Source of the DNA: Tetramitus jugosus
Taxonomy: Eukaryota; Heterolobosea; Eutetramitea; Acrasida; Vahlkampfiidae
Assembly: GCA_937625935.1 (NCBI GenBank)
Contig: OW569347.1
Span: forward strand, 496,001 to 560,000
Direction: 5' to 3'
DNA length: 64,000 nt
The notes under the pieces were generated by a model. It was not told where the DNA came from, searched no databases, and saw only the letters and a program-made list of their open reading frames with translations. This document shows, in pieces, positions 1-64,000 of the stretch (position 1 is its first letter; each line of letters begins with the position of its first letter). The position numbers were made by a program, and so were the translations under genes.

Positions 1-1
1 G

Positions 2-463
2 CCGAGATCAGCTACATCTACTCGATCAGCGCTCAACCCGCAACACTCTGTTATAGAGTATGTGTCCAGAAACGAGCGAAACTTGGAGCAAAGGAATCTG
101 GTTCAGTCCTTCCTAAGAGAAGCCAGTCCAACAACATTCTACCGTTTCCCTGGTCATCATTTATCTCCGGACGAATTTCCCTCAGGTGTGGTTCCAACAC
201 CAGAGTATACTCTCCCAGGGAATACATTCATAGAGGTGACAGGTCGAGAAACAAGACTTGAAATTCCCAAGGCAGTCGTGTCAAACTTGAGCGTCGATCG
301 AAGAAGCACAGAAGCGACCAGACGAGTGAAAACGATCCGAGTTGCCACTTCTCCAGCCAACCATCAAATATCGAGTTGGATCAGCACCTCAGACTCTGCC
401 GAGCTCATGTCAGACCACTTTCTGATGAACAGGGCTGTTGACTCATCGGAATTATGGACGTGA
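2..463 (+). CDS. C-terminal part of an unrecognised protein, cut by the window edge
   Basis: The frame is open from base 2 to a TGA at 461-463, giving about 153 residues with no start inside the window, so this is the 3' end of a gene that begins upstream. An in-frame GTG at 62 is not needed as a start. The fragment is polar and rich in Ser, Thr, Arg and Glu, with no predicted membrane segment, zinc motif or repeat. It ends in ...SSELWT. No family was recognised. The next gene starts about 140 bases downstream on the same strand. The reading could also be a chance open frame, but its length up to the edge and a clean stop favour a real gene end. Confidence 0.45.
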   Translation, partial: PRSATSTRSALNPQHSVIEYVSRNERNLEQRNLVQSFLREASPTTFYRFPGHHLSPDEFPSGVVPTPEYTLPGNTFIEVTGRETRLEIPKAVVSNLSVDRRSTEATRRVKTIRVATSPANHQISSWISTSDSAELMSDHFLMNRAVDSSELWT

Positions 464-600
464 GACATGAATCAATCGGACGGAGAAACATGACCAGAGA
501 TCACCGTTTTATTTTTTGCTTTCACACACTGCACGGTTTCTTCTTCAAGAAACAAACAACCAACTCGCCTCACCAGCATCACAAATTTTTATTATTCACA

Positions 601-1350
601 ATGAGCTCAGAAAACAAGAGACTTTTCGTCAACAACTTGTCCTGGAGGACTAAGTGGTGGACTTTGAAAGACTACATGAAGAGTATGGAGATCAACCTTT
701 TTTGTCGACGCTTTTTTTTGTAAGTGATTCTTCTCTCCAATTGGAGAGACACTGATCGCACAGACACATTTTGGATCAGTAAAGAATCAAGTCGTATTTG
801 TCATCCACAAACACATGGATCTAACATGATTGTCTTTATAGCTATTGGACCTGTTTCATACGTCGATGTCTACTTTGACCGCAACGGTAAGTCCAAGGGA
901 TGTGGTGTCGTTGAATTCGAAACTCTTGAAGACGCAAAGAGAGCAATTGCTGAATTGAACGATACTGAATTGGACGGAAGAAAGATTTTCCTCAGAGAAG
1001 ATCAACCAGAGAACAAGACAACCAAGACTACCCCTGCTGTCTCTGCCTCCTCCTCCTCCTCCACTGGAGCTTCCACTGCCTCCACTTCCTCCCCTGCTCC
1101 AGTCAGTGGCAAGAAGGTCTATGTCGGTAACTTGAGCTTTGAAACTACCAGTGATGACTTGAAGAAGGAGTTTGCTTCTGTCGGTACCATTGTCAATGCT
1201 GAAGTTGCTAGACACGCTGACAGCCAAAGATCCAAGGGCTGGGGTATCGTCGAATTCTCATCCGATGACGAAGCACAAAAGGCAATTGCTCAATTCAACA
1301 AGAAGGTTGTCGGTGGCAGACCTTTGTCTGTCTACTTGGACAAGAAGTAA
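601..1350 (+). CDS. RNA-binding protein with two RRM domains (two exons)
   Basis: Exon 1 is 601-682 and exon 2 is 842-1350. The intron 683-841 has a GTATGG donor and ends in TTTATAG; splicing joins the frames exactly and gives 196 residues. RRM1 (about residues 6-80) has RNP2 LFVNNLS and an RNP1-like GCGVVEF. RRM2 (about 118-195) has RNP2 VYVGNLS and RNP1 GWGIVEF. A Ser/Thr/Ala/Pro linker separates them (about 87-115). This layout is typical of small nuclear or cytoplasmic RNA-binding proteins of the hnRNP M/Gbp2-like kind, but the RNA target cannot be read from the sequence. The start ATG at 601 places RNP2 right at the N-terminus, as expected. An AATAAA signal follows the stop at about 1374. 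Confidence 0.88.
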
Positions 1351-1461
1351 ATGTTTATATCATGAAAAAGAACAATAAATATTTGTTGAACATGTTTTAT
1401 TCATGTTTGGTATCTACATTGTTACAAATCTGAGAAAGGTGTAAAATGAACAATCATTCAT

Positions 1462-2923
1462 TTACTCGCCCAATTCAGCTTGCTCTTGTCTTGCCTTGGC
1501 TCTCTTCTCAATTTCTTCCAAGTTGAAGGTTTCACCAGTGAATCTCTCATATAGGGAGATGACGTCCTTGCAGCAACTTTCAAAGTGAGCAGTTGGGTCA
1601 TAGGATTGGGAGATGAAGACACCATCAGCCTTTCCGTCAGCCAATGGCTCATTAGAGTCCAAAATGTAGACAAACTTCTCCATGATTGGTCCCAAGATGT
1701 CCATGGCAGGCTTAATTTCAGCTTCTGGGTTGTTGGTCTCAACTTCAGTGGAGACAATAGCAACATACATGCCTTGAGGTGCAACTTCGTGCTTGTTGGA
1801 GGTACAGTTAATATAAATATCGTGTTGTCTGTTGACTTGCTTCTGTGGAAGAATGATTTGAGCAGATTGAACATCGTTGGTTCCTGGAATTGGATGATTC
1901 ATCAAGCAAATGACACGAATCACCTTTCCAGTCTTCTTGACCTTCTCTGGGAAGTAAGATGGATCACCAATGATAAACTTGGTCTTGGCCAACTCACCTT
2001 CTGACTCAACACCAGACACCTGTCCATTCTCATCATAGATAATCTTGTCAACAGGCTTGTTGAGCATATATGTACCACCATAGACGGCACAGAGTCTTGC
2101 AAACACTTGAGGCAACTCACCAAGACCATACAGAGGGTACAAGTATGGAGAACCACCAAACATGGCCAATGATTCAGCATACAGCTTCAACTTTTCAACA
2201 GTCTCCAATGCAGGTCTGTTCAAATAGTCATCACTGGTCCACAAAGCAACAGAGTGACCCAAAAAGTCAATAGTGTTCTGATCAACACCAAACTTCTTGT
2301 ACACATCGCTCATTGGAGCACGAGCGAGGTCCAATCCTTGATGGGTCTGTGGGTTGGATTGTTCATATCCGTGAACATAGGTCAAGAGCTTCTTTGCTCT
2401 GCCCTTCTCAAAGAATCCCAACAATGGAGAGGTGGCAACTTCCATAGCAGTGCAAGGAACCTTGTAAATCTTCTTGTTGCTGCTCAACACAAAGGAACTA
2501 TCAATCAATCTGAATTGCATGCTGTAGCGAGTGACACCAGTAGCAATCAAAATCTTTTTCAATTGACCTGTCGTTGTCATTATTATGAGGAGAGAGAGAG
2601 AGCAGTCAGTATACACTTGTTGGTCAAAAAAAAAAGAGTGAGAGAGACTGAAAAAAAGAGGAAAACATACCGTTGGCCATCAAGTACTTTGGAATCAAAT
2701 CAATATTGTAGTCTCTTGATCTGCCCAAGTTTGCAGGTGGCTTGGCATCAGGACCTCTGAACTTTTGGTACATTTGTTCAAGGTTCAATGATGCAGACTC
2801 ACCACCATAGTATGGGTTTCTGTCCAAGTGAAGAACCTTCTTGCCAGAGATACTCAAGAGGCCAGAAAGGATACATTCGGTCAAACCAGTGCCTAGAACT
2901 ACAACGTCATATGTGTCATTCAT
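1462..2923 (-). CDS. GDI1: Rab GDP dissociation inhibitor (two exons)
   Basis: Exon 1 is 2923-2671 and exon 2 is 2567-1462, with an intron at 2670-2568 (GTATGT donor, CGACAG acceptor). The product is 452 residues, the usual length of GDI. It carries the FAD-fold-like dinucleotide motif VLGTGLTE at about residues 9-16 and the family's [13 protein letters not shown] signature, followed by later GDI blocks. Rab GDI extracts GDP-bound, prenylated Rab GTPases from membranes and keeps them soluble, recycling them during vesicle traffic. REP is related, but it is longer and carries insertions that are absent here. The gene faces away from the RhoGEF downstream and shares a roughly 690-base upstream region with it. 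The identification is firm. Confidence 0.95.
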
Positions 2924-3614
2924 TTTTGTTTGTTGGGTAAAGTGTGAAGCTTTGTGTGTTTTGTTGTTGGTTTTTTTTTGTTTACAAGGGTGTTTTGCTT
3001 TGCTTCTTCCAACAGGAGGCTGTTTTTTTGATGATTTTTTCGCGATGAGGAGATCGAGGCAGAGAATCAGCACCCATCCTTGTTCGTCGGAGAAAGAACG
3101 AGGATTGTTGTAAACGAGCTTTTTTCGGATCATCGATACACCGCTGTCTCGTCATGAACTATTGTAAAGAACACGGAAGTTTACAGTAACACGTTACACT
3201 TTGTTGAACAGAGGCAGTGAGTAAATTCAAAGATGCAGTTGAGAACACTCCAAAATCATTATTCTATTGTCTTATTCACCTAAAGAACCAATACTTGACA
3301 TGCTGACCGAAGGACTGACATCTACGGCCCCAAAAATGTCAAGTCAGCTTTCAAAAATTTGACAGAAGATAGGTTTGTCGTGAAAATTGAGCAACGAAGC
3401 ACAAAACAACGACGGACACAACAATTTCTGTTCACCAGAGCCATATTCCCAAAAACAACATTCTCAGAGCTTGTTAATTTGTGTGTTTGTTCCAACGCCA
3501 AGCCAATTAACAACCACCGTCTCTGTGTTGCATTACATCACTTCAGTCATAAACAAACAACATATTTTGTCAACTTTACAACACTGCAAAACAACGACAA
3601 GATAATATCATACC
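2924..3614. promoter_or_regulatory. Divergent intergenic region between Rab GDI and the RhoGEF gene
   Basis: This stretch of about 690 bases lies between two divergent start codons (ATG at 2923 on the minus strand, 3615 on the plus strand), so it must hold both promoters and 5' leaders. It contains T- and A-rich runs near each start and only short, low-quality open frames. No TATA box, repeat or RNA gene was recognised. The regulatory role is inferred from position alone. Confidence 0.35.
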
Positions 3615-6600
3615 ATGGACGATCGAGAGAAAATTTTTAATGAAATTGTGGAAACAGAGAGAAAGTACTTAGCGAGTTTGGATCTGTTGAACAAGGTATG
3701 TCATCGTCATCATCATCATCATCAAACAAGAGGAATCACTCTCAGAAAAGAAGCTTTGTGTGTGTTCAAAACAAACGAGACCATACTAATGCCATTTTAT
3801 TGTGCACATCATATGATTTGATATATGATGATTTGTTGTTTATTGTGTTGTTTTAGTTATACTTGAAACCAATTGAGAAGAACAAGCACATGAAGCTTTC
3901 TCCAGAATTGAAGAACATCATGTCGACATTGACCATCATTTTGAACATTAATCAAACATTGTTGAAGAAGATGGAGAGCTCAAACAAGGATGCTATTGGT
4001 GCAGGTATGAATGTGAATTGTTGTTGTTTTTGTCCAAGTCTTCCACTTTTGCTCATTGCTCACACACACTCCATTTTCTGTTTGTTGCCCCTGAACTCCA
4101 AAAAAATCATTGCTTCTATTGTTCTTCTCCTCTCAAAAACAGCGTTCAAAAACGTGATTCCATTCTTGAAGGCTTACACATCGTATTTCAACTCGTATGA
4201 AAATGCTTCCAACGACATCCGTAACGCCAAGAAGGAGAACAAAAAGTTTGCCGAGTGGCTAGAAAAGACAGAGAAGGCAGCAAAGAAGAATGGTCAACTC
4301 GCAATGAATTCCTACTTGATTCAACCTGTACAACGTGTATGTATTGATCTCTCTCTCTCGCTCTCCATTGACAAGTAATGATACTAACAAACATAACAAA
4401 ACACGTCACATTCACACGTACACAGATTCCAAGATATAACCTACTATTGAACGAACTGATTAAGAAGACGGACAAGACACATGAGGACTACAACAATTTG
4501 AGCGTCTGCTTGGCAGAGACGAAAAAGGTGGCCGCTCATTTGGACTGTGCAATCGAAGAGATGGACAATAGAGCCAAGATGGCACTCATACAGCGGAATC
4601 TCATGTCCAACGATGGTAAATTCTCAAAGGTGAGCATTGTGCAACCACACAGAAAGTTTGTCTCCGAGTTGGAAGTGTTCCTGTTGCCTAGTCAGATGGG
4701 ATTGACCCAACAGGACCCGATCACCTTTATGAATTATACGGCAGATAAGAATGAACAAGCGATTCGATACCTCTTCTTGTTCAGTGACATTTTGCTCGTG
4801 TGCAAAAAGTCAACAAAGGAGGAACAAATGACATTCAATAGCTTGAAACAGCACAGGGACATGAACGATAGAGCCAGTGTGAGAAAGAGTCAAATGTTGT
4901 TCAGAATGAGCATGGGTCAACAGACTGGTGATGCACTCGATAGTGAATTTGCACAAGATGGTGGTTCTTCGGCCAGTCCTCTGTACGTTGTCATGGATCA
5001 AATACAGTTGACGAGCGTTCCGATTGTGGCTGCTCATTCGTGCACCGAATTTGATTCCTTTTACGAGTTCAGTAAGCGCTTCCCTAATATGACTCAGATT
5101 GCTACCAAGGCACAGACGTTGACCTTCTTTTCAAATGATGAGACAAAAGCGGCCAAATGGGTCTCAAAGTTCAGCTCCTCCATTGCCAGTTTAGTCAAGA
5201 ATACGAACTATAATATGGTTGATCAACCATTCTGCAAGCGCAAGGGATATCCTGATGAAGTGATTGATTATTGCGTCTCCACAATTCAGAGATGTGTTGT
5301 TGCCTCATTGGAGAGAGACAACATCAAGAAGGGAATGTATATATTGCCTAGAAGTGTTACTGAGCCTGTGGTGAACAATGTATTGGCCATGTCAGATGAA
5401 GTCATCTTGTCTGTCTATAACCAAGAAACCGAACAGTGGGATTTGTTGGTCGAAGGCAGTGTAATTTTAGAGAAGAATCCATCTCAAGCAGGTTCATTCA
5501 AATTCAGATTTTCTGACTATGTGGACAGCAAGAGGGATTGCGAGTTTGTCATGACATCAGATCGTCACATTAGAGTCGATGAAGTGCAAATATTCCATTT
5601 CTGGGAGACAGACACAAGTGACTATGCTCTCCAGCTCCCTAACTTGCAAATTTCAAGAAAGCTCGAGCAATTGTACGACATGGAAATTATCATGTCAATC
5701 AACAATGCTATCCAAACTACAGCGCTCATTGACGAGAAGAATGCAATCGAAGTAGCATCTATCGAAAAGGTTGTAGTGTTGCAGAAGGATGATACCGATA
5801 ATGAATGGAAGTTCAATTCATGCGGCAACATTTTTATCTTCAAGTATGAAGCCGAGCCAGAGGTGTTGAAGTTTTATTTCTTTGATTTGAGTACTGGTGA
5901 AAATAGAAACACTCTACTCAAGGATGGCAAATTACCTTACGTGGATCCAGTTAATTTCTTGCACACATGGTTCGAGGATCAATCATTGTATGATGACGGT
6001 ACTGCTATTGCTCTTCAATTCCCTGACGGTGAGACATCCGTAAAGCTTGAGAGCTTGTATGATACCATTCGTGTGAATCAACCAAAGAGTAACGAAGATG
6101 TTGAAACTGACGATCAAGAATGGAATGTATCTTATACACCACACGATATTGTGAAGGATGAAGCATGGTACAACAAGAAGGAAGACGAAGAGCAGAGCAC
6201 CATGCAACGGTTACTCCAACAACAAGAGAGAATTAAGAATATGCAAAAGATGCTAGAGGGAGACAGCACGGAGGAACCTCAGGATGGTTCTCCAGTGAGC
6301 GAAGATGTCGAGAAACCTGTTGAGACTGACCAGCCAATGGATAATGGAGAAACAACTCCAGAGCCAGCTGTTAAACAGAGTACTGACACCACCGATGTCG
6401 TCGACAATTCGTCAGAAGAGGAGCCAGAAAAGCAACCTGTTGAGCCAGAAATTGAGTCATCTCCAAACAATGAACCTGTGGAACAACAGCCTACTAAGAT
6501 TGAACAAACTCAGGACGAGCCAGAGAAGCCTGAGGAACATCATATCCCAGAGCCTGAAACGAGTGTAGCAGAACCAGTGTCCGAGCCTCAACCTGAACCT

Positions 6601-7035
6601 GAGCCTGAGGTAACTCAACCTGAAACTAAGCCTGAACCTGAACCTCAATCTCAATCTGAGCCTGAGCCAGAGCCAGAGGTCAAACGGACAGCCACTGAGA
6701 AACCACCTGTGGAGTCCAGCACCACAGAGCCAGAAACATTAATTATGGATGATACTATACCTGAATGGAAGAGAAGAATTCTTCAAAAGAAGAAGAGTAC
6801 AGAAGAAAGTACGAGTACCACTCCCAATGCAACTGACTCGAAGGGTTCTGAAGATTTGGAGACATCAGGATACTATCCTTGGCAGATTGAAATTATGAGA
6901 AGAAAGAGAGCTCTAGCAGCAAAGGTGCTAACAGATGTTCAACAACCAACACAGCAGAACTCTACCGAAGAAACAAACGCAACACACAAGAGGAGTTTCC
7001 GTGATTTGAGAGCAAGGTTCGAAGCAAGCAATTAA
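3615..7035 (+). CDS. RhoGEF with DH and PH-like domains and an acidic E/P-repeat tail (four exons)
   Basis: The exons are 3615-3695, 3857-4004, 4143-4336 and 4426-7035, all with GTATG-type donors and AG acceptors, giving 1,010 residues in one frame. Residues 1-about 190 form a Dbl-homology domain: it starts IVETERKYLASLDLL and includes the CR3-type block SYLIQPVQRIPRYNLLL. A PH-like region follows (about residues 200-390), broken by a polar insert. DH-PH proteins exchange GDP for GTP on Rho/Rac GTPases at membranes and so control actin. The tail (about 690-900) is highly acidic, with Pro-Glu repeats. Near the end are two Trp motifs, IPEWKRRIL and YYPWQIEIM, with basic residues after them. Target GTPase unknown. 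Confidence 0.88.
6570..6690 (+). repeat. Pro-Glu coding repeat (GAGCCT/CAACCT type)
   Basis: The coding strand alternates codons for Glu, Pro and Gln in units such as GAGCCTGAACCT, giving runs of PEPEPE and PQSQSEPEPE in the RhoGEF tail. It is an imperfect hexanucleotide tandem repeat inside a coding exon and stays in frame. Such tracts are usually disordered and vary in length between strains; that is general knowledge and not shown here. Confidence 0.7.
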
Positions 7036-7179
7036 AGCAAATGCGTTGTAAAATTATTTGTGACTATTATCGTAACATTTTGTTCTATCTTTGTTCGCGA
7101 ATACAGTCAACACCAGAATGGTTGACTTGAAAAACAGATTGAACAGTTCGGGAAACAATAGAATACACACATCAACAAT

Positions 7180-7575
7180 ATGAGACGAGTAGTTAATCGG
7201 ATCCACCACTTCAGTGACACAATCTCATTCAGCAAGAGATGTTATGCCAAGGGGGGTCAGAACCTCATGAGAGAAGCAGAAAATCCAATGATGGATCAAA
7301 GAGATGAGAAGCACGTCGTGTCGTCTAAGAGAGTCGAATCTCGACACCCGGGCATACATCCACTGAACAGACTGAACATCAAAGAACCCATTGAAGAAGT
7401 AGTCGAGGAGAGTTTTGAGGCAGAGTTCAAATACGACATCAAGAAAGAGTTTTCGTGCGATGCCAAAGATTTGGAGGGAAAAGGAAAGAATCAGAACGCA
7501 AACATGGGCAGAATGAAGAAGGAGAGAGGAAGCAGCAATGAACCCTTCTTGGATGTTGAAGCACCAGGTGGTTGA
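7180..7575 (+). CDS. Small protein with a mitochondrial-type N-terminus, function unknown
   Basis: This 131-residue frame begins with an ATG at 7180 in an A-rich context, 145 bases after the RhoGEF stop. The first 25 residues (MRRVVNRIHHFSDTISFSKR) are basic and Ser/Thr-containing with no acidic residue except one Asp, which fits a mitochondrial targeting peptide. The rest is highly charged (KYDIKKEF and similar) and ends in LDVEAPGG. No family was recognised. The codon use is like that of its neighbours and there is no competing frame, so it is probably a real gene. A mitochondrial location is inference from the N-terminus alone. Confidence 0.55.
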   Translation: MRRVVNRIHHFSDTISFSKRCYAKGGQNLMREAENPMMDQRDEKHVVSSKRVESRHPGIHPLNRLNIKEPIEEVVEESFEAEFKYDIKKEFSCDAKDLEGKGKNQNANMGRMKKERGSSNEPFLDVEAPGG

Positions 7576-7634
7576 GCAGAACTTACTTTAAAAATATAGG
7601 CATGCCTATTTGTAAATTGAAACGATTACAACAC

Positions 7635-8759
7635 TCATTTTTTCTTGTTGAAGGACAATGACCAGACACATAATCGTTCATCCTGGGATCCACTGATTAA
7701 AATGTTTTGTTCGTGATTCGTGTCGAGGCATGTTACTGCGGCCGTATGATTTTTGAAGATGGCCAATGGTTTCAAGGTAGGCACCACTCGCTCCGAGTTC
7801 TTTTTCAATTCAAAGATACGTACTCGGTGATCCCACCCACCTGTGCACAATAGCCTTCCCTTATTGACAATAATCATGTCGTTGATTCCTTCTGTTTGGA
7901 GTTGATGTTCACTGGTCGAGTCCTTGTGACCAACTGATTGAAAATACAGCTTGTTCCCTGTTGTAGCAATACCGATTGTATCCAAGTTTGGATCGTGCCT
8001 CACAGAGAAATTTTTGATGCTCATGATTGGTTCATGCATCAATGTTTCTCGAATGCACGACACTGGTTGACCATGGCTCAACCGAACATCCCATTCGAGT
8101 ATTTGGCCATTCTCAAAAGCAGCAAACAAGGAGTACTCCCTCGTTTTATGGAATTCCATTGCCATGAGCATGCCTAACTTTGTGTGCCCCATCTCATCAT
8201 CTATCGGTACAAGAGATTCACTATTTTCCCATTTCAATACCTGTACACGACTCAAATCCTTACCAGAGTACAATTCAATCGAGCCAGAAGATGGTAGAGC
8301 AATAAGATTACTCACTGGATTGAATTTCATCTTGCAGAACGATGTCTGTATCAGCTCTTCACCATATCTCACTGCTCCCACAGTTTGATTCCTGTTCACA
8401 TCAATCTTGCGCAACAAACAACATCGGCTCTGACTCAACAGCCATTGATCATCGTTCGGTGGTGCAGCCCAACAGAGCTGCAGAACCATAAAGTGTTTAT
8501 TCTTGTGAGCAAGTTTCAATGCACTTGCAGATACACTGTTTCCCTCATCATCATCATTACTATTCCCCACCATTTCAAGTCGACTCTGACTTCTGCGAGT
8601 GGCAAGGGCATTGCGCCAAATGTGGATGACACCGTTCTGATCACCAGAGGCAAAGAGATCTTGAGATGGGTGATGACTCAGGGAGGTAATACCTGCCGAG
8701 TGACCACGAAGAATGCCCAGTAAGGAGCTATCGATGGCAGTGCTCGTTGATGAGTGCAT
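7635..8759 (-). CDS. WD40-repeat protein, ASTRA-associated protein 1 / GNB1L type
   Basis: The product is 374 residues, from the ATG at 8759; an open extension further upstream has no ATG. WD repeats are clear at the start (LRGHSAGITSL...LFASGDQNGVIHIW, about residues 14-50) and near the end (LCTGGWDHRVRIFEL and LISGSQDERLCVWSL), with weaker blades between. A propeller that opens with a GH-containing repeat right at the N-terminus and has weak middle blades resembles the ASA1/GNB1L family, which in other eukaryotes works with the TTT/ASTRA complex that matures PIKK kinases. The family assignment is tentative; WD40 is firm. The gene converges on the small protein gene just before it, with about 60 bases between stops. 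Confidence 0.82.
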   Translation of the reverse strand: MHSSTSTAIDSSLLGILRGHSAGITSLSHHPSQDLFASGDQNGVIHIWRNALATRRSQSRLEMVGNSNDDDEGNSVSASALKLAHKNKHFMVLQLCWAAPPNDDQWLLSQSRCCLLRKIDVNRNQTVGAVRYGEELIQTSFCKMKFNPVSNLIALPSSGSIELYSGKDLSRVQVLKWENSESLVPIDDEMGHTKLGMLMAMEFHKTREYSLFAAFENGQILEWDVRLSHGQPVSCIRETLMHEPIMSIKNFSVRHDPNLDTIGIATTGNKLYFQSVGHKDSTSEHQLQTEGINDMIIVNKGRLLCTGGWDHRVRIFELKKNSERVVPTLKPLAIFKNHTAAVTCLDTNHEQNILISGSQDERLCVWSLSFNKKK

Positions 8760-8842
8760 TTTTGTTGTTCGTTTTTTCAATAGTTTTGATCAAAATTCCA
8801 GTCTGGAGGCGAAGTTGTGAAGGAAATGGGCGAATCAATGTT

Positions 8843-11044
8843 TTAAAGTTGATTGTCCAGCATGTATTGGATGGCCGTTACCCATTTAGAAACAGATTCT
8901 TCTGATTCACATGTGAATAGGATGATTTGTTTGGCTGATTTCTTGTCAGTTTCGATCGAGAAGGAGTTTGCTCGATGTTTGGCATCAACTGATCCCTTTC
9001 TGATACCTGTGATAGTTGAAGACTTAAACTTATTGAGTTTCTTCGGGTTGTTTGCCCAATTAATCTGCTTACTTGTCGGATTAATCCAGACAAACTTTCG
9101 ACTCGACCTACCCAACCCTCCTTTGGTCCACTTTTTCATTGATGTTCCACTCAGCACCATGTCTTTCAAAGAGGCAAGGAGGACAGGATCAACTATTAGT
9201 TCACTGACACCTGTTCGTTGAGAATCAGAATCGACAGGAGAGGTAGTTGGTGTTGCTCTGGAGGTTGTCTGTGCTATTACTGGTGGAGTTGAGAGAGGTT
9301 GATTCGTTTCTGGCTCCACATACTGAACATTGTCGTCACCCTTAGAGTCATTCACTGTTAGGTATTCAATACATGCAGGGTTTGAACTTATGGGAACTGA
9401 GGTGTGAAGTTCTATATCCTCTATCTCAAGTTTCTCCTGGGTTGTGTTCTCAGAAGAAACATTTCGATACCATTCTTTCTCTGCGTGTCGCGACTCTTCA
9501 CTTTCCTCTAGAATTTGGTCTCTCTCTTCTTTGAGAGTCCTCATTAACTCATCCACATGGTCTTCAGAGCAGTTCATCTCTAGTTCATCGTTTCTGTCTA
9601 TCTCTCGGTCAACTTCATCTAGCTCGTCAATATCAGATAGAGTAAAATCCCCTAAATCCCACCCATAGCCGTCGACAGGAGTGTCAGTAAGTGGTTTTGG
9701 GGTTTTAGGACTAGAGTCCACACATGGATGATCATATCGCTGGACTTTGGAATCCAATCGCAACGAGGAGATATCTATTTCTTCCTGTTCCCATGCGTGA
9801 TTCACAGTTCCTGAAGACTGAGACAGTGTACTTATCGAGTCTTCGGAGTTTGATCTTTCAATCGTTGACAGACACTCTTTGCCCAAGTATTCATTCAGCA
9901 AGGCTTCTGAATCGATCTGTTCAAACTTGAATTCATCTGTTGTCAAACGAGAGAGTTCCTTGTTAGCGAAGGAAGTGTCCCTTTCTACGGCTGTATTAAT
10001 CTTATTAGAGTCTACGGAACGCTTCAATGAGTCTGAGTTGAAGATCTTCGACCTTGATCTTGATTCAAACGTTGGGGAGGTAACCCTTTGTTTCCGTCTT
10101 TCTATCAAGGGTACTTTCTTCTGTGTTACTACATCTGCGTATTTGGCCTGGACTTGGTGACTTTTCTTTTTACTTTTCTCGCGGGCTTGTTTCTGTTTCT
10201 CTGCTAGCAGTTTCAGTCTTTCTCTCACATCTTGTTTTCTCTGTTCTAGCTGTTCTCTTTTGTTCCTTTCCATATTCAATCTTTCTTTCAATTCTTGAAG
10301 GGCTAACTTTGATCGAAGATGATCATCTCTGATGGCTCTAGGCTGGCATCTTTTCTGGGGAGAGGTTTGTTTAACGACGGGGCTCTTTGACTCCTTGAAA
10401 AAGGGTCTACTCACTCTGTGTATCATTGTTATTGGATTCTTTTTGAGTTTCTCCTTTGAAGCTGAACCTGGCTTAGCAGGAGAAGTTAACAGGGGAAGTT
10501 CAGGAGAAGGGAATGTATAATCGGGAGTTCTGAATTTGGAACTCTGAAATCGATGAATGAGAACAGGGGGATCAGAGGATTCATTGTCATCTATCTCTCC
10601 CCTGATTGTTGAAGAGTCTGATTCTCCTGAAGGTTCCGATTTACCATCGTTATTGCATTTCAAAGGATGATTTTGGTCATTTATCTCCTTTGTTTCGGAG
10701 AGAGTACTTGTTGAAGTATCAAGGGAGATTTGGATCTTTGTTGTTAGTTCAGGAGTTCGTTCAGTCTCTTCTATTCTTTCACAATGATCGATCATTTCAT
10801 TGATTTCACAATCCTCTTGAAGAGGCTCTATTTGCATAAAATCCTGCTTCGATACTGATTTTCCAATAGTCTTTCGTCTGTGTACAAGATCGGATGTAAG
10901 TTCATCAATTTTACTACACTCCTCCGCATAGTTCTCTAGTTGGTCTCCTTTATAGCCGACTTCTTGACTTTGGGATGACTCAGGTACATGATTAGAGGTA
11001 TCTACAGTAATTAAATTATTGATCACAGGTACACTTGAATCCAT
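8843..11044 (-). CDS. Coiled-coil protein with a C-terminal PH-like domain
   Basis: The product is 733 residues from the first in-frame ATG at 11044. The N-terminal two thirds is polar and acidic. A strongly basic coiled-coil segment lies at about residues 245-300 (LALQELKERLNMERNKREQ and on, rich in K/R/E/Q). The last 110 residues hold a PH-like fold: KKWTKGGLGRSSRKFVWINP, then KQINWA, a strand-rich middle, and a C-terminal helix SEESVSKWVTAIQYML ending in the expected Trp helix. The layout of a basic coil followed by a C-terminal PH domain resembles cortical PH proteins of the Num1/Mcp5 kind, which bind phosphoinositides. That comparison is inference. It is transcribed in the same direction as the WD40 gene, about 85 bases upstream of it. 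Confidence 0.8.
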   Translation of the reverse strand: MDSSVPVINNLITVDTSNHVPESSQSQEVGYKGDQLENYAEECSKIDELTSDLVHRRKTIGKSVSKQDFMQIEPLQEDCEINEMIDHCERIEETERTPELTTKIQISLDTSTSTLSETKEINDQNHPLKCNNDGKSEPSGESDSSTIRGEIDDNESSDPPVLIHRFQSSKFRTPDYTFPSPELPLLTSPAKPGSASKEKLKKNPITMIHRVSRPFFKESKSPVVKQTSPQKRCQPRAIRDDHLRSKLALQELKERLNMERNKREQLEQRKQDVRERLKLLAEKQKQAREKSKKKSHQVQAKYADVVTQKKVPLIERRKQRVTSPTFESRSRSKIFNSDSLKRSVDSNKINTAVERDTSFANKELSRLTTDEFKFEQIDSEALLNEYLGKECLSTIERSNSEDSISTLSQSSGTVNHAWEQEEIDISSLRLDSKVQRYDHPCVDSSPKTPKPLTDTPVDGYGWDLGDFTLSDIDELDEVDREIDRNDELEMNCSEDHVDELMRTLKEERDQILEESEESRHAEKEWYRNVSSENTTQEKLEIEDIELHTSVPISSNPACIEYLTVNDSKGDDNVQYVEPETNQPLSTPPVIAQTTSRATPTTSPVDSDSQRTGVSELIVDPVLLASLKDMVLSGTSMKKWTKGGLGRSSRKFVWINPTSKQINWANNPKKLNKFKSSTITGIRKGSVDAKHRANSFSIETDKKSAKQIILFTCESEESVSKWVTAIQYMLDNQL

Positions 11045-11237
11045 TCTATTGATTTTTCCAAGCGGAGGCAAAGATTTGTCCGAACTTGCTCACGTAAAGG
11101 TCCTATACTTTTCTTGTTGTTCCACTGCACAGAACGACAGGCCTGACACAGTCCAAAAACAACTGCATTATGGTTCTGCTATCATCTGATTTCATCAAAG
11201 GCCCAAGATGTCCATTCCAGTGACTTGTCTCTCCTAA

Positions 11238-11650
11238 CTTTTCAATGACAGGTCAATCTCTGACTTTACAATTATCCTTCCCAAGAACCAACGGGAAATT
11301 TATGCATAGGTTGATTCTGACATCTTCGAAGTAGTTACTTCCGATGTCTCTACCACAATGGCAATTGTTACTCTAATTCTCGTTTCACCTTTCATGCCGA
11401 AGATCATAATCGTTTATGGGATCCAGAAGCTGTCGGGAGAGCCTTCGGGTACATGATCCAAATGTTGTACACTGCCAATTTTTCATGCACTGAAGGTGAT
11501 AATCAAAATCTCGAACTGCTGTATCAAATGCTGTCAGTTCGCAAGTTTTTACAAATCAAGGACTTGGTCTCAGTGATCTTGAGTCGCGAAGTATCTGAAG
11601 GAAATGCATTCATGCTGCCACCCGCGGGTGAGAGGAGGTGTTTAAGTTAA
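11238..11650 (+). pseudogene. Disrupted BTB/POZ-domain gene fragment
   Basis: A BTB domain is spread over three frames. From 11238 one frame reads ...SDFTIILPKNQREIYA and stops at 11307-11309. The HRLILTSS block that should follow is in a second frame at about 11304-11330, and the continuation YFRCLYHNGNC... YMIQMLYTANF ... LLYQMLSVRKFLQIKDL is in a third frame from about 11321 to a TAA at 11648-11650. Together these match the order of a BTB fold (SDFTI strand, AHRxIL helix, YTA helix, xFLQIxxL helix). Two small frameshifts and upstream stops make it unreadable as it stands, and no splice sites rescue it. It is either a decaying gene or, less likely, an assembly with several indels. BTB proteins usually act as Cullin-3 adaptors or in self-association. 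Confidence 0.6.
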
Positions 11651-11656
11651 AGGATA

Positions 11657-12157
11657 TTGAACCACCCCAAAACTGAAAAGAGAGAAGAAGGTTCTGTGTA
11701 TCGGATTGGATGCAAGTGGACAGTCAACACTGCTCTACTCACGACAGCAAATGGTTCAAAAGCCTACATTACTGAGGGTTCTCGAGTAGTCTCCTATCTC
11801 AATACTAACTCAGCCAGATGGTGCTTAACTTCTCTATTCGAAATGGGAAGAGGTGGTTCCACCATTGTATGAACGTAGACACACTTGAAGCAAAACTGAG
11901 TTATTTCCGCCGTTTTCGCTGCTTAAAAATTCTGTCGTGAAGGAGTGAAACATTTCTCAGCGGAATCTTTTTGGAGACTTGGATGTGAATATGTTAGTGG
12001 CAAGCAAAAGCATTTCAAACCACTTGATGCTGCTTCTCTCTCTTCCTGGCGCGCCAGCGGAGAAATTATAGAACCGATACTACGATTTAAATCGCCGGTG
12101 GACCGGAAGATGATTGGACTCAAGAGAAAACACAGTGAACTAGAGTCTATCCCATAA
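11657..12157 (+). other. Open-frame remnants downstream of the broken BTB domain
   Basis: Two open stretches (11657-11872 and 11945-12157) lie in the same frame as the last BTB piece and are separated from it and from each other by stops. They translate to polar sequence (YRIGCKWTVNTALLTTANG, and VKHFSAESFWRLGCEYVSG) with no recognised domain, and no ATG starts them. They could be the decayed remainder of the BTB gene, or leader and promoter sequence of the Tubby-like gene that starts at 12197. No clear splice signals join them. Confidence 0.3.
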
Positions 12158-12196
12158 ATCCATAAGTTTGAGCAAATCATCTCACATCTGGTGTTA

Positions 12197-13675
12197 ATGT
12201 TCAATAATAACGAAAATTATAATGAGCGAGGCCTCAACCGTCCTGTCACTCCAAGAACATCAAACGGTTCATCATTCAACACAACTCAAAGTCCAATCGC
12301 TGACGATATAGAAGAGGAGGATGATGATTTGGCTTTGCCAGGGTCTTTGAATGACGATATTCTGAATCAAAAGTTTAAGAGATTGCAGGAAGCTGCTCAA
12401 CACTCAAGGCCCACTAGCATAGGAGGAATGGGGATTGTTCAATCTTCAAGACCCATCTCAGCAAGAGGAGCTAGACCCTCTAGTTCAGCTGGGGTAAACA
12501 GTAGTTCAACAGGTTCCATTTTAGCAACAACTATATCTACTCCCAGAAATCACTTGGGATCTCATGCCCCTGCGACGAACCCTTTGAAGTATTCTTCTTC
12601 GGCTAGTTCAGTCCCTACTCCCAGAGTGATGGCTCCATTGGATAGATCATCATCTTTCTATCAAGACGCTGAATTACTTGAAGATTTGTCACAATTGAGA
12701 AGCTCTCGCCAAGCAGCAGTAAGTTGTTAATACTAGTGTTGATTTGTCTATGTTATGATCATTACTCACCCATAATGTATACTTTAGCTTGAACTTGAAT
12801 CTCAGCTGAAAGATAAGGGAATTGTTTCTTCCTTTGACCCAACCCAACATCAAGACTCTACACTGGCCGCACAGTTGCCTCCTCCAACCTATAGACAGAC
12901 ATCCCGACCTAGACTTGACCTCTCTGACAGAAGAAAATTCATCACTATCCCTCCACCTTTGGAGTATGGTTTTGTTCGGTGTTACATCACCAGGGACCGA
13001 AGCAAGTTGAACAAAGTGTTCCCAAGATATTATCTGTGGCATGAGGATTCTCGAACTTTCTTACTCTCAGCCAAGAAGAGAAAGAAGAATAAGTCTTCGA
13101 ACTATACTGTATCATTGGATGATAAGGATATGGGGAGAAACAGTGGTAGTTTCTTTGGTAAGTTGAGGTCGAACTTTATCGGAACCGAATTCACAATGTA
13201 CGACAAGGGCGAGAGTTCTACAAATGGTGAAAAACCAAACACGAGAAAGCAAATTGGTGCCATCTCCTATGAAACGAATATCTTGGGGTCAAAGGGTCCA
13301 AGAAAGCTCTGTGTCATCACTCCTGATGTGGGTCCCGATGGAAAGCACCATGATTTCCCAGAGTTAGCCAACCATCCAACCATAATGGACAGATATAAAA
13401 CAGGACACACTGAAAAGTTGAGAATTTTCAAGAATAAGAGCCCAGTGTGGAACGAAAAACTAAAGGCTTACGTGCTAAACTTCAACGGAAGAGTCACCAA
13501 AGCATCAGTGAAGAATTTCCAACTCTGTGATGTGAGTGATCCTGGAAAAACTTACCTTCAATTTGGAAAAGTGGACAAGGATCGATTTACTCTTGATTTT
13601 AGGTATCCAATCTCCGGAATGCAAGCCTTTTGTGTCGCCTTGAGTGCCTTTGATTCGAAGCTTGCTTGCGAGTGA
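12197..13675 (+). CDS. Tubby-like protein (two exons)
   Basis: Exon 1 is 12197-12718 and exon 2 is 12788-13675. The intron of 69 bases has a GTAAGT donor and TTTAG acceptor and falls between codons. The product is 469 residues. The N-terminal about 190 residues are Ser/Pro-rich and disordered. The Tubby domain fills residues about 210-469: it has the GFVRCYITRDR entry strand, the fold-typical YxLxxE-like strand region, and the classic C-terminal end DFRYPISGMQAFCVALSAFDSKLACE-type block finishing exactly at the stop. Tubby domains bind PtdIns(4,5)P2 and act in membrane-tethered signalling and ciliary trafficking in other eukaryotes. No F-box is seen, unlike plant TULPs. Confidence 0.93.
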
Positions 13676-13780
13676 TCAATCTCCCTTTTTTTCCATCCAC
13701 ATCGGCAACATCCCATTTCCAACTTCCTGAAATATTCAACGACAACTAAAACAACAAAAAACACAGCACGATATAAAACG

Positions 13781-15274
13781 ATGTCTTCTCAAACCACTGC
13801 AGCAACACCAACAAGCAACAATACCGAAGGCCCTATTCAAATCAAGAGAATTGCGTGCATCGGAGCAGGATACGTTGGTGGTCCTACCATGGCCATCATT
13901 GCCTCACACAACCCATCTATTCAAGTGTACATTTTTGATATCAATCAATCCAGGATTGATCAATGGAACTCTGACAAGTTGCCCATTTATGAGCCAGGAC
14001 TCGATGAGATTGTCAAGAAGCACAGAAACAAAAACTTGTTCTTCACGACTGACTATGAACAAGTGATTGAAGCAGATATGATTTTCCTGTCTGTCAACAC
14101 ACCTACCAAGCACTATGGAATCGGAAAGGGAAGAGCTGCTGATTTAAAGTATATCGAGTTGTGTGCAAGACAATTGAGAGATCGCATCCGATCTGGCAGA
14201 AAGATTATTGTGGAGAAGAGCACGGTTCCTATTCGTACGTCTCTTGCAGTCAAGGCCATCTTGCACAGTGATAACAATTCAAATGTTCAGTTCGATATCT
14301 TGTCGAATCCAGAGTTCTTGGCAGAGGGAACAGCCGTGCAAGACTTGGAGAAACCAGATCGAATCTTGATTGGTGGAGAGAATGAGAGTGCGATTGAAGC
14401 ACTGGAGAATGTGTATGCTGCTTGGGTGCCTAGAGAGCGCATTATCAAGACCAATCTGTGGAGCAGTGAACTGACCAAGCTTGTTGCCAATTGTATGCTC
14501 GCTCAAAGAATCAGTAGCATGAATGCTGTTTCTGCTCTTTGTGAGGCTACTGGTGCAAATGTCAGTGAAGTTGCCAATGCTGTAGGAAAGGACACGAGAA
14601 TCGGTAGCAAGTTCCTTCAGGCGTCTGTTGGCTTTGGAGGCTCCTGCTTCCAAAAGGACATTTTGAATTTGGTTTACTTGGCAGAGCACTATCACTTGCA
14701 AGAGGTTGCAGACTATTTTTATGGTGTCGTAGCCATCAACGACTACCAAAAGCAAAGATTTGCAAAGAAGGTTGTTCACAAGTTGTTCAACACTGTCACT
14801 CACAAGAAGATTGCCATTCTAGGATTTGCCTTCAAGAAGGACACTGCTGATACGAGAGAGTCCGCCGCTATCTACGTCTCCAAATACTTGTTGGAAGATC
14901 GCGCCAAGCTCAACATTTACGATCCAAAGGTACCAGAGACTCAAATTCTGGACGATTTGAAGAGAATGATGAACGATGCCTACGATGGAGACTTCTCTGC
15001 TCACTTGCAACAATCTGAGAACAGCGAACTCGTTTCTAATCATGTCATCGTGTCCAACGACGCATATGAGGCTGTGAAGGGCGCTCATGCTGTGTTGATC
15101 TTGACCGAATGGGACGAATTCAAGACTCTTGACTGGCAAAAGATTCATGACAGCATGAGTCAACCTGCATTCATGTTTGATGGAAGAAACATTCTGGACC
15201 ACGAACAAATGAAGAAGATTGGATTCGATGTGTACGCTGTAGGAAAGGCTGATGAAAAGCCAGCTCTATGGTAA
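13781..15274 (+). CDS. UGDH: UDP-glucose 6-dehydrogenase
   Basis: This is a single-exon 497-residue protein, close to the roughly 490 of animal UGDH. It oxidises UDP-glucose to UDP-glucuronate with two NAD+, in the cytosol, feeding glycan synthesis. The NAD-binding motif is [13 protein letters not shown] (about residues 24-36). The catalytic Cys is in the [14 protein letters not shown] block (about 284-297) and the nucleotide-sugar domain contains [17 protein letters not shown]. The order NAD domain, central helix domain, UDP-binding domain is complete. The C-terminus extends about 20 residues past the core. The ATG at 13781 is preceded by an A-rich leader that starts about 100 bases after the Tubby stop. 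Confidence 0.97.
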
Positions 15275-15347
15275 ATGACCATTCACGCACACTAAATTTA
15301 CGTGAATTAAACGAACTACAAGATAAACTGCACCATGTTGTTTTGTT

Positions 15348-16226
15348 TTACTCTGTGGTGATCATTGATTCACCTGTGCTGTTGCTGCTCAACACGTTTT
15401 GTGCATCACTCGTACTTGTCGATCCTTGTTGTTGCTCATTGTTGATGATATTTGTTGCTTGTTTCTTAGTAGTAGTAGTTTGCTTCTTCTTTTGATTGCC
15501 ATCATTCAACATGTAACGCCTAAATGTTCCACATTGACCACACGTAACAATCATGTAGCACCGATTTCGCTTGTTTGAGATTCGAACAGAGCAAGTCTCT
15601 CCTGCAATCGACAACAAGTGACACTTTTTACACAATGTTCGCTTCATATCCGAATGCAATCGAAGTACGTTCTTTGCCGATATTTTCGACAGTGTTCGAC
15701 TATAGTGTTGAGACACTTGTTTTGCATTGAGGATCGTATGCTGATGCTGATGCTGAACACTGTGTTCTGTTTCTGTTTCTGTTTCTGTTGTTTTTTCTTC
15801 AACAACTACAGATGTCATTGGCACATCGTCATCATCATCACCACCACCACCACCACCACCATGATTACTCTCATTCAAACATGTAGTGCTCTTGTTCGTC
15901 TCTATTGTTGTTGTTGTTGCAGGTCCAGTGAGTGATGCATACAATTGTTCTTGTTCCTTCATTTGCATGTGAGTGTTCATGAGTAGGTGAGATGCCTGGT
16001 AGAGGAAATTGATACGATGATAATGTAGCATGTTGGGTATGCTTGTTGTTGATGCATTCTTCTTCTTTTTTGGTTGCTGTTTTTGTTTCTGTTGATTTGG
16101 TTGGTTCTTTTTGGATTGTTGTTGTTTCTGTTTCTGTTGTTGTGTATTCTGTTGTTTGGATTGTTGTTGTTGTGACTGTAGTTGTTGGTTGGCGTTTGGC
16201 GCCTTGTTTGATGGTTGATCTTTCAT
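15348..16226 (-). CDS. RNase P/MRP protein subunit, Rpr2/Rpp21 family
   Basis: The product is 292 residues. The N-terminus (about 1-60) is a Gln/Lys-rich tract. A helical block follows, NMLHYHRINFLYQASHLLM, which is the conserved N-terminal helix of Rpr2/Rpp21/Snm1. An insert with His, Gly and Asp runs comes next, then a second conserved helix (RTLSKISAKNVLRLHSDMKR) and a zinc ribbon with CKKC ... C...CGQCGTFRR. The family binds the RNA of RNase P, which cuts the 5' leader of pre-tRNA, and of RNase MRP. It acts in the nucleus. The two-helix plus CxxC...CxxC layout supports the call even though the middle is expanded. It converges with UGDH with about 70 bases between stops. Confidence 0.85.
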   Translation of the reverse strand: MKDQPSNKAPNANQQLQSQQQQSKQQNTQQQKQKQQQSKKNQPNQQKQKQQPKKKKNASTTSIPNMLHYHRINFLYQASHLLMNTHMQMKEQEQLYASLTGPATTTTIETNKSTTCLNESNHGGGGGGGDDDDDVPMTSVVVEEKTTETETETEHSVQHQHQHTILNAKQVSQHYSRTLSKISAKNVLRLHSDMKRTLCKKCHLLSIAGETCSVRISNKRNRCYMIVTCGQCGTFRRYMLNDGNQKKKQTTTTKKQATNIINNEQQQGSTSTSDAQNVLSSNSTGESMITTE

Positions 16227-16372
16227 TTTTGTTTTTGTTTTCCTTTGTGCTTTCTAAGTTGAACCGGAGTTATTCTGAACAGGGAAACAGGAGCGAACTG
16301 ACATTCATCATCGCAACCTTGCAAAACATATCCACACAGAAATATCAATACTCGTACACACAGACACCTGAT

Positions 16373-17254
16373 ATGAAATCGATTGTACTGGTCTTTATTG
16401 TTATCGTTGCAGTCTTAACTGTTTTCGTTTCCTCCTATCAAGGTAGTGACTCATCCTATCCGTTGCCCTTCTCCAGACAATTGTCCAAGGGCAGCTCTGG
16501 CAACGATGTTCGCATTCTGCAGCAATTAATCAAGAGATGTTCGGCTGTGCCATCAGGATTAAAGATGCAGGACAAGGTGTTTGACCAGGCAACTGTCACT
16601 GGACTCGCTGCCTACCAGAAGCATTTTGGATTGTCGAGCAGTGGAGTGATGGATGTCACTACGGCAAAGTCGTTATTGTCAAGTGAGTTGCAAGATGGAT
16701 TCAAGCCCATTTATTGCCGAGAGGGTGTAGCAACAGCGCTGCCATTGCCATACAAGTATCTAGTTGATATTCCAATCTTTTTCAATCGTTCAATCGAAAC
16801 AACCGGTACACTGTTTGACAGCAAGTGCAATGCACTGCATACGTTCAGAGTGAGAACCCATGGACAAAAGGAGTACAATGAGCTGACATCAAACGGAAAC
16901 ACACCTACTGGTCTGTATACCTTTGATTTGAACACTCCAGAACCTGATCCAAAGTCCTATGGTCCATACAATGTGAATCGAGCTGTGCTTGGATTGAGAG
17001 GCAATGCAAGAGTGATCATTCCAGAAATTAGAAATGGAATCTTGTTGCACACTGGTGAATGGGACAACTGGAACCCTAGTCTTCCTATGCCAAATTCTCA
17101 TGGTTGCATGCATTCACACCCTGCTGACATCAAACTGATATCTGAGATTTTAACCGAGAAGTTGGGAGTCAAGGCTCATGAGAATCCATTCGGAAAGCTT
17201 CCATATCCTTTTGAACCACAAGGTTTGCTCAGTATTTGGGTGAAATCCAACTAA
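16373..17254 (+). CDS. Secreted L,D-transpeptidase (YkuD) with peptidoglycan-binding domain
   Basis: The product is 293 residues from the ATG at 16373; a longer upstream open frame overlaps the RNase P gene on the other strand and was not used. Residues 1-20 (MKSIVLVFIVIVAVLTVFVS) form a signal peptide. Residues about 35-105 match peptidoglycan-binding domain 1 (LSKGSSGNDVRILQQLI ... GLAAYQKHFGL). The YkuD domain follows, with its His at about 226 (LLHTGEW) and the catalytic Cys at 245 in SHGCMH. In bacteria this enzyme links peptidoglycan stem peptides. A eukaryote without a murein wall has no obvious use for this, so bacterial origin by transfer and a role on bacterial prey are plausible. 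The stop overlaps the stop of the convergent gene. An AATAAA follows at 17254. Confidence 0.88.
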   Translation: MKSIVLVFIVIVAVLTVFVSSYQGSDSSYPLPFSRQLSKGSSGNDVRILQQLIKRCSAVPSGLKMQDKVFDQATVTGLAAYQKHFGLSSSGVMDVTTAKSLLSSELQDGFKPIYCREGVATALPLPYKYLVDIPIFFNRSIETTGTLFDSKCNALHTFRVRTHGQKEYNELTSNGNTPTGLYTFDLNTPEPDPKSYGPYNVNRAVLGLRGNARVIIPEIRNGILLHTGEWDNWNPSLPMPNSHGCMHSHPADIKLISEILTEKLGVKAHENPFGKLPYPFEPQGLLSIWVKSN

Positions 17255-19248
17255 ATAAAATCGTCTTCGGTCTTGATTATGGAATAGGAGTGATTGGCAC
17301 AAGAGCCAAGTAGATTTTGTACTGATTCAAATTGCTCAAATGATTGATACTTATGATCCCTATACCAAACTGTAGCTAAGTGATCATCTCCATTCGATTG
17401 CCACTTAGACTTGGCTTCTGTGTTAAAGAAGACAACATCGCCGCAATAGGATTCCCAAAACATGGTACTCGCCATATAGTTAATCAAGGAATTCCAACGC
17501 TTATCTTGATATTTCATGATCTTCTTGAGAGACTTCTTTCCTCGAAGGTATGGAGATAGTATGTTTCCAAATGAAATGAATGCGTTGTTAACTCCAACAC
17601 CAAGACGAAAATGTGCAGTTGAAACAGCATCACCATGTAAGATAAGCGCACGTCCATTGTCCATCGTGCTATAAGATTTCGAAGCACGCTTAACGACAAC
17701 ATTCCATAGAGTCATATCTATTTCATTTGTGTCTCTGTTCCTCTGGAGCATTGATATGAGTTCATCAATATTGGCTGGAGGATCGACCAATATCTCTCTC
17801 ATCACAGCCGATATGTCATTCCACGGATAAGCATCTAACTCCCACGCTTTACAAGGAAGGTTCTTCTGTTGATTAGGATCCAAGATGTCGTTTACAGCAA
17901 ATGATACCTCTCTTTCATGGCTCTTACCTGCTTTCTTGCTGTTGTACCTGTCCATGATTCTCTTACCCAGGTCGTTCTCAAACAGTATTTGAATATGGCA
18001 ATGCCCAAAATAAAACCGTTTGAATATGGCAGATATTCCCTTCAATTTGAAGGTGGGTGTCCATGGATCGATCTCACGTTTAGTCTCAGGATCAATCTTT
18101 ACTTGTGGACAGTAAAATGAACCACTGGAAACATTATAAAGAGGAGCTAAATTCAACACAAGTGCTGTTTGATGTAGACCAGAAGCATATATACTGTGAA
18201 CCACCTTTGATTCACTGCCGTGTTCACTTTTCGTTAAAATATCGAATTCAGACACTGGATACGCTCTTATATTGGCATTACTTCGAACTCTGCTGTTACC
18301 TCCATCCGTTGCAACCAACAAATCAAAATCAAGGACCAAGTCGGTCTCTATATTCCCTCGCTGCACTACGATATGTGTATCATTATGATTCTTATACTCG
18401 TGGCCATACAATATATCGACCCCGAACATAAATAAAACCTTACTCAGAAAACGCTCCAGTATCTGACACCGCATCAATATTAAGGTGCCTGAAGCAGCCG
18501 TCGCATTAACTCGAACAGGTTCATATTCAATATCTTGATATTTCAAACCAAGACTAAACAAAAAATCGCTGGCAACAGAATAGGGAGTAGGGTAAAAGTC
18601 AAACCACACATTTCGCGAATAAGTGTTCCTCTTCTCAATGACTGTGACTGTTATATTTCGATGATTTTGTGCATTGTTAACCATAACACACTCCAAAGCA
18701 CTTAGCAATCCAACTGGACCTGCTCCTACTATCACAACACTCTGGACATTGATTCCAGGCTCCATTGTACCTAGCGGTTGATCTTGTAGCAACTGAAATT
18801 GATATAATTGTTCATAAAACAATGTCAATCGATCCAAATTATCACTCTTTGCACATTGTGAATTAAACATTGATACACAATCTTCTCTATTCAGTGAAAA
18901 ACAGTTCTTCATCGTATGTTCCTTCAACAAGCTCTCCAGAGCTGACTTGGAGTTATCCACAGTTTGCATTGACATGCGACAGCTCACGTATACCTCGAAT
19001 GATTGCCTCAATAGTGAAAACATGATAGAGGACGCTAAAGGCAAATCCAAGCTCGAAGAGGTCATTAGAGCAACACGAAAGAAATGATCCAAGGAGAATG
19101 TTGGTGTTGCTGTAGGCAGCAAACCTTCATTGCATTGAACAACAAGCACAATCAATAGAATAACGACTGCGATAGTAACCAACAGAGATTTCCTCCTCAT
19201 TGGTTCTGATCGATGATGTCTATGGTGTGAATCTCTGAAATTTTTCAT
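17251..19248 (-). CDS. Membrane-anchored FAD monooxygenase, MICAL-like
   Basis: The product is 665 residues. An N-terminal basic stretch is followed by one hydrophobic helix (about residues 22-38, LLVTIAVVILLIVLVVQ), so it is probably an anchor or signal. The FAD Rossmann motif VVIVGAGPVGLLSALE lies at about residue 170. It is followed by EKRNTYSRNVWF, a middle block ending QILERFLSKVLFMFGVDILYG, then LLVATDGGNSRVR and the second FAD motif ALILHGDAVSTAHFRLGVGVN. The EKR...SR and Q..L.K..L..GV layout resembles the monooxygenase domain of MICAL actin oxidases, but the CH and LIM domains are absent. Substrate unknown. Its TAG stop overlaps the convergent stop of the L,D-transpeptidase gene. Confidence 0.72.
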   Translation of the reverse strand: MKNFRDSHHRHHRSEPMRRKSLLVTIAVVILLIVLVVQCNEGLLPTATPTFSLDHFFRVALMTSSSLDLPLASSIMFSLLRQSFEVYVSCRMSMQTVDNSKSALESLLKEHTMKNCFSLNREDCVSMFNSQCAKSDNLDRLTLFYEQLYQFQLLQDQPLGTMEPGINVQSVVIVGAGPVGLLSALECVMVNNAQNHRNITVTVIEKRNTYSRNVWFDFYPTPYSVASDFLFSLGLKYQDIEYEPVRVNATAASGTLILMRCQILERFLSKVLFMFGVDILYGHEYKNHNDTHIVVQRGNIETDLVLDFDLLVATDGGNSRVRSNANIRAYPVSEFDILTKSEHGSESKVVHSIYASGLHQTALVLNLAPLYNVSSGSFYCPQVKIDPETKREIDPWTPTFKLKGISAIFKRFYFGHCHIQILFENDLGKRIMDRYNSKKAGKSHEREVSFAVNDILDPNQQKNLPCKAWELDAYPWNDISAVMREILVDPPANIDELISMLQRNRDTNEIDMTLWNVVVKRASKSYSTMDNGRALILHGDAVSTAHFRLGVGVNNAFISFGNILSPYLRGKKSLKKIMKYQDKRWNSLINYMASTMFWESYCGDVVFFNTEAKSKWQSNGDDHLATVWYRDHKYQSFEQFESVQNLLGSCANHSYSIIKTEDDFI

Positions 19249-19454
19249 CCTTTGATAATGATCGTGTCAAGTTTTACAGTTCTCTTGAAAAGTTCACCCG
19301 CATCTTTCTTGAACAAAATTCACACAGCAACAAATTCAAATTTCTCCGTTGTTGAAGGAATTCGTGTTGAATTGTCCAACAACACCGCATGAGTTAGCTC
19401 AGAAACAAATCCAACGCAACAACAACACCAACAACAACACCAACAACAACAAAC

Positions 19455-20609
19455 ATGGCCGTAGGAGACGTAATCGATTTATTCGATCTTGATAACTTGA
19501 AGGACAAAATCAAAGACAACAAAAAGGCCGTTATTATTGGCGCCATTATTGCCGCCGTCGTAGTCGGAGTCATCCTTGTCGGTATTATTGGAATCATTGT
19601 CGTGAGAAAGAATAGCGGTGGTGGTGGCACGACCAAACCAAAGGTCAATGAATCTCTCCACTTGCTCAACATGAAGCAAATCACAAACGGAGGAACCAAT
19701 GCAGAAGCTTACTGGAGCTATGATGGCAAGAGACTCGTCTTCCAAGGTATTCGAGGCAACGACAGTGTCTGTGATCAGATTTATGTGATGAATGCAGATG
19801 GATCCGATGTCAAGTTTGCATCGAATGGCAAGGGAAGAACCACATGTGGCTTTTTCCTCAATGACACTCACATTGTCTATGGTAGCACAATGGACACGAT
19901 GGGCAAGGGATGTCCACCAAACCCTGATTCCTCCTTTGGTTATGTCTGGCCAGTGTACAAGACAATGGACATTTATGTGGCAGAGTGGAGAACTGGACAA
20001 GTCGTTGCTCAATTGACAAATGGAGGAGGATATAACTCTGAAGCTACATTGAGCCCTGATGGTAAGAAGATTGTGTTCACATCGGCTAGAGATGGAGATT
20101 TGGAGTTGTATTCGATGAATGTGGATGGATCAGAAGTCAAGAGATTGACTTATTCACCTGGTTATGATGGAGGTGCATTCTTCAGTAACGATGGTAGCAA
20201 GATTGTGTGGAGAGCCAACAGACCAAGAGGTCAGAATTTGACAAATTATTTGAACTTGTTGGATTTGGGTCTTGTGGAACCAGTGGCCACAGACATGGAT
20301 CTGTATGTCATGGATGCTGATGGACAAAATCAAAAGAAGGTTGCTTCCATTGGTGGTGCCAACTTTTCACCATACTTCCTCCCAGACGACTCTGGTATTA
20401 TCTTTGCATCCAATATGAACAATGGATTCAACTTCCACTTGTACACCATTGATTTGAATGGTAAGAACTTGAAGCAGATTACATCTGAGGGAACATTCAA
20501 CTCATTCCCAATGTTCAGTCCTGATGGAAAGTACTTGGCATTTGAATCTAACCGTGGTGTCAAGTCACGTCACGAAATGAACGTGTTCATTGCCGAATGG
20601 AAACCATAA
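19455..20609 (+). CDS. Single-pass membrane protein with a TolB-like (PD40) beta-propeller
   Basis: The product is 384 residues. A short cytoplasmic head (about 25 residues) is followed by one long hydrophobic helix (about 27-52, VIIGAIIAAVVVGVILVGIIGI), then a Gly-rich linker and a propeller. The propeller has PD40/TolB-type repeats, each with a turn such as SYDGKRLVFQG, SPDGKKIVFTSARDG, SNDGSKIVWRANR and SPDGKYLAFESNRG, and MNADGS-like strands between. This is the repeat of bacterial TolB and of DPP-IV-like N-domains, but no peptidase domain follows. The head and single helix suggest a type II membrane protein with the propeller outside or in the lumen. The role is unknown. Confidence 0.78.
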   Translation: MAVGDVIDLFDLDNLKDKIKDNKKAVIIGAIIAAVVVGVILVGIIGIIVVRKNSGGGGTTKPKVNESLHLLNMKQITNGGTNAEAYWSYDGKRLVFQGIRGNDSVCDQIYVMNADGSDVKFASNGKGRTTCGFFLNDTHIVYGSTMDTMGKGCPPNPDSSFGYVWPVYKTMDIYVAEWRTGQVVAQLTNGGGYNSEATLSPDGKKIVFTSARDGDLELYSMNVDGSEVKRLTYSPGYDGGAFFSNDGSKIVWRANRPRGQNLTNYLNLLDLGLVEPVATDMDLYVMDADGQNQKKVASIGGANFSPYFLPDDSGIIFASNMNNGFNFHLYTIDLNGKNLKQITSEGTFNSFPMFSPDGKYLAFESNRGVKSRHEMNVFIAEWKP

Positions 20610-20642
20610 ATCAATATTGATATTTACTATACTTAATTTATC

Positions 20643-22079
20643 TTATTTATTGTTACTGTTGTCTTTGATGTATTGCAGTTTGATCTGCTGTATTCTCTGA
20701 GCCTTATCAAAATGTCCCGCCTTATTGAATCCATAAATTAATAAATCAAATGTTGTTATGTCTGGATACAGCATTTGTTGAAATATCTTGGTTGCTGTTT
20801 TTGTGTCCCCCTCGACTGATGCTATCCGCAGCAGTGCGTTCTCTGGTTCTGGATTCTCCTCATGTAATTTTCTTTGCTTTGCAATTTCAAAAATTTGTTT
20901 GCACAATGGGAATAATGGTGTATCAATAGTTGAGTATGACAATGCTGACAGTGCAAACATGCAATTGACATCTGGACACAGATCCGAATGCAAATACTCC
21001 AACAATGGTCCACTATTTGTCACCAAATATTGAGAAATAGTATTGTGAATGTTCCTGGATTGACTCTTGAGTAAATTTCGAGCCTTTCTCCAATAGTGCA
21101 CCACCGTGGCAATATTTTCAAAGCTTGGCTCCACTGAGCACAAACGTTGAACCACAGGAGCAAATGTTTGCACAGTGGGCTTCAAAACATTACCATTCAA
21201 AACCTCATTCAACAATGTCATTGCTTCATCAACCTGATTCAATTGACATCTCAATTGAATCGCATCATTGTACGCAGCAATCACCGGAACAACAAACAAT
21301 GTCCTCGATTGATTGAAAAAGTCAAACAATGGCACATAATTCTCACTCGTTACCCAATCACTCGACTTGATCCGTTTCATGATTTGATACAGAGTGTTCT
21401 GATCAAACTTTGTAAACGATTCATCCAACACAGATCGATAAAAGAAATTCATAGTCTCTTCCAAGTCATAACCATACTTTAAATGAATCTTCAACAACAA
21501 ATTATAGGTGTCTTCATTCTTTTGTAATCGAAACAGACCAAAATCCTTCATCAACTCATTCACGTGTTCTCTCTCGATAATGAACTTTCCATTCCAGTCT
21601 TGCACTTTACTACCATTATTATTAATATTATTATTGTTGGGATTGTTGTTGGGATTGTTGTGATTGACCAATAGCTTAAACATTTCATTCCAACATGCAA
21701 TATTCGAATAAAATTGATCAGAGCTCATCAACATTCGATGCAAATGGCTCCATCGCTTCAATGTCAGAGATTCATTGGACTTGAGAACGAAATGATACGG
21801 TGCAGCTCTCATTTTATTCAAACGATAACTGTTCAAGTGGTATCGAGTACGTGGTTGTTCCTTAAATTTACATTGATTTTGTTGTTGTTGTTGATGATGA
21901 TGATGTGGTTGTTGTTGTTGTTGTTGTTGGTGATGAAAATTGTAACCACTACTGTTGTTTTTGGCGCCAACTGAGTTCAATGAACTTTGAGAGTAGAATC
22001 GAATGGAGTGAGGTTGAGTGGGAAAGGGAGTGACTGAAGCTTTGATGGGCGTGGAGAGTCGCACAAGTGTGGATCTCAT
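20643..22079 (-). CDS. Mitochondrial pentatricopeptide-repeat-like protein
   Basis: The product is 478 residues from an ATG at 22079. The N-terminus is basic, Ser/Thr/Arg-rich and lacks acidic residues, as in mitochondrial presequences, and it is followed by a Gln/His run and an Asn run. The C-terminal half is made of helix-turn-helix units. The clearest are VPVIAAYNDAIQLRCQLNQVDEAMTLLNEVL (written in parts: AYNDAIQLRCQLNQVDEA, then TLLNEVL) and TFDLLIYGFNKAGHFDKAQRI, both close to the 35-residue PPR consensus. PPR proteins bind organelle RNA and act in its processing or translation. The number of repeats cannot be counted reliably by eye. The role in mitochondrial RNA metabolism is inferred. 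Confidence 0.72.
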   Translation of the reverse strand: MRSTLVRLSTPIKASVTPFPTQPHSIRFYSQSSLNSVGAKNNSSGYNFHHQQQQQQQPHHHHQQQQQNQCKFKEQPRTRYHLNSYRLNKMRAAPYHFVLKSNESLTLKRWSHLHRMLMSSDQFYSNIACWNEMFKLLVNHNNPNNNPNNNNINNNGSKVQDWNGKFIIEREHVNELMKDFGLFRLQKNEDTYNLLLKIHLKYGYDLEETMNFFYRSVLDESFTKFDQNTLYQIMKRIKSSDWVTSENYVPLFDFFNQSRTLFVVPVIAAYNDAIQLRCQLNQVDEAMTLLNEVLNGNVLKPTVQTFAPVVQRLCSVEPSFENIATVVHYWRKARNLLKSQSRNIHNTISQYLVTNSGPLLEYLHSDLCPDVNCMFALSALSYSTIDTPLFPLCKQIFEIAKQRKLHEENPEPENALLRIASVEGDTKTATKIFQQMLYPDITTFDLLIYGFNKAGHFDKAQRIQQIKLQYIKDNSNNK

Positions 22080-22788
22080 TCCTTACGTGATTTATGGTTG
22101 TGGTGTGTTTCGTGTTCTCTTTTGCATTCAAATTCAAACACAAAAAACGGGAGGAGTTTTGTGAAATAATCCGATGTGAGAAATTGTAATTCTGTGCGAA
22201 GAGAGGAACAATGAATCGCCTTTAATTTTGGTTATGTTCATATTTGGTATTTACGAATAACGAATGAATAGTTCTTGTCATTAAAGTAACTGTAACACTT
22301 ATTGGTTTGTGAACTAGGTATTTGTTTATGTCCAGTTAGCCTCTGGACATTGTGAGCGACATCTGTACAAAGCCATTGGTACCGAGAATAACGAATAGCT
22401 GACTCAGACGACGAATTGGGAACCCTTCAGTATTTACAAGTGAACTTCTACTGCGTCGTTCAACATAGAAGCACGTATGGCTTGTACTGTCAATAGGTCA
22501 TCCACAACAATGTCAACTGGCCGGTGCAACACGTCCTATTTCTATGGCGATTTGAGCCCTCTGTCACACGAGGATTTGGACTTGGGATTAACTGTAAATT
22601 GTCTCTGTACACTTGCAATACCTTCTGACTGGAAATACCTTTCACTTTGTACATGGTTAGATTCAACCGTTCAACGGCAATTGTCAAGAATGGAACTCAT
22701 GTCACTGACATTGACCAGTGTTTACAAAAACCAACACTTGTTGTGCATTGATACAGAAATCAAATTTATATTTACATGAAGTATATCC
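22080..22788. other. Intergenic region with a weak 100-codon plus-strand frame
   Basis: This stretch separates the PPR gene start from the HEPN stop. One plus-strand frame, 22477-22779 (100 residues from an ATG), ends only nine bases from the HEPN stop on the other strand. Its product is Leu/Thr/Cys-rich with no recognised motif and composition unlike the neighbours, so it may be chance. The left part (22080-22470) must contain the promoter of the PPR gene. No RNA gene or repeat was seen. Confidence 0.3.
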
Positions 22789-23115
22789 TCAGTTGTTCAA
22801 TTGAGAGGTCAGAGAGTCAATCACTCCCTGCAAAAAAGTGATATCGTCAGGCACCAGCGCCAAAGAATTGTAAACAAGTTTTGGATCAACCTTGTCGTAT
22901 TGATGGAGCAAGAAATCCTTCAACTTTGCAATCTTAGACAACTTCTTCGACTGTTCTTCGTCCAAGTGGAGACCAATGGTAGAACACGCCTTTGTGCATC
23001 GTTTTGCTGCTTCGCCTGAAAGTGTGAACCAATTACAAACAGCACTATGCTTCTCCTCGTTTGCTAGGTAGTCGTTCAACGTGACATTTTCGAGAGATTG
23101 ATGAGAAGTTTTTAA
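22789..23115 (-). CDS. HEPN-domain (HepT/DUF86-like) protein; 5' end unresolved
   Basis: The frame is open from 23115 down to the stop at 22789 (108 residues), with stops beyond. It contains no Met, so either a 5' exon is missing or the gene is a truncated copy. The sequence matches the HepT/DUF86 HEPN family: an SAVCNWF helix, then GEAAKR (at 23016-22999), then IAKLKDFLLHQYDKVDPKLV (about 22932-22873) and a last helix ITFLQGVIDSL. The family's RNase motif Rx4HxY appears as Kx4HxY: His at 22905-22903, Tyr at 22899-22897, with Lys in place of Arg. In bacteria HepT is an RNase toxin neutralised when MntA adds AMP to that Tyr. An MntA-like gene lies 78 bases away, divergent. The family call is good; activity is doubtful. 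Confidence 0.72.
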   Translation of the reverse strand, partial: LKTSHQSLENVTLNDYLANEEKHSAVCNWFTLSGEAAKRCTKACSTIGLHLDEEQSKKLSKIAKLKDFLLHQYDKVDPKLVYNSLALVPDDITFLQGVIDSLTSQLNN

Positions 23116-23193
23116 TCATTTCCTATTTTTCAAATAAAATTTCTTTGCACCGAGTAAAACAAGGAATTTCCTGTTGGTCGAAAAAACAAGAAC

Positions 23194-23454
23194 ATGTGGC
23201 AACCAACCCCTCACGCTTACAAGAATCCCTTTGCCTCTCAACCAGTGCAAAGCACGAACGAAGCCATTCCATTAATCAAACCCATCTTGAAGAAGCATGG
23301 AGTAAATTCGGCAAAGATTGTAGGTTCCTTGGCAAGAAACAAACACAGAGATGAGAGTGATGTAGATATCCTTGTAACCTTTATCCCTGAAGTAAGAAGT
23401 TCAATGAATATGATGGATATCATAGACCTCCAAACAGAAGCAGAAGGAGTGTGA
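23194..23454 (+). CDS. Minimal nucleotidyltransferase (MntA-like) protein
   Basis: The product is 86 residues from the ATG at 23194. Residues 24-62 carry the MNT fold: a helix IPLIKPILKKHGV, then the strand and catalytic motif VGSLARNKHRDESDVDILV, with Gly44-Ser45 and the two metal-binding Asp at 56 and 58. The final part (PEVRSSMNMMDIIDLQTEAEGV) matches the helix that normally precedes a last strand bearing the third Asp; here a TGA comes first, so that Asp is absent. The usual length is about 95-110. In bacteria MntA adds AMP to its HEPN partner and acts as the antitoxin. An AATAAA at about 23502 ends the unit before the next gene. No intron that would restore the last strand was seen. Confidence 0.78.
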   Translation: MWQPTPHAYKNPFASQPVQSTNEAIPLIKPILKKHGVNSAKIVGSLARNKHRDESDVDILVTFIPEVRSSMNMMDIIDLQTEAEGV

Positions 23455-23524
23455 TTCCACATTTCTTGGCAAATGACCCAAACTTTCAGTTCTATTGACC
23501 AATAAATTTTCTGAAAGTTGAAAA

Positions 23525-24439
23525 ATGGAGCATTCATTATTGTATTCGAAAGACTATCACCAATACCTAGAGAGAAAGAGGAACATTAATGAGCAAAGAA
23601 GGAGAACTTCTGTTCGAAATGCAATACTCATCACTCTTGTTGCCATCTTGTTGTCATCCTTGGGACCAGAAGTTGCTAAGAATTGCACCAGAGTTGTTGT
23701 GAACAAGTACAACAGTGCGACAAGATATTTCGAAGAGAAATCAAAAGAGAGAGCCTTGATAAAGAAGGCAAGAGAGTTGGAATCTGCAAAGGTAGAGAAG
23801 GAAAGAGTGAGACAATTGGCAATTGTAAAGGAACAAAAGAATAGAGAATCGTTCAATAGAATTGTTCAGAAGAGAAGAAGAGAGAGGGACCAGCATCAAC
23901 AACAGATTCAGATTAATATTCATTCTCTGAAGGGGTTGATAGGTCAATTGTTTGGAATGAAGCCTACTTTGCAATGGAGTGAGTTACTCACACAAGAGGC
24001 GTACCGAGGAGCGAAGGAGATTGTCCTTGGAGGTATTCCAACTTATGATCTTACCCCGTTATCAGAAAGAGTCAACAAGAAATTCACTTTTCTTGAGCGA
24101 TTAACATCATCCTGCAGTGTCTTCTTTTATGGCTACACGGCTTATGGGCAATGCGCTCCTCACCCGACACTTGAAGAAGCTTTGATTGAATGGAAGGTGA
24201 AGGATGTATCTGAGCAATTCAAAAGTTCAACCCATGTTGGATATGAAAGATATGGAATCTGTAGCAAAACGGCACTCATACTTTTCCTTTGTAACAAAGA
24301 TCCACCTGGTGCGGCTATCGTGTTTACTCACGAGTATTTGAACCCAAAATATGATCCATCTGTTGATTATACTCATCAAGAGAGTCTTGGTCTCCCAGAA
24401 TGGGTTGAAAATATGATAGAGAACTGGTTCGGAAAGTAG
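23525..24439 (+). CDS. Coiled-coil protein with an N-terminal membrane helix, function unknown
   Basis: The product is 304 residues from an ATG only 70 bases after the MntA-like stop. Residues about 32-50 (AILITLVAILLSSLGPEVA) form a membrane helix or uncleaved signal. A charged coiled coil follows (about 60-130, with KERALIKKARELESAKVEKERV). The C-terminal 130 residues look globular, with FFYGYTAYGQCAPHPTLEEALIEW and THVGYERYGICSKTALILFLCN. The pattern AYGQ..PTLEEALIEW...VGYxRYG is distantly like the CAP/SCP-1 superfamily, but the conserved His/Glu set was not identified, so this is only a suggestion. The spacing and direction may simply reflect genome compactness, not shared function with the MNT gene. 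Confidence 0.72.
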   Translation: MEHSLLYSKDYHQYLERKRNINEQRRRTSVRNAILITLVAILLSSLGPEVAKNCTRVVVNKYNSATRYFEEKSKERALIKKARELESAKVEKERVRQLAIVKEQKNRESFNRIVQKRRRERDQHQQQIQINIHSLKGLIGQLFGMKPTLQWSELLTQEAYRGAKEIVLGGIPTYDLTPLSERVNKKFTFLERLTSSCSVFFYGYTAYGQCAPHPTLEEALIEWKVKDVSEQFKSSTHVGYERYGICSKTALILFLCNKDPPGAAIVFTHEYLNPKYDPSVDYTHQESLGLPEWVENMIENWFGK

Positions 24440-24684
24440 TTGTAATGCAACGATTAAAGGAATCATGATATCTAAGATGTTATTTCTGTTGGACAAAGGA
24501 CAAGTACCTGGAAATGTAAAGTGTATCGATCTACTAAGACTATTGAGGTCAACATACCAGCAATGAATCCTCCATAATGCGTCATGTTGTTCCAGTGTTC
24601 ACTTCTAATAAAAATAAAGATAACATCATAACAGTCAAAAAATTTACTGCATTTGAGTGCTACTGCTTTTGTGATGTGGAGTAG
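24440..24684. other. Spacer with a possible minus-strand exon
   Basis: On the minus strand, at about 24605-24479, a T-rich tract ending in TTATTAG is followed by an open stretch reading SEHWNNMTHYGGFIAGML and a short hydrophobic segment to a TAG. An internal GTATGT lies right after the GGFIAG codons. This could be a terminal exon of a membrane protein, but no donor upstream joins it to the small membrane-protein gene at 24685-25035. Otherwise nothing was recognised. Confidence 0.2.
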
Positions 24685-25035
24685 TTAAAAGCGTCGATAA
24701 CCAGCTTGGTGTTGTCTTTCTTCCTTCTTTTGACCCCCAAACAGATACCACAACACCCCAATCACCCAAATAGCATCAACAATCATCAACAAGATGGTCA
24801 AGTCCCTGTCGTGTTCACTACAGTAGTCTCCAGAAAGCAATCCCCATATACTTTGAGCACTTCTTCTTTGGAAGATGAGAGCTCGAATACAGGTGATGTA
24901 GGTCAGGTTTACAAATCCAAGGAGCAGGGTAACAGTAACAAGGAATTTGGCTGTTGCATCCCCTGGAATTACATAGTACACACCAGCAATTGTAGCAATA
25001 GTTTGCCAAAATTTATCGTCTTGTTGTCTTCTCAT
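24685..25035 (-). CDS. Small multi-pass membrane protein, function unknown
   Basis: The product is 116 residues from the ATG at 25035; the open frame extends 16 codons further without another ATG. Three hydrophobic segments are seen: about 11-25 (weak, FWQTIATIAGVYYVI), about 29-55 (FLVTVTLLLGFVNLTYITCI) and about 82-102 (LTILLMIVDAIWVIGVLWYLF). A basic tail with KKEERQ follows. No family was recognised. It is transcribed away from the phosphatase gene and towards the coiled-coil gene. An extra first or last exon cannot be excluded. Confidence 0.6.
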   Translation of the reverse strand: MRRQQDDKFWQTIATIAGVYYVIPGDATAKFLVTVTLLLGFVNLTYITCIRALIFQRRSAQSIWGLLSGDYCSEHDRDLTILLMIVDAIWVIGVLWYLFGGQKKEERQHQAGYRRF

Positions 25036-25280
25036 TCTTGTGGTTATCTTGTTAGAGGTTTCGCAGGAAAGGTTCTGGGACAATTTTTATGTGTCGGCTT
25101 TACTTTACAAAAAGTCAAGATTACAAAATCTTTCCCTGGAATTGCGCTCTTCCAGAGAGTGAGATTGGGCTTTTCACAACGAAACGTTTGTGACATGGAA
25201 TCGTTGTTTTGGTTTACTATTTTTTCTCTCGGGGTAAAGCCCATTTTTCCTTTCACTAATTGATCGAAAGAACAAATAGA

Positions 25281-26037
25281 ATGGATGTGTTGAGCACCAT
25301 CATCCCGACCAAACTCCATTTAGGTGATCAGTTTGATGCACGTTCAGTTGAATGTATCACCATAAAGAATATTTGCTGTGTAGTGAACATGGCGAGAGAG
25401 TGCACCTGTTTTTTTGAGAAGTCGTCAAGTGTGGTCACTAGTTCCTCCAATCCATTCCCAGCTCACACAGTCCAATACTTGCATATCCAGTGGACAGATC
25501 GGTTCTTTGCCAAGAAGAAGCTTGACAATGACTTTGAACTGTTCTGTGATGCAATGGAGCAAATTGAATATTTTATTCAGAGGAATGTCAAGATGAATGC
25601 TGATGATATCAGGTGTGAATCTGGTTCAGTGCTCATCCATTGTATGAGTGGAGTGAATAGAAGTGCTACCGCAACTATTGGCTTTCTTATGAAACATTAT
25701 AGGATCTGTGTCCATGCTTAACTCATACGAGATTGTCAAGAAACAGAGACCTATAATCTCTCCATCTACATTCTACATTCAAATGTTACTGAAATATCAA
25801 ACACATCTGTTTGATACGTGTGAGGAATATAGAAGAGAATTTGATCGAAAAGTGGACTCTGCCATGAACTTGAGTGATAGATCTCTATTGCAGAAGTTGT
25901 CGTATGAACCACTTAGATTGGCTTACCGAGGCCTAAAGCCACAATATAGTCATGTACTACTTGCACACTGGGCTGACACAAGTAGGTTGCCTACTCAACA
26001 GGAATGGGACAAGGTTTTTGAGATTTTAGATTCTTAG
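25281..26037 (+). CDS. Dual-specificity protein phosphatase, reading frame shifted at about 25702
   Basis: The first frame runs from the ATG at 25281 to a stop at 25721 and contains the DSP core: a WTDRFF general-acid Asp region and the P-loop HCMSGVNRSAT with Cys121 and Arg127. The family's next block (SMLNSYEIVKKQRPIISPS) lies in another frame, 25708-26037, immediately after YR in the first. One extra base near 25700-25704 separates them; no usable intron is present between the two. DSPs remove phosphate from Tyr and Ser/Thr. The active-site half is intact, but the last helices of the domain are out of frame. This may be a sequencing indel, a recent inactivation or a programmed +1 frameshift. 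The C-terminal 90 residues are unknown. Confidence 0.75.
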
Positions 26038-26253
26038 TTCAATTTAATAACAGCAAAAACGAAGTTCACCAGGTTCAATATGAATCAAGTGTTTGAATAC
26101 AACCGAATTTCTATTTTAAGAGGTCAGACATTTTGTTGTTTTTGTGACATCAGGAGATAATCCGATTGTAATTTGTTCGGGGTAATCATATGTATTTTCA
26201 ATCAAAAACGAAAAATCAAAATTCTCATCCACACAACCACAAACAAACGAAGA

Positions 26254-28119
26254 ATGCAGAAGCGATCAGTCGTTAATCGTGTGTTGCGTGCCGCGCAGGC
26301 CAAGAAGAAGCAACCCTTGATCCATTGCCGATCTACACCACTCAATCAACAACCACAACAACAACAACAAGTAAGATTCATCAGCAGTCACAACAACGCT
26401 ACCACTCAAAAGAAGCACTTGACCAATGTCAACTTGTTCAAACCAACGAGACCGCTCCTTCAACAACAAGAGGAAGAAACAGTTGAGCGTGAGTCCATTG
26501 AATTTGATGTTGTGATTGTCGGTGGTGGACCATCTGGTCTTGCATCTGCCATTACGCTGAAAAAGTTGGCCAATGAAGCAGGAATGGAAGATTTTACAGT
26601 GTGCTTGATTGATAAAGGACAAGATATTGGATCTCACATCTTGTCTGGTGCTTGCATGGAACCAAGATCCCTGTACGAAATGTTTGGAAAGGATGATTTG
26701 GAGGGAGCACCATTGAACAACCCTGCCACCAAGGATAAAATGTATTTGTTGACAGAGAAGAATGCAATTCCATTGCCTACCATTCCCCAAATGCACAATG
26801 AAGGAAACTATATTATTTCACTGGGTCAGATGTGTAAGTGGTTGTCTTCGAGAGCCGAGGAATTGGGTGTTGATATCTATACTGGATTCGCTGCGGATAA
26901 CATTTTGTATCATGAAGATGGTTCAGTGAAGGGTATCGTGACAAAGGATGCTGGTATTGCCAAGGATGGATCCATCAAGGACACATTTGAACCAGGTATG
27001 GAGTTGCATGCCAAGATGACTATATTTGCCGAAGGTTGCAGAGGATCCTTGACCAAGAAGCTCTATGAGAATCAACAATTCAAACTGAGAGAAGACTGTC
27101 AACCTCAGACTTATGCACTCGGCATCAAGGAAATTTGGGAAGTGGACAATGATAAGTTTGATAAGGGATTGGTGATGCACAGTGCTGGTTGGCCAATGGA
27201 TCAGAGCACATATGGTGGCTCGTGGATGTACCACTATGATGAAAACAAAATTTCTGTTGGATTTGTGATGGCTCTCGACTACAAGAATCCTACAATGAGC
27301 CCATATCAGGAGTTCCAGAGATTGAAGCATCATCCGAAGTTTTCTCCATTCTTGAAGAATGGAAAGTGCATTGCTTATGGTGCTAGAACATTGAGTGAAG
27401 GTGGTTATGTCAGTATTCCAAAGTTGCAATTCCCTGGTGGTATTTTGGTTGGTGATACAGCTGGATTCTTGAACTTACCAAAGATTAAGGGTATTCACAC
27501 CGCGATGAAGTCAGGTATTTTGGGAGCTGAGTCCGTATTCGAGGCATTGAAGGCAGGAAAGAACTTAGCAGATACATATCAACAAAGATTTAAGGAATCA
27601 TGGTTGCATGAGGAACTCTATGGTGTAAGAAACATTAGACAATACTTCCACTATGGTTTGTATCCTGCCTTGTTCTTGTCCGGCCTAGATGCAATGATCC
27701 TGAGATCTCATACACCATGGACATTGAATCATCCAGGGCCAGATAACGAGCAAACCTTGAAGATTAACGAAGTTACGCCAATCAAATATCCAAAGCCTGA
27801 TGGTGTATTGAGCTTCGATTTGCTCACAAACTTGACCAGATCTGGAACCAATCACAACCACGATCAACCAGCTCACTTGAAACTAAAGAACAAGGATATC
27901 CCAGTGGATGTGAACTTGAAGCAATACGGAGGTCCAGAACAATACTATTGTCCAGCAAAGGTCTACGAATTCCATACTGACGAGAGTGGAAAGAGCAGAT
28001 TGCAAATTAATGCCCAAAACTGTTTGCATTGCAAGGCCTGCGATATCAAGGATCCAAAGCAAAACATTGACTGGACAGTACCAGAAGGAGGAGGTGGTCC
28101 AGCTTACAACATTATGTAA
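26254..28119 (+). CDS. ETFDH: Electron transfer flavoprotein-ubiquinone oxidoreductase, mitochondrial
   Basis: The product is 621 residues, matching ETF-QO, from the ATG at 26254. Residues 1-about 85 are basic and Gln-rich, a mitochondrial presequence. The FAD motif DVVIVGGGPSGLASA lies at about residue 88, with further family blocks such as GSHILSGACMEPRSL and FAEGCRGSLTKKLY, and the membrane-associated ubiquinone region GYVSIPKLQFPGG. The C-terminal 4Fe-4S cluster is ligated by Cys in YYCPAKVYEF and NCLHCKACDIKDP. The enzyme passes electrons from fatty-acid and amino-acid dehydrogenases via ETF to ubiquinone. It fits functionally with the mitochondrial thiolase about 2 kb downstream, though the two are not linked in an operon. 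Confidence 0.97.
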   Translation: MQKRSVVNRVLRAAQAKKKQPLIHCRSTPLNQQPQQQQQVRFISSHNNATTQKKHLTNVNLFKPTRPLLQQQEEETVERESIEFDVVIVGGGPSGLASAITLKKLANEAGMEDFTVCLIDKGQDIGSHILSGACMEPRSLYEMFGKDDLEGAPLNNPATKDKMYLLTEKNAIPLPTIPQMHNEGNYIISLGQMCKWLSSRAEELGVDIYTGFAADNILYHEDGSVKGIVTKDAGIAKDGSIKDTFEPGMELHAKMTIFAEGCRGSLTKKLYENQQFKLREDCQPQTYALGIKEIWEVDNDKFDKGLVMHSAGWPMDQSTYGGSWMYHYDENKISVGFVMALDYKNPTMSPYQEFQRLKHHPKFSPFLKNGKCIAYGARTLSEGGYVSIPKLQFPGGILVGDTAGFLNLPKIKGIHTAMKSGILGAESVFEALKAGKNLADTYQQRFKESWLHEELYGVRNIRQYFHYGLYPALFLSGLDAMILRSHTPWTLNHPGPDNEQTLKINEVTPIKYPKPDGVLSFDLLTNLTRSGTNHNHDQPAHLKLKNKDIPVDVNLKQYGGPEQYYCPAKVYEFHTDESGKSRLQINAQNCLHCKACDIKDPKQNIDWTVPEGGGGPAYNIM

Positions 28120-28322
28120 AAACGATAATGGTGGGGATTATAAACATGTACAGGATCTTTTGATTCATGCAGTAATGCATGTCCTACTCGCAAAAGTGTG
28201 CGGTTTGCGCGCTCTGAGAAAGCGGCTTTTCTCAACGCTCATCTACTACAGTTTCTATTCCAATAAAACTGCATTGCGATCCGTTTCACACAGAAAGAGT
28301 AGAAGATATCACCTAGTTATCC

Positions 28323-29969
28323 ATGTCAACATCAAGCCTACCTCTACGGAGACTCTCAAACGGTGGTCAGAACCCTCCATCTTTCCTACCCCATATCAAG
28401 AGCAAGCAAGCATTTGTCCAAGAGGTTCAATCGGACGAAGATGTTGATGATTCATCACTAAGGGATTCTTTTTCGAAACAACCGATGGGACATCGTGTCA
28501 GTTCACTCGAGGAAACCATGCTGAAAAACAATAAGGTTGTTCACCAGTTGCTTCGAAGGATGAAGAAACTTGAAGTCAATGGAGTTGAATTCAGTAGCGG
28601 TCCTGCGTCTGCTCGAGTGGAAACAAAGATTATAAATGTTGAAGTTCAAAGAAACATCAATGAGATACTCGAGAGGTTGAACAACTTGGAGGATGAGAGC
28701 AAAAAGAATGCTCAGGCGAGTCAAGATTTACGAGACAGTGTCTCTGCTCTGGAATCACAAACGATGAACAAGTTCGGAGACATTGAGAAGTCAAACAATG
28801 AAAGGTTTGACCAGTGCAATGAAAAGATTGCAGAAAGCAACACTAGGATAGGAGAAAACCAAACAAGAATCGAGAAATTAGAGCAAGAGCTTGCTAATTC
28901 GTTGAGAAATGAATTGAATGAGCACACAGAGAAGATTACTAAACTGTTGGAAACAACAGATATTCACCAACAGGAAATGGAGAAAACCAAAACAGAACAA
29001 AATAATGTCATCCAGGAAATGGGCAATAAGATTCAAGAAACACTAGATAGATTAAGTGTAGTTGACGACCGTTTGAACGTACTGGATACTCATGAGTTAC
29101 AAATTGAAAGTATTAACAATGATCTCCTTGTTCACCAAGGTTTACTCCAAAGACATTCGGAACAAATTGATGAGTATTTGACGGGTTTCTCTGTTCAGAT
29201 GAAGAGTCAAACCGACTATTCATTTTCTATGGAGCAACAAATAACTTTCATCGATCGTCAGTTAAAACAAATTAGCGAGTCTGTGGCTGAATTAAGATCA
29301 CAACGTGATTTCATTCAGTCAGTCGAGACTCAACTAGGACCAATGAAGAAGACACTGGATTCGATGAAAGACTATGGGGAACAGCTCAGAATCGTTAAAG
29401 GACAAACCAACGCTGTTCTTCAAGAATTAAGAGACTACATGGACACAGTATCGAGAACAAAAGTGGAATCAACATACGACGCTCTCAAAAAGTTACAGGG
29501 AGATTTAGTGGATGTATCTGGCAAAGTAGAAGGTTTACTCGAAATTCAGCATGAAATTGATGTGATCATCTCAGCATCAAAGGAGAGATCCCTCCTGAAG
29601 GAGATAGATATGCACATCTCACACAAGCTGCCAGATTATCTGGCATCTATGATGAGCACAGGAACTCCTTTAGCTTCGAAATTGATGAGTTTCTCTAGGA
29701 TTCCACCTAACTCAGCACAGGACATAAATGCCGTTGAGACTAGAATACAAGCAAGGATAGATGAGATTGATTCAAGTACACACAAAATCCTAAGTAAGTT
29801 GATGTTGGAAATGCGATCTGTTCGCCAACAAGCGCTAGATGACAAAGAGCAGATGATGGAGGAATTACTGAGGAACTTGGATGAGAATCCTGGAGAACGA
29901 GTGAAGAATTTGGAATCAAAGATATCTTCTCTTTCAAATACAATTAGCACTCTGCATGGTCAAACTTAA
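28323..29969 (+). CDS. Long coiled-coil protein, function unknown
   Basis: The product is 548 residues in one exon from the ATG at 28323. After a polar N-terminus of about 70 residues, almost the whole protein is heptad-type coiled coil, with segments such as LEQELANSLRNELNEHTEKI, KIQETLDRLSVVDDRLNVL and LRIVKGQTNAVLQELRDYM. There is no transmembrane segment and no catalytic motif. It could be a centrosomal, basal-body or cytoskeletal scaffold, but that is only a guess from structure. The stop is followed at about 29973 by a CAATAAA signal, and the gene converges on the thiolase gene about 55 bases further on. Confidence 0.8.
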   Translation: MSTSSLPLRRLSNGGQNPPSFLPHIKSKQAFVQEVQSDEDVDDSSLRDSFSKQPMGHRVSSLEETMLKNNKVVHQLLRRMKKLEVNGVEFSSGPASARVETKIINVEVQRNINEILERLNNLEDESKKNAQASQDLRDSVSALESQTMNKFGDIEKSNNERFDQCNEKIAESNTRIGENQTRIEKLEQELANSLRNELNEHTEKITKLLETTDIHQQEMEKTKTEQNNVIQEMGNKIQETLDRLSVVDDRLNVLDTHELQIESINNDLLVHQGLLQRHSEQIDEYLTGFSVQMKSQTDYSFSMEQQITFIDRQLKQISESVAELRSQRDFIQSVETQLGPMKKTLDSMKDYGEQLRIVKGQTNAVLQELRDYMDTVSRTKVESTYDALKKLQGDLVDVSGKVEGLLEIQHEIDVIISASKERSLLKEIDMHISHKLPDYLASMMSTGTPLASKLMSFSRIPPNSAQDINAVETRIQARIDEIDSSTHKILSKLMLEMRSVRQQALDDKEQMMEELLRNLDENPGERVKNLESKISSLSNTISTLHGQT

Positions 29970-30025
29970 TGTACAATAAATTTTAATCTTATTTGTTTGT
30001 GGTTGAGGAATGGAGAACCTCAGAT

Positions 30026-31465
30026 CTAATTATTGTTTGGGTTATGTTCTAGAATACAAACACCTCCTATGCCACCTGCAGCACAAATGGAGACCAAACC
30101 ATATCTCTTTCCTGTTCGTCTCAACTCATTCATACAACTGGTGACTACTCTACCACCTGTAGCACTAAATGGATGACCAATAGCAATACTACCACCATTC
30201 ACATTCAATTTTCTTGGATCTACTTCACCTACTGGCTCATCACGTCCCAAACGCTCCTTACAAAACTCCTTACTGGCCAAGCAGGCAACAGTAGCCAACA
30301 CTTGAGCAGCAAAGGCCTCATGAATCTCAAACACATCGATATCGTTGAGTGTGAGACCTGCATTGTCCAATGCCTTTGGAATTGCGAGAGCAGGAGCCAA
30401 CAAGAGTTCTGGGAATGGATCGATTGCAGTGGTAGAATAGGATCGAACAGTCATATCAGTTGGATATCCCAACTCTCTTGCCTTTTGTTCACTCATAATG
30501 AGCACACAACTGGCACCATCGGTCAATGGACTACTCGATGCAGCAGTCACTGTTCCTTGCTTTCGGAAAACAGGCTTCAATTTTGCCATCTTACCAGAGT
30601 CTTGCTTCTCACGAATCAAATTGTCCTCAGTGATCACACCGGCACCATTGGGCAACACAACAGGAACAATCTCCTGTGCCAACTTGCCCTCTCTTCTTGC
30701 GCGTCCTGCATTGACATGAGAAGCCATTGCAAACGCATCTTGACTCTCTCTCTTGACATCTCTGGACTCTGCCATCAAATCAGCGTGATAACCCATTGTG
30801 TGACCCGTGCTTCTCTCTGCAATAGCAGGTGGAGTAGGCACCCATGTCATTGGACTTCCTGCGTCCTTCAACAGCTTGACAACGCCCTTGAAACCCTGGC
30901 TGCTTGCTCCACCGTACTTGTACATGCCCAGTGCGTGACCCAAGTGCCTTGGCAAGCTAATTTCACCATTACTCATCGAATCACTGCCACCTGCAACGAC
31001 AACTTGTGCTCCACCGTGTTCAATCAATCGAATTCCCTGCAAAATGGCTTCCAATCCACTGTGACATGCTCTACTCACAGTCACACCAGTAATCTTCTTT
31101 GGCAAATTGAGGTCGAGAACAATTTCACGTGCCACATTGGGTGCCTTTGTGTTGAGAACGACATTGCCCCAAATGACCTCATCAATCAAGTTGGGATCAA
31201 TTTGGGTCTTGTTGAGAAGCCCGCTGACGGAACTGACTCCTAATCCGATGCTGTCAACTGTCATCATGGGACCAAAAGCTCTGGTAAAGGGTGTTCGAAC
31301 ACCTTGGATGATCACTGCTCTGTTGTTGTTATTACTGTTGAATGTGTCATTGGTGTGCAAAAGCTTTTGTTGTTGTTGTTGTTGTTGTTGGAGTGGTGAG
31401 GGAGAGAGATGTTGTTGGAGAATGTGGAGACGTCTGTTGCTCTGTTGATTGTTGTTGTTTGACAT
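30026..31465 (-). CDS. HADHB: Acetyl-CoA acyltransferase (3-ketoacyl-CoA thiolase), HADHB type
   Basis: The product is 479 residues from the ATG at 31465; the open frame further upstream has no ATG. The first about 45 residues are Asn/Gln/Arg/His-rich and may be a mitochondrial presequence. The thiolase fold is complete: the acyl-enzyme Cys in SRACHSGLEA, NVNGGSIAIGHPFSATGGR with the His, and the second active Cys in ICAAGGIGGVCIL. NGAGVITEDNLIRE and the long mid-domain resemble the beta subunit of the trifunctional protein and not the short peroxisomal thiolase. It cleaves 3-ketoacyl-CoA with CoA in beta-oxidation. Subtype is inferred; thiolase is certain. Confidence 0.93.
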   Translation of the reverse strand: MSNNNNQQSNRRLHILQQHLSPSPLQQQQQQQQKLLHTNDTFNSNNNNRAVIIQGVRTPFTRAFGPMMTVDSIGLGVSSVSGLLNKTQIDPNLIDEVIWGNVVLNTKAPNVAREIVLDLNLPKKITGVTVSRACHSGLEAILQGIRLIEHGGAQVVVAGGSDSMSNGEISLPRHLGHALGMYKYGGASSQGFKGVVKLLKDAGSPMTWVPTPPAIAERSTGHTMGYHADLMAESRDVKRESQDAFAMASHVNAGRARREGKLAQEIVPVVLPNGAGVITEDNLIREKQDSGKMAKLKPVFRKQGTVTAASSSPLTDGASCVLIMSEQKARELGYPTDMTVRSYSTTAIDPFPELLLAPALAIPKALDNAGLTLNDIDVFEIHEAFAAQVLATVACLASKEFCKERLGRDEPVGEVDPRKLNVNGGSIAIGHPFSATGGRVVTSCMNELRRTGKRYGLVSICAAGGIGGVCILEHNPNNN

Positions 31466-31704
31466 TTTGGTGCGTGTCTGTGTTTTGCTTGATTTCTTTT
31501 TTTTTGGTTTGATGGCCAAGAGAAATATTTCCAATGAAGCTTTTTCAGCACTAGATTATTTTTCCTGAGCTGTGATTGTTTTTAATCTTCCCCCTTTTAT
31601 TTCCCGGAGGCTACCTGCCGGTGAAACAACTACGGAGCGCAAAATTGAGAGACAGTTACGCTGAACAACAGAGACAGACACCATTTTGGTAAGATTGATC
31701 ATAC

Positions 31705-33239
31705 ATGAGCTTTCATCAGCAGTTTCATCAACCACAGCAGCAACAACTAAATACTTCTCAACTGAGGAATGAATTCGTTGAGATGACACATCCCGTTTCT
31801 CGCCAAGAGAAGGAATTTGCTCACATGGAGTACCTCATACGAATGAGTTTGAGATCGGTGAGCGCCAACATCTACAGAATGTACAGTTTGAAGCATCCGA
31901 AGGAAGTGGAGCAGTTCAAGGTTAATACAGGCGGTGGTTTCTTTGATGTTTGGTTCAACATGAACTCAGAACGAATGAAAGACTATTCGATCGAGGAGAT
32001 TGCGACAGAGGGATTTGCAATCCCTGAGACAGGTTTAACAGTGAAAACTGGAATGTTGCGATTGGATGACGATACTGCTCAGGACAGAACTCTGAACAAT
32101 GAAGCTTCATTGAACATGAGTCTGCATGGTGTAAAGAGGAAGAAAATTTTTAAGTTACTCCATTGTCTAGTGGCACCAGGAAAGTGTTTCTTTGTTTCCA
32201 ATAAGCTTCACGAAGTTGTGATGCCAAAAGGTTATAATTCAATCTATTTGCAACCAGGTAAGTGAATTGAGTATGAGAAGCAGTTCTAAAACCTAACTAA
32301 ACCCGTCTCAACAATTGTTCTTAGAGTCAACCGAGGATACTAGTTCACCACTGTACAAACATCAATATATCATTTTTGACAAGAATAGGCTGCTACCAGA
32401 TTATGTTATCTTCCTAGAATATGATCCCGAGGGAGACAGTAAGTTGAAAGTAATTAGCTCCTCAAGTAGCGAAGAGTACTTTGAGACCAATGAAAAGATC
32501 ATTAATGAAGCATATTACAAAGCCAAAGCAACTGTAGACAATGAGGTATGATACTTTCCGTACATTTCTTTCATACCACTGATTGCATTAATCTTCTCCA
32601 TAGAATCCTAATGCTAGCCTCGAAACTTCGATGATCGAGCATGAGAAATATTTCGCTGCAGCAAGGGATCATATCGATTTGTTAGAAAAGAGAAGGCAGG
32701 AGATATGCGAGAATGCCAGAAACATGGAAAATGACCTCAGAGACATATTTAAACGATCTATATCCAGGTTGCATGAGATTGCCCAAATGAAATTATCGAA
32801 CTTGTTGAGCGATGAAGCAGAGCTAAGGAGACGACTTGAGGAGGTAGAATGGATGAATCAGTTCATACACTATCAGAAACAGAATGTTACGCCAGTAAAC
32901 TTTTTGGACTCGTTCGCTCAACACAACAAGCTGAAAAAGGAAAGGATAGTTGGAATGGATGTCACTCTTGGCAATATTACTTTGACTCTGGACCAGGTGA
33001 AACCAGATATTCAAGCCAGCGGTCAAATGCAAGTCATATCCCCTACTACCGAACTTCAAGATGACCCTGAATACAGAATAGTACCTATCGATGAGAATCA
33101 AAGAATATTGTTTGACGAGCAAGGGAATATGCTCACTACTATACTTGAGGAGCCAGGAGAGGAGAATGGAATCTATCTCGATGATGAAGCACTTTTAGTG
33201 AACAAGCAAGATCCAAACGAACAATGCAGGATCTCATAG
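31705..33239 (+). CDS. PARP-like domain (catalytic residues lost) plus coiled-coil protein (three exons)
   Basis: The exons are 31705-32257, 32325-32545 and 32604-33239, with GTAAGT and GTATGA donors and TAG acceptors, giving 469 residues. Residues about 55-220 follow a PARP catalytic domain: an IYRMYSLKHPKEVEQF strand, VWFN in the place of LWHG, IEEIATEGFAI, then KLLHCLVAPGKCFFV, MPKGYNSIYLQP, and SPLYKHQYIIFDKNRLLPDY. The His, Tyr and Glu of the H-Y-E triad all appear replaced (VWFN, GMLRLD, KHQYII), so it is probably inactive or a different ADP-ribose binder. Residues about 268-370 form a TRIM-like coiled coil with KRRQEICENARNMENDL. Both matches are by eye. Confidence 0.72.
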
Positions 33240-33289
33240 TTTCCCACATGTATTAAATACATTTTCGTCACACAAAAAACCACAAAATC

Positions 33290-33871
33290 ATGACGCACAA
33301 CATCATTGCAATCACTTCTGGAATAGGTGTTGGAAAGAGTACCCTACTGATGAAAATTGCCCAAAATCTGCAAGAGGCAAACAAATTGTCTCCCCGTGGA
33401 CATAATCTGATCCTATTGGAACCATGCACCAAGAAACGACAAAGGGTGTCACTACTATCCAAGAACCCTGCATTCGACACTCGGGTACCGGTTGGTCCCA
33501 CGAACCGACGATGGATATTCCATGAGTCTGCATTCCAAATTGCCCATGAGCATGTCAGGAATCTGGTGAAAAGTGTCACTTCCACGGATGATCAGTCAGA
33601 ACAGCTGTTCATTGTAGATGAACTCGGGTGGAAGGAGGCTGACCAAGAGGGACATTGGCCACTGATCCAAGAGATCTTCACTTCTGGAACAAAGCAAAAT
33701 ACAACCTGGCTAATGGCCATTCGTGAGGGATTGCTGGACACTTTCATGGACAAGTTTCGGCAAGCCAATCCTGACACAAAACTTGTCCTTTCTATCCATC
33801 TGAACGACAATTCAAACCTCGAGTATCACGAGTCTACCATCATGACGTCACTTTCCTCCATTTCGCTATGA
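33290..33871 (+). CDS. Small P-loop NTPase, THEP1-like
   Basis: The product is 193 residues from the ATG at 33290, only 50 bases after the previous stop. The Walker A motif is SGIGVGKST (residues 10-18), right at the N-terminus. The Walker B-like block is LFIVDELGWKEADQEGHWPLI (given in parts: LFIVDELGW, then EGHWPLI), which matches the VDEIGxME...F pattern of THEP1/NTPase_1 nucleoside triphosphatases and the bacterial DUF2478 group. THEP1 enzymes hydrolyse NTPs; the cellular role is unclear. The protein has no targeting peptide. A kinase-like P-loop protein is an alternative. Small size and motif order favour THEP1. Confidence 0.7.
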   Translation: MTHNIIAITSGIGVGKSTLLMKIAQNLQEANKLSPRGHNLILLEPCTKKRQRVSLLSKNPAFDTRVPVGPTNRRWIFHESAFQIAHEHVRNLVKSVTSTDDQSEQLFIVDELGWKEADQEGHWPLIQEIFTSGTKQNTTWLMAIREGLLDTFMDKFRQANPDTKLVLSIHLNDNSNLEYHESTIMTSLSSISL

Positions 33872-34012
33872 TGACAAATTCAATCGTTTCATTTCTCCTA
33901 AAATAACCCCGAAACAAAAAAAATTCGCAACACACAAAGCGCCAAACAAGACGACAAAAACAACAAGAAACAAGCAAATAAGTAAAAACTCACCTAAACA
34001 ACACCAAAAAAC

Positions 34013-35749
34013 ATGTTCAGGATCATTGCCCGTTCATTCAACTGGTTACTGGGCAGAGAAACCATTGATGACTTTGGCATCCAATTCTTCTACTATCAAA
34101 AGCAGTTGCGCTCACTCAAATCTCAAGCTCAAAAAAATTCGAATCGCGCCGTCACCATTCCTCACAAAATTACAAAACTATTTCTCTTGTTCTACCTGAT
34201 TATCATTGCACCACTACTCACCTATCACCTAGGCTTCCAAACCAAGGAACAACGCATTCAGCTCGGAGTATTTTTGGCATTGGCTCTCCTTGTCAATAGT
34301 GTAGTCATGTGGTTGGTGAGAAGAGTTGTTCGATTGTACTATGATCGAAATGAGAATGTGGCTGTCATGAACATGGAAGAGTTGTTGAAGAGTCAGAGAG
34401 AAACGTTGGATCGATTGAAGCAGAAGACGGATTTTGAAACGACGAATTTGTTGGTGAAAAAGTATGAGACGGCGATACGGTACATGGGTAGTCGATTGCG
34501 CAACGAAAATGAAGACTCTAGGAATCATTTCTCCGATGATGAAGGAGTTGAGGATGAGTATGGTGGTGGAGAGGAGGAAGGCGCTAATGATGATTTTGAT
34601 GATGAGTATCCTCATGGTGAGTTGATGGTTGATGATACGGCGGGAGTATTGAGGCGGAGGCGGAATAATAATGCAATTTCGGCGACAAAGCTTACGAACA
34701 AGAGAGGAAAGCACGGGAATCATCGAACGAGTCAAGCGTCAGTGGGAACACAAACGGATTTGACACTCTTGAATAATCGCAATAACAGTAATTATATGAG
34801 TTTGTTGCAGCAGAGAGAAACAAACTCTTTTATACATGCTGTTCATCGAAGCAAGAGCTTGAACTCGATTGAATCGCCTCAAGAATTGCTGTCCATTGAG
34901 CCAGTATCACCTGAACCGCAATACATTATGCCAAAGGATGATGAAGACGAAATGAGTGATGCCAGTCGGACACGGTCCAGAAGTCGTTCCTTTAGTAGCA
35001 GCGGCAGTCCTTCTGCATCTCCCGTCTCAAGAAAATCTCAAAATGACAATCGGTTGCTACTCGAACAGAAAATGCAACAGATTGCAATGTTGACCAATAA
35101 TTTATCCAGGAAGGAACAAGAATTAGCACATAGAGAACAAGAAATACAGAAGAGAGAGAGGGAGATGCACAAACGATTGCTGAGACTAAAAACTGAGCAA
35201 CAACGAGCTCCATTAACACCGACAAAACTGTATGGAAGTGTGATTACGAACAAATGTGATAAACAAGAGTTGATGGCCAAGAATTTTGGTGGAGGGTGGA
35301 TGACTCGCATTGTAGATCGATTGATGGGTCAAAGTCCCGAAGACTGTTTGGCATTAATATGTGACCGGTGTCATTCTCACAATGGTCTTTTGATGTTGGA
35401 GGATGGTGATCAGCTGCAACAGTTTAATTGTTGGAGATGCGGTTATCAGAATGCCAAGCTTTTGGTGCAAAACAAAGCCAACTCTGAAGATTTACATTCA
35501 AAGTTTAATGAATCCCTCGCTCGGGAATCGAAGAATGAATCAACAAGGACAGACAATGCAGAATCATCAAAGCATGAAGACAAGGTGGAGAGCAAAGAAA
35601 TATTTGAGGATTTAGAAGACGAAGAGAAAGAAGTAACAGCGAATGATGAATCATCTGTTGAATATGATGCGATACTGAACACAGATGATGTTTCAGATAT
35701 GTCAGATGAAGGCAAAGCAGCTGTCATACAAGAATTTGATAACACATAA
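34013..35749 (+). CDS. LNPK: Lunapark homologue, ER junction protein
   Basis: The product is 578 residues. Near the N-terminus are two hydrophobic segments (about 53-72 LFLLFYLIIIAPLLTYHLGF, and about 84-104 LGVFLALALLVNSVVMWLV), forming the hairpin typical of Lunapark, with a coiled coil on each side (YYQKQLRSLKSQ, and LKSQRETLDRLKQKTDFETTNLL). A long acidic, disordered middle follows, then the C-terminal zinc ribbon: ICDRCHSHNGL ... FNCWRCGYQN, with the CxxC pairs. In animals Lunapark stabilises three-way junctions of the tubular ER. The zinc ribbon and hairpin together make the call firm. The acidic tail after the ribbon (about 80 residues) is an addition. Confidence 0.93.
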   Translation: MFRIIARSFNWLLGRETIDDFGIQFFYYQKQLRSLKSQAQKNSNRAVTIPHKITKLFLLFYLIIIAPLLTYHLGFQTKEQRIQLGVFLALALLVNSVVMWLVRRVVRLYYDRNENVAVMNMEELLKSQRETLDRLKQKTDFETTNLLVKKYETAIRYMGSRLRNENEDSRNHFSDDEGVEDEYGGGEEEGANDDFDDEYPHGELMVDDTAGVLRRRRNNNAISATKLTNKRGKHGNHRTSQASVGTQTDLTLLNNRNNSNYMSLLQQRETNSFIHAVHRSKSLNSIESPQELLSIEPVSPEPQYIMPKDDEDEMSDASRTRSRSRSFSSSGSPSASPVSRKSQNDNRLLLEQKMQQIAMLTNNLSRKEQELAHREQEIQKREREMHKRLLRLKTEQQRAPLTPTKLYGSVITNKCDKQELMAKNFGGGWMTRIVDRLMGQSPEDCLALICDRCHSHNGLLMLEDGDQLQQFNCWRCGYQNAKLLVQNKANSEDLHSKFNESLARESKNESTRTDNAESSKHEDKVESKEIFEDLEDEEKEVTANDESSVEYDAILNTDDVSDMSDEGKAAVIQEFDNT

Positions 35750-35812
35750 ATAACTATTTATCTGAATTCAATCTTCCATTTGTTCAATATGTGCAGTTGC
35801 AGTACCAGTTGC

Positions 35813-38059
35813 TCAGGCGTCATTGAACGGATCACCAGCGAAGGGATCTGACTCAAAATCTCCCTTAAAGTCGATTACAAGGTCGTTCTGCTGAATTGGT
35901 AGTGGGCTGTCAGCGAATGGATCAAATTGAGGCTGAACTGGTTCTGTCGATGGTGTCAGCTTTTGAGGTGATGAAAACACGAACAGATCCTCCGAAATCG
36001 ACTTGCTGACAGCATAAGGACCAACTAGTTGATGATGTTCCGCAAAGGTACCGCCTGCAAAGTGTTGATCTGCCTGCGTTGGGCCATTTAGAATACTTGT
36101 AATTTCACTCTCAATTCCTGAATCAAGAGGTAGCTCCTCGAGATATTCAGGGCTCTCTGGCTGGGACGTATTGGGCGTAGATGATGATAGCAAGGGTGCA
36201 GAGTAGTCTTTCGCTTCATTTGCAGGTGCAACTCTCGAATCGCTGATGGATGTTGTTGAACCTGTTTTGCCCCACTTTCCGAACCAAGAACCGAAGAAAG
36301 ACTTGGACTTCGTGTCGTAGTTCTTGCTTGTCGTGACTTTGTTCTGAGTCGTTTGACTCGAAACATACTGTCCACTTGAAACAGGTTTCATTGCATCTTT
36401 CAGCATTGATGTTGTGCTGGCGATCACCCTTGTTGGTACAAGCGACGGCGTAATAATCTCTCTCTTCAACGGTATGGATTCCTTGTCAAAGCCATATTCG
36501 CTTGGCAGCAATCGAGCACACCGAATTTCAAACTCATTGTTCAGCACCGGATTGCTGCCATTTTCACGATAAGCCGTTGACCGATCAGCTAGAAACACCT
36601 TCAGTAGCTTCGAGTTTCTCATTCGTTTGAACAAGTCTTTGACTGATTGTTTCTTTGCTAATTGGTTGTCTGGAATATCTGTGAGTGCTTCCTCCAGAAG
36701 CAAATCCAAATCTATTGAATAATCCTTGTTCGTTCGAGAGAAGAGACGATATTTGCCAAATAGTGAAACCAACACATCCAAGAATCGATCGAGAATAGCA
36801 TCAGACAAGGACGACAGAGAGACACACAACGGATCAGCAGCCACTATCGAATCATATTGATCTTGATACTCCTCAATCAATTTCTCAACAGTCATTCTCA
36901 AATCGCCAAACATGTGCTCTGAATCATACTTGTACGTGTGACCACCACTCGCATTTGTTGTCGGTGTTGCCACATTAGCAGTTCCATTGGACCGATTTGG
37001 GTTTGCTGGTGATGGTGCAAACGATTGCACAGACTTGTTTTTCAAGTCAACCAACAGTGCTTGACGTGTGGAAGTAGTCAATGATGACGCAGAGGAACCT
37101 TGATTGAAGAAGCATTGAGTCATCTCAGATAGCATTCCACTGTGAATACCGACAATGAAGGGATGATTGGACCGACAGACCATGGGTATCGTCGCTTTGG
37201 ACACATAGGGAATAAAAATGTGTTGCCATCGAAACGGATAAATGAGTGCAGTGAGACTATGACAGCACTGAGACACCAATCGTGCATCATCACCCACAAT
37301 CACAATTCTCTGTTCACATAACACAGCATAAAACAATTGAATCACTTGACGAGGTGTCAATTGTGAGAACAAGGGAGAAACATCGAAACGAGACAAACAA
37401 AACTCCAAGTTGTCATCATCGAGCAGCGATGGCCTCACAAAATCAAACTGATGTCCAATCGCCTCATCTCCATTTCCCCATTTTTCACTCAGACTCACCG
37501 TAAACTGTTCTCCCGCGCATGGAACACTCCGATCAAAAAATGGCGCCAAAAAGGAATACAAGGCTTTCGCGCCGGACAAAGAGCGCAATAAATGACAAAC
37601 GAGCATCACTTGATTCAAAAAATTAAAATGTGCATGTTCACTCACAATACAATAACACTCATGACAACTCCTCCAATAGACACATGCTCCATATTTTCTC
37701 GTTTGACCGCTATTATTATTACTACTACTGTTCATCTCAATTGTAAAGGTATTGTAACCAAAGCTACTGTCTGAGCTCTCACTTGTGAAAGTAGTGTTGT
37801 GCTGACCGTGGCCATGATGATAGGCAAGTGGTGATGGTGACGAGGATAACATGACTGGAAAACAATAGTCATAAATCATGTCGGTATCTATTGCTGTAAC
37901 TCTGTTGTTGTTGTTGCTGTTGTTGCTTGGAGGAGGATATTGAGCCAGAATTTTGTTGTTATGATTGGAGGAGTTGGGTGATAGGGATGGTGGATAATGA
38001 AAGACGAGAAATGTGTCAAAGATGGTCGAGGTGGACGGTATGGATGTTGATGTGGCCAT
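35813..38059 (-). CDS. DENN-domain protein with C-terminal DPF motifs
   Basis: The product is 748 residues from the first ATG at 38059. The uDENN part is expanded by Asn/Ser runs but keeps DTFLVFHYPP and ACVYWRSCHECYC. The cDENN core is clear: SPLFSQLTPRQVIQLFYAVL, EQRIVIVGDD, SLTALIYPFRWQHIFIPYV and a GIHSGM block, followed by dDENN helices to about residue 500. This is the connecdenn/DENND1 type, a GEF for Rab GTPases. The tail holds three DPF motifs (FDPFADS, SDPFAGDPFND), which bind the AP-2 ear in animals. Together they suggest a Rab GEF at clathrin sites. The family is firm; the subtype is tentative. Confidence 0.88.
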   Translation of the reverse strand: MATSTSIPSTSTIFDTFLVFHYPPSLSPNSSNHNNKILAQYPPPSNNSNNNNRVTAIDTDMIYDYCFPVMLSSSPSPLAYHHGHGQHNTTFTSESSDSSFGYNTFTIEMNSSSNNNSGQTRKYGACVYWRSCHECYCIVSEHAHFNFLNQVMLVCHLLRSLSGAKALYSFLAPFFDRSVPCAGEQFTVSLSEKWGNGDEAIGHQFDFVRPSLLDDDNLEFCLSRFDVSPLFSQLTPRQVIQLFYAVLCEQRIVIVGDDARLVSQCCHSLTALIYPFRWQHIFIPYVSKATIPMVCRSNHPFIVGIHSGMLSEMTQCFFNQGSSASSLTTSTRQALLVDLKNKSVQSFAPSPANPNRSNGTANVATPTTNASGGHTYKYDSEHMFGDLRMTVEKLIEEYQDQYDSIVAADPLCVSLSSLSDAILDRFLDVLVSLFGKYRLFSRTNKDYSIDLDLLLEEALTDIPDNQLAKKQSVKDLFKRMRNSKLLKVFLADRSTAYRENGSNPVLNNEFEIRCARLLPSEYGFDKESIPLKREIITPSLVPTRVIASTTSMLKDAMKPVSSGQYVSSQTTQNKVTTSKNYDTKSKSFFGSWFGKWGKTGSTTSISDSRVAPANEAKDYSAPLLSSSTPNTSQPESPEYLEELPLDSGIESEITSILNGPTQADQHFAGGTFAEHHQLVGPYAVSKSISEDLFVFSSPQKLTPSTEPVQPQFDPFADSPLPIQQNDLVIDFKGDFESDPFAGDPFNDA

Positions 38060-38266
38060 GACGATGATGATTGTACAATGTAATTTTTGTTGTTGTTGCA
38101 CTCGTGGTTGTGTTGTTCTTTTTTGAGTGTGTTACTTTTTGTTTGTTGTTGTGTTGTTCGTGTGGTGTGATTCGCTATTTTTGTGGTTAGTAGCACCGAC
38201 TCCATTTCCTTTCCCAATGATAGAAAGTTTACTTTGATTATAAATATTATGGATGATGGACTGTAG

Positions 38267-39251
38267 TTAATGGCCAAACTTGTCCTTGAGTTTTTCAAGA
38301 ACAAGGAAGGTGATCACAGTGTGAGGTCCCAATCTGAAGAAATAGGGAGTAAAGCCTCTCCAAAGAGACAATGGGCCATCTCTCTTTGCGATCTTGATCA
38401 ACACGTCCAATGAACCCTTGTATTCCAACTTTCCGTCTGGTCCAGGCTTCTGTGCCTGCAGTGTTGTCTTTGCTAAATCCACTGGAATGCTGACTGCAGT
38501 GGACACGAAACCACTGGTCAATGAAGAAACCAAGTGCAATGGAGTGCCCTCACTCATTCCTCCATAACTCACAAACAATTGCTTGGCTTGTGAGTAGACA
38601 GACAGTTGTGCAGCATTCAAAATCACAGCTCTGACAACAGTGGGACCACAACCGTTCCACATGCTGAAGAAACCTTCTTCTCTGGTGACTCTGATGAGCG
38701 CGTCAAACACATTTCTGTAATTTCTTCTCTGTTCTGGAGGCAATCGCCCATCAGATGTCATTCGAATGAGTGCCAACTCGGCAGGAGTACCCACAACAGC
38801 ACCGATACCACCAGCTGTCATACCAAAGAGCATCTTGATGAGGAATGAGGATGGAGCAGTTGTTTTTCCAGTCACTGGATCAACCTTTGTGAAATGATCA
38901 ATCAAGATGTTGTAAACTCCGAGTCTCGTTGTCGTGTAGGTGGCTTGTCTGAAGAGACCTGCTGTTAAACCCTTGTAGAGATTGAAAATTCCCTCTGATT
39001 TGGCAATGCTGGCAAAGGCATCAAATGAATTCTTGTACTTGACATTGGACAATTGGATTCGAGTTTTGATTAGATCAATGGGTTGTACGCAACAAGTGGC
39101 AACCATGCTGTGTTGTGTGAAATTACAAATTGACTAGTGTGAATATGGCACTGAGTGTGATCAAGTGGTGATCGACATGTGAAACAGGAACATACCCACT
39201 CAAACCGCCAAGATAAAATTGTTGAGATGAACTCAGATGTTTCTCGACCAT
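38267..39251 (-). CDS. Mitochondrial 2-oxoglutarate/malate-type carrier (two exons)
   Basis: Exon 1 is 39251-39196 and exon 2 is 39107-38267; the 88-base intron has GTATG and CACAG ends. Splicing restores the start of the first carrier repeat (FYLGGLSGMVATCCVQPIDLIKTRIQL) in three short blocks, and the product is 298 residues, the norm for SLC25 members. Three PxDxxKxRxQ-type signatures are seen: PIDLIKTR, PAELALIRM and PVDLAKTTLQ. The second repeat (MLFGMTAGGIGAVVGTPAELALIRMT) is very close to the oxoglutarate carrier SLC25A11. It exchanges 2-oxoglutarate for malate across the inner membrane. Substrate choice is inferred from the resemblance. Confidence 0.93.
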
Positions 39252-39376
39252 GTTGTTTGATGCTGACTTCTGCTCCAGAACAAAATCAGACAAGATCAAC
39301 CAAAAATACGCCCACAAATAGCAAAAAATATTAAAATTGATATTCGCTAAAAATGGAGCGAATTGTCATCATCGGA

Positions 39377-39446
39377 TCTCCTATGGTCTAGTGGTATGAT
39401 AGCGGACTTTGAATCCGTTGACGGTGGTTCGATTCCACCTAGGAGA
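39377..39446 (+). tRNA. tRNA-Gln (anticodon TTG)
   Basis: The acceptor stem pairs TCTCCTA at the 5' end with TAGGAGA at the 3' end. The anticodon stem GCGGA/TCCGT encloses the loop CTTTGAA, so the anticodon is TTG (reads CAA, Gln). The T arm is GGTGG-TTCGATT-CCACC, and the D-arm is GTC with AGTGGTAT loop and GAT. No intron is present. The internal A and B box sequences are complete, so it can be transcribed by Pol III. The gene stands alone between the carrier and the EF-hand gene and may extend a base or two by different reading. Confidence 0.95.
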
Positions 39447-39602
39447 ACAGTTTTGTGCTTCTTCCTTCCATTCAAGGACTTTTATTTTTAACTATGTTCC
39501 GTTGATCTGATCCGTCAAAAGCTTCAAAAAATCGTGTCTTCTTTTTTGCCCGAGAAAAAAACCCCAAGTTCCCAACTTATAACAAAACACAAAAAAATTA
39601 TC

Positions 39603-40289
39603 ATGTCCTACCAACAACCTCCATACGGCGGATACCAACAACCACCACAACAACCACAATACGGTGGTGCCTATCAACAACCACCGCAACAACCACAATA
39701 CGGCGGTGTGGGTGGTTACCAAGCAGCCCCTCCACCTCAACAACAACAATCCTACTACCAACCACCATCTCAACAGTACGCTCAACAGAGTCAATTGAGT
39801 CAGTGGTTCAATGCTGTAGATCGTGATCACTCTGGTCACATCACTGCCTACGAATTGAGAAATGCTCTCAGTCAAGGAGGTATGCCATTCGATGAAGATG
39901 TCTCCAGAAAGATGGTCAAGATGTTTGACAGGGACGGAAACGGTCAAATTGACTTTAACGAGTTTTGCAACTTGCACAACTACTTGTCTCAGATGAAGGC
40001 TGCCTTCTACAATGTCGATACGGACAAGTCTGGTAATTTGACTTTTGATGAAGTGGAGAGAGCAGTGATGCAAGCTGGTTATCGCGTCAATAGAAATGTG
40101 CTTTACAAGATTTTCAGAAACTTTGATACTCTGAAGAGAAATGCATTGAACTTTGATGGTTACATCAAGTTGTGCATCTACATTGGCACTGTTCGTCAAA
40201 TCTTTATGAACTTTGACAGACAAAGAAACGGTTATGCTACCTTTAGCTTTGATGACTTTACTGATAGCTGTCTCTTGTTCACTCAATAG
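39603..40289 (+). CDS. Penta-EF-hand protein, ALG-2/peflin type
   Basis: The product is 228 residues from the ATG at 39603; an upstream GTG in the same frame is not needed. The first 60 residues are a Pro/Gln/Tyr/Gly-rich tail of YQQPPQQPQYGG repeats, as in peflin. EF-hands follow at about 72-83 (DRDHSGHITAYE), 109-120 (DRDGNGQIDFNE) and 139-150 (DTDKSGNLTFDE), then two degenerate ones, the last with DRQRNGYATFSFDDF. Five loops with a C-terminal dimer hand are typical of PDCD6/peflin. These proteins bind calcium and link to ESCRT and membrane-repair partners. The 264-codon frame on the other strand is a shadow of this gene. Confidence 0.92.
   Translation: MSYQQPPYGGYQQPPQQPQYGGAYQQPPQQPQYGGVGGYQAAPPPQQQQSYYQPPSQQYAQQSQLSQWFNAVDRDHSGHITAYELRNALSQGGMPFDEDVSRKMVKMFDRDGNGQIDFNEFCNLHNYLSQMKAAFYNVDTDKSGNLTFDEVERAVMQAGYRVNRNVLYKIFRNFDTLKRNALNFDGYIKLCIYIGTVRQIFMNFDRQRNGYATFSFDDFTDSCLLFTQ
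39630..39740 (+). repeat. Coding tandem repeat for PPQQPQYGG-type units
   Basis: Units such as CAACCACCACAACAACCAC-AATACGG(C/T)GG are repeated with small differences across the N-terminal tail of the EF-hand gene, giving the YQQPPQQPQYGG peptides. The repeat period is about 33-36 bases. The repeats stay in frame. Confidence 0.65.
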
Positions 40290-40653
40290 TATGTATGTTA
40301 TTGTGATTACATATTAGAAACACACACACACACGCGTGTTCATTGGATTTGGAGGGAGTCTAGTGGAATTCAATGAAACAACGTCGCAGTCACGCAGCTA
40401 TTCTATTTATTGTAACACGACCTAGTTGACACTGATCCATTTCTCTTACCTCTCGATCCATTGTAGCGAGAACCCTGTGTAATGGTTGCTATGTACACAA
40501 AGACTACTGAGTGAGAACTCTCGGCGATCCTATTGACCAATAAAATTCATGTTTATTGCCTGAACCCTTCCATTCTGTTTTTGCCGCCAAAATTTTTTCT
40601 GCCGCAAAAGAAACGAACCAAAATTTGACAGAAAAACCAACCAAACAGCGAAC
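40290..40653. other. Intergenic region with a CA run
   Basis: The spacer between the EF-hand stop and the histone-fold start holds a short (CA)n run at about 40320-40334, then ordinary AT-rich sequence. No gene, RNA or repeat element was recognised. The last 100 bases are probably the promoter and leader of the histone-fold gene. Confidence 0.35.
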
Positions 40654-41163
40654 ATGTCTTCTTCGAGAGATGATGAAGAGACACAGTATGTGTACGATCT
40701 ACCAAGAACAAGCATCAACAGAATCGTTAAGAAAGGCATTCCAGAGGGAATATCTCTCGGAAACGAGCCAAAAACTGCCTTCTCAAAAGCCGCTATCGTT
40801 TTTATCATGTATTTAACTGCAACGTATGTTGTTTGATGGAGATGGAGTGTTATTGTTCCATTACTTGTTGATGTTCACACAATCTATTTTTCTAAATCAT
40901 GCATCGCATGAAAACACAACAGGTCACAAGAACATGCCGGAAAAGCAAAGCGTTCCACTTTGACTGCAGATGATGTAATTGCTGCGATTGATGAGCTCGA
41001 TTTGCACAGATACAAGGATAAATTAGTGGAAACATTGAACGCATACCGGACAAGCCAGGCCGCCAAAAATCAGGCAAAGAAAAAGAAGAAGCAAGAGCAA
41101 GAGCCAACTGGTTCAGAAACCGCAACAGTTGTCAGCTCGGCTAACACACCACCACCTCAATAG
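40654..41163 (+). CDS. DNA polymerase epsilon subunit 3-like histone-fold protein (two exons)
   Basis: Exon 1 is 40654-40823 and exon 2 is 40923-41163. The 99-base intron has a GTATGT donor and CAACAG acceptor. The product is 136 residues. A histone fold covers about residues 14-90: DLPRTSINRIVKKGIPEG, SLGNEPKTAFSKAAIVFIMYLT, then TLTADDVIAAIDELDLHRY. The KAAIVFIMYLT...H helix pair and the DV..A...LD..... end match POLE3/Dpb4 (CHRAC17), which pairs with a second histone-fold protein in Pol epsilon and in chromatin remodelling. A Lys/Gln-rich tail follows. NF-YB is related but has a different alpha2 helix and longer core. Confidence 0.86.
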
Positions 41164-41292
41164 TAATTATTATGTACGACTAAATATATCTAAATATCTG
41201 AATTTGATCAAGCATCCCGTGCTTTCTTTACTGCTGAAGTCTGATGCAAAGTGTAGTTGCTCACAAGTATTCGTATGTGAAAACATGTCTTT

Positions 41293-42632
41293 TCAGATTG
41301 CATCATCAGCGAACAAGTGAGCAAATTTACACTGAATCTCTGCGATAGCACCTTTCAGCATTGGACAGTCCAACATCATCATTCGATTCATCTCTATATT
41401 GTATCTCAGGGCACAGTTCTTCATATCCTCTGTAAAGCGGGTCATATCTTCGATTACTCCCTCAAAGGTTCTATTGAGTTCATTTTCGGTGTTCTTTGCA
41501 TTGGTTTCCTCCGGTTCCATGCTCTGAAGTGCATTGATCGAATGATCATACTTGTGAGCAATTTGGTGCATTTGTTGATCCAGTTTCTTTGCAGCCTCTT
41601 CTTTGGCATTTGTTTGTTGTTGTTGTGGGACTGGTTTCTGAATACCTGCCAAGTTCATTGCTCCTGGCCCTCTCACTGGTCTGGAAGAGGAAGAGGAAGC
41701 GATGAGAACCTTGTTTTGTGGTAGAGGTTGTTGCTTCTGAACTTGTTGTTGATGAGGATGATCTGCTGGCTTGGCAGGTGAACGACCAACCACTTCGTTC
41801 TCATTTCTCATCATGGTTGGCTTCTGGGTTGGATTAATACGATTAATTGATAGAGGTTGCACATCTTGCATTGGTTTCTTGCTCTGGTGATGAAAATTTA
41901 CAGTAGGGGTTTGAGGCTTCTGAATATTGAGGATCATTGTGGTGGATTGTCCTCCAGTTGCTTGTTGTTGAGGTTTTGACTTCGTGGGCTGAACTTCAAT
42001 ACTCTTGTTTGACTTGTCTGGTGTGTCCCTAGAAGTTGGTTTGTGAGTTAGCAATGAATTAGGAGGTGCCATGGGTAGCACAGCATTACTTGATGTGGTA
42101 GGCACATTTTCTTTGTTCCTGCTGTGAATTGTGGAGTTGTCCGCTGATTGGGAAGCCTCAATAGTTGTATTGAATTGTTGTTTGAGCTTTTTGATGGGAG
42201 GTTCTGTGACAGGGATAGAACTCTCTCTATCACTGGATAGCTCATTCGATTCAATGAGAGATGCTGCTTCAGATATTTGAGACACTGTTATGAAGAGCCA
42301 CAGTTGTTAATTTTCCAGTTGTTGAAATACAAAAATTTAAGCTGTGTTTTTGTATCATTATTCTTACCCTTTCTCTTCTGACTGAAAAAGTTGTGGTTGG
42401 AGTCTTCTTCCTCTTGGATGGAAAAGTTGAAGGAAGCTGTGGATTTTTGATTGGAGTTGGTGCCATTGTCTGAATCATTCCTTCTAGACTTGTTGAAGAT
42501 GCTAGAATACAAAAATGTTGGAGAATGGTTAGAGAGACATTGGATGGCTTCTTTTTATCAACAAAACTCCCAACAAGTGATAATACAATACCTAAAAGAA
42601 TCATCATTGCTTGAACTGTTATCGTCAGTCAT
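41293..42632 (-). CDS. Ser/Gln/Pro-rich protein, function unknown (three exons)
   Basis: Exons are 42632-42592, 42501-42368 and 42284-41293, with GTATTG and GTAAGA donors, CTAG and ACAG acceptors. They fuse in frame to give 388 residues. The N-terminus is acidic (MTDDNSSSNDDS) and the middle is a long low-complexity region rich in Gln, Pro, Ser and Asn. The C-terminal about 100 residues are well ordered and helical: AAKKLDQQMHQIAHKYDHS, then FEGVIEDMTRFTEDMKNCAL and MKN..RYNIEMNRMMMLDCPML, ending in Phe-rich KFAHLFADD. No family was recognised. The well-formed splice sites argue for a real gene. It ends about 130 bases from the histone-fold stop, on the other strand. Confidence 0.75.
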
Positions 42633-42858
42633 GAAGCTTCTAAAAGAATGGTTCTTGTTGCTCTCGCTGTTGGTAAAGAAGTTTTTGTTCAACATTGATG
42701 TTCAAGTGACGCTGAAAAGTTTTGTTGTTCTGCTTTTTGTTGTTGTATCTGCTGTGTGATAAGACACCATAATCGTAGTGACAGAAAATGTCAAAAGAGC
42801 GGGAAGCTTCACGTGTGGAATTCTTCCAGAAATTTCTCTACAATAGAGCTGAGGAGTA

Positions 42859-44830
42859 TCAATGAGCTTCCTCCCTTGGACTACCCTCTTGGACATTTTG
42901 AGAGTTCGAGAGGATTCTCCTTGAATTCCCTCTTCTAAATATTTTCAACTTGCTCTCTTTTTTGGAATCCTGGTCATGAACTTGGTCGCTCTCTTGATCT
43001 GTGGTGGAAGATCGTCTCTTCCTCGCTAAAGCATTCATCTTAACTACAGTTTTCAGTTTGCTCGTTCCACTTTGAGCTTTCTGAGCTACAGCAGCAGTAG
43101 CTTGCTGCCGCCTTTCGATTTCCTCTTGCATAATAATCTTGGCATTGGGATATCTCCCAATTACATTGTCAAAATCTTCCTTCATAAGAACATACACCTC
43201 ACATAATTCTGCTGCTCTGATAGATGCAGTTCGTCTGGCATCGGCACTCAATAGAGCAATCTCCCCAAAAAATTTTCCAGCCTCCAACTTTGCAAAGACA
43301 ATGTTACCATCCTCGCTAATCACCTCCACTGATCCCTTGCCGATGAAAAACATTTCCTTTCCTATTTCACCCTTATTTACAATTCTGTAACCTGTCAAAA
43401 GAAGTGTATACTTTAAATACTGACATATATCTTGGATAAAAAGTTCTCCGCATTGCTGGAATAGAGGCACTTGACTCACGATATTTCTGTGGAGATACTG
43501 AGCAATGTTTCGCTTAATAGACATTTCAAGATCACCCATTATTTCTTCTTGATCTACACCTCTTCCTGATCTCTGTACAATACTGAAGAAAGTAAACGCG
43601 TCCTTTTGCAATCGCTCATTCACACTCCTGAACCTCATGTAATCTTTAATATTTTGCATCTTTTCATTGAACGCCTGTTCAGTTGCGCCAAGTTGATTAA
43701 TTAAAGCCACCACCGTACCCACGATGGTGGCGAAAAGGGCTGTACCACCAACAACTGTGACCAGAGAGTACACTACCTATAAACCCTATTGTTAGCATGG
43801 AATGACTGATAATCATGACATGGGTATTCAACAACTTACATCTGCTTCATTCTGTGGAGCTGCAGCACCATAACCGACAATTAATAGGGTAGAAAAGTAT
43901 AATCCTCCAACATACTGCCGAAACTTCTTCCTGAATACATAGCCACTGTCGCTTCCTGGCAGAAGGAATACATCGTTGATTAGTAGGTCATTTGAAGGGC
44001 CTCCTTCTGGAAACATGTAATTTCCATGTTTGTGTCTCATGTTGGCCAGTGCAATAAACAAGCAACCTAGCCAGTGAATTGTTATCAACAAATAGAAAGA
44101 AAACTTAATGATTCTCAGTACAACCGGTCCTGCGTCCAAAAATGGTAATTTTGCTGCCATATCTTCGACTGAGTTCATATATTGATTGTAATACAGTATC
44201 CCCAGTATCCTATGAGTTCTCGCCCATGGTGATTGAATAAAATAGTCGACTGGAATGTAGGTGAGAACCTCAATCAAAAACCATATCTGAGTCCAAAGAT
44301 AACCAGTTAGATTCTAAGAACATTCTGTGACTACTGAACAAAGTACAATAGATAAAACTTACATTGAAACAAGTTCTTAAAGATTCTTTTCGACTCTTTT
44401 TTAGCTCTCCATGGGATTCTACGGCCTGTAATAGTTGAAAGAGGAGACTGAGCCACGCCACAACATCGGTAAGCACATCAATCACTCGAAAACCAGAATG
44501 GGTGTAATCTTCTAAACAGGTCCGATAAGGTATAGATATGACATTCCATAAAATAGTAACGACCATCAACAAATTGACAATCATTCTCTCGTTTGATTCA
44601 GGTTCGACATAGTAAGCTCTAATCTTTGGGAGAATGGACTTTAAGATAAATACTCTATACTTCTTTTTCGTAAAGAACTTCTTGGTATGTCGTAAATGAC
44701 GAGATATTCGATCTTTGAATGGTTTGGCTAGAAACGGATCGACATCATCCTCTTCATCGCTGAATAGCTCAGAATCTGAGTCAACTTTGGTTACATCCTC
44801 ATGAATCTTCTCGTCTTTAACAGAACTCAT
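42859..44830 (-). CDS. Cyclic nucleotide-gated cation channel (three exons)
   Basis: Exons are 44830-44363, 44313-43840 and 43776-42859, with GTAAGT donors and TTAG/ATAG acceptors, giving 619 residues. The N-terminus is acidic. S1-S6 follow: an S1-like helix MIVNLLMVVTILWNVISIP, S5 FSFYLLITIHWLGCLFIAL, a pore with LIVGYGAAAPQN, and S6 LVTVVGGTALFATIVGTVVALI. The C-linker leads to a cNMP-binding domain with GEIGKEMFFIGKGSVEV and KFFGEIALLSADARRTASIRA, the phosphate-binding cassette being FGEIALL..ARR. The GYG filter is of the potassium type, unlike the usual CNG ETPPP. The voltage-sensor S4 is weak. It probably gates K+ by cAMP/cGMP. The tail is Lys/Arg/Ser-rich. Confidence 0.9.
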
Positions 44831-45208
44831 GACAAAATAGGAATGAAATAGAGCTCTCTTCACCTTTATGAGTCAATGAAGGTCTTCAAAACAATTTTCG
44901 GTGACAATGTCCGTAGAGGAGCTCGCACTGACGGCCCGAATTCGACAGACGGAGAAAGAAAACTATAAATCGCCGTCATTACAACCACACATTTCTCCAA
45001 CAAAAACACGTTTCGACATTGTTGAACCAAAACAAAAAGTCAAACACTCTGTGGTCTGCACTCTCTTATTTTTTTTGTGAAAGCTGAGACAGTTCTCCAT
45101 TTCCCAAAAAACACGTAGCCTGACTGACTGATCCATCATCCCGCGCATTCTTTTTTCTTCTCCTCGCGTTTTTTACCCCGTCAAAAGCTTTTTCAACACA
45201 CCACAACA
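44831..45208. other. Divergent intergenic region
   Basis: This region lies between the divergent channel gene and the MGITQS gene. It contains T-rich and A-rich runs next to each start. A 61-codon minus-strand frame at 44963-45148 is Cys/Met-rich with no recognisable motif and was not called. No repeat or RNA gene was recognised. Promoters for both genes are inferred from position. Confidence 0.35.
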
Positions 45209-46249
45209 ATGGGTATTACTCAGAGCATCACTGAAGATGACCAGTATCGAGGCTTGGAGTATGATGAAGAAGATGACTCCCACAATGCAGCACGCTCTCT
45301 CAACTCATCCTACACTGTCAGCATGACACCAGCACGCACCCGCCCTTCCAACTCAAAAACTCCGCTCATACTCGATGGACCTAAATCACCGACGAGCTCC
45401 AACAACTCGGCTTCTTTTTCTACGAGTACGAGTGGTGCCAACTCACCCACTACACCCACATCCAGCACCTCATTCAACGCAGAGTACTATTTGGAACACA
45501 GTGTCGATGTGGACAATGATACTGTAGCGGGATTGTGTCTGCGATACGACATTGACAGACGAGAGACAATTAATTCAGTGCACAGCAGTTCAAAGATTAC
45601 TGGTGATGGTGGATTGAATGACTTGTTCCATATCGAAGCACTGTTTGTTCCCGTTCAATTCAAAAATGTGGGCAATGTAATATCTTATTTAAATCGTGCA
45701 TCCAATAACAACAATAATAATAATAATAATACGATGAACAAAAACTTGTCATCGGGTAGTGGAAGCAACAGTGGAACACTTGCAAAGAAACAACAGCAAC
45801 AACAAGTTGTTGAATCCGATATGACCAACATTAGTGACAGTGTCCTTTCACTGTTTCATGACGAGGTAATCAGTGTGAATTCTAGTAGAACAAACACGGA
45901 ACAACGAGAAATGATTCTTCATGAGTTCTATGCACCTGAGATGACACCGAGAATGATTCAGTGTAACAACATTGTACAACTGGAGTGGATATCGACTGAT
46001 TCATTGAGAGGAAAATTCTCGATTGGTGTCAATCTTTTCCATACGGAGATGGCTGCTCGCATTCAACAAACAATGAAGATTAGAGAGAATACGATAACGG
46101 ATGGATTTTTGGTGTATGAGAAGAATAGAGTGATGCCCACTTTTTTCACAACCAAGAACAACCCTCAATTCTTTGAAGTCATTTCTCAGTTATTGTCCTC
46201 CATGAACATTCAAGTCAGAAACAATGTGAACACATTAACTTTCCGGTGA
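45209..46249 (+). CDS. Protein with a putative N-myristoylation signal, function unknown
   Basis: The product is 346 residues, single exon. It starts MGITQS, a fair N-myristoylation motif (Gly2, Ser6), which would place it at a membrane. Acidic then Ser/Thr/Pro-rich sequence follows to about residue 100. A globular region begins YYLEHSVDVDNDTVAGLCLRYDI. An Asn run (about 165-178) and a Gln run lie in the middle. The C-terminal 110 residues are well ordered: REMILHEFYAPEMTPRMIQC, LEWISTDSLRGKFSIGVNL, and RVMPTFFTTKN. No domain was recognised. The small Asn/Gln repeats interrupt it, as is common here. Confidence 0.78.
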   Translation: MGITQSITEDDQYRGLEYDEEDDSHNAARSLNSSYTVSMTPARTRPSNSKTPLILDGPKSPTSSNNSASFSTSTSGANSPTTPTSSTSFNAEYYLEHSVDVDNDTVAGLCLRYDIDRRETINSVHSSSKITGDGGLNDLFHIEALFVPVQFKNVGNVISYLNRASNNNNNNNNNTMNKNLSSGSGSNSGTLAKKQQQQQVVESDMTNISDSVLSLFHDEVISVNSSRTNTEQREMILHEFYAPEMTPRMIQCNNIVQLEWISTDSLRGKFSIGVNLFHTEMAARIQQTMKIRENTITDGFLVYEKNRVMPTFFTTKNNPQFFEVISQLLSSMNIQVRNNVNTLTFR

Positions 46250-46427
46250 AGAACCCAGTTGCATGCATACGATATGAGATGATTCCATCATCCAATAAAC
46301 CCCAATTTTGTCCCTTTCAGAGATATCTACCATTACACGGTTCAACAGATTCCTCAACCGGAGAATATTCACAAGCTGAAAAAACAAACAAAATCAAATA
46401 GCATTCCACACATTCATTTCTGAAAGT

Positions 46428-46925
46428 ATGACATCTGGAGGAACAGACACTCATCATCACAAGAAGCACTCTGTCCTATTCGTGTGTCTAGGTAACATTT
46501 GTCGAAGTCCCATGGCCGAAATTATCTTTACAAAGATGATTCAAGACGCAAAGTTGGAACATCATTGGCACATTGACTCTGCAGGCACAGCAGCCTATCA
46601 CTGTGGCGACCAACCAGACGGTAGGACATTGTCCACTTGTGAAAAGAACTTGGGAGTTCGTGGACATCACCTAAAGGCACGTCAGCTCACCAAGAAGGAC
46701 TTTAAGGAATTTGAGTACATTCTGTGCATGGACCAGAGCAACTTGTCAAACATTAAGAGAGTCACACCGGAGAAGGCAACAGCTATTGTGAAGCTTCTAG
46801 GATCATATGATCCTGAGAAGGTCATGGAAGTGGATGATCCATACTATGGTGGACGAGATGGCTTCGAGAAGATTTTTGTTCAGATTACGCGGGCATTGAA
46901 ACAGTTCCTGCAGGAGAATCCCTGA
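46428..46925 (+). CDS. Low-molecular-weight protein tyrosine phosphatase
   Basis: The product is 165 residues. The active-site loop is VCLGNICRSP at about residues 19-28, with Cys20 as the nucleophile and Arg26. The general-acid loop DDPYYGG lies near the end (about 136-142). WHIDSAGT and the following SAG...G helix fit the family. These enzymes remove phosphate from Tyr and act in the cytosol. The N-terminus has a short His/Lys stretch (HHHKKHS) before the fold. The length, motif order and single exon make it secure. It was assigned to the eukaryotic ACP1 branch on shape only. Confidence 0.96.
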   Translation: MTSGGTDTHHHKKHSVLFVCLGNICRSPMAEIIFTKMIQDAKLEHHWHIDSAGTAAYHCGDQPDGRTLSTCEKNLGVRGHHLKARQLTKKDFKEFEYILCMDQSNLSNIKRVTPEKATAIVKLLGSYDPEKVMEVDDPYYGGRDGFEKIFVQITRALKQFLQENP

Positions 46926-47441
46926 ACACACAATAAAACAAGTATGCTGTGAGCATGACCAAAAAGAAGTAGCCAAAAACCCACACTGCATGTACAATTG
47001 AATCATGGCTTTGGCAAGAAGCCATTTCCTATCCTACCAGCTGAACGCCAGTGGTACATGACCTTTGATTTCGATGACCTGTATTTCGATATGAACCACT
47101 TTAGTTCTTTGGTGCTTGCTTGCCAAACTGATGAGGCCGAAGGAAATGAGAGTAATGAAATTCCCGAGTGATGACGGGAGGGATGAGGAAGAAAACTTGG
47201 AGGCAAAAAACGATGAGATCATAGACGAGGCGGGATTTAAAGTTATTCATTTCGAGGAGGATGGCGATAGACAATGTACTACAAAATTGAACGCGCTTCA
47301 ACAATCCGTAAATCTCCCTTTGCCGCTCAAAAAGCTCCTCCGATCGTGCAAACAGATTTCCAATTTGTGATCGCCCATGGAACACTAACAACAACAATAA
47401 GCAACCAACAAAAAAAAACATCCTGATCAAAAACAAAAAAC
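46926..47441. other. Spacer between LMW-PTP and prolidase with weak frames
   Basis: This stretch of about 515 bases contains a plus-strand frame from an ATG at 47131 to 47370 (79 residues, acidic then basic, with GFKVIHFEEDGD), and an adjacent frame upstream (47001-47170) reading FDFDDLYFDMNHF. They are one frame apart. Two or three minus-strand frames of about 60-110 codons also cross it. I could not decide which, if any, is coding. It might be a small gene with a missed intron. Confidence 0.25.
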
Positions 47442-48860
47442 ATGCCAGTCCTAGAGCACAGCACCAACAACAGTGACCTACGTGAACACTTTTTCCAATA
47501 CACCAACAATCTGACCAAGACCAACACTGCCATCTTCATTCAAGGTGGTCAATCCGCTCTCAGAACACCAACTGCCGACACGGATGCAGTCTTTCGTCAG
47601 GAGAGTCACTTTTACTATCTGACTGGTTGTTTGGAACCTGATTGCTTTGCTTTGATTCACTTGGAAAGTCGTCAATTTGCCTTGTTTGTCCCTCGATATG
47701 GTGATGAGTATGCATTGTGGTGTGGTGAATACCCAGAGAAGCAAGATTTCAAGAACAAGTTGAATGCAAATGTGGTAGAGTACAATGATGATGCTCAAGC
47801 ATTTGTTCAATTGTTGCTCAATGAGTGGAAAGTTGAAAAAGTGTACACTTTGGAGCACTCTGAGCAATCATTCAAGAATTTGATTGCAAAATCGGCATCT
47901 TCAGAGAACAAGATTGAGATGCAATCTTCGAGAGATCTCTATTTGGCACTCAAGGATGCTCGATTGATCAAATTGGAGCGTGAAATTGAACAGTTGAGAA
48001 TCATTGGAAAGGTGGCTGCTGATGCACATTCTGCCATTATGAAGAATGCACGATCTGGAATGAACGAGGGTGAACTGGAGAGCTATTTCTTGCAAGTTGT
48101 TGCTGCACGTGGATGCAAGAATTTGGCCTATTCTTCCATTGTGGCCGGTGATGACAGAGGAGCTACTCTGCACTATGTGAATAATGATCAAGTGTGTCAC
48201 GATGGTGGTTTGGTGTTGGTTGATGCTGGTGGTGAATCACGAACCATGTATGCCAGTGACATTACAAGAACATTCCCAATCAATGGCAAATTCACTGAAG
48301 ATCAAAAATTAATTTACAACTTGGTGCTCAAGGCTCAATTGGCAGTGTTGGATGCCATGAAGCCTGGTGTTGCCTGGGTTGACTTGCACAGATTGGCAAA
48401 CAAGATGATGACAGAAGACTTGTGGAAGGCTGGATTTTTGAAGGCTGACAACTTGCAAGAGTTGTTGGACAATCACATTGGTGCATTGTTCTTCCCTCAT
48501 GGTCTTGGCCATTCTCTTGGTTTGGACGTGCACGATCCTCCTAACAGAGACGGAAGCTTTAAGCAAATTGACGAGCCAGCAATTAGATACCTGAGAACCA
48601 GTGTCGTCTTGCAAAAGGGTATGGTAATGACTGTTGAGCCAGGATGTTACTTTATTCCTAGATTCTTGACTCGTGCTCTGAACGATGAGAAGCAGAGCAA
48701 GTACTTGGTCAAGGAAAAGATTGAGCAATTCTTGAAGTTTGGTGGTATCAGAATCGAAGATGATGTTGTTGTTACCGACAATGGAATTGAAATTCTGACT
48801 TCTGCTGTTCCAAAGACTGTTGAAGCTATTGAACAATTGATGGCATCTGGCAAGAACTAG
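47442..48860 (+). CDS. PEPD: Xaa-Pro dipeptidase (prolidase), M24B
   Basis: The product is 472 residues. Prolidase cleaves dipeptides with a C-terminal Pro in the cytosol. The N-terminal domain has QGGQSALRTPTADTDAVFRQES. The pita-bread metallopeptidase domain follows, with metal ligands Asp in VDAGGESRTMYASDITRTF (both Asp), His in HGLGHSLGLDVHD and Glu in TVEPGCYF and GGIRIEDDVVVT. All five dinuclear metal ligands are present. The length is close to the 493 of animal prolidase. The context HGLGHxLGLDVHD is typical. An AATAAA at about 48879 follows the stop. It converges with the large polyQ gene with 37 bases between the stops. Confidence 0.97.
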   Translation: MPVLEHSTNNSDLREHFFQYTNNLTKTNTAIFIQGGQSALRTPTADTDAVFRQESHFYYLTGCLEPDCFALIHLESRQFALFVPRYGDEYALWCGEYPEKQDFKNKLNANVVEYNDDAQAFVQLLLNEWKVEKVYTLEHSEQSFKNLIAKSASSENKIEMQSSRDLYLALKDARLIKLEREIEQLRIIGKVAADAHSAIMKNARSGMNEGELESYFLQVVAARGCKNLAYSSIVAGDDRGATLHYVNNDQVCHDGGLVLVDAGGESRTMYASDITRTFPINGKFTEDQKLIYNLVLKAQLAVLDAMKPGVAWVDLHRLANKMMTEDLWKAGFLKADNLQELLDNHIGALFFPHGLGHSLGLDVHDPPNRDGSFKQIDEPAIRYLRTSVVLQKGMVMTVEPGCYFIPRFLTRALNDEKQSKYLVKEKIEQFLKFGGIRIEDDVVVTDNGIEILTSAVPKTVEAIEQLMASGKN

Positions 48861-48897
48861 ATCAAGACTGAAATTCAATAAATAATATTTATGGTGA

Positions 48898-51800
48898 TCA
48901 CTTTGTCGTTGGAACTTCTTTGATCATGTAACATGGTACATTTCTCTCTTCAGAATGACTCTTCTTGGAGAGAATACAATTAGGATTACCTCTGCCACTG
49001 ACAAACTTGCATCGACTCGATTCAACAAGTGGAACATTCTTATAAAACACCTGAAGTGTATGCTTCAAAGATTTGCTCGCGTTCTGTGAAATATCGAACC
49101 GCAATGCCATGTACATGAAGTATTCGTGCTGGTTCTCTCCAATGAGACATTTAAACATTGTTTGCTTATCTATCAACACCTTCTCCCTATCCTCGTATTC
49201 AAAATTGTCACATCTTCTTGCCATGACAGCAAATTGGCCGTAATCAAATTGAATATTAGTGGGATCAATAACTCCTTGTTGTGCAACCAACAGGTCTATT
49301 GGAACTCGAAAATACAAGGCATATCGTATTCGGTTGTGACTTCCATTGTCATTCGTCCCCTTATTGCCTGATCGAATTACCAGTGTTCCTTGATCCGCTC
49401 CCATATAACTGGCTCGACCCAACATGCCGGCAGTCGGTGTCGGTGGCGTAGTTTGTTGATCTGGTATTATCATATTGGCCACCTCCCAGTAAAGACCGGT
49501 GGGACTGCTCTTGGCTCCTTTGTTAGGTTTCAGCTTCGTCAATGTCATAACCATATTCAATCGCTCTTGCACCAAATAATTGACAACATCAATCTGGCTC
49601 TGAGATGATGGAACCTTCCTCTTCATCGTATAGAAATACTTTTTCGATTCCACAGGCTCAGGCATCTGAAAGCGATAAAGACTAACTGCAGCTGCAAATG
49701 CATCATCATCTCCACCATTTTCTTCTGCATTTTCTTCACCATGATGATTGTGGTGATGAGAATGGTGAGAATGGTGATGATCACCGCTCTTCATGTCAGT
49801 CATTGTTGTCTCATGATGATCCAAATCAGTCCCTCGTCTCTCTCCAGTCATATTGACTGCACCACTGCCATCCTCACTGTACTGACTATGCACTTGACTG
49901 TTCGAATGATTCATCACTGCACCACTGGTAGCACTATTTGCACTCGTATTAGTAGCGGCAGAATTCTCAGACTCCAAATACTGCTGCATCCGACCATCCC
50001 GCAGGAACAACTCTGCCATGTAATCTCTCTCCCCTCGATGAATCACTGCAAAGTGATAACTATCGTAGCACGCATAGGGAGATATCGATGAATTCGTTAA
50101 TAGCTTTTGCAGCAAAACAACATGTCCATATCGTATCGCATGTTGAAGAGCCTTGACAGCCACAACATCATTATTCCTCACTTCAACTGTTCTATTTTTA
50201 GACCTGGAAACAGATGAAAAAAGCATGCGATGATAGGCAATCATGTGAAACAGCTTACTCGTCAACAAAATACCACCCACAGCATCCATTGGTGAAATAA
50301 ATGACAAAATTCGATAGAAGACTGAACTGTGTTGCGTACTAATCAGTGGAGCTAACAGTGCGTGTGATCTTTTTCTTGAAATTTCATCAAGTGAAGCAAC
50401 AGTTGGTTTCAACGATGACGAAGATGATGTTGAAGCATCAGTCTCTCGTTGTTGATGATGATAGAATGAACTTGTTGTTTCTCTTTGTTTCGTCCTTTGA
50501 GAGCTATTGCTATTACTATGATGATTGCTATTACTATTGTGACTGTGGTGAGGATGATGATGTGAGGAAGGGGATGATGATGACGAAGATTTGGTAGCTA
50601 AAGCCATCAATGCCTCACTTACATTGTGATTCTGACTAATGATACGAGTCATGTTGACTGGTTTGGGTGGAACAGTGAACTCTGGAACAGATGACAGCAC
50701 AAATGGTGGTGGTTGTTGCTTCTTGTTGTTGTTGTTGTTGTTCGCATGATGGATGACAAGAGGTGGATAAAGTTGATTTTTTGTCGTTGTATTTGATAAA
50801 GAGCTCAAGTGTTGTTGCTGCTGTTGATGTTGTTGGTGGTGATGATGATGATGACTGCTGCTACTATTGTTATTGTTGTTCATGTATTGAGGACTGTAGT
50901 TGGAAGTAGGTTGAGAAGGTGATTGCTGATGTGAGCTCACTGGAGCTGAATATTGCTGTTGTTGTTGTTGTTGTTGTTGTTGATAGAATGATGGTGATGA
51001 TGACATTGATGGCAATGAAGATGGGTGAGAATGAGAGCTGCTCTTGTTGTGATTGTATGGAGGAGGAATGTGAGATGGTGGTAGTGGTAGTTGTTGTTGT
51101 TGTTGTTGTTGATAATGATAGTGTGACTTGTTATCATTGCCATGTCTAATCATTTGAGGTGATTGTTGTTGAGTGTGATGGAGATGATGGTTGTAGGGAG
51201 GTGGTGAGTGCTGTGATTGAGCATAGGAATGGGCAGAAGCATGTTGTTGTTGGGAGTAATAGCTCTGCTGAGCATGAGATGATGGTGGAGGTGTATGATG
51301 ATAGGGCGGTGGAGGATGTGAAGATGGTCCTACGGGAGCTGAGCTTTGCTGCTGCTGCTGTTGTGACTGCTGTTGATTCCTCCGAACCAAGGGAGCCAAA
51401 GGAGGAGGTGGAATTTGGGCGTACTTGAATCGTTTCACCAAGGGAGGGCCTACCTCTGGTGATGATTCATGATGGTGGTAGTCATGCTGATAGGGCTGCT
51501 GCACTACGATATCATTCGTAGGGGAGTTTTGTTGGTGGGGGACTTGAGACTGCAACGCAGAAATTGGCGGCAAAGGGAAAAGAGAGTTGGAGTTGGCATG
51601 ATCCAAGGAACTGCCGTAAATTCGTCGGGGTGGCGGAGGAAATAAAGACGCTGAACTATGGGTATCATGAAACGGCATCGACCTTGGAACGTTCGAATGG
51701 GAATTACCAATGGGAATTCGTTGTTGTTGAGTCATGAGATGCTTGGGCAGTGGAGGCCTTATCTCTCCTCCTCCATGAGGCAGCTGTTGTTGTTGTGATG

Positions 51801-52074
51801 TTGATGACGATGGTGGTGAGTGATGAAAAGCTGTATGATACGAACGTTTGTTTTGTTCCGTTGTTGTTGCTACCACGGGTGGAGAGTCTGTTGAGCTAAT
51901 CGATGAAACCGAACTTGGACTATGGATCATATGTCGTTGATGTTGTTGTGGCGATGAAAGATATTGAGGTTGGTATTGATGTTGTTGTGGTTGTTGTTCG
52001 GATTGGTGATGGTGGTGCTCTTCTGTACTATTATCCGATGTTGTTGCTACTGCGGTTGTGGAAGTTCCTATCAT
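48898..52074 (-). CDS. Large Gln/His/Ser-rich protein with an F-box-like helix region
   Basis: The product is 1,058 residues, single exon. The first about 540 residues are low complexity, with Gln, His, Pro, Ser and Asn runs. A helical region at about 565-665 starts LLAPLISTQHSSVFYRILSFISPMDAVGGI, with LTSKLFHMIAYHR like an F-box, and then KALQHAIRYGHVVLLQKLLT resembling an ankyrin-type repeat. A second low-complexity insert follows. The C-terminal about 250 residues are ordered and novel: YALYFRVPIDLLV, FDYGQFAVMARRCDNFEYED, then FMYMALRFDI. No enzyme motif was seen. The F-box suggestion is weak. Function unknown. Confidence 0.8.
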   Translation of the reverse strand: MIGTSTTAVATTSDNSTEEHHHHQSEQQPQQHQYQPQYLSSPQQHQRHMIHSPSSVSSISSTDSPPVVATTTEQNKRSYHTAFHHSPPSSSTSQQQQLPHGGGEIRPPLPKHLMTQQQRIPIGNSHSNVPRSMPFHDTHSSASLFPPPPRRIYGSSLDHANSNSLFPLPPISALQSQVPHQQNSPTNDIVVQQPYQHDYHHHESSPEVGPPLVKRFKYAQIPPPPLAPLVRRNQQQSQQQQQQSSAPVGPSSHPPPPYHHTPPPSSHAQQSYYSQQQHASAHSYAQSQHSPPPYNHHLHHTQQQSPQMIRHGNDNKSHYHYQQQQQQQLPLPPSHIPPPYNHNKSSSHSHPSSLPSMSSSPSFYQQQQQQQQQQYSAPVSSHQQSPSQPTSNYSPQYMNNNNNSSSSHHHHHHQQHQQQQQHLSSLSNTTTKNQLYPPLVIHHANNNNNNKKQQPPPFVLSSVPEFTVPPKPVNMTRIISQNHNVSEALMALATKSSSSSSPSSHHHPHHSHNSNSNHHSNSNSSQRTKQRETTSSFYHHQQRETDASTSSSSSLKPTVASLDEISRKRSHALLAPLISTQHSSVFYRILSFISPMDAVGGILLTSKLFHMIAYHRMLFSSVSRSKNRTVEVRNNDVVAVKALQHAIRYGHVVLLQKLLTNSSISPYACYDSYHFAVIHRGERDYMAELFLRDGRMQQYLESENSAATNTSANSATSGAVMNHSNSQVHSQYSEDGSGAVNMTGERRGTDLDHHETTMTDMKSGDHHHSHHSHHHNHHGEENAEENGGDDDAFAAAVSLYRFQMPEPVESKKYFYTMKRKVPSSQSQIDVVNYLVQERLNMVMTLTKLKPNKGAKSSPTGLYWEVANMIIPDQQTTPPTPTAGMLGRASYMGADQGTLVIRSGNKGTNDNGSHNRIRYALYFRVPIDLLVAQQGVIDPTNIQFDYGQFAVMARRCDNFEYEDREKVLIDKQTMFKCLIGENQHEYFMYMALRFDISQNASKSLKHTLQVFYKNVPLVESSRCKFVSGRGNPNCILSKKSHSEERNVPCYMIKEVPTTK
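50690..51420 (-). repeat. Trinucleotide CAA/CAT-type repeats in coding sequence
   Basis: On the minus strand, many CAA/CAG, CAT/CAC and AAC/AAT runs encode polyGln, polyHis and polyAsn segments of the large gene. The longest are at about 50950-50982 and 51088-51112 (CAA repeats) and near 50713-50743. They appear on the plus strand as TTG and ATG/GTT runs. They are in frame throughout, which supports the coding call. No simple unit covers the whole span. Confidence 0.7.
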
Positions 52075-52518
52075 TTGGATGGTGATATGGAATATTAGAT
52101 GTCAAAAAACGTCGTGAGAGGAATAAGGGAATCAATAATGAAATCGGTTGTTGACTTGACCACGTTATTTTGAGTGCAGTGTAGTGGTATGATGTTAAGT
52201 TGTGTTGTCGTCAAGATTTTTTGTGTGATGTGAGGGTTCTGTCCTCTTTATGAGTCTGCTTAGAGACTTGACTGGTGAATTGGCATCGTCCTCTTTGTAA
52301 AGGGAGTTCTCACTTCTCCCAAAAAATCAATACCGGATGTCCATCACATCACATTTCGACACTCTTTATAACAAAAAATAATACTCCGCATCGTATAACC
52401 GAATGTTGAACCATCTAATGGGAAAACTTCGGAGCTCATCGAGCGAAATCTCATCGGTGAAATCGAAAAAAATTAAGGAGAAAGGAATTCACAGAGAAAA
52501 AAGTAGAAGCACAAAATA
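52075..52518. other. Intergenic region between the large polyQ gene and a small membrane-protein gene
   Basis: This is about 440 bases between two divergent starts. It has ordinary AT-rich sequence with short A runs near 52470-52500 and no recognised gene or repeat. It probably holds both promoters. Confidence 0.35.
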
Positions 52519-53072
52519 ATGGTTCGATTTCCACGCATAGGCAACAGGGGATCCAAGATTGCATTGTACACGGGCTTCTCCACTCTCTTAATCATCAATG
52601 GTTTCATTCTCGTGCGAGCACTCAACGGTGATCCTATCAGTAAGTGTGAATATTCATTTTTTTGTGTTCTTATCGTTCTTTACTTTTTTTTTGACACGAC
52701 GGCTCAGAATTGGAGGGATTTGAGACCAAGGAGATTGGAAGAGAAACAGTGAGACAAGCGATTCGACCAGGCACGAGCTACGAAGATGTGAAGCGACGAT
52801 TGATTGAGAAGAAGAAGAGACAATTGATGGACAAGCAAGAACAAGAATCGGATTTGGATTTGAAGCAAATGGCAGAGACAACAAGCTTTGATTTTTGGAA
52901 TCAAAGTGATGATGACAAAGATGATGACAAAGATGATGACAATAACGAGAATGATGAAAACGGAAATGATGAGAATATGATTGCTTCTTTGAATGATGAA
53001 ATGAATCGCATGAATCAATTGTTTGAAGTGAAGATTAGACAAGCACCATCCATTGTTGCGAACAGGAAGTAA
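52519..53072 (+). CDS. Small single-pass membrane protein, function unknown (two exons)
   Basis: Exon 1 is 52519-52639 and exon 2 is 52708-53072; the 68-base intron has a GTAAGT donor and CTCAG acceptor, giving 161 residues. Residues 1-15 are basic (MVRFPRIGNRGSK), then one hydrophobic helix at about 16-36 (LYTGFSTLLIINGFILVRAL). A helical basic stretch follows (EDVKRRLIEKKKRQLMDKQ), and then an acidic run with a 12-base repeat encoding DDDKDDDK. The N-terminus is compatible with mitochondrial inner membrane or ER location. No family was recognised. The clean intron supports a real gene. Confidence 0.68.
52908..52942 (+). repeat. 12-base coding tandem repeat (GATGATGACAAA)
   Basis: About three copies of GATGATGACAAA encode the acidic DDDK run in the small membrane-protein gene. 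The unit keeps the frame. Confidence 0.75.
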
Positions 53073-53360
53073 GAATGTGAGAAATGTTGGTTGGAATATA
53101 TTGGTTTTCATTTTTGAACAATTCATTTGGGGTCAACAATCCATTCAGTGAGAGGAGCTTGTCGTTTTTGTTGATCAATAACGCTGCCTCACAAGATATC
53201 AACAATAATGAGGGAGTTGATTCCTGATATGTTGTCGGGTGGTGTGAATCATGGTGAGCTAACTATTTACAAAACCGGGGCTTCCCATTCACTTGAAACT
53301 TCGTACGATATGAATGAATATGATCAATAAATATTGGAGCTGCAAATCTGGCCAGTATTG

Positions 53361-53639
53361 CTATTGACTGCATTCTGAGCTTCCATCACAGAAAGGCATG
53401 TCACCACTGTTCTTGCAGCCACAGAGCCAAACTTCGACTTGATCACCTCTCTCAATTCCCTGGAATTGATCATCGACTGTGAACGGTATGGGATTGCACG
53501 TTGTTGCTAAGGATGACTGTTGAGTGACAGAGGGCGAGACAGATCGTTGAACTGTCGAACACAACAACGCCTCCTTGTGCTTACAAGTGCAATAGAGATA
53601 GGCAGCACCTTTCTTTAAAAAGATGGGAACGGAGGACAT
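53361..53639 (-). CDS. CDGSH iron-sulfur-like protein lacking the His ligand
   Basis: The product is 92 residues. Near the end is VWLCGCKNSGDMPFCDGSS, which fits the CDGSH pattern CxCxxSxxxPxCDG(S/A/T)H, with the last His replaced by Ser. The three Cys are kept (CGC, PFC). A first block YLYCTCKHKE near residue 16 looks like the start of another CDGSH unit without its second half, as in two-domain CISD3-type proteins. CDGSH proteins hold a 2Fe-2S cluster with 3 Cys and 1 His and act in mitochondria. Loss of His would change the cluster. The call rests on one motif, so it is moderate. A missed 3' exon is possible. Confidence 0.68.
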   Translation of the reverse strand: MSSVPIFLKKGAAYLYCTCKHKEALLCSTVQRSVSPSVTQQSSLATTCNPIPFTVDDQFQGIERGDQVEVWLCGCKNSGDMPFCDGSSECSQ

Positions 53640-53741
53640 GCAAACGTTTTTGTTTGTTCTTGCTCAAAAAAAAGAAGGTAAAAATGAAGTGCATAGATAA
53701 AACGTTTACTAAAGTAAAACAACATCTCATCAACAACGAGC

Positions 53742-54353
53742 TTATCTCTTTCTGGAGAATCTGACGGTGTTGTATCTCTTCCAAGCAGCAGTCTGGGAAG
53801 GTCTGATCTTGGTGAATCCGTATCCCTTTCCGGTCAAACCTCTGCTTCTTCTACCAGCGGAAGTCTTACCTCTCATTTCTCTGTGCTTGTGCTTGGCGTT
53901 AGCGATCCAGTTGATGGAAGGGTCCATTCTGATAGCTTCGTGCATTGGATCGACAAAGACAACTTCGTACCACTTGTACTTGGCGTCTTGGTTAACCCAG
54001 TATGAAGACAACAATCTCAAAGCACCCAATCTCTTACCGGCTCTTGCTTCAGCAATGGTTTGCAGAGACTTCTTTTGGGTAACGTGGATACCTGCGGAAG
54101 CTGGCTTACCAGAAGGGTTACCACCTGGGTATGGTCTTTTTCTCATACCTCTCTTGACTCTGATTCTGTAAACAACGAATCCTTGCTTGGCCTTGTATCC
54201 CAATCTTCTGGCCTTTTCTGGTCTAGCTGGGTGGATGACACGGACCAAAGCTGGCAATTGTCTGTATTCCCATGCTCTAACACGGAGCAAGAATCTCAAA
54301 GCATCAGATTGCTTATTCTTGTAGAGTTCGTTCAAGTACTTGTATGCACCCAT
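53742..54353 (-). CDS. RPL15: 60S ribosomal protein L15 (eL15)
   Basis: The product is 203 residues, the normal eL15 length is 204. The sequence begins [21 protein letters not shown], and continues with conserved basic blocks such as [36 protein letters not shown] and [21 protein letters not shown]. It is part of the large ribosomal subunit in the cytosol. Codon use here is more biased than in its neighbours, with C- and G-ending codons, as expected for a highly expressed gene. No intron. It is transcribed in the same direction as the CDGSH-like gene, about 100 bases upstream of it. Confidence 0.98.
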
Positions 54354-54549
54354 TGTCTATAAAGTTTTGGCTAGTGGTTGTGAAGTGTTTTGTTTTGTTT
54401 TGGTGTGTTACGTATTTTCGAAATTTTGATTGAGCGACTAGGTTGACTTCAACTGAAATATTGAAGGTTCAACGAAATGAAACGTCATCCATTTTTTTCA
54501 TGTCTGCTTCCTGGTTTTCAACTCTTGAAGTCTTCAAGGAGGAATGGCA

Positions 54550-56709
54550 TTACCATTCTGACTCCTCATAATCCTTCAAGAACACACCATACAGGTATTT
54601 ATTGTTTTTGATGGCTTCGTAAACGGGTTGAGTGATTCTTGCAGCAGCGTCAACTTCGTCCAGAGGAGGAGAAAAATCTCTCCCGATCTTGTTCGTTGTG
54701 GCTTGTGGGTATGGGCAGAGTTGACTGACCCACCCAGGATCAACACAAGTCATATATATTTGGTAATCAATCGCATACTTCGGTGCCATAGTCATAGTGA
54801 GCATATTTAAGCTAGATTTGCTCATGTTCGTATGTGGATGGTGACCAAACTTTTGCTTAAAGTTCTTGGAGAACAATCCTTCCACGGACGATACATTGAC
54901 AATAAATTTCTCTTTCTGAACATGTTTGATGTGCATTGTAAAGGTGGTTAGTGGATGATTGTATACAAAACAAACAAGACAAAAAATTGTACGTACATAT
55001 GGTGATTTGGTAAACAGTCCTTGCAGTTGCTTGACGAGAATAAATGGTGCCATTACATTACACATTTGAACCTCAAGTGCTTCTACTGAGGATACTGATT
55101 CGATAGAGTTCTTCCAGGTGTTGTTCGCTCTCCTATCTAACTGATCCAGTTGATCGTCTCTCTCCCCAAGAGGAAAATCAGCAGGATTGGACTCTAAATC
55201 TTCTGGGATTCTGGGGATAGCACTTAATAGGGCTGCAGGAATACTTTTCTTGGTCTGGAGAACAGTTTCTAGATGAGTTATTGCTCGATGCGCAGTTGTA
55301 TTCAGTACTTGAATTGTTTGTTGTGGGCTTGGTTGCAAGGGTCGTGCGGAGATGTCTTCGGAGCTGTTTGTAATAGATTCTAGATTCTTTTGCAACTTGT
55401 GTATCATTTCGGTTGAAGAATATTGCTTTCCAGAGGTTAGACATGCTCTCATGTGGTTCGGTAGTTGGTCCACTGGTGCTAATTCTTCCTGTATTAGAGA
55501 GGTGTAATACATTGGAGGTCTTCTAATGGTCTGAGCAGCATTATTGACTAAAATGTCTAGATGATCGAAATTATCATACATAAACTTACAGAATTCTTCA
55601 ACTGCAGTTAGATCACGCAAGTCTAATCCGTAGACTAGCAAACGATCCTTGTAGGATTCAAAATCTGCTTCAGTACTAAATCTCTTCAGGGCGTTCTGAG
55701 GAAATCTCGTAATAACAATAACCTTCGAACATTGGCCGCGCAGTAAACGAAGGGCGGTTTGATATCCAATTCTTATTCTACCACCTGTGACAATTGCAAC
55801 TCTACCTGTTAGATCACATTGCTCCAATCTCTTGTCATAATTCAATGTGGAGCAATGCTTGCACAACTTGTCATAAAAGTGATCTAGTTCAAAATATCTT
55901 CTCTTGCAAATGTAGCAATATATGCCACTGCGAAGCACATCTGATCTATTTTCTTTTTCCTCAACACCCTGCTCAATGATAGGTTCTTCCTCGGTAGATG
56001 ATACATGCGAGGTTGGAGCTTCAATCTGAAGAAATTGATTACCAGAATTGAGCGACAGGGAATATTCTGGATTGTATTGAGCCATTTTCTTATGCATTTG
56101 GTCCATATGATCAACTCTTTCCTTTCTGATACCTCTCCGTGAAATCAACTCCCTATCCATGTTTTTGGTTCTTTCTCTACGAACTTGATCATTCTTCCAT
56201 TCCTTGAGAAATTGTTCGTCTCTGAAGATGAGCTCGCGGAACAATCGATTTCCAACAACACCAATCTCGTAGTACTCTTCCCTATCGAACCACTTGATAT
56301 CATCGCTATCAGTCATTTCGATTGAGTCATCACTGCTCTCCATTACTTTTCTATTGGTTCTCTCCTCAATAATATGTTTGAATACGTTGACACAAATTTT
56401 GATTTGCTCCTCCATGCTCAACTCCTTCAAACGACTTTCCTTCAAGCTTTTGTAATCCCGATTCATTTTCTCCAATTTCTCTGTTTGGTCACGAACTTTG
56501 TCCTCTAATTGAGTCACCACTTGATCAATATCATTGTCACTATTGTTGTCCTCGGAAGGTGCAACGCATCCCTTTTCCAATGCACGCTCAAGCTGTTTCA
56601 CTTTTCTCGACTCAAATTTAAGAGAACTTTCCAAACAGGAGATTTTGAGTGTCAGCTTTTGAATCTTTTGATTCAGATCTTGAATGATCATGTCAGACGA
56701 TGGTGACAT
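54550..56709 (-). CDS. Short-chain dehydrogenase-like protein with a zinc-finger-like N-domain (two exons)
   Basis: Exon 1 is 56709-54997 and exon 2 is 54915-54550. The intron 54996-54916 is 81 bases (27 codons, no stop), so both spliced (692 residues) and retained (719) forms are readable; donor GTACGT and acceptor TTCAG favour splicing. The N-terminal 130 residues are coiled coil. A CYICKRRYFELDHFYDKLCKHC block (two CxxC pairs) lies at about 270. The SDR fold follows: GRVAIVTGGRIRIGYQTA, FDHLDILVNNAAQTIRRPP and IVNVSSVEGLF. The catalytic YxxxK appears as TNMSK, with Thr in place of Tyr, so redox activity is doubtful. Confidence 0.82.
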   Translation of the reverse strand: MSPSSDMIIQDLNQKIQKLTLKISCLESSLKFESRKVKQLERALEKGCVAPSEDNNSDNDIDQVVTQLEDKVRDQTEKLEKMNRDYKSLKESRLKELSMEEQIKICVNVFKHIIEERTNRKVMESSDDSIEMTDSDDIKWFDREEYYEIGVVGNRLFRELIFRDEQFLKEWKNDQVRRERTKNMDRELISRRGIRKERVDHMDQMHKKMAQYNPEYSLSLNSGNQFLQIEAPTSHVSSTEEEPIIEQGVEEKENRSDVLRSGIYCYICKRRYFELDHFYDKLCKHCSTLNYDKRLEQCDLTGRVAIVTGGRIRIGYQTALRLLRGQCSKVIVITRFPQNALKRFSTEADFESYKDRLLVYGLDLRDLTAVEEFCKFMYDNFDHLDILVNNAAQTIRRPPMYYTSLIQEELAPVDQLPNHMRACLTSGKQYSSTEMIHKLQKNLESITNSSEDISARPLQPSPQQTIQVLNTTAHRAITHLETVLQTKKSIPAALLSAIPRIPEDLESNPADFPLGERDDQLDQLDRRANNTWKNSIESVSSVEALEVQMCNVMAPFILVKQLQGLFTKSPYVRTIFCLVCFVYNHPLTTFTMHIKHVQKEKFIVNVSSVEGLFSKNFKQKFGHHPHTNMSKSSLNMLTMTMAPKYAIDYQIYMTCVDPGWVSQLCPYPQATTNKIGRDFSPPLDEVDAAARITQPVYEAIKNNKYLYGVFLKDYEESEW

Positions 56710-56924
56710 TCTCTCTTGACTTGTTGTTTCAGTTTTGTTTTTTTATTGTTTGTGCTTTTGCATCAAATACGCAAGTTCGCAAGTGCAATTCCGCCAAAGC
56801 ACAGCCACACATGGAGTTCACTCTGTAAACGAAGTAAAAATCTCCTTCAGTCAGATCACACAACCAATAAAGGTAAAGTTTATTTTGCCTTCTGCCTTCA
56901 ATGATCCCATCTCACGCACACACC

Positions 56925-57401
56925 TTAATATTCTTGTCCCTTGACAATTCTTCTTGCCTTCTCATCTTCTTCTCTCTCCTTGTCCAAAGCAATAAAATCA
57001 GGCAAAGTATCCGGTATTTCCACATTTGGTCTCTTTAGCATGTGAACCAATTGTGCACCAAACAGTGCAGCACCCAATGAAACACTAAACATGACAAGGC
57101 CTTGCCTCGTGTTTAATCGCATGGAATTTGCATCTTTTAAAGCTCTTGTTGGAAGTTCAGCTCTATGATGAATTCTTGTTCGTGAGAGTGGTCTAGCTTT
57201 TGTTGTTGTTGATGATTGATGCGCAGTTGATTCTCCACCAGAGATGGTGGTCGATGTTGTTGTGGTTGAGGTGGATGAGATGGGTTGGTTTCGATTGGTG
57301 AAGGAAGTAGGTGGGAGATCAGAATCGATAATGTTTTGATATTCATTACTTTCATTATCAGATTGCATTGTTTGGTTTGATGTGTTACTCGTATTGCTCA
57401 T
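56925..57401 (-). CDS. Single-pass membrane protein, function unknown
   Basis: The product is 158 residues from the ATG at 57401; a longer open frame has no ATG. The first 90 residues are Ser/Thr/Asn-rich and disordered. A basic stretch (RTRIHHRAELPTRALKD) and one helix (about 105-125, GLVMFSVSLGAALFGAQLV) follow, and a charged tail ends with KEREEDEKARRIVKG. No family was recognised. The layout, a single helix flanked by basic residues, would fit the mitochondrial or ER membrane. The stop lies about 215 bases from the divergent start of the SDR-type gene on the same strand. Confidence 0.65.
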   Translation of the reverse strand: MSNTSNTSNQTMQSDNESNEYQNIIDSDLPPTSFTNRNQPISSTSTTTTSTTISGGESTAHQSSTTTKARPLSRTRIHHRAELPTRALKDANSMRLNTRQGLVMFSVSLGAALFGAQLVHMLKRPNVEIPDTLPDFIALDKEREEDEKARRIVKGQEY

Positions 57402-57552
57402 TGTCGTCTTGTCTTGGTGGTGGCGTTGCAATTCTTGTTACTTGTTCAATTTTCTGTCGGTCTGTGTGAATTAGGCCGCTTTTTGTGTCAATCCCTCTCG
57501 GTTTGAAACAACAACAAAAAACAGAAGAAAGAAGAAGAACTTTGTAGACAAC

Positions 57553-58101
57553 ATGAACACTGACTTGTACTCTCAATTGAAGGAATTTGGGTTCACTGAT
57601 GATCAAATCCTAAATGCACTCTCCACTCGTTCATTTGACACTGTGGAATCTGCTGTCGCTTTCATTTTGGAGTCTGGAGAAAGTCAACCCACCACCGCTG
57701 TAGTAGAGACCACTTCCGCGCCAAGAACTTACAACGAAGAACACAAGATGATTTTGGTGGTGCGCGATGACTTAAAAATGGGCAAGGGAAAGATTGCTGC
57801 TCAATGCTGTCATGCCGCCGTTGGTGTCTACAGGAAAATCATATTCTCCGGCAATGCACAATGGAAGATTTGGGTCAATACATGGCAGGATATTGCTGAG
57901 GCCAAGGTAGCTCTCAAGTGCAACTCTGAAAAGGAGATGGATGACTTGGAGAAGAAGGCTATTGAGTGTGGTTTGCCTACAATGTTGATCGTGGATGCAG
58001 GAAGGACTCAAATCGCTCCCAACTCAAAGACTGTGCTCAGTATTGGACCAGCTCCTGTCTCAGTGATCAATCAAGTCACTAGTCACCTCAGACTCCTTTA
58101 G
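57553..58101 (+). CDS. PTRH2: Peptidyl-tRNA hydrolase 2 with an N-terminal UBA-like domain
   Basis: The product is 182 residues. The N-terminal helix set LKEFGFTDDQILNALSTRSFDTVESAVAFIL (in parts) is a UBA-like domain. The PTH2 domain follows: MILVVRDDLKMGKGKIAAQCCHAAVGVYRK, LKCNSEKEMDDLEKKA and VDAGRTQIAPNSKTVLSIGPAP. All are conserved blocks of the archaeal/eukaryotic Pth2 family, which cleaves peptidyl-tRNA to free tRNA from stalled chains. The length fits (about 180 in animals, though the UBA is not always present). It is in the cytosol or on mitochondria. The identification is firm. Confidence 0.97.
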   Translation: MNTDLYSQLKEFGFTDDQILNALSTRSFDTVESAVAFILESGESQPTTAVVETTSAPRTYNEEHKMILVVRDDLKMGKGKIAAQCCHAAVGVYRKIIFSGNAQWKIWVNTWQDIAEAKVALKCNSEKEMDDLEKKAIECGLPTMLIVDAGRTQIAPNSKTVLSIGPAPVSVINQVTSHLRLL

Positions 58102-58353
58102 AGCTCTTTTTATGCTCGTCCATCTCCCTTTTATACTTACCCGAGGAATACAAAAAAGAATGATAAAAACTCCGCTGTTGTCCTTCTTCTCTCAAAGGAA
58201 CAAATGATGCGAAATTCTGAACTTTGTTCGATGAATCGACAGGATCGCTCTGACACATTCGTGCGCGGACAGAAAAAGCAGAAAAGAAACAACCACACAC
58301 ACGTCAACACATCATCACTCAACAAGAACCACACACACACAAATTGAAAAAAC

Positions 58354-60330
58354 ATGTCGTTCAATGATTCTGTTCACTTGCACACAGACATTGACAGTGA
58401 AGATGTAGTCATTACACCGAGACAGTTTGATCCAAGAGAAGTTAAATCACCACTATCGACTCACGATGGTGATGATCTCTCTACAGCCACAAACAATAAT
58501 AACAATGAAAATGAAAATAATGAAAATAATGAAAATAATGAAAATGGTGATAGTGATGGTGATGGTGGAAGACAACAATGGGGCAATCACATTGCATTCC
58601 TGTTGGCCAGTATTGGTGCAGCTATCGGGTTCGGTAATTTTTTCCGGTTTCCCTACTTGACTTACTCGAATGGTGGTGGAGCATTCTTGATACCGTACTG
58701 CTTTGCTCTGTTCATCATGGGTATACCACTGTTGTTGATGGAGTTGTCCGTGGGGCAAATTATGAGAAAGGGACCAATGATGGCGATGCGATTGTTGAAT
58801 AAGCGATCAGGTGGCGTAGGGTTGGCCGCTGCACTGTTTGGCAGTTTTTTCATTTGTTCGTACTATACAGTGTTGTTGGCATGGGTGCTCGTGTACATGT
58901 TCTATACGTGCAGACGAGAGTTGCCATGGTCCGGTCGCTCCGAAGAGTTTTTCTTTCAGACCGTGTTGCATCGGTCTGATTCGATTACGGATCTCGTGGG
59001 AACAGGTATTGTCAGCTGGCCCGTACTAGGTTCCTTGGCTATCGTGTGGTTTCTCATTTATTTCTGTGTTTGGAGAGGTGTAAAGTCCACTGGATTTGTC
59101 TCATATTTTACGGTGCCTCTCCCGTTTGTGCTGTTGGCGATTCTGTTGGTTCGAGCACTGTTTTTGGATGGTGCCATTACGGGAATCACCTATTATTTGA
59201 AACCTGATTTTAGTTTGCTCAAGAACCCGAGTATATGGTTGGCTGCAGCTGGTCAAATCTTTTTCTCACTTGGTATTGCTTCTGGTGTCATGACATCGTT
59301 CGGATCATACAACAAGCCCAATCAGGACTTGGTGCGAGATAATTTGATTGTTTGTGTAACGAATTGCAGCTTTAGTTTCTTTGCTGGTTTTGCAGTGTTT
59401 GCAATTCTAGGATACATGGCTCACTCAATAGGAACAACAGTGGATAAGGTAACTACTAGTGGTATAGGTCTTGCGTTCGTCGTGTTTCCAGATGCAGTTT
59501 CATTGATGCCTGCACCGCACGTGTTTGCCATCATGCTCTTTCTGACCATGTTTTCTCTGGGTATTGATTCTGCTTTTGCATTAGTCGAATCACTGAATGC
59601 TGTTATTCATGACAAGTTTCCACATTGGAATCTTGCATGGGTTTCCATGGCCGTGTGCTCGATCGGTTTCCTCACTGGTATTCCATACTGTCTAACGAAT
59701 GGAATATTTTTGATGGATGCAGTTGATCATTATATTAGTGACTATTGCTTACCGATGATTGCTGTTGCAGAATGTATTATAGTTGGGTGGTGCGCTGGAT
59801 CAAAGAGTTTCCGAGAGTCACTCGCTGAAGAGCTACAATCAGCAAATCCTGCAATTGATCAATCAACCAACAACGAAGGAGATACTGAAACTGTTCCAGA
59901 TTATTCCCTGAGCTGGAAGACAAAACTTGTCACATTCCTAAAGTTATTCTTCAGCTACAGCATAGAAGAGTTCCGGATGAAGATTAAGAGTGTTTCGAGG
60001 ATTGGACCTTTCATATGGTGGAGCATTGGAATCAAATTTACCATTCCCATTATTCTGTCGATCTTGTGGCTTACTCAGTTCGTGAATGAGTTGTCCGAGA
60101 TGGTACGCATTGGCAGACTAGATATCCTGAACTTGATACTCGGCTTGTCCATTCCTTTTGGCTGTTTGGCAGTCATTCTTGGTCCAGCATTCTTTCCGGA
60201 TGGTGTCAGTGTTTCACTCCCCCAGCTTTTGCGACGCAAAACAAGTGAACACAGACAGCACTTGACCAAGGTTTCATCTTCACCATCGGAGATAAATTAT
60301 GACGACGAACAAACAAGCACCAACCTGTAA
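58354..60330 (+). CDS. SLC6-type sodium-dependent transporter
   Basis: The product is 658 residues. The N-terminal 70 residues are polar, with an Asn/Glu run. Twelve or so membrane helices follow. TM1 carries FLLASIGAAIGFGNFFRFPYL, equivalent to the SNF signature GLGNvWRFPY, then NGGGAFLIPYCFALFIMGIPLLLMELSVGQ. TM6-8 include QIFFSLGIASGVMTSFGSYN and a GIDSAFALVESLN block, both typical of SLC6/NSS proteins that couple Na+ to uptake of amino acids or amines. TM1 deviates (GFGNFF in place of GLGNVW). The substrate cannot be assigned. The C-terminus is polar. It is a plausible nutrient transporter of the plasma membrane. Confidence 0.93.
   Translation: MSFNDSVHLHTDIDSEDVVITPRQFDPREVKSPLSTHDGDDLSTATNNNNNENENNENNENNENGDSDGDGGRQQWGNHIAFLLASIGAAIGFGNFFRFPYLTYSNGGGAFLIPYCFALFIMGIPLLLMELSVGQIMRKGPMMAMRLLNKRSGGVGLAAALFGSFFICSYYTVLLAWVLVYMFYTCRRELPWSGRSEEFFFQTVLHRSDSITDLVGTGIVSWPVLGSLAIVWFLIYFCVWRGVKSTGFVSYFTVPLPFVLLAILLVRALFLDGAITGITYYLKPDFSLLKNPSIWLAAAGQIFFSLGIASGVMTSFGSYNKPNQDLVRDNLIVCVTNCSFSFFAGFAVFAILGYMAHSIGTTVDKVTTSGIGLAFVVFPDAVSLMPAPHVFAIMLFLTMFSLGIDSAFALVESLNAVIHDKFPHWNLAWVSMAVCSIGFLTGIPYCLTNGIFLMDAVDHYISDYCLPMIAVAECIIVGWCAGSKSFRESLAEELQSANPAIDQSTNNEGDTETVPDYSLSWKTKLVTFLKLFFSYSIEEFRMKIKSVSRIGPFIWWSIGIKFTIPIILSILWLTQFVNELSEMVRIGRLDILNLILGLSIPFGCLAVILGPAFFPDGVSVSLPQLLRRKTSEHRQHLTKVSSSPSEINYDDEQTSTNL
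58505..58545 (+). repeat. 9-base coding repeat (AATGAAAAT)
   Basis: Units of AATGAAAAT encode the NENENNENNENNE run at the N-terminus of the SLC6-type protein. About four near-identical copies are present and the frame is kept. Confidence 0.75.
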
Positions 60331-60609
60331 TATTAAATCACCAAACATCCTCAAAAATCATCCAGTTTTTTTTGGAACTTATTTCTTCTTGCCTTTTTTG
60401 CTGCCGGAAGATTTGAACTTGCGGGACTTGCACCTCCAGAATGTTGTGGAAATAGGTCATTTTGCAGGACATCATCCTTCAATGTATGCATTGCGGGAGC
60501 CTCCTGCATGCAAGTGACAAAGATATAAATTGATTCTCAAAGTGACAATGTTTGTCTGTAACCAACACAACAACACAATAACATAACAACACACTGTCAT
60601 CTAGTAACA
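60331..60609. other. Intergenic spacer
   Basis: A plus-strand frame at 60299-60517 overlaps the SLC6 stop in another frame and is not supported. The spacer shows only AT-rich sequence, with an inverted CTGCATGC-type repeat near 60507. No gene or RNA was recognised. Confidence 0.3.
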
Positions 60610-61644
60610 ATGTCATATTACACAATTGGAAGAGGTGTCGTACAGTACGCATGCGATAGTATTGTCACTCTATTGGCGGTTATTGCCTCAGTAGTAGTAG
60701 GTCTATTGAATCCTCTCTGGAACAAGAGAGTATCAAAGGAAAGAATGCCTGTAAAGGGTCAAAAGTATTGCATCCTGGTGACTGGAGCTTCGAGTGGAAT
60801 CGGTAGATCCTTGGTCATCGAATTTGCCAAAAAGTATTCTGCAAGCAAGGGATACGTGATCACTTATTGTCTAATTGGTATCAATTTAAAACGATTGATG
60901 AATGTTCAATCTGAGTTGGTGAATTTGGGTGTCTCTCAAGCAAGGATTCACTATGATACCATTGATGTCTCTGATACTCAAGCCATGAGGTCTCTCATTC
61001 TTAAAAAGGAAGAAGAGTGTGATGGTATTAATTTTATCATCGCGAATGCTGGTGTGAGTGAGTTCGGTCTCAAGCAACGATCTCCAGACAGTTCATTTGA
61101 AGCGATGCAACATCAAATCTTTGGCATTAACCTTACGGGAGTCATTAACACAGTCGCACCAATTGTAAACCAACTGGTCCTTCCTTTGACCTCTCAGTCT
61201 CCTTCACATTTGGTCACACCAAGCACCATTGACTTGCCATTCAAGGTTATGAAGAGCTATCGAGCTGGTCAACCTTTAAACATTTGCATCGTGAGCTCCT
61301 CCGCAGCAGAGTTGTCCATGTATGGTGCATATGCTACCTCGAAGCGAGCGGTGTACGATTATGCTAGATACTTGCGCTACCAATTGTATCCTAACTCGGA
61401 TGTTAATGTTTCAGTAGTAATTCCTGGCTGGATCAAAACAGCAATGACTGATGCGTATACTGGAAGAAGAGACATGGGGGATGGTGCTGATCCTGAAGAA
61501 TTGGCAGAACACGTATTCTCTGGAGTCGAAAGCGAGGATCCCTTCATCATCTTCCCAAGATCCAAATACATGATTGTCCGAGGTATCAATTCACTCCCAC
61601 CTGATCTGCTAGATAGTCTCTTGTTCAGGGAAAAGCCAATGTGA
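60610..61644 (+). CDS. Short-chain dehydrogenase, 3-ketodihydrosphingosine reductase-like
   Basis: The product is 344 residues. An N-terminal hydrophobic segment (about 12-33, SIVTLLAVIASVVVGLLNPLW) suggests a membrane anchor. The NAD(P) motif VTGASSGIGRSLVIEFAKKY and DVSDTQAMR follow, then IANAGVSEFG, ISSS-type VSSSAAELSMYGAY and the catalytic YATSK (Tyr and Lys kept), and a C-terminal PGWIKTAMTD. N-terminal anchoring and the GAYxxSK order resemble KDSR, which reduces 3-ketosphinganine in the ER in ceramide synthesis. The family is firm; the substrate is a suggestion. It starts about 280 bases after the SLC6 stop. Confidence 0.84.
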   Translation: MSYYTIGRGVVQYACDSIVTLLAVIASVVVGLLNPLWNKRVSKERMPVKGQKYCILVTGASSGIGRSLVIEFAKKYSASKGYVITYCLIGINLKRLMNVQSELVNLGVSQARIHYDTIDVSDTQAMRSLILKKEEECDGINFIIANAGVSEFGLKQRSPDSSFEAMQHQIFGINLTGVINTVAPIVNQLVLPLTSQSPSHLVTPSTIDLPFKVMKSYRAGQPLNICIVSSSAAELSMYGAYATSKRAVYDYARYLRYQLYPNSDVNVSVVIPGWIKTAMTDAYTGRRDMGDGADPEELAEHVFSGVESEDPFIIFPRSKYMIVRGINSLPPDLLDSLLFREKPM

Positions 61645-61684
61645 GGTCAAGACTTGAATACATTTCCCTGATTGTAAATAAATT

Positions 61685-63943
61685 TTATAAAGTATGTTTA
61701 GAAAAGACTTTGTGATTAGGTACGTGTTCCAAGACTTCTCGCATATGTTGATTAGCCTCTTCTTTCAATCCCAATTTGGATTCCAGCTTAGCTAAGTCAG
61801 CCAAAGCAAATACAGTGCTTCCTCTAATGTTTAACTGTTTGCCTGTTTCTATTGCTTCTTTGAGTAGTTGTAGAGCTTGGGTATGCTTCTTCTCATCCAC
61901 TGCAAACACTCTAGCCATTGCATATTTGAGCTGGAAGTTCAACTCGTCCACAATAAATGAGTTATCTGTGGTCTCTCTTAATGTTCTCTCAACAAGGGCA
62001 AGGTCATTTGTTGCTGCTATGAATTGACCTAAATTGGCCAATACAACAGCTCTCATCATCAGTGCCTCAATATTCTCATAAGATTTGGAATTATTAGTAG
62101 CTTCAACATACGTGTTCGCGACCTTAAGAGCAAGTTGGAAATCCTTGCCCCAGTCAGTCAAAATACGCAACTCAAGATCATACACAGAAACAAGCAGATC
62201 GGATGATCCAGATTTCATATGTGGTTCAGCATTCTTTCTATAATAGTCTAGCGCACCTTCATAATCACCATTCCATCGCTTACAACTACTGATTAATAAG
62301 TGTCGTAGCAACTGGAGATCATTCTTTTCTTGTTGAGAGATCTTCATTCTTCTCAAAAGGCTCGGCATTCGATTACAGAATTCTTCCAACTCATCATATC
62401 GAGCTAGATACAGCAGACAGTTGATATGCTCCTTTATTACATCGGGCATGTGCTCTGGTGATAACGATTCGACCATCTTGATATCTTCTAGCGCTTTTTC
62501 AAAATTTCGAACTTGGTAATAGCACGTGCTTCTCATTAAATAAACACCAGGAGTTGCCATTTCATTCTCGGTGCACTTATTGAATGCTTCCAAAGCTTCT
62601 TCATATCTCTCTTCCTTACTCAAGCAAATCGCGTAAATGAGTTGCGCTTTCTCTCTCACCTCACCTTCGACATCCATCGACAATAACTGCTCTGCATCCT
62701 TCATTGCATTCGCTATTTTTCCTCTCTCCATATAAATAAGAGCTCTCAACTCTAATGAAGGATGATTTCCATCTCTCAGGATTTCATTCAAATCCTTTAG
62801 TGCCATCTCCTTCCGATTCTTCAAATAATGAATGTTGGCTCTTGTGGCCAACTCGGATCTCAATTGCTCATTCACGGTGTCTAATAGTTTTTCTCTCTCT
62901 GACTCGTAAATTGACTCATCCATTCGAATTTCTTCCAACTTGTTTCGCAATCGCTCATCAATTAAAAAATTAATGTATAACAGAGCCTTGTCCAATCGAT
63001 TCAAGCTCATCAATGCTTCTACTCGCAAGCTACAAACATCATTCAAATCAAAGAAGATATCATCCTGGTCAATATACCTTTCCAACACTGGTTCCATCGC
63101 CAACACCCTATCACTATAACTCAAAACTTTGGAGTACTCTGTCAATCGATACAAAACAGTTGTGTACTGCTTACCAACAAACAGTTTCCATCCGAGAACA
63201 AATTGATGATCTTTCAACTCTTCTTCACTCAATTCCTCAGCATCCTTCATACTCAATGACTCTTCTCTCTCTGACAATACTTGGGTCCACTGATCCAAGA
63301 CTTGTTTTGCTTCCAATAATGAGTTCTCATCTCCCGTATCAATCAAATCGATAAGTGTCTTGGTATGAGACTCCAAATCAAACTCTGCTTCTTCTGCTCC
63401 TTCTTCTTCCTCTCCTGTTCTAAAGGGCAAAAATTCTCCACTCTGAAGAAAAGCATTCATCTCATCATAGTCATTATCTCCCAAAATGGGATAACCATTC
63501 GTGTCTTGTGTTCTGGCTTTGGCCTTCGTTGTACCTGAGGTCTTTGTGGCCTTCTTTGTGGTCTTTGTAGTAGTAGTTGGAGTCACTAGATCCTCTTCAT
63601 TTTCAACTTGAATATCAATAATGTTTTGATTGGCATATCTCTGTTCTTGTTGCTGCTGTTGTTGATGTAGCTTTTGAAGCTTTTGTTGTTGTTTGAGTAG
63701 CCAACCATCGAGAGTGGCAACTGAAAGCTTTTTCTTCTTGATTGTTGTTGTTGTTGTCGTCTTTTTCTTCTTTATTGGATGCAAAATGGGAGAGCATGTG
63801 GTGGAGAAGCACAACAGAGCTTGTTGTCGTTGAGTTATTGTTGTTTCATGTTGGCAGATCAGGAGGGGGACATTGGATCGATGGGTAGCGATCTTGAATT
63901 GTGGTTGTTGGTGCGAGAGTTGCTTGAGGATAAATGGGATCAT
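61685..63943 (-). CDS. TPR-repeat protein with a possible mitochondrial presequence
   Basis: The product is 752 residues. The N-terminus (about 1-40) is basic and hydroxylated with no acidic residue until about 33, a possible presequence, and is followed by Lys/Thr and Gln runs. From about residue 250 on, the protein is built of helical TPR units such as EALMSLNRLDKALLYINFLI, AICLSKEERYEEALEAFNKC and STCYYQVRNFEKALEDIKMV. TPRs are protein-docking surfaces; partners are unknown. Long low-complexity sections precede them. It is single exon. The converging KDSR-like gene ends about 40 bases away. Confidence 0.8.
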   Translation of the reverse strand: MIPFILKQLSHQQPQFKIATHRSNVPLLICQHETTITQRQQALLCFSTTCSPILHPIKKKKTTTTTTIKKKKLSVATLDGWLLKQQQKLQKLHQQQQQQEQRYANQNIIDIQVENEEDLVTPTTTTKTTKKATKTSGTTKAKARTQDTNGYPILGDNDYDEMNAFLQSGEFLPFRTGEEEEGAEEAEFDLESHTKTLIDLIDTGDENSLLEAKQVLDQWTQVLSEREESLSMKDAEELSEEELKDHQFVLGWKLFVGKQYTTVLYRLTEYSKVLSYSDRVLAMEPVLERYIDQDDIFFDLNDVCSLRVEALMSLNRLDKALLYINFLIDERLRNKLEEIRMDESIYESEREKLLDTVNEQLRSELATRANIHYLKNRKEMALKDLNEILRDGNHPSLELRALIYMERGKIANAMKDAEQLLSMDVEGEVREKAQLIYAICLSKEERYEEALEAFNKCTENEMATPGVYLMRSTCYYQVRNFEKALEDIKMVESLSPEHMPDVIKEHINCLLYLARYDELEEFCNRMPSLLRRMKISQQEKNDLQLLRHLLISSCKRWNGDYEGALDYYRKNAEPHMKSGSSDLLVSVYDLELRILTDWGKDFQLALKVANTYVEATNNSKSYENIEALMMRAVVLANLGQFIAATNDLALVERTLRETTDNSFIVDELNFQLKYAMARVFAVDEKKHTQALQLLKEAIETGKQLNIRGSTVFALADLAKLESKLGLKEEANQHMREVLEHVPNHKVFSKHTL

Positions 63944-64000
63944 TGCTTGTGGTTGGTTTTTGAGTGTGAAAAAAATAGAAATTTGAAGTTGTTGATTGTT

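Follow-up and report, generated by a model that had tools for sequence, protein, structure and literature searches.

Head-to-head HEPN and MNT genes at two loci in the nuclear genome of Tetramitus jugosus

The closest described counterpart of the genes reported here is the HepT/MntA type VII toxin-antitoxin system of Shewanella oneidensis (SO_3166/SO_3165). In the cited part of PMC7641770, HepT is defined by the motif RX4HXY, whose Tyr is AMPylated in the Shewanella protein, and MntA by the motif GSX10DXD, the third metal-binding Asp of MntA being D71 in S. oneidensis. Two loci of the heterolobosean soil amoeba Tetramitus jugosus resemble this system in that members of the PF01934 and PF01909 families adjoin; on chromosome 4 both genes are recognised by Pfam, whilst on chromosome 15 the MNT is recognised by Pfam and the HEPN through its similarity to the chromosome 4 copy. 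Moreover, GSX10DXD is exact in both MNT copies and HXY is kept in both HEPNs. Unlike the Shewanella genes, the T. jugosus pairs lie on eukaryotic nuclear chromosomes, are arranged head-to-head, carry Lys in place of the Arg of the HepT motif, have truncated or broken frames and are known here from sequence alone. The HepT/MNT operons of cyanobacteria are a second point of comparison. The stretches NEEKxSA, GEAxKR and HQYD are common to the aligned set, but the T. jugosus HEPN is only 26-29% identical within that set and about 36% identical at best, and its gene order is divergent.

Eukaryotes are known to contain HEPN proteins, namely the Las1, KEN, Swt1 and Sacsin families, with a Swt1-family HEPN in Naegleria (cited part of PMC3710099). 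These have the HEPN fold in common with the T. jugosus protein but belong to other families, and the census table of the same 2013 paper places HEPN-M (PF08780/DUF86-PF01934) under Bacteria and Archaea. A toxin-antidote pair of bacterial type acquired by a protist, with some copies decayed, is described for a katablepharid in the cited part of PMC8099122, where the activity of the bacterial restriction-modification toxin-antitoxin element was shown experimentally. Unlike the T. jugosus pair, that element is mitochondrial and consists of restriction-modification enzymes. Among the open-licence literature matches listed, none concerned a nuclear HEPN/MNT pair of such kind.

The pair on chromosome 4

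The genome of T. jugosus CCAP 1588/3C, assembled from HiFi and Hi-C data, comprises 26.3 Mb (26,350,207 bp) in 55 scaffolds and 57 contigs, with 52 chromosomes, a longest scaffold of 699,783 bp, a QV of 56.7 and a chromosomal GC content of mostly about 41% (cited part of PMC11106597). The sequence searched here amounts to 26,348,746 bases (26.35 Mb) in 56 contigs. The window, by which we mean the whole stretch of 64,000 nucleotides that was analysed, is C4:496001-560000 on chromosome 4. It contains an HEPN frame and an MNT ORF that lie head-to-head, facing outward and 78 bp apart, in the interior of a 686,641-bp contig. The features of the pair, in window positions, are as follows.

22789..23115, minus strand: HepT/DUF86-like HEPN open frame (PF01934), 108 codons plus stop (22789-22791), with no Met codon
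22897..22920, minus strand: KDFLLHQY, the site of RX4HXY with Lys for Arg (motif scan; definition from the cited part of PMC7641770)
23116..23193, unstranded: 78-bp spacer between the divergent frames (from the coordinates), a candidate shared (bidirectional) promoter
23194..23454, plus strand: MntA-like minimal nucleotidyltransferase ORF (PF18765, PF01909), 86 codons, TGA at 23452-23454
23323..23367, plus strand: GSX10DXD active-site motif, GSLARNKHRDESDVD (motif scan)
23451..23495, plus strand: next-frame stretch, VIPHFLANDPNFQFY, by eye like an MNT continuation (three-frame translation) and not matched by the profile

An initial annotation of this DNA had described a head-to-head pair, 78 bases apart, of a HepT/DUF86-type HEPN and an MntA-type nucleotidyltransferase. 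The coordinates agree (22789-23115 minus, 23194-23454 plus), and in the profile check both proteins exceeded the curated Pfam cut-offs. The HEPN matched PF01934 (E=2e-8, 34.4 bits; cut-off 23.5), and the MNT matched PF18765 (Polbeta; E=2.7e-7, 31.1 bits; cut-off 26.9) and PF01909 (NTP_transf_2; E=2.5e-6, 28.2 bits; cut-off 21). Against the NCBIfam HepT/MntA equivalog models the window proteins reached 27.2 and 22.8 bits, far under the cut-offs of 60 and 60. The motifs named by that annotation (GEAAKR, HxY and GS...DVD) are all present, and a PPR gene (Pfam) adjoins the pair on the long HiFi/Hi-C contig. Its choice of Naegleria as the host was wrong, the organism being T. jugosus. Its remark that each family is rare is true of the HEPN, which is the sole PF01934 match at E<=10 in the 26.35 Mb searched, with no other HEPN genes of PF05168 found at the same threshold. 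It does not extend to the nucleotidyltransferase fold, for which the genome gives 10 PF18765 and 13 PF01909 matches, most of them in open frames of at least 300 aa. The NTP_transf_2 matches in large open frames are likely to be ordinary polymerase-beta-like enzymes and not small MNTs; one match (G000:C41:14409-14660) lies in a 618-aa open frame.

The other neighbour of the pair is a 304-aa ORF directly downstream of the MNT (23525-24439, plus strand), which has no significant Pfam match and, by eye, a possible membrane segment near its N-terminus. GC and GC3 are host-like. Elsewhere in the window, the composition profile shows a strong GC skew (0.35-0.36) at 50001-53000. Part of this region is occupied by a His-, Pro-, Gln- and Ser-rich minus-strand ORF of 1058 aa (48898-52074), whose codon content may be the source of the skew.

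The chromosome 4 HEPN runs for 108 codons without an internal stop, yet contains no in-frame ATG; residue 1 of its open part is immediately preceded by a TGA in the same frame. Against a 113-position HMM built on 37 cyanobacterial HepTs it aligns from position 16 to 110, and about the first 15 positions are missing. Homology reaches the N-terminal edge of the open part, since its profile score there was equalled or exceeded by only 10 of 1000 shuffles and 5 of 1000 random 15-mers from the window. The motif reads KX4HXY in both T. jugosus copies and RX4HXY in neither; in the chromosome 15 piece an Arg is found two residues earlier (RX6H). Among the 37 cyanobacterial HepTs recognised by motif, L074 is the one that also has Lys at the Arg position. 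The predicted model of the window HEPN, a helical bundle, is confident (pLDDT 86.7). Its top four matches in the PDB are chains of the MntA-HepT complex entries 6m6u, 7bxo and 6m6w, at non-significant E-values of 0.8-1.9 (TM-score by query 0.56-0.66), and nothing in the PDB reached 0.001. Because the HEPN model is all-helical, the matched chains are presumed to be HepT.

In the chromosome 4 MNT the TGA precedes the third catalytic Asp, which is therefore absent, whereas the chromosome 15 MNT keeps it. Accordingly, against an HMM of 111 positions built on 37 cyanobacterial MNTs, the two proteins match positions 20-72 and 21-107, respectively. A search for the missing C-terminus in the three frames of 22900-23900 gave no profile match. 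The model of the window MNT was poor (pLDDT 59.6) and was left unused.

A second pair on chromosome 15

New here is a further head-to-head pair, on chromosome 15. When each window protein was searched against the whole genome at E<=10, two loci were found for each, and these were the same two: the window itself and C15 at about 32.0-32.8 kb. Identity between the chromosome 15 and chromosome 4 copies is 42% over query residues 24-92 for HEPN and 55% over query residues 15-85 for MNT. On chromosome 15 the minus strand encodes the MNT and the plus strand the HEPN, and about 121 bp separate the ATG of the MNT from the point where the HEPN frame becomes recognisable. The MNT is a complete 110-aa ORF with an ATG, GSX10DXD and the third Asp (PF01909, E=6.5e-15). 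The HEPN, in contrast, is in two halves in different frames (L002:1934-2014 and 2017-2208), with an in-frame stop just upstream of the first. Both halves align to the chromosome 4 copy without gaps, which points to the loss of one base (a frameshift) between them. Neither piece alone matched a Pfam family, and this HEPN was recognised through its likeness to the chromosome 4 copy, the cyanobacterial profile giving a further, weak match.

By simple arithmetic, the probability that two HEPN loci would each have one of two small MNTs within 200 bp is about 5e-10. Chance adjacency, already thought unlikely in the initial annotation, was therefore rejected. In trees with the 37 cyanobacterial sequences, which were the only sequences from outside T. 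jugosus, the T. jugosus copies group together (97/92 for MNT and 99/94 for HEPN); in the HEPN tree, branches are long and the chromosome 15 copy is represented by its second piece only. A segmental duplication was considered and rejected, as ORF matches between window positions 10000-40000 and C15:27500-37400 revealed no flank similarity and only the pair with its antisense frames was shared. The duplication is thus not visible as a segment. The common orientation of the two pairs suggests that the divergent arrangement predates the duplication.

Purifying selection acted on both frames between the copies. The ratio pN/pS is 0.50 for HEPN (91 codons; bootstrap 95% 0.37-0.67) and 0.34 for MNT (60 codons; 0.20-0.53), compared with 1.22 and 1.18 (HEPN) and 1.48 and 2.8 (MNT) in the two other frames of the full alignments. 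For the 27-codon HEPN piece alone the other frames gave 1.26 and 0.9. Synonymous sites are close to saturation (dS 1.8 for HEPN, not computable for MNT); the split is therefore old and the pN/pS values are, if anything, too high. These values average both lineages and give no date for the end of selection. In a substitution-only simulation, the probability that open frames of such length survive neutrally fell from 0.19-0.27 at 0.1 substitutions per site to 0.01-0.02 at 0.5 and to 0.004-0.005 at 0.9. Taken with pN/pS, this low survival indicates that both proteins were probably kept through much of the period after the copies diverged, although the value at 0.1 substitutions per site means that the latest part of their history could be neutral.

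Gene order and prokaryotic relatives

Gene order was compared in 47 cyanobacterial loci (L023-L027, L030-L041 and L052-L081), 46 of which were gathered with HEPN queries and one (L027) with an MNT query; the fetched loci L028 and L042-L051 were left out of the set, and L030/L052 and L023/L053 are near-copies within it. A motif-recognised HEPN and MNT less than 400 bp apart were found in 37 of the 47, where the HepT motif was required to have R or K at its first place, so that HepTs with another residue there went uncounted. All 37 pairs are on the same strand with the MNT first and none is head-to-head, in keeping with the earlier statement that prokaryotes encode the two families together on one strand. 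The ten loci without a motif pair were left out of the order count, the profiles and the trees. As the recognised bacterial pairs are all same-strand, the head-to-head order in T. jugosus is most simply explained by one rearrangement before the duplication.

We sought a donor, and the best-scoring prokaryotic matches were only 30-36% identical for HEPN and 31-38% identical for MNT. A scan of genome contigs with the single HEPN returned nothing. With a HEPN alignment as query, 12 loci were found, all cyanobacterial; the query held three cyanobacterial HepTs and its patterns favour that group. Out of 386 cyanobacterial genomes searched, 36 matched at E<=0.01, the three best at 34-36% identity. 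Among plasmids, the HEPN had 14 matching records at E<=10, 13 cyanobacterial and one from Pseudomonas, of which only five were below 1e-3. A viral carrier was also considered and rejected, as three scans of viral contigs (with the HEPN, the chromosome 15 MNT and the HEPN alignment) yielded no relative. Since no prokaryotic match is close, it is the distribution of the families that argues for transfer of the module from a prokaryote. The earlier suggestion of a transferred module, inverted after arrival, is thus largely borne out, by the families, the native chromosome and the second divergent pair, the transfer itself being read from that distribution.

Origin and present state of the pairs

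To judge from their frames, three of the four genes now look disabled: the chromosome 4 HEPN, the chromosome 4 MNT and the chromosome 15 HEPN. Only the chromosome 15 MNT is a complete frame with a start and all catalytic residues, by a frame reading in which exons may be hidden. Given the stated QV of 56.7, the stops and the frameshift are unlikely to be base-calling errors. A missing ATG does not by itself establish decay, as 5′ exons can occur in T. jugosus genes; the enolase gene (L029, G000:C38:272292-273128) is a 457-codon open frame whose first ATG gives only 354 aa and which likely has a 5′ intron. The best solved-structure match of this enolase, with many differences, is 7ugh (472 bits over 341 residues), a structure from N. 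fowleri; the gene is useful for learning T. jugosus splice signals. The initial annotation had called the pair 'now used or decaying'. Decay fits better, because each locus has at least one disabled-looking gene, and use fits less well.

With both HEPNs and the chromosome 4 MNT looking disrupted, the window pair most likely represents the remains of a eukaryotic HEPN/MNT module that was once maintained, and not a working toxin-antitoxin pair. On balance, we think it probable that a HepT/MntA-type module was anciently acquired, made head-to-head, duplicated, long maintained and is now partly decayed. Such a (type VII) module would have entered an ancestor of T. jugosus from a prokaryote and turned head-to-head, an arrangement in which one short spacer could express both genes in a nucleus that has no operons. 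By the biochemistry of the family, the ancestral MNT would have silenced the HEPN RNase by transferring AMP to the Tyr of KX4HXY. The head-to-head unit would have been duplicated to give the loci on chromosomes 4 and 15, whose copies are mutually closest in the tested panel, and both frames then stayed long under purifying selection, as pN/pS between the copies shows. Both HEPNs and the chromosome 4 MNT would have been broken later, the chromosome 15 MNT staying complete. On chromosome 15 the toxin would have been lost first and the antidote kept, which is expected under relaxed selection on a toxin-antitoxin pair; on chromosome 4 the order of loss looks reversed.

That reversal leaves room for a pair split in trans, which is less likely. 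The intact chromosome 15 MNT, complete with GSX10DXD and the third Asp, would guard the almost wholly open chromosome 4 HEPN, each locus having lost the other half. The 108 stop-free codons of this HEPN, its confident helical-bundle model and its retained HXY speak for this reading. However, it has neither an ATG nor about the first 15 profile positions, the TGA directly precedes the homologous part and the catalytic Arg is Lys, so that we regard a split pair at work as doubtful. The same tentative standing applies to the fuller proposal that a bacterial module was domesticated in the nucleus, made divergent with a shared spacer, duplicated and selected, and that reciprocal loss then left a split pair that still acts, its antidote being on chromosome 15 and its toxin-like gene on chromosome 4.

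It is likewise unlikely that both loci are functional, with exons and introns that frame reading missed, and encode domesticated HEPN/MNT proteins in host RNA regulation. This would agree with purifying selection on both frames and with the probable 5′ introns in the genome, for which the enolase frame is the example. However, the break in the chromosome 15 HEPN is a loss of one base in a gapless alignment, which is too small for an intron, and the C-terminus of the chromosome 4 MNT is absent by profile from all three frames of 22900-23900.

More improbable still is that bacterial DNA fragments were inserted twice and never used. Such fragments would be expected to look disabled, as three of the four genes now do, but pN/pS of 0.34-0.50, against values above 1 in the other frames over the full alignments, speaks for past use, and long neutral drift is unlikely to have left the frames open. 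Moreover, two loci have the same head-to-head order with sister copies, and GC and GC3 have a host-like composition. Bacterial contamination or a wrong join, which the prokaryotic nature of the families might suggest, is rejected as far as the assembly allows and has next to no probability, as the pair is interior to a 686,641-bp contig of a HiFi and Hi-C assembly, has a second copy on another contig, differs in order from bacterial pairs, is host-like in GC and adjoins a PPR gene.

The partly decayed module that we favour is, for T. jugosus, a rare trace of a bacterial-type toxin-antidote system inside a eukaryote. That two divergent loci bear traces of selection indicates that a HEPN/MNT module can persist for long without an operon. 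Moreover, these loci make testable both the balance between toxin and antidote in a eukaryote and the order in which the two halves are lost.
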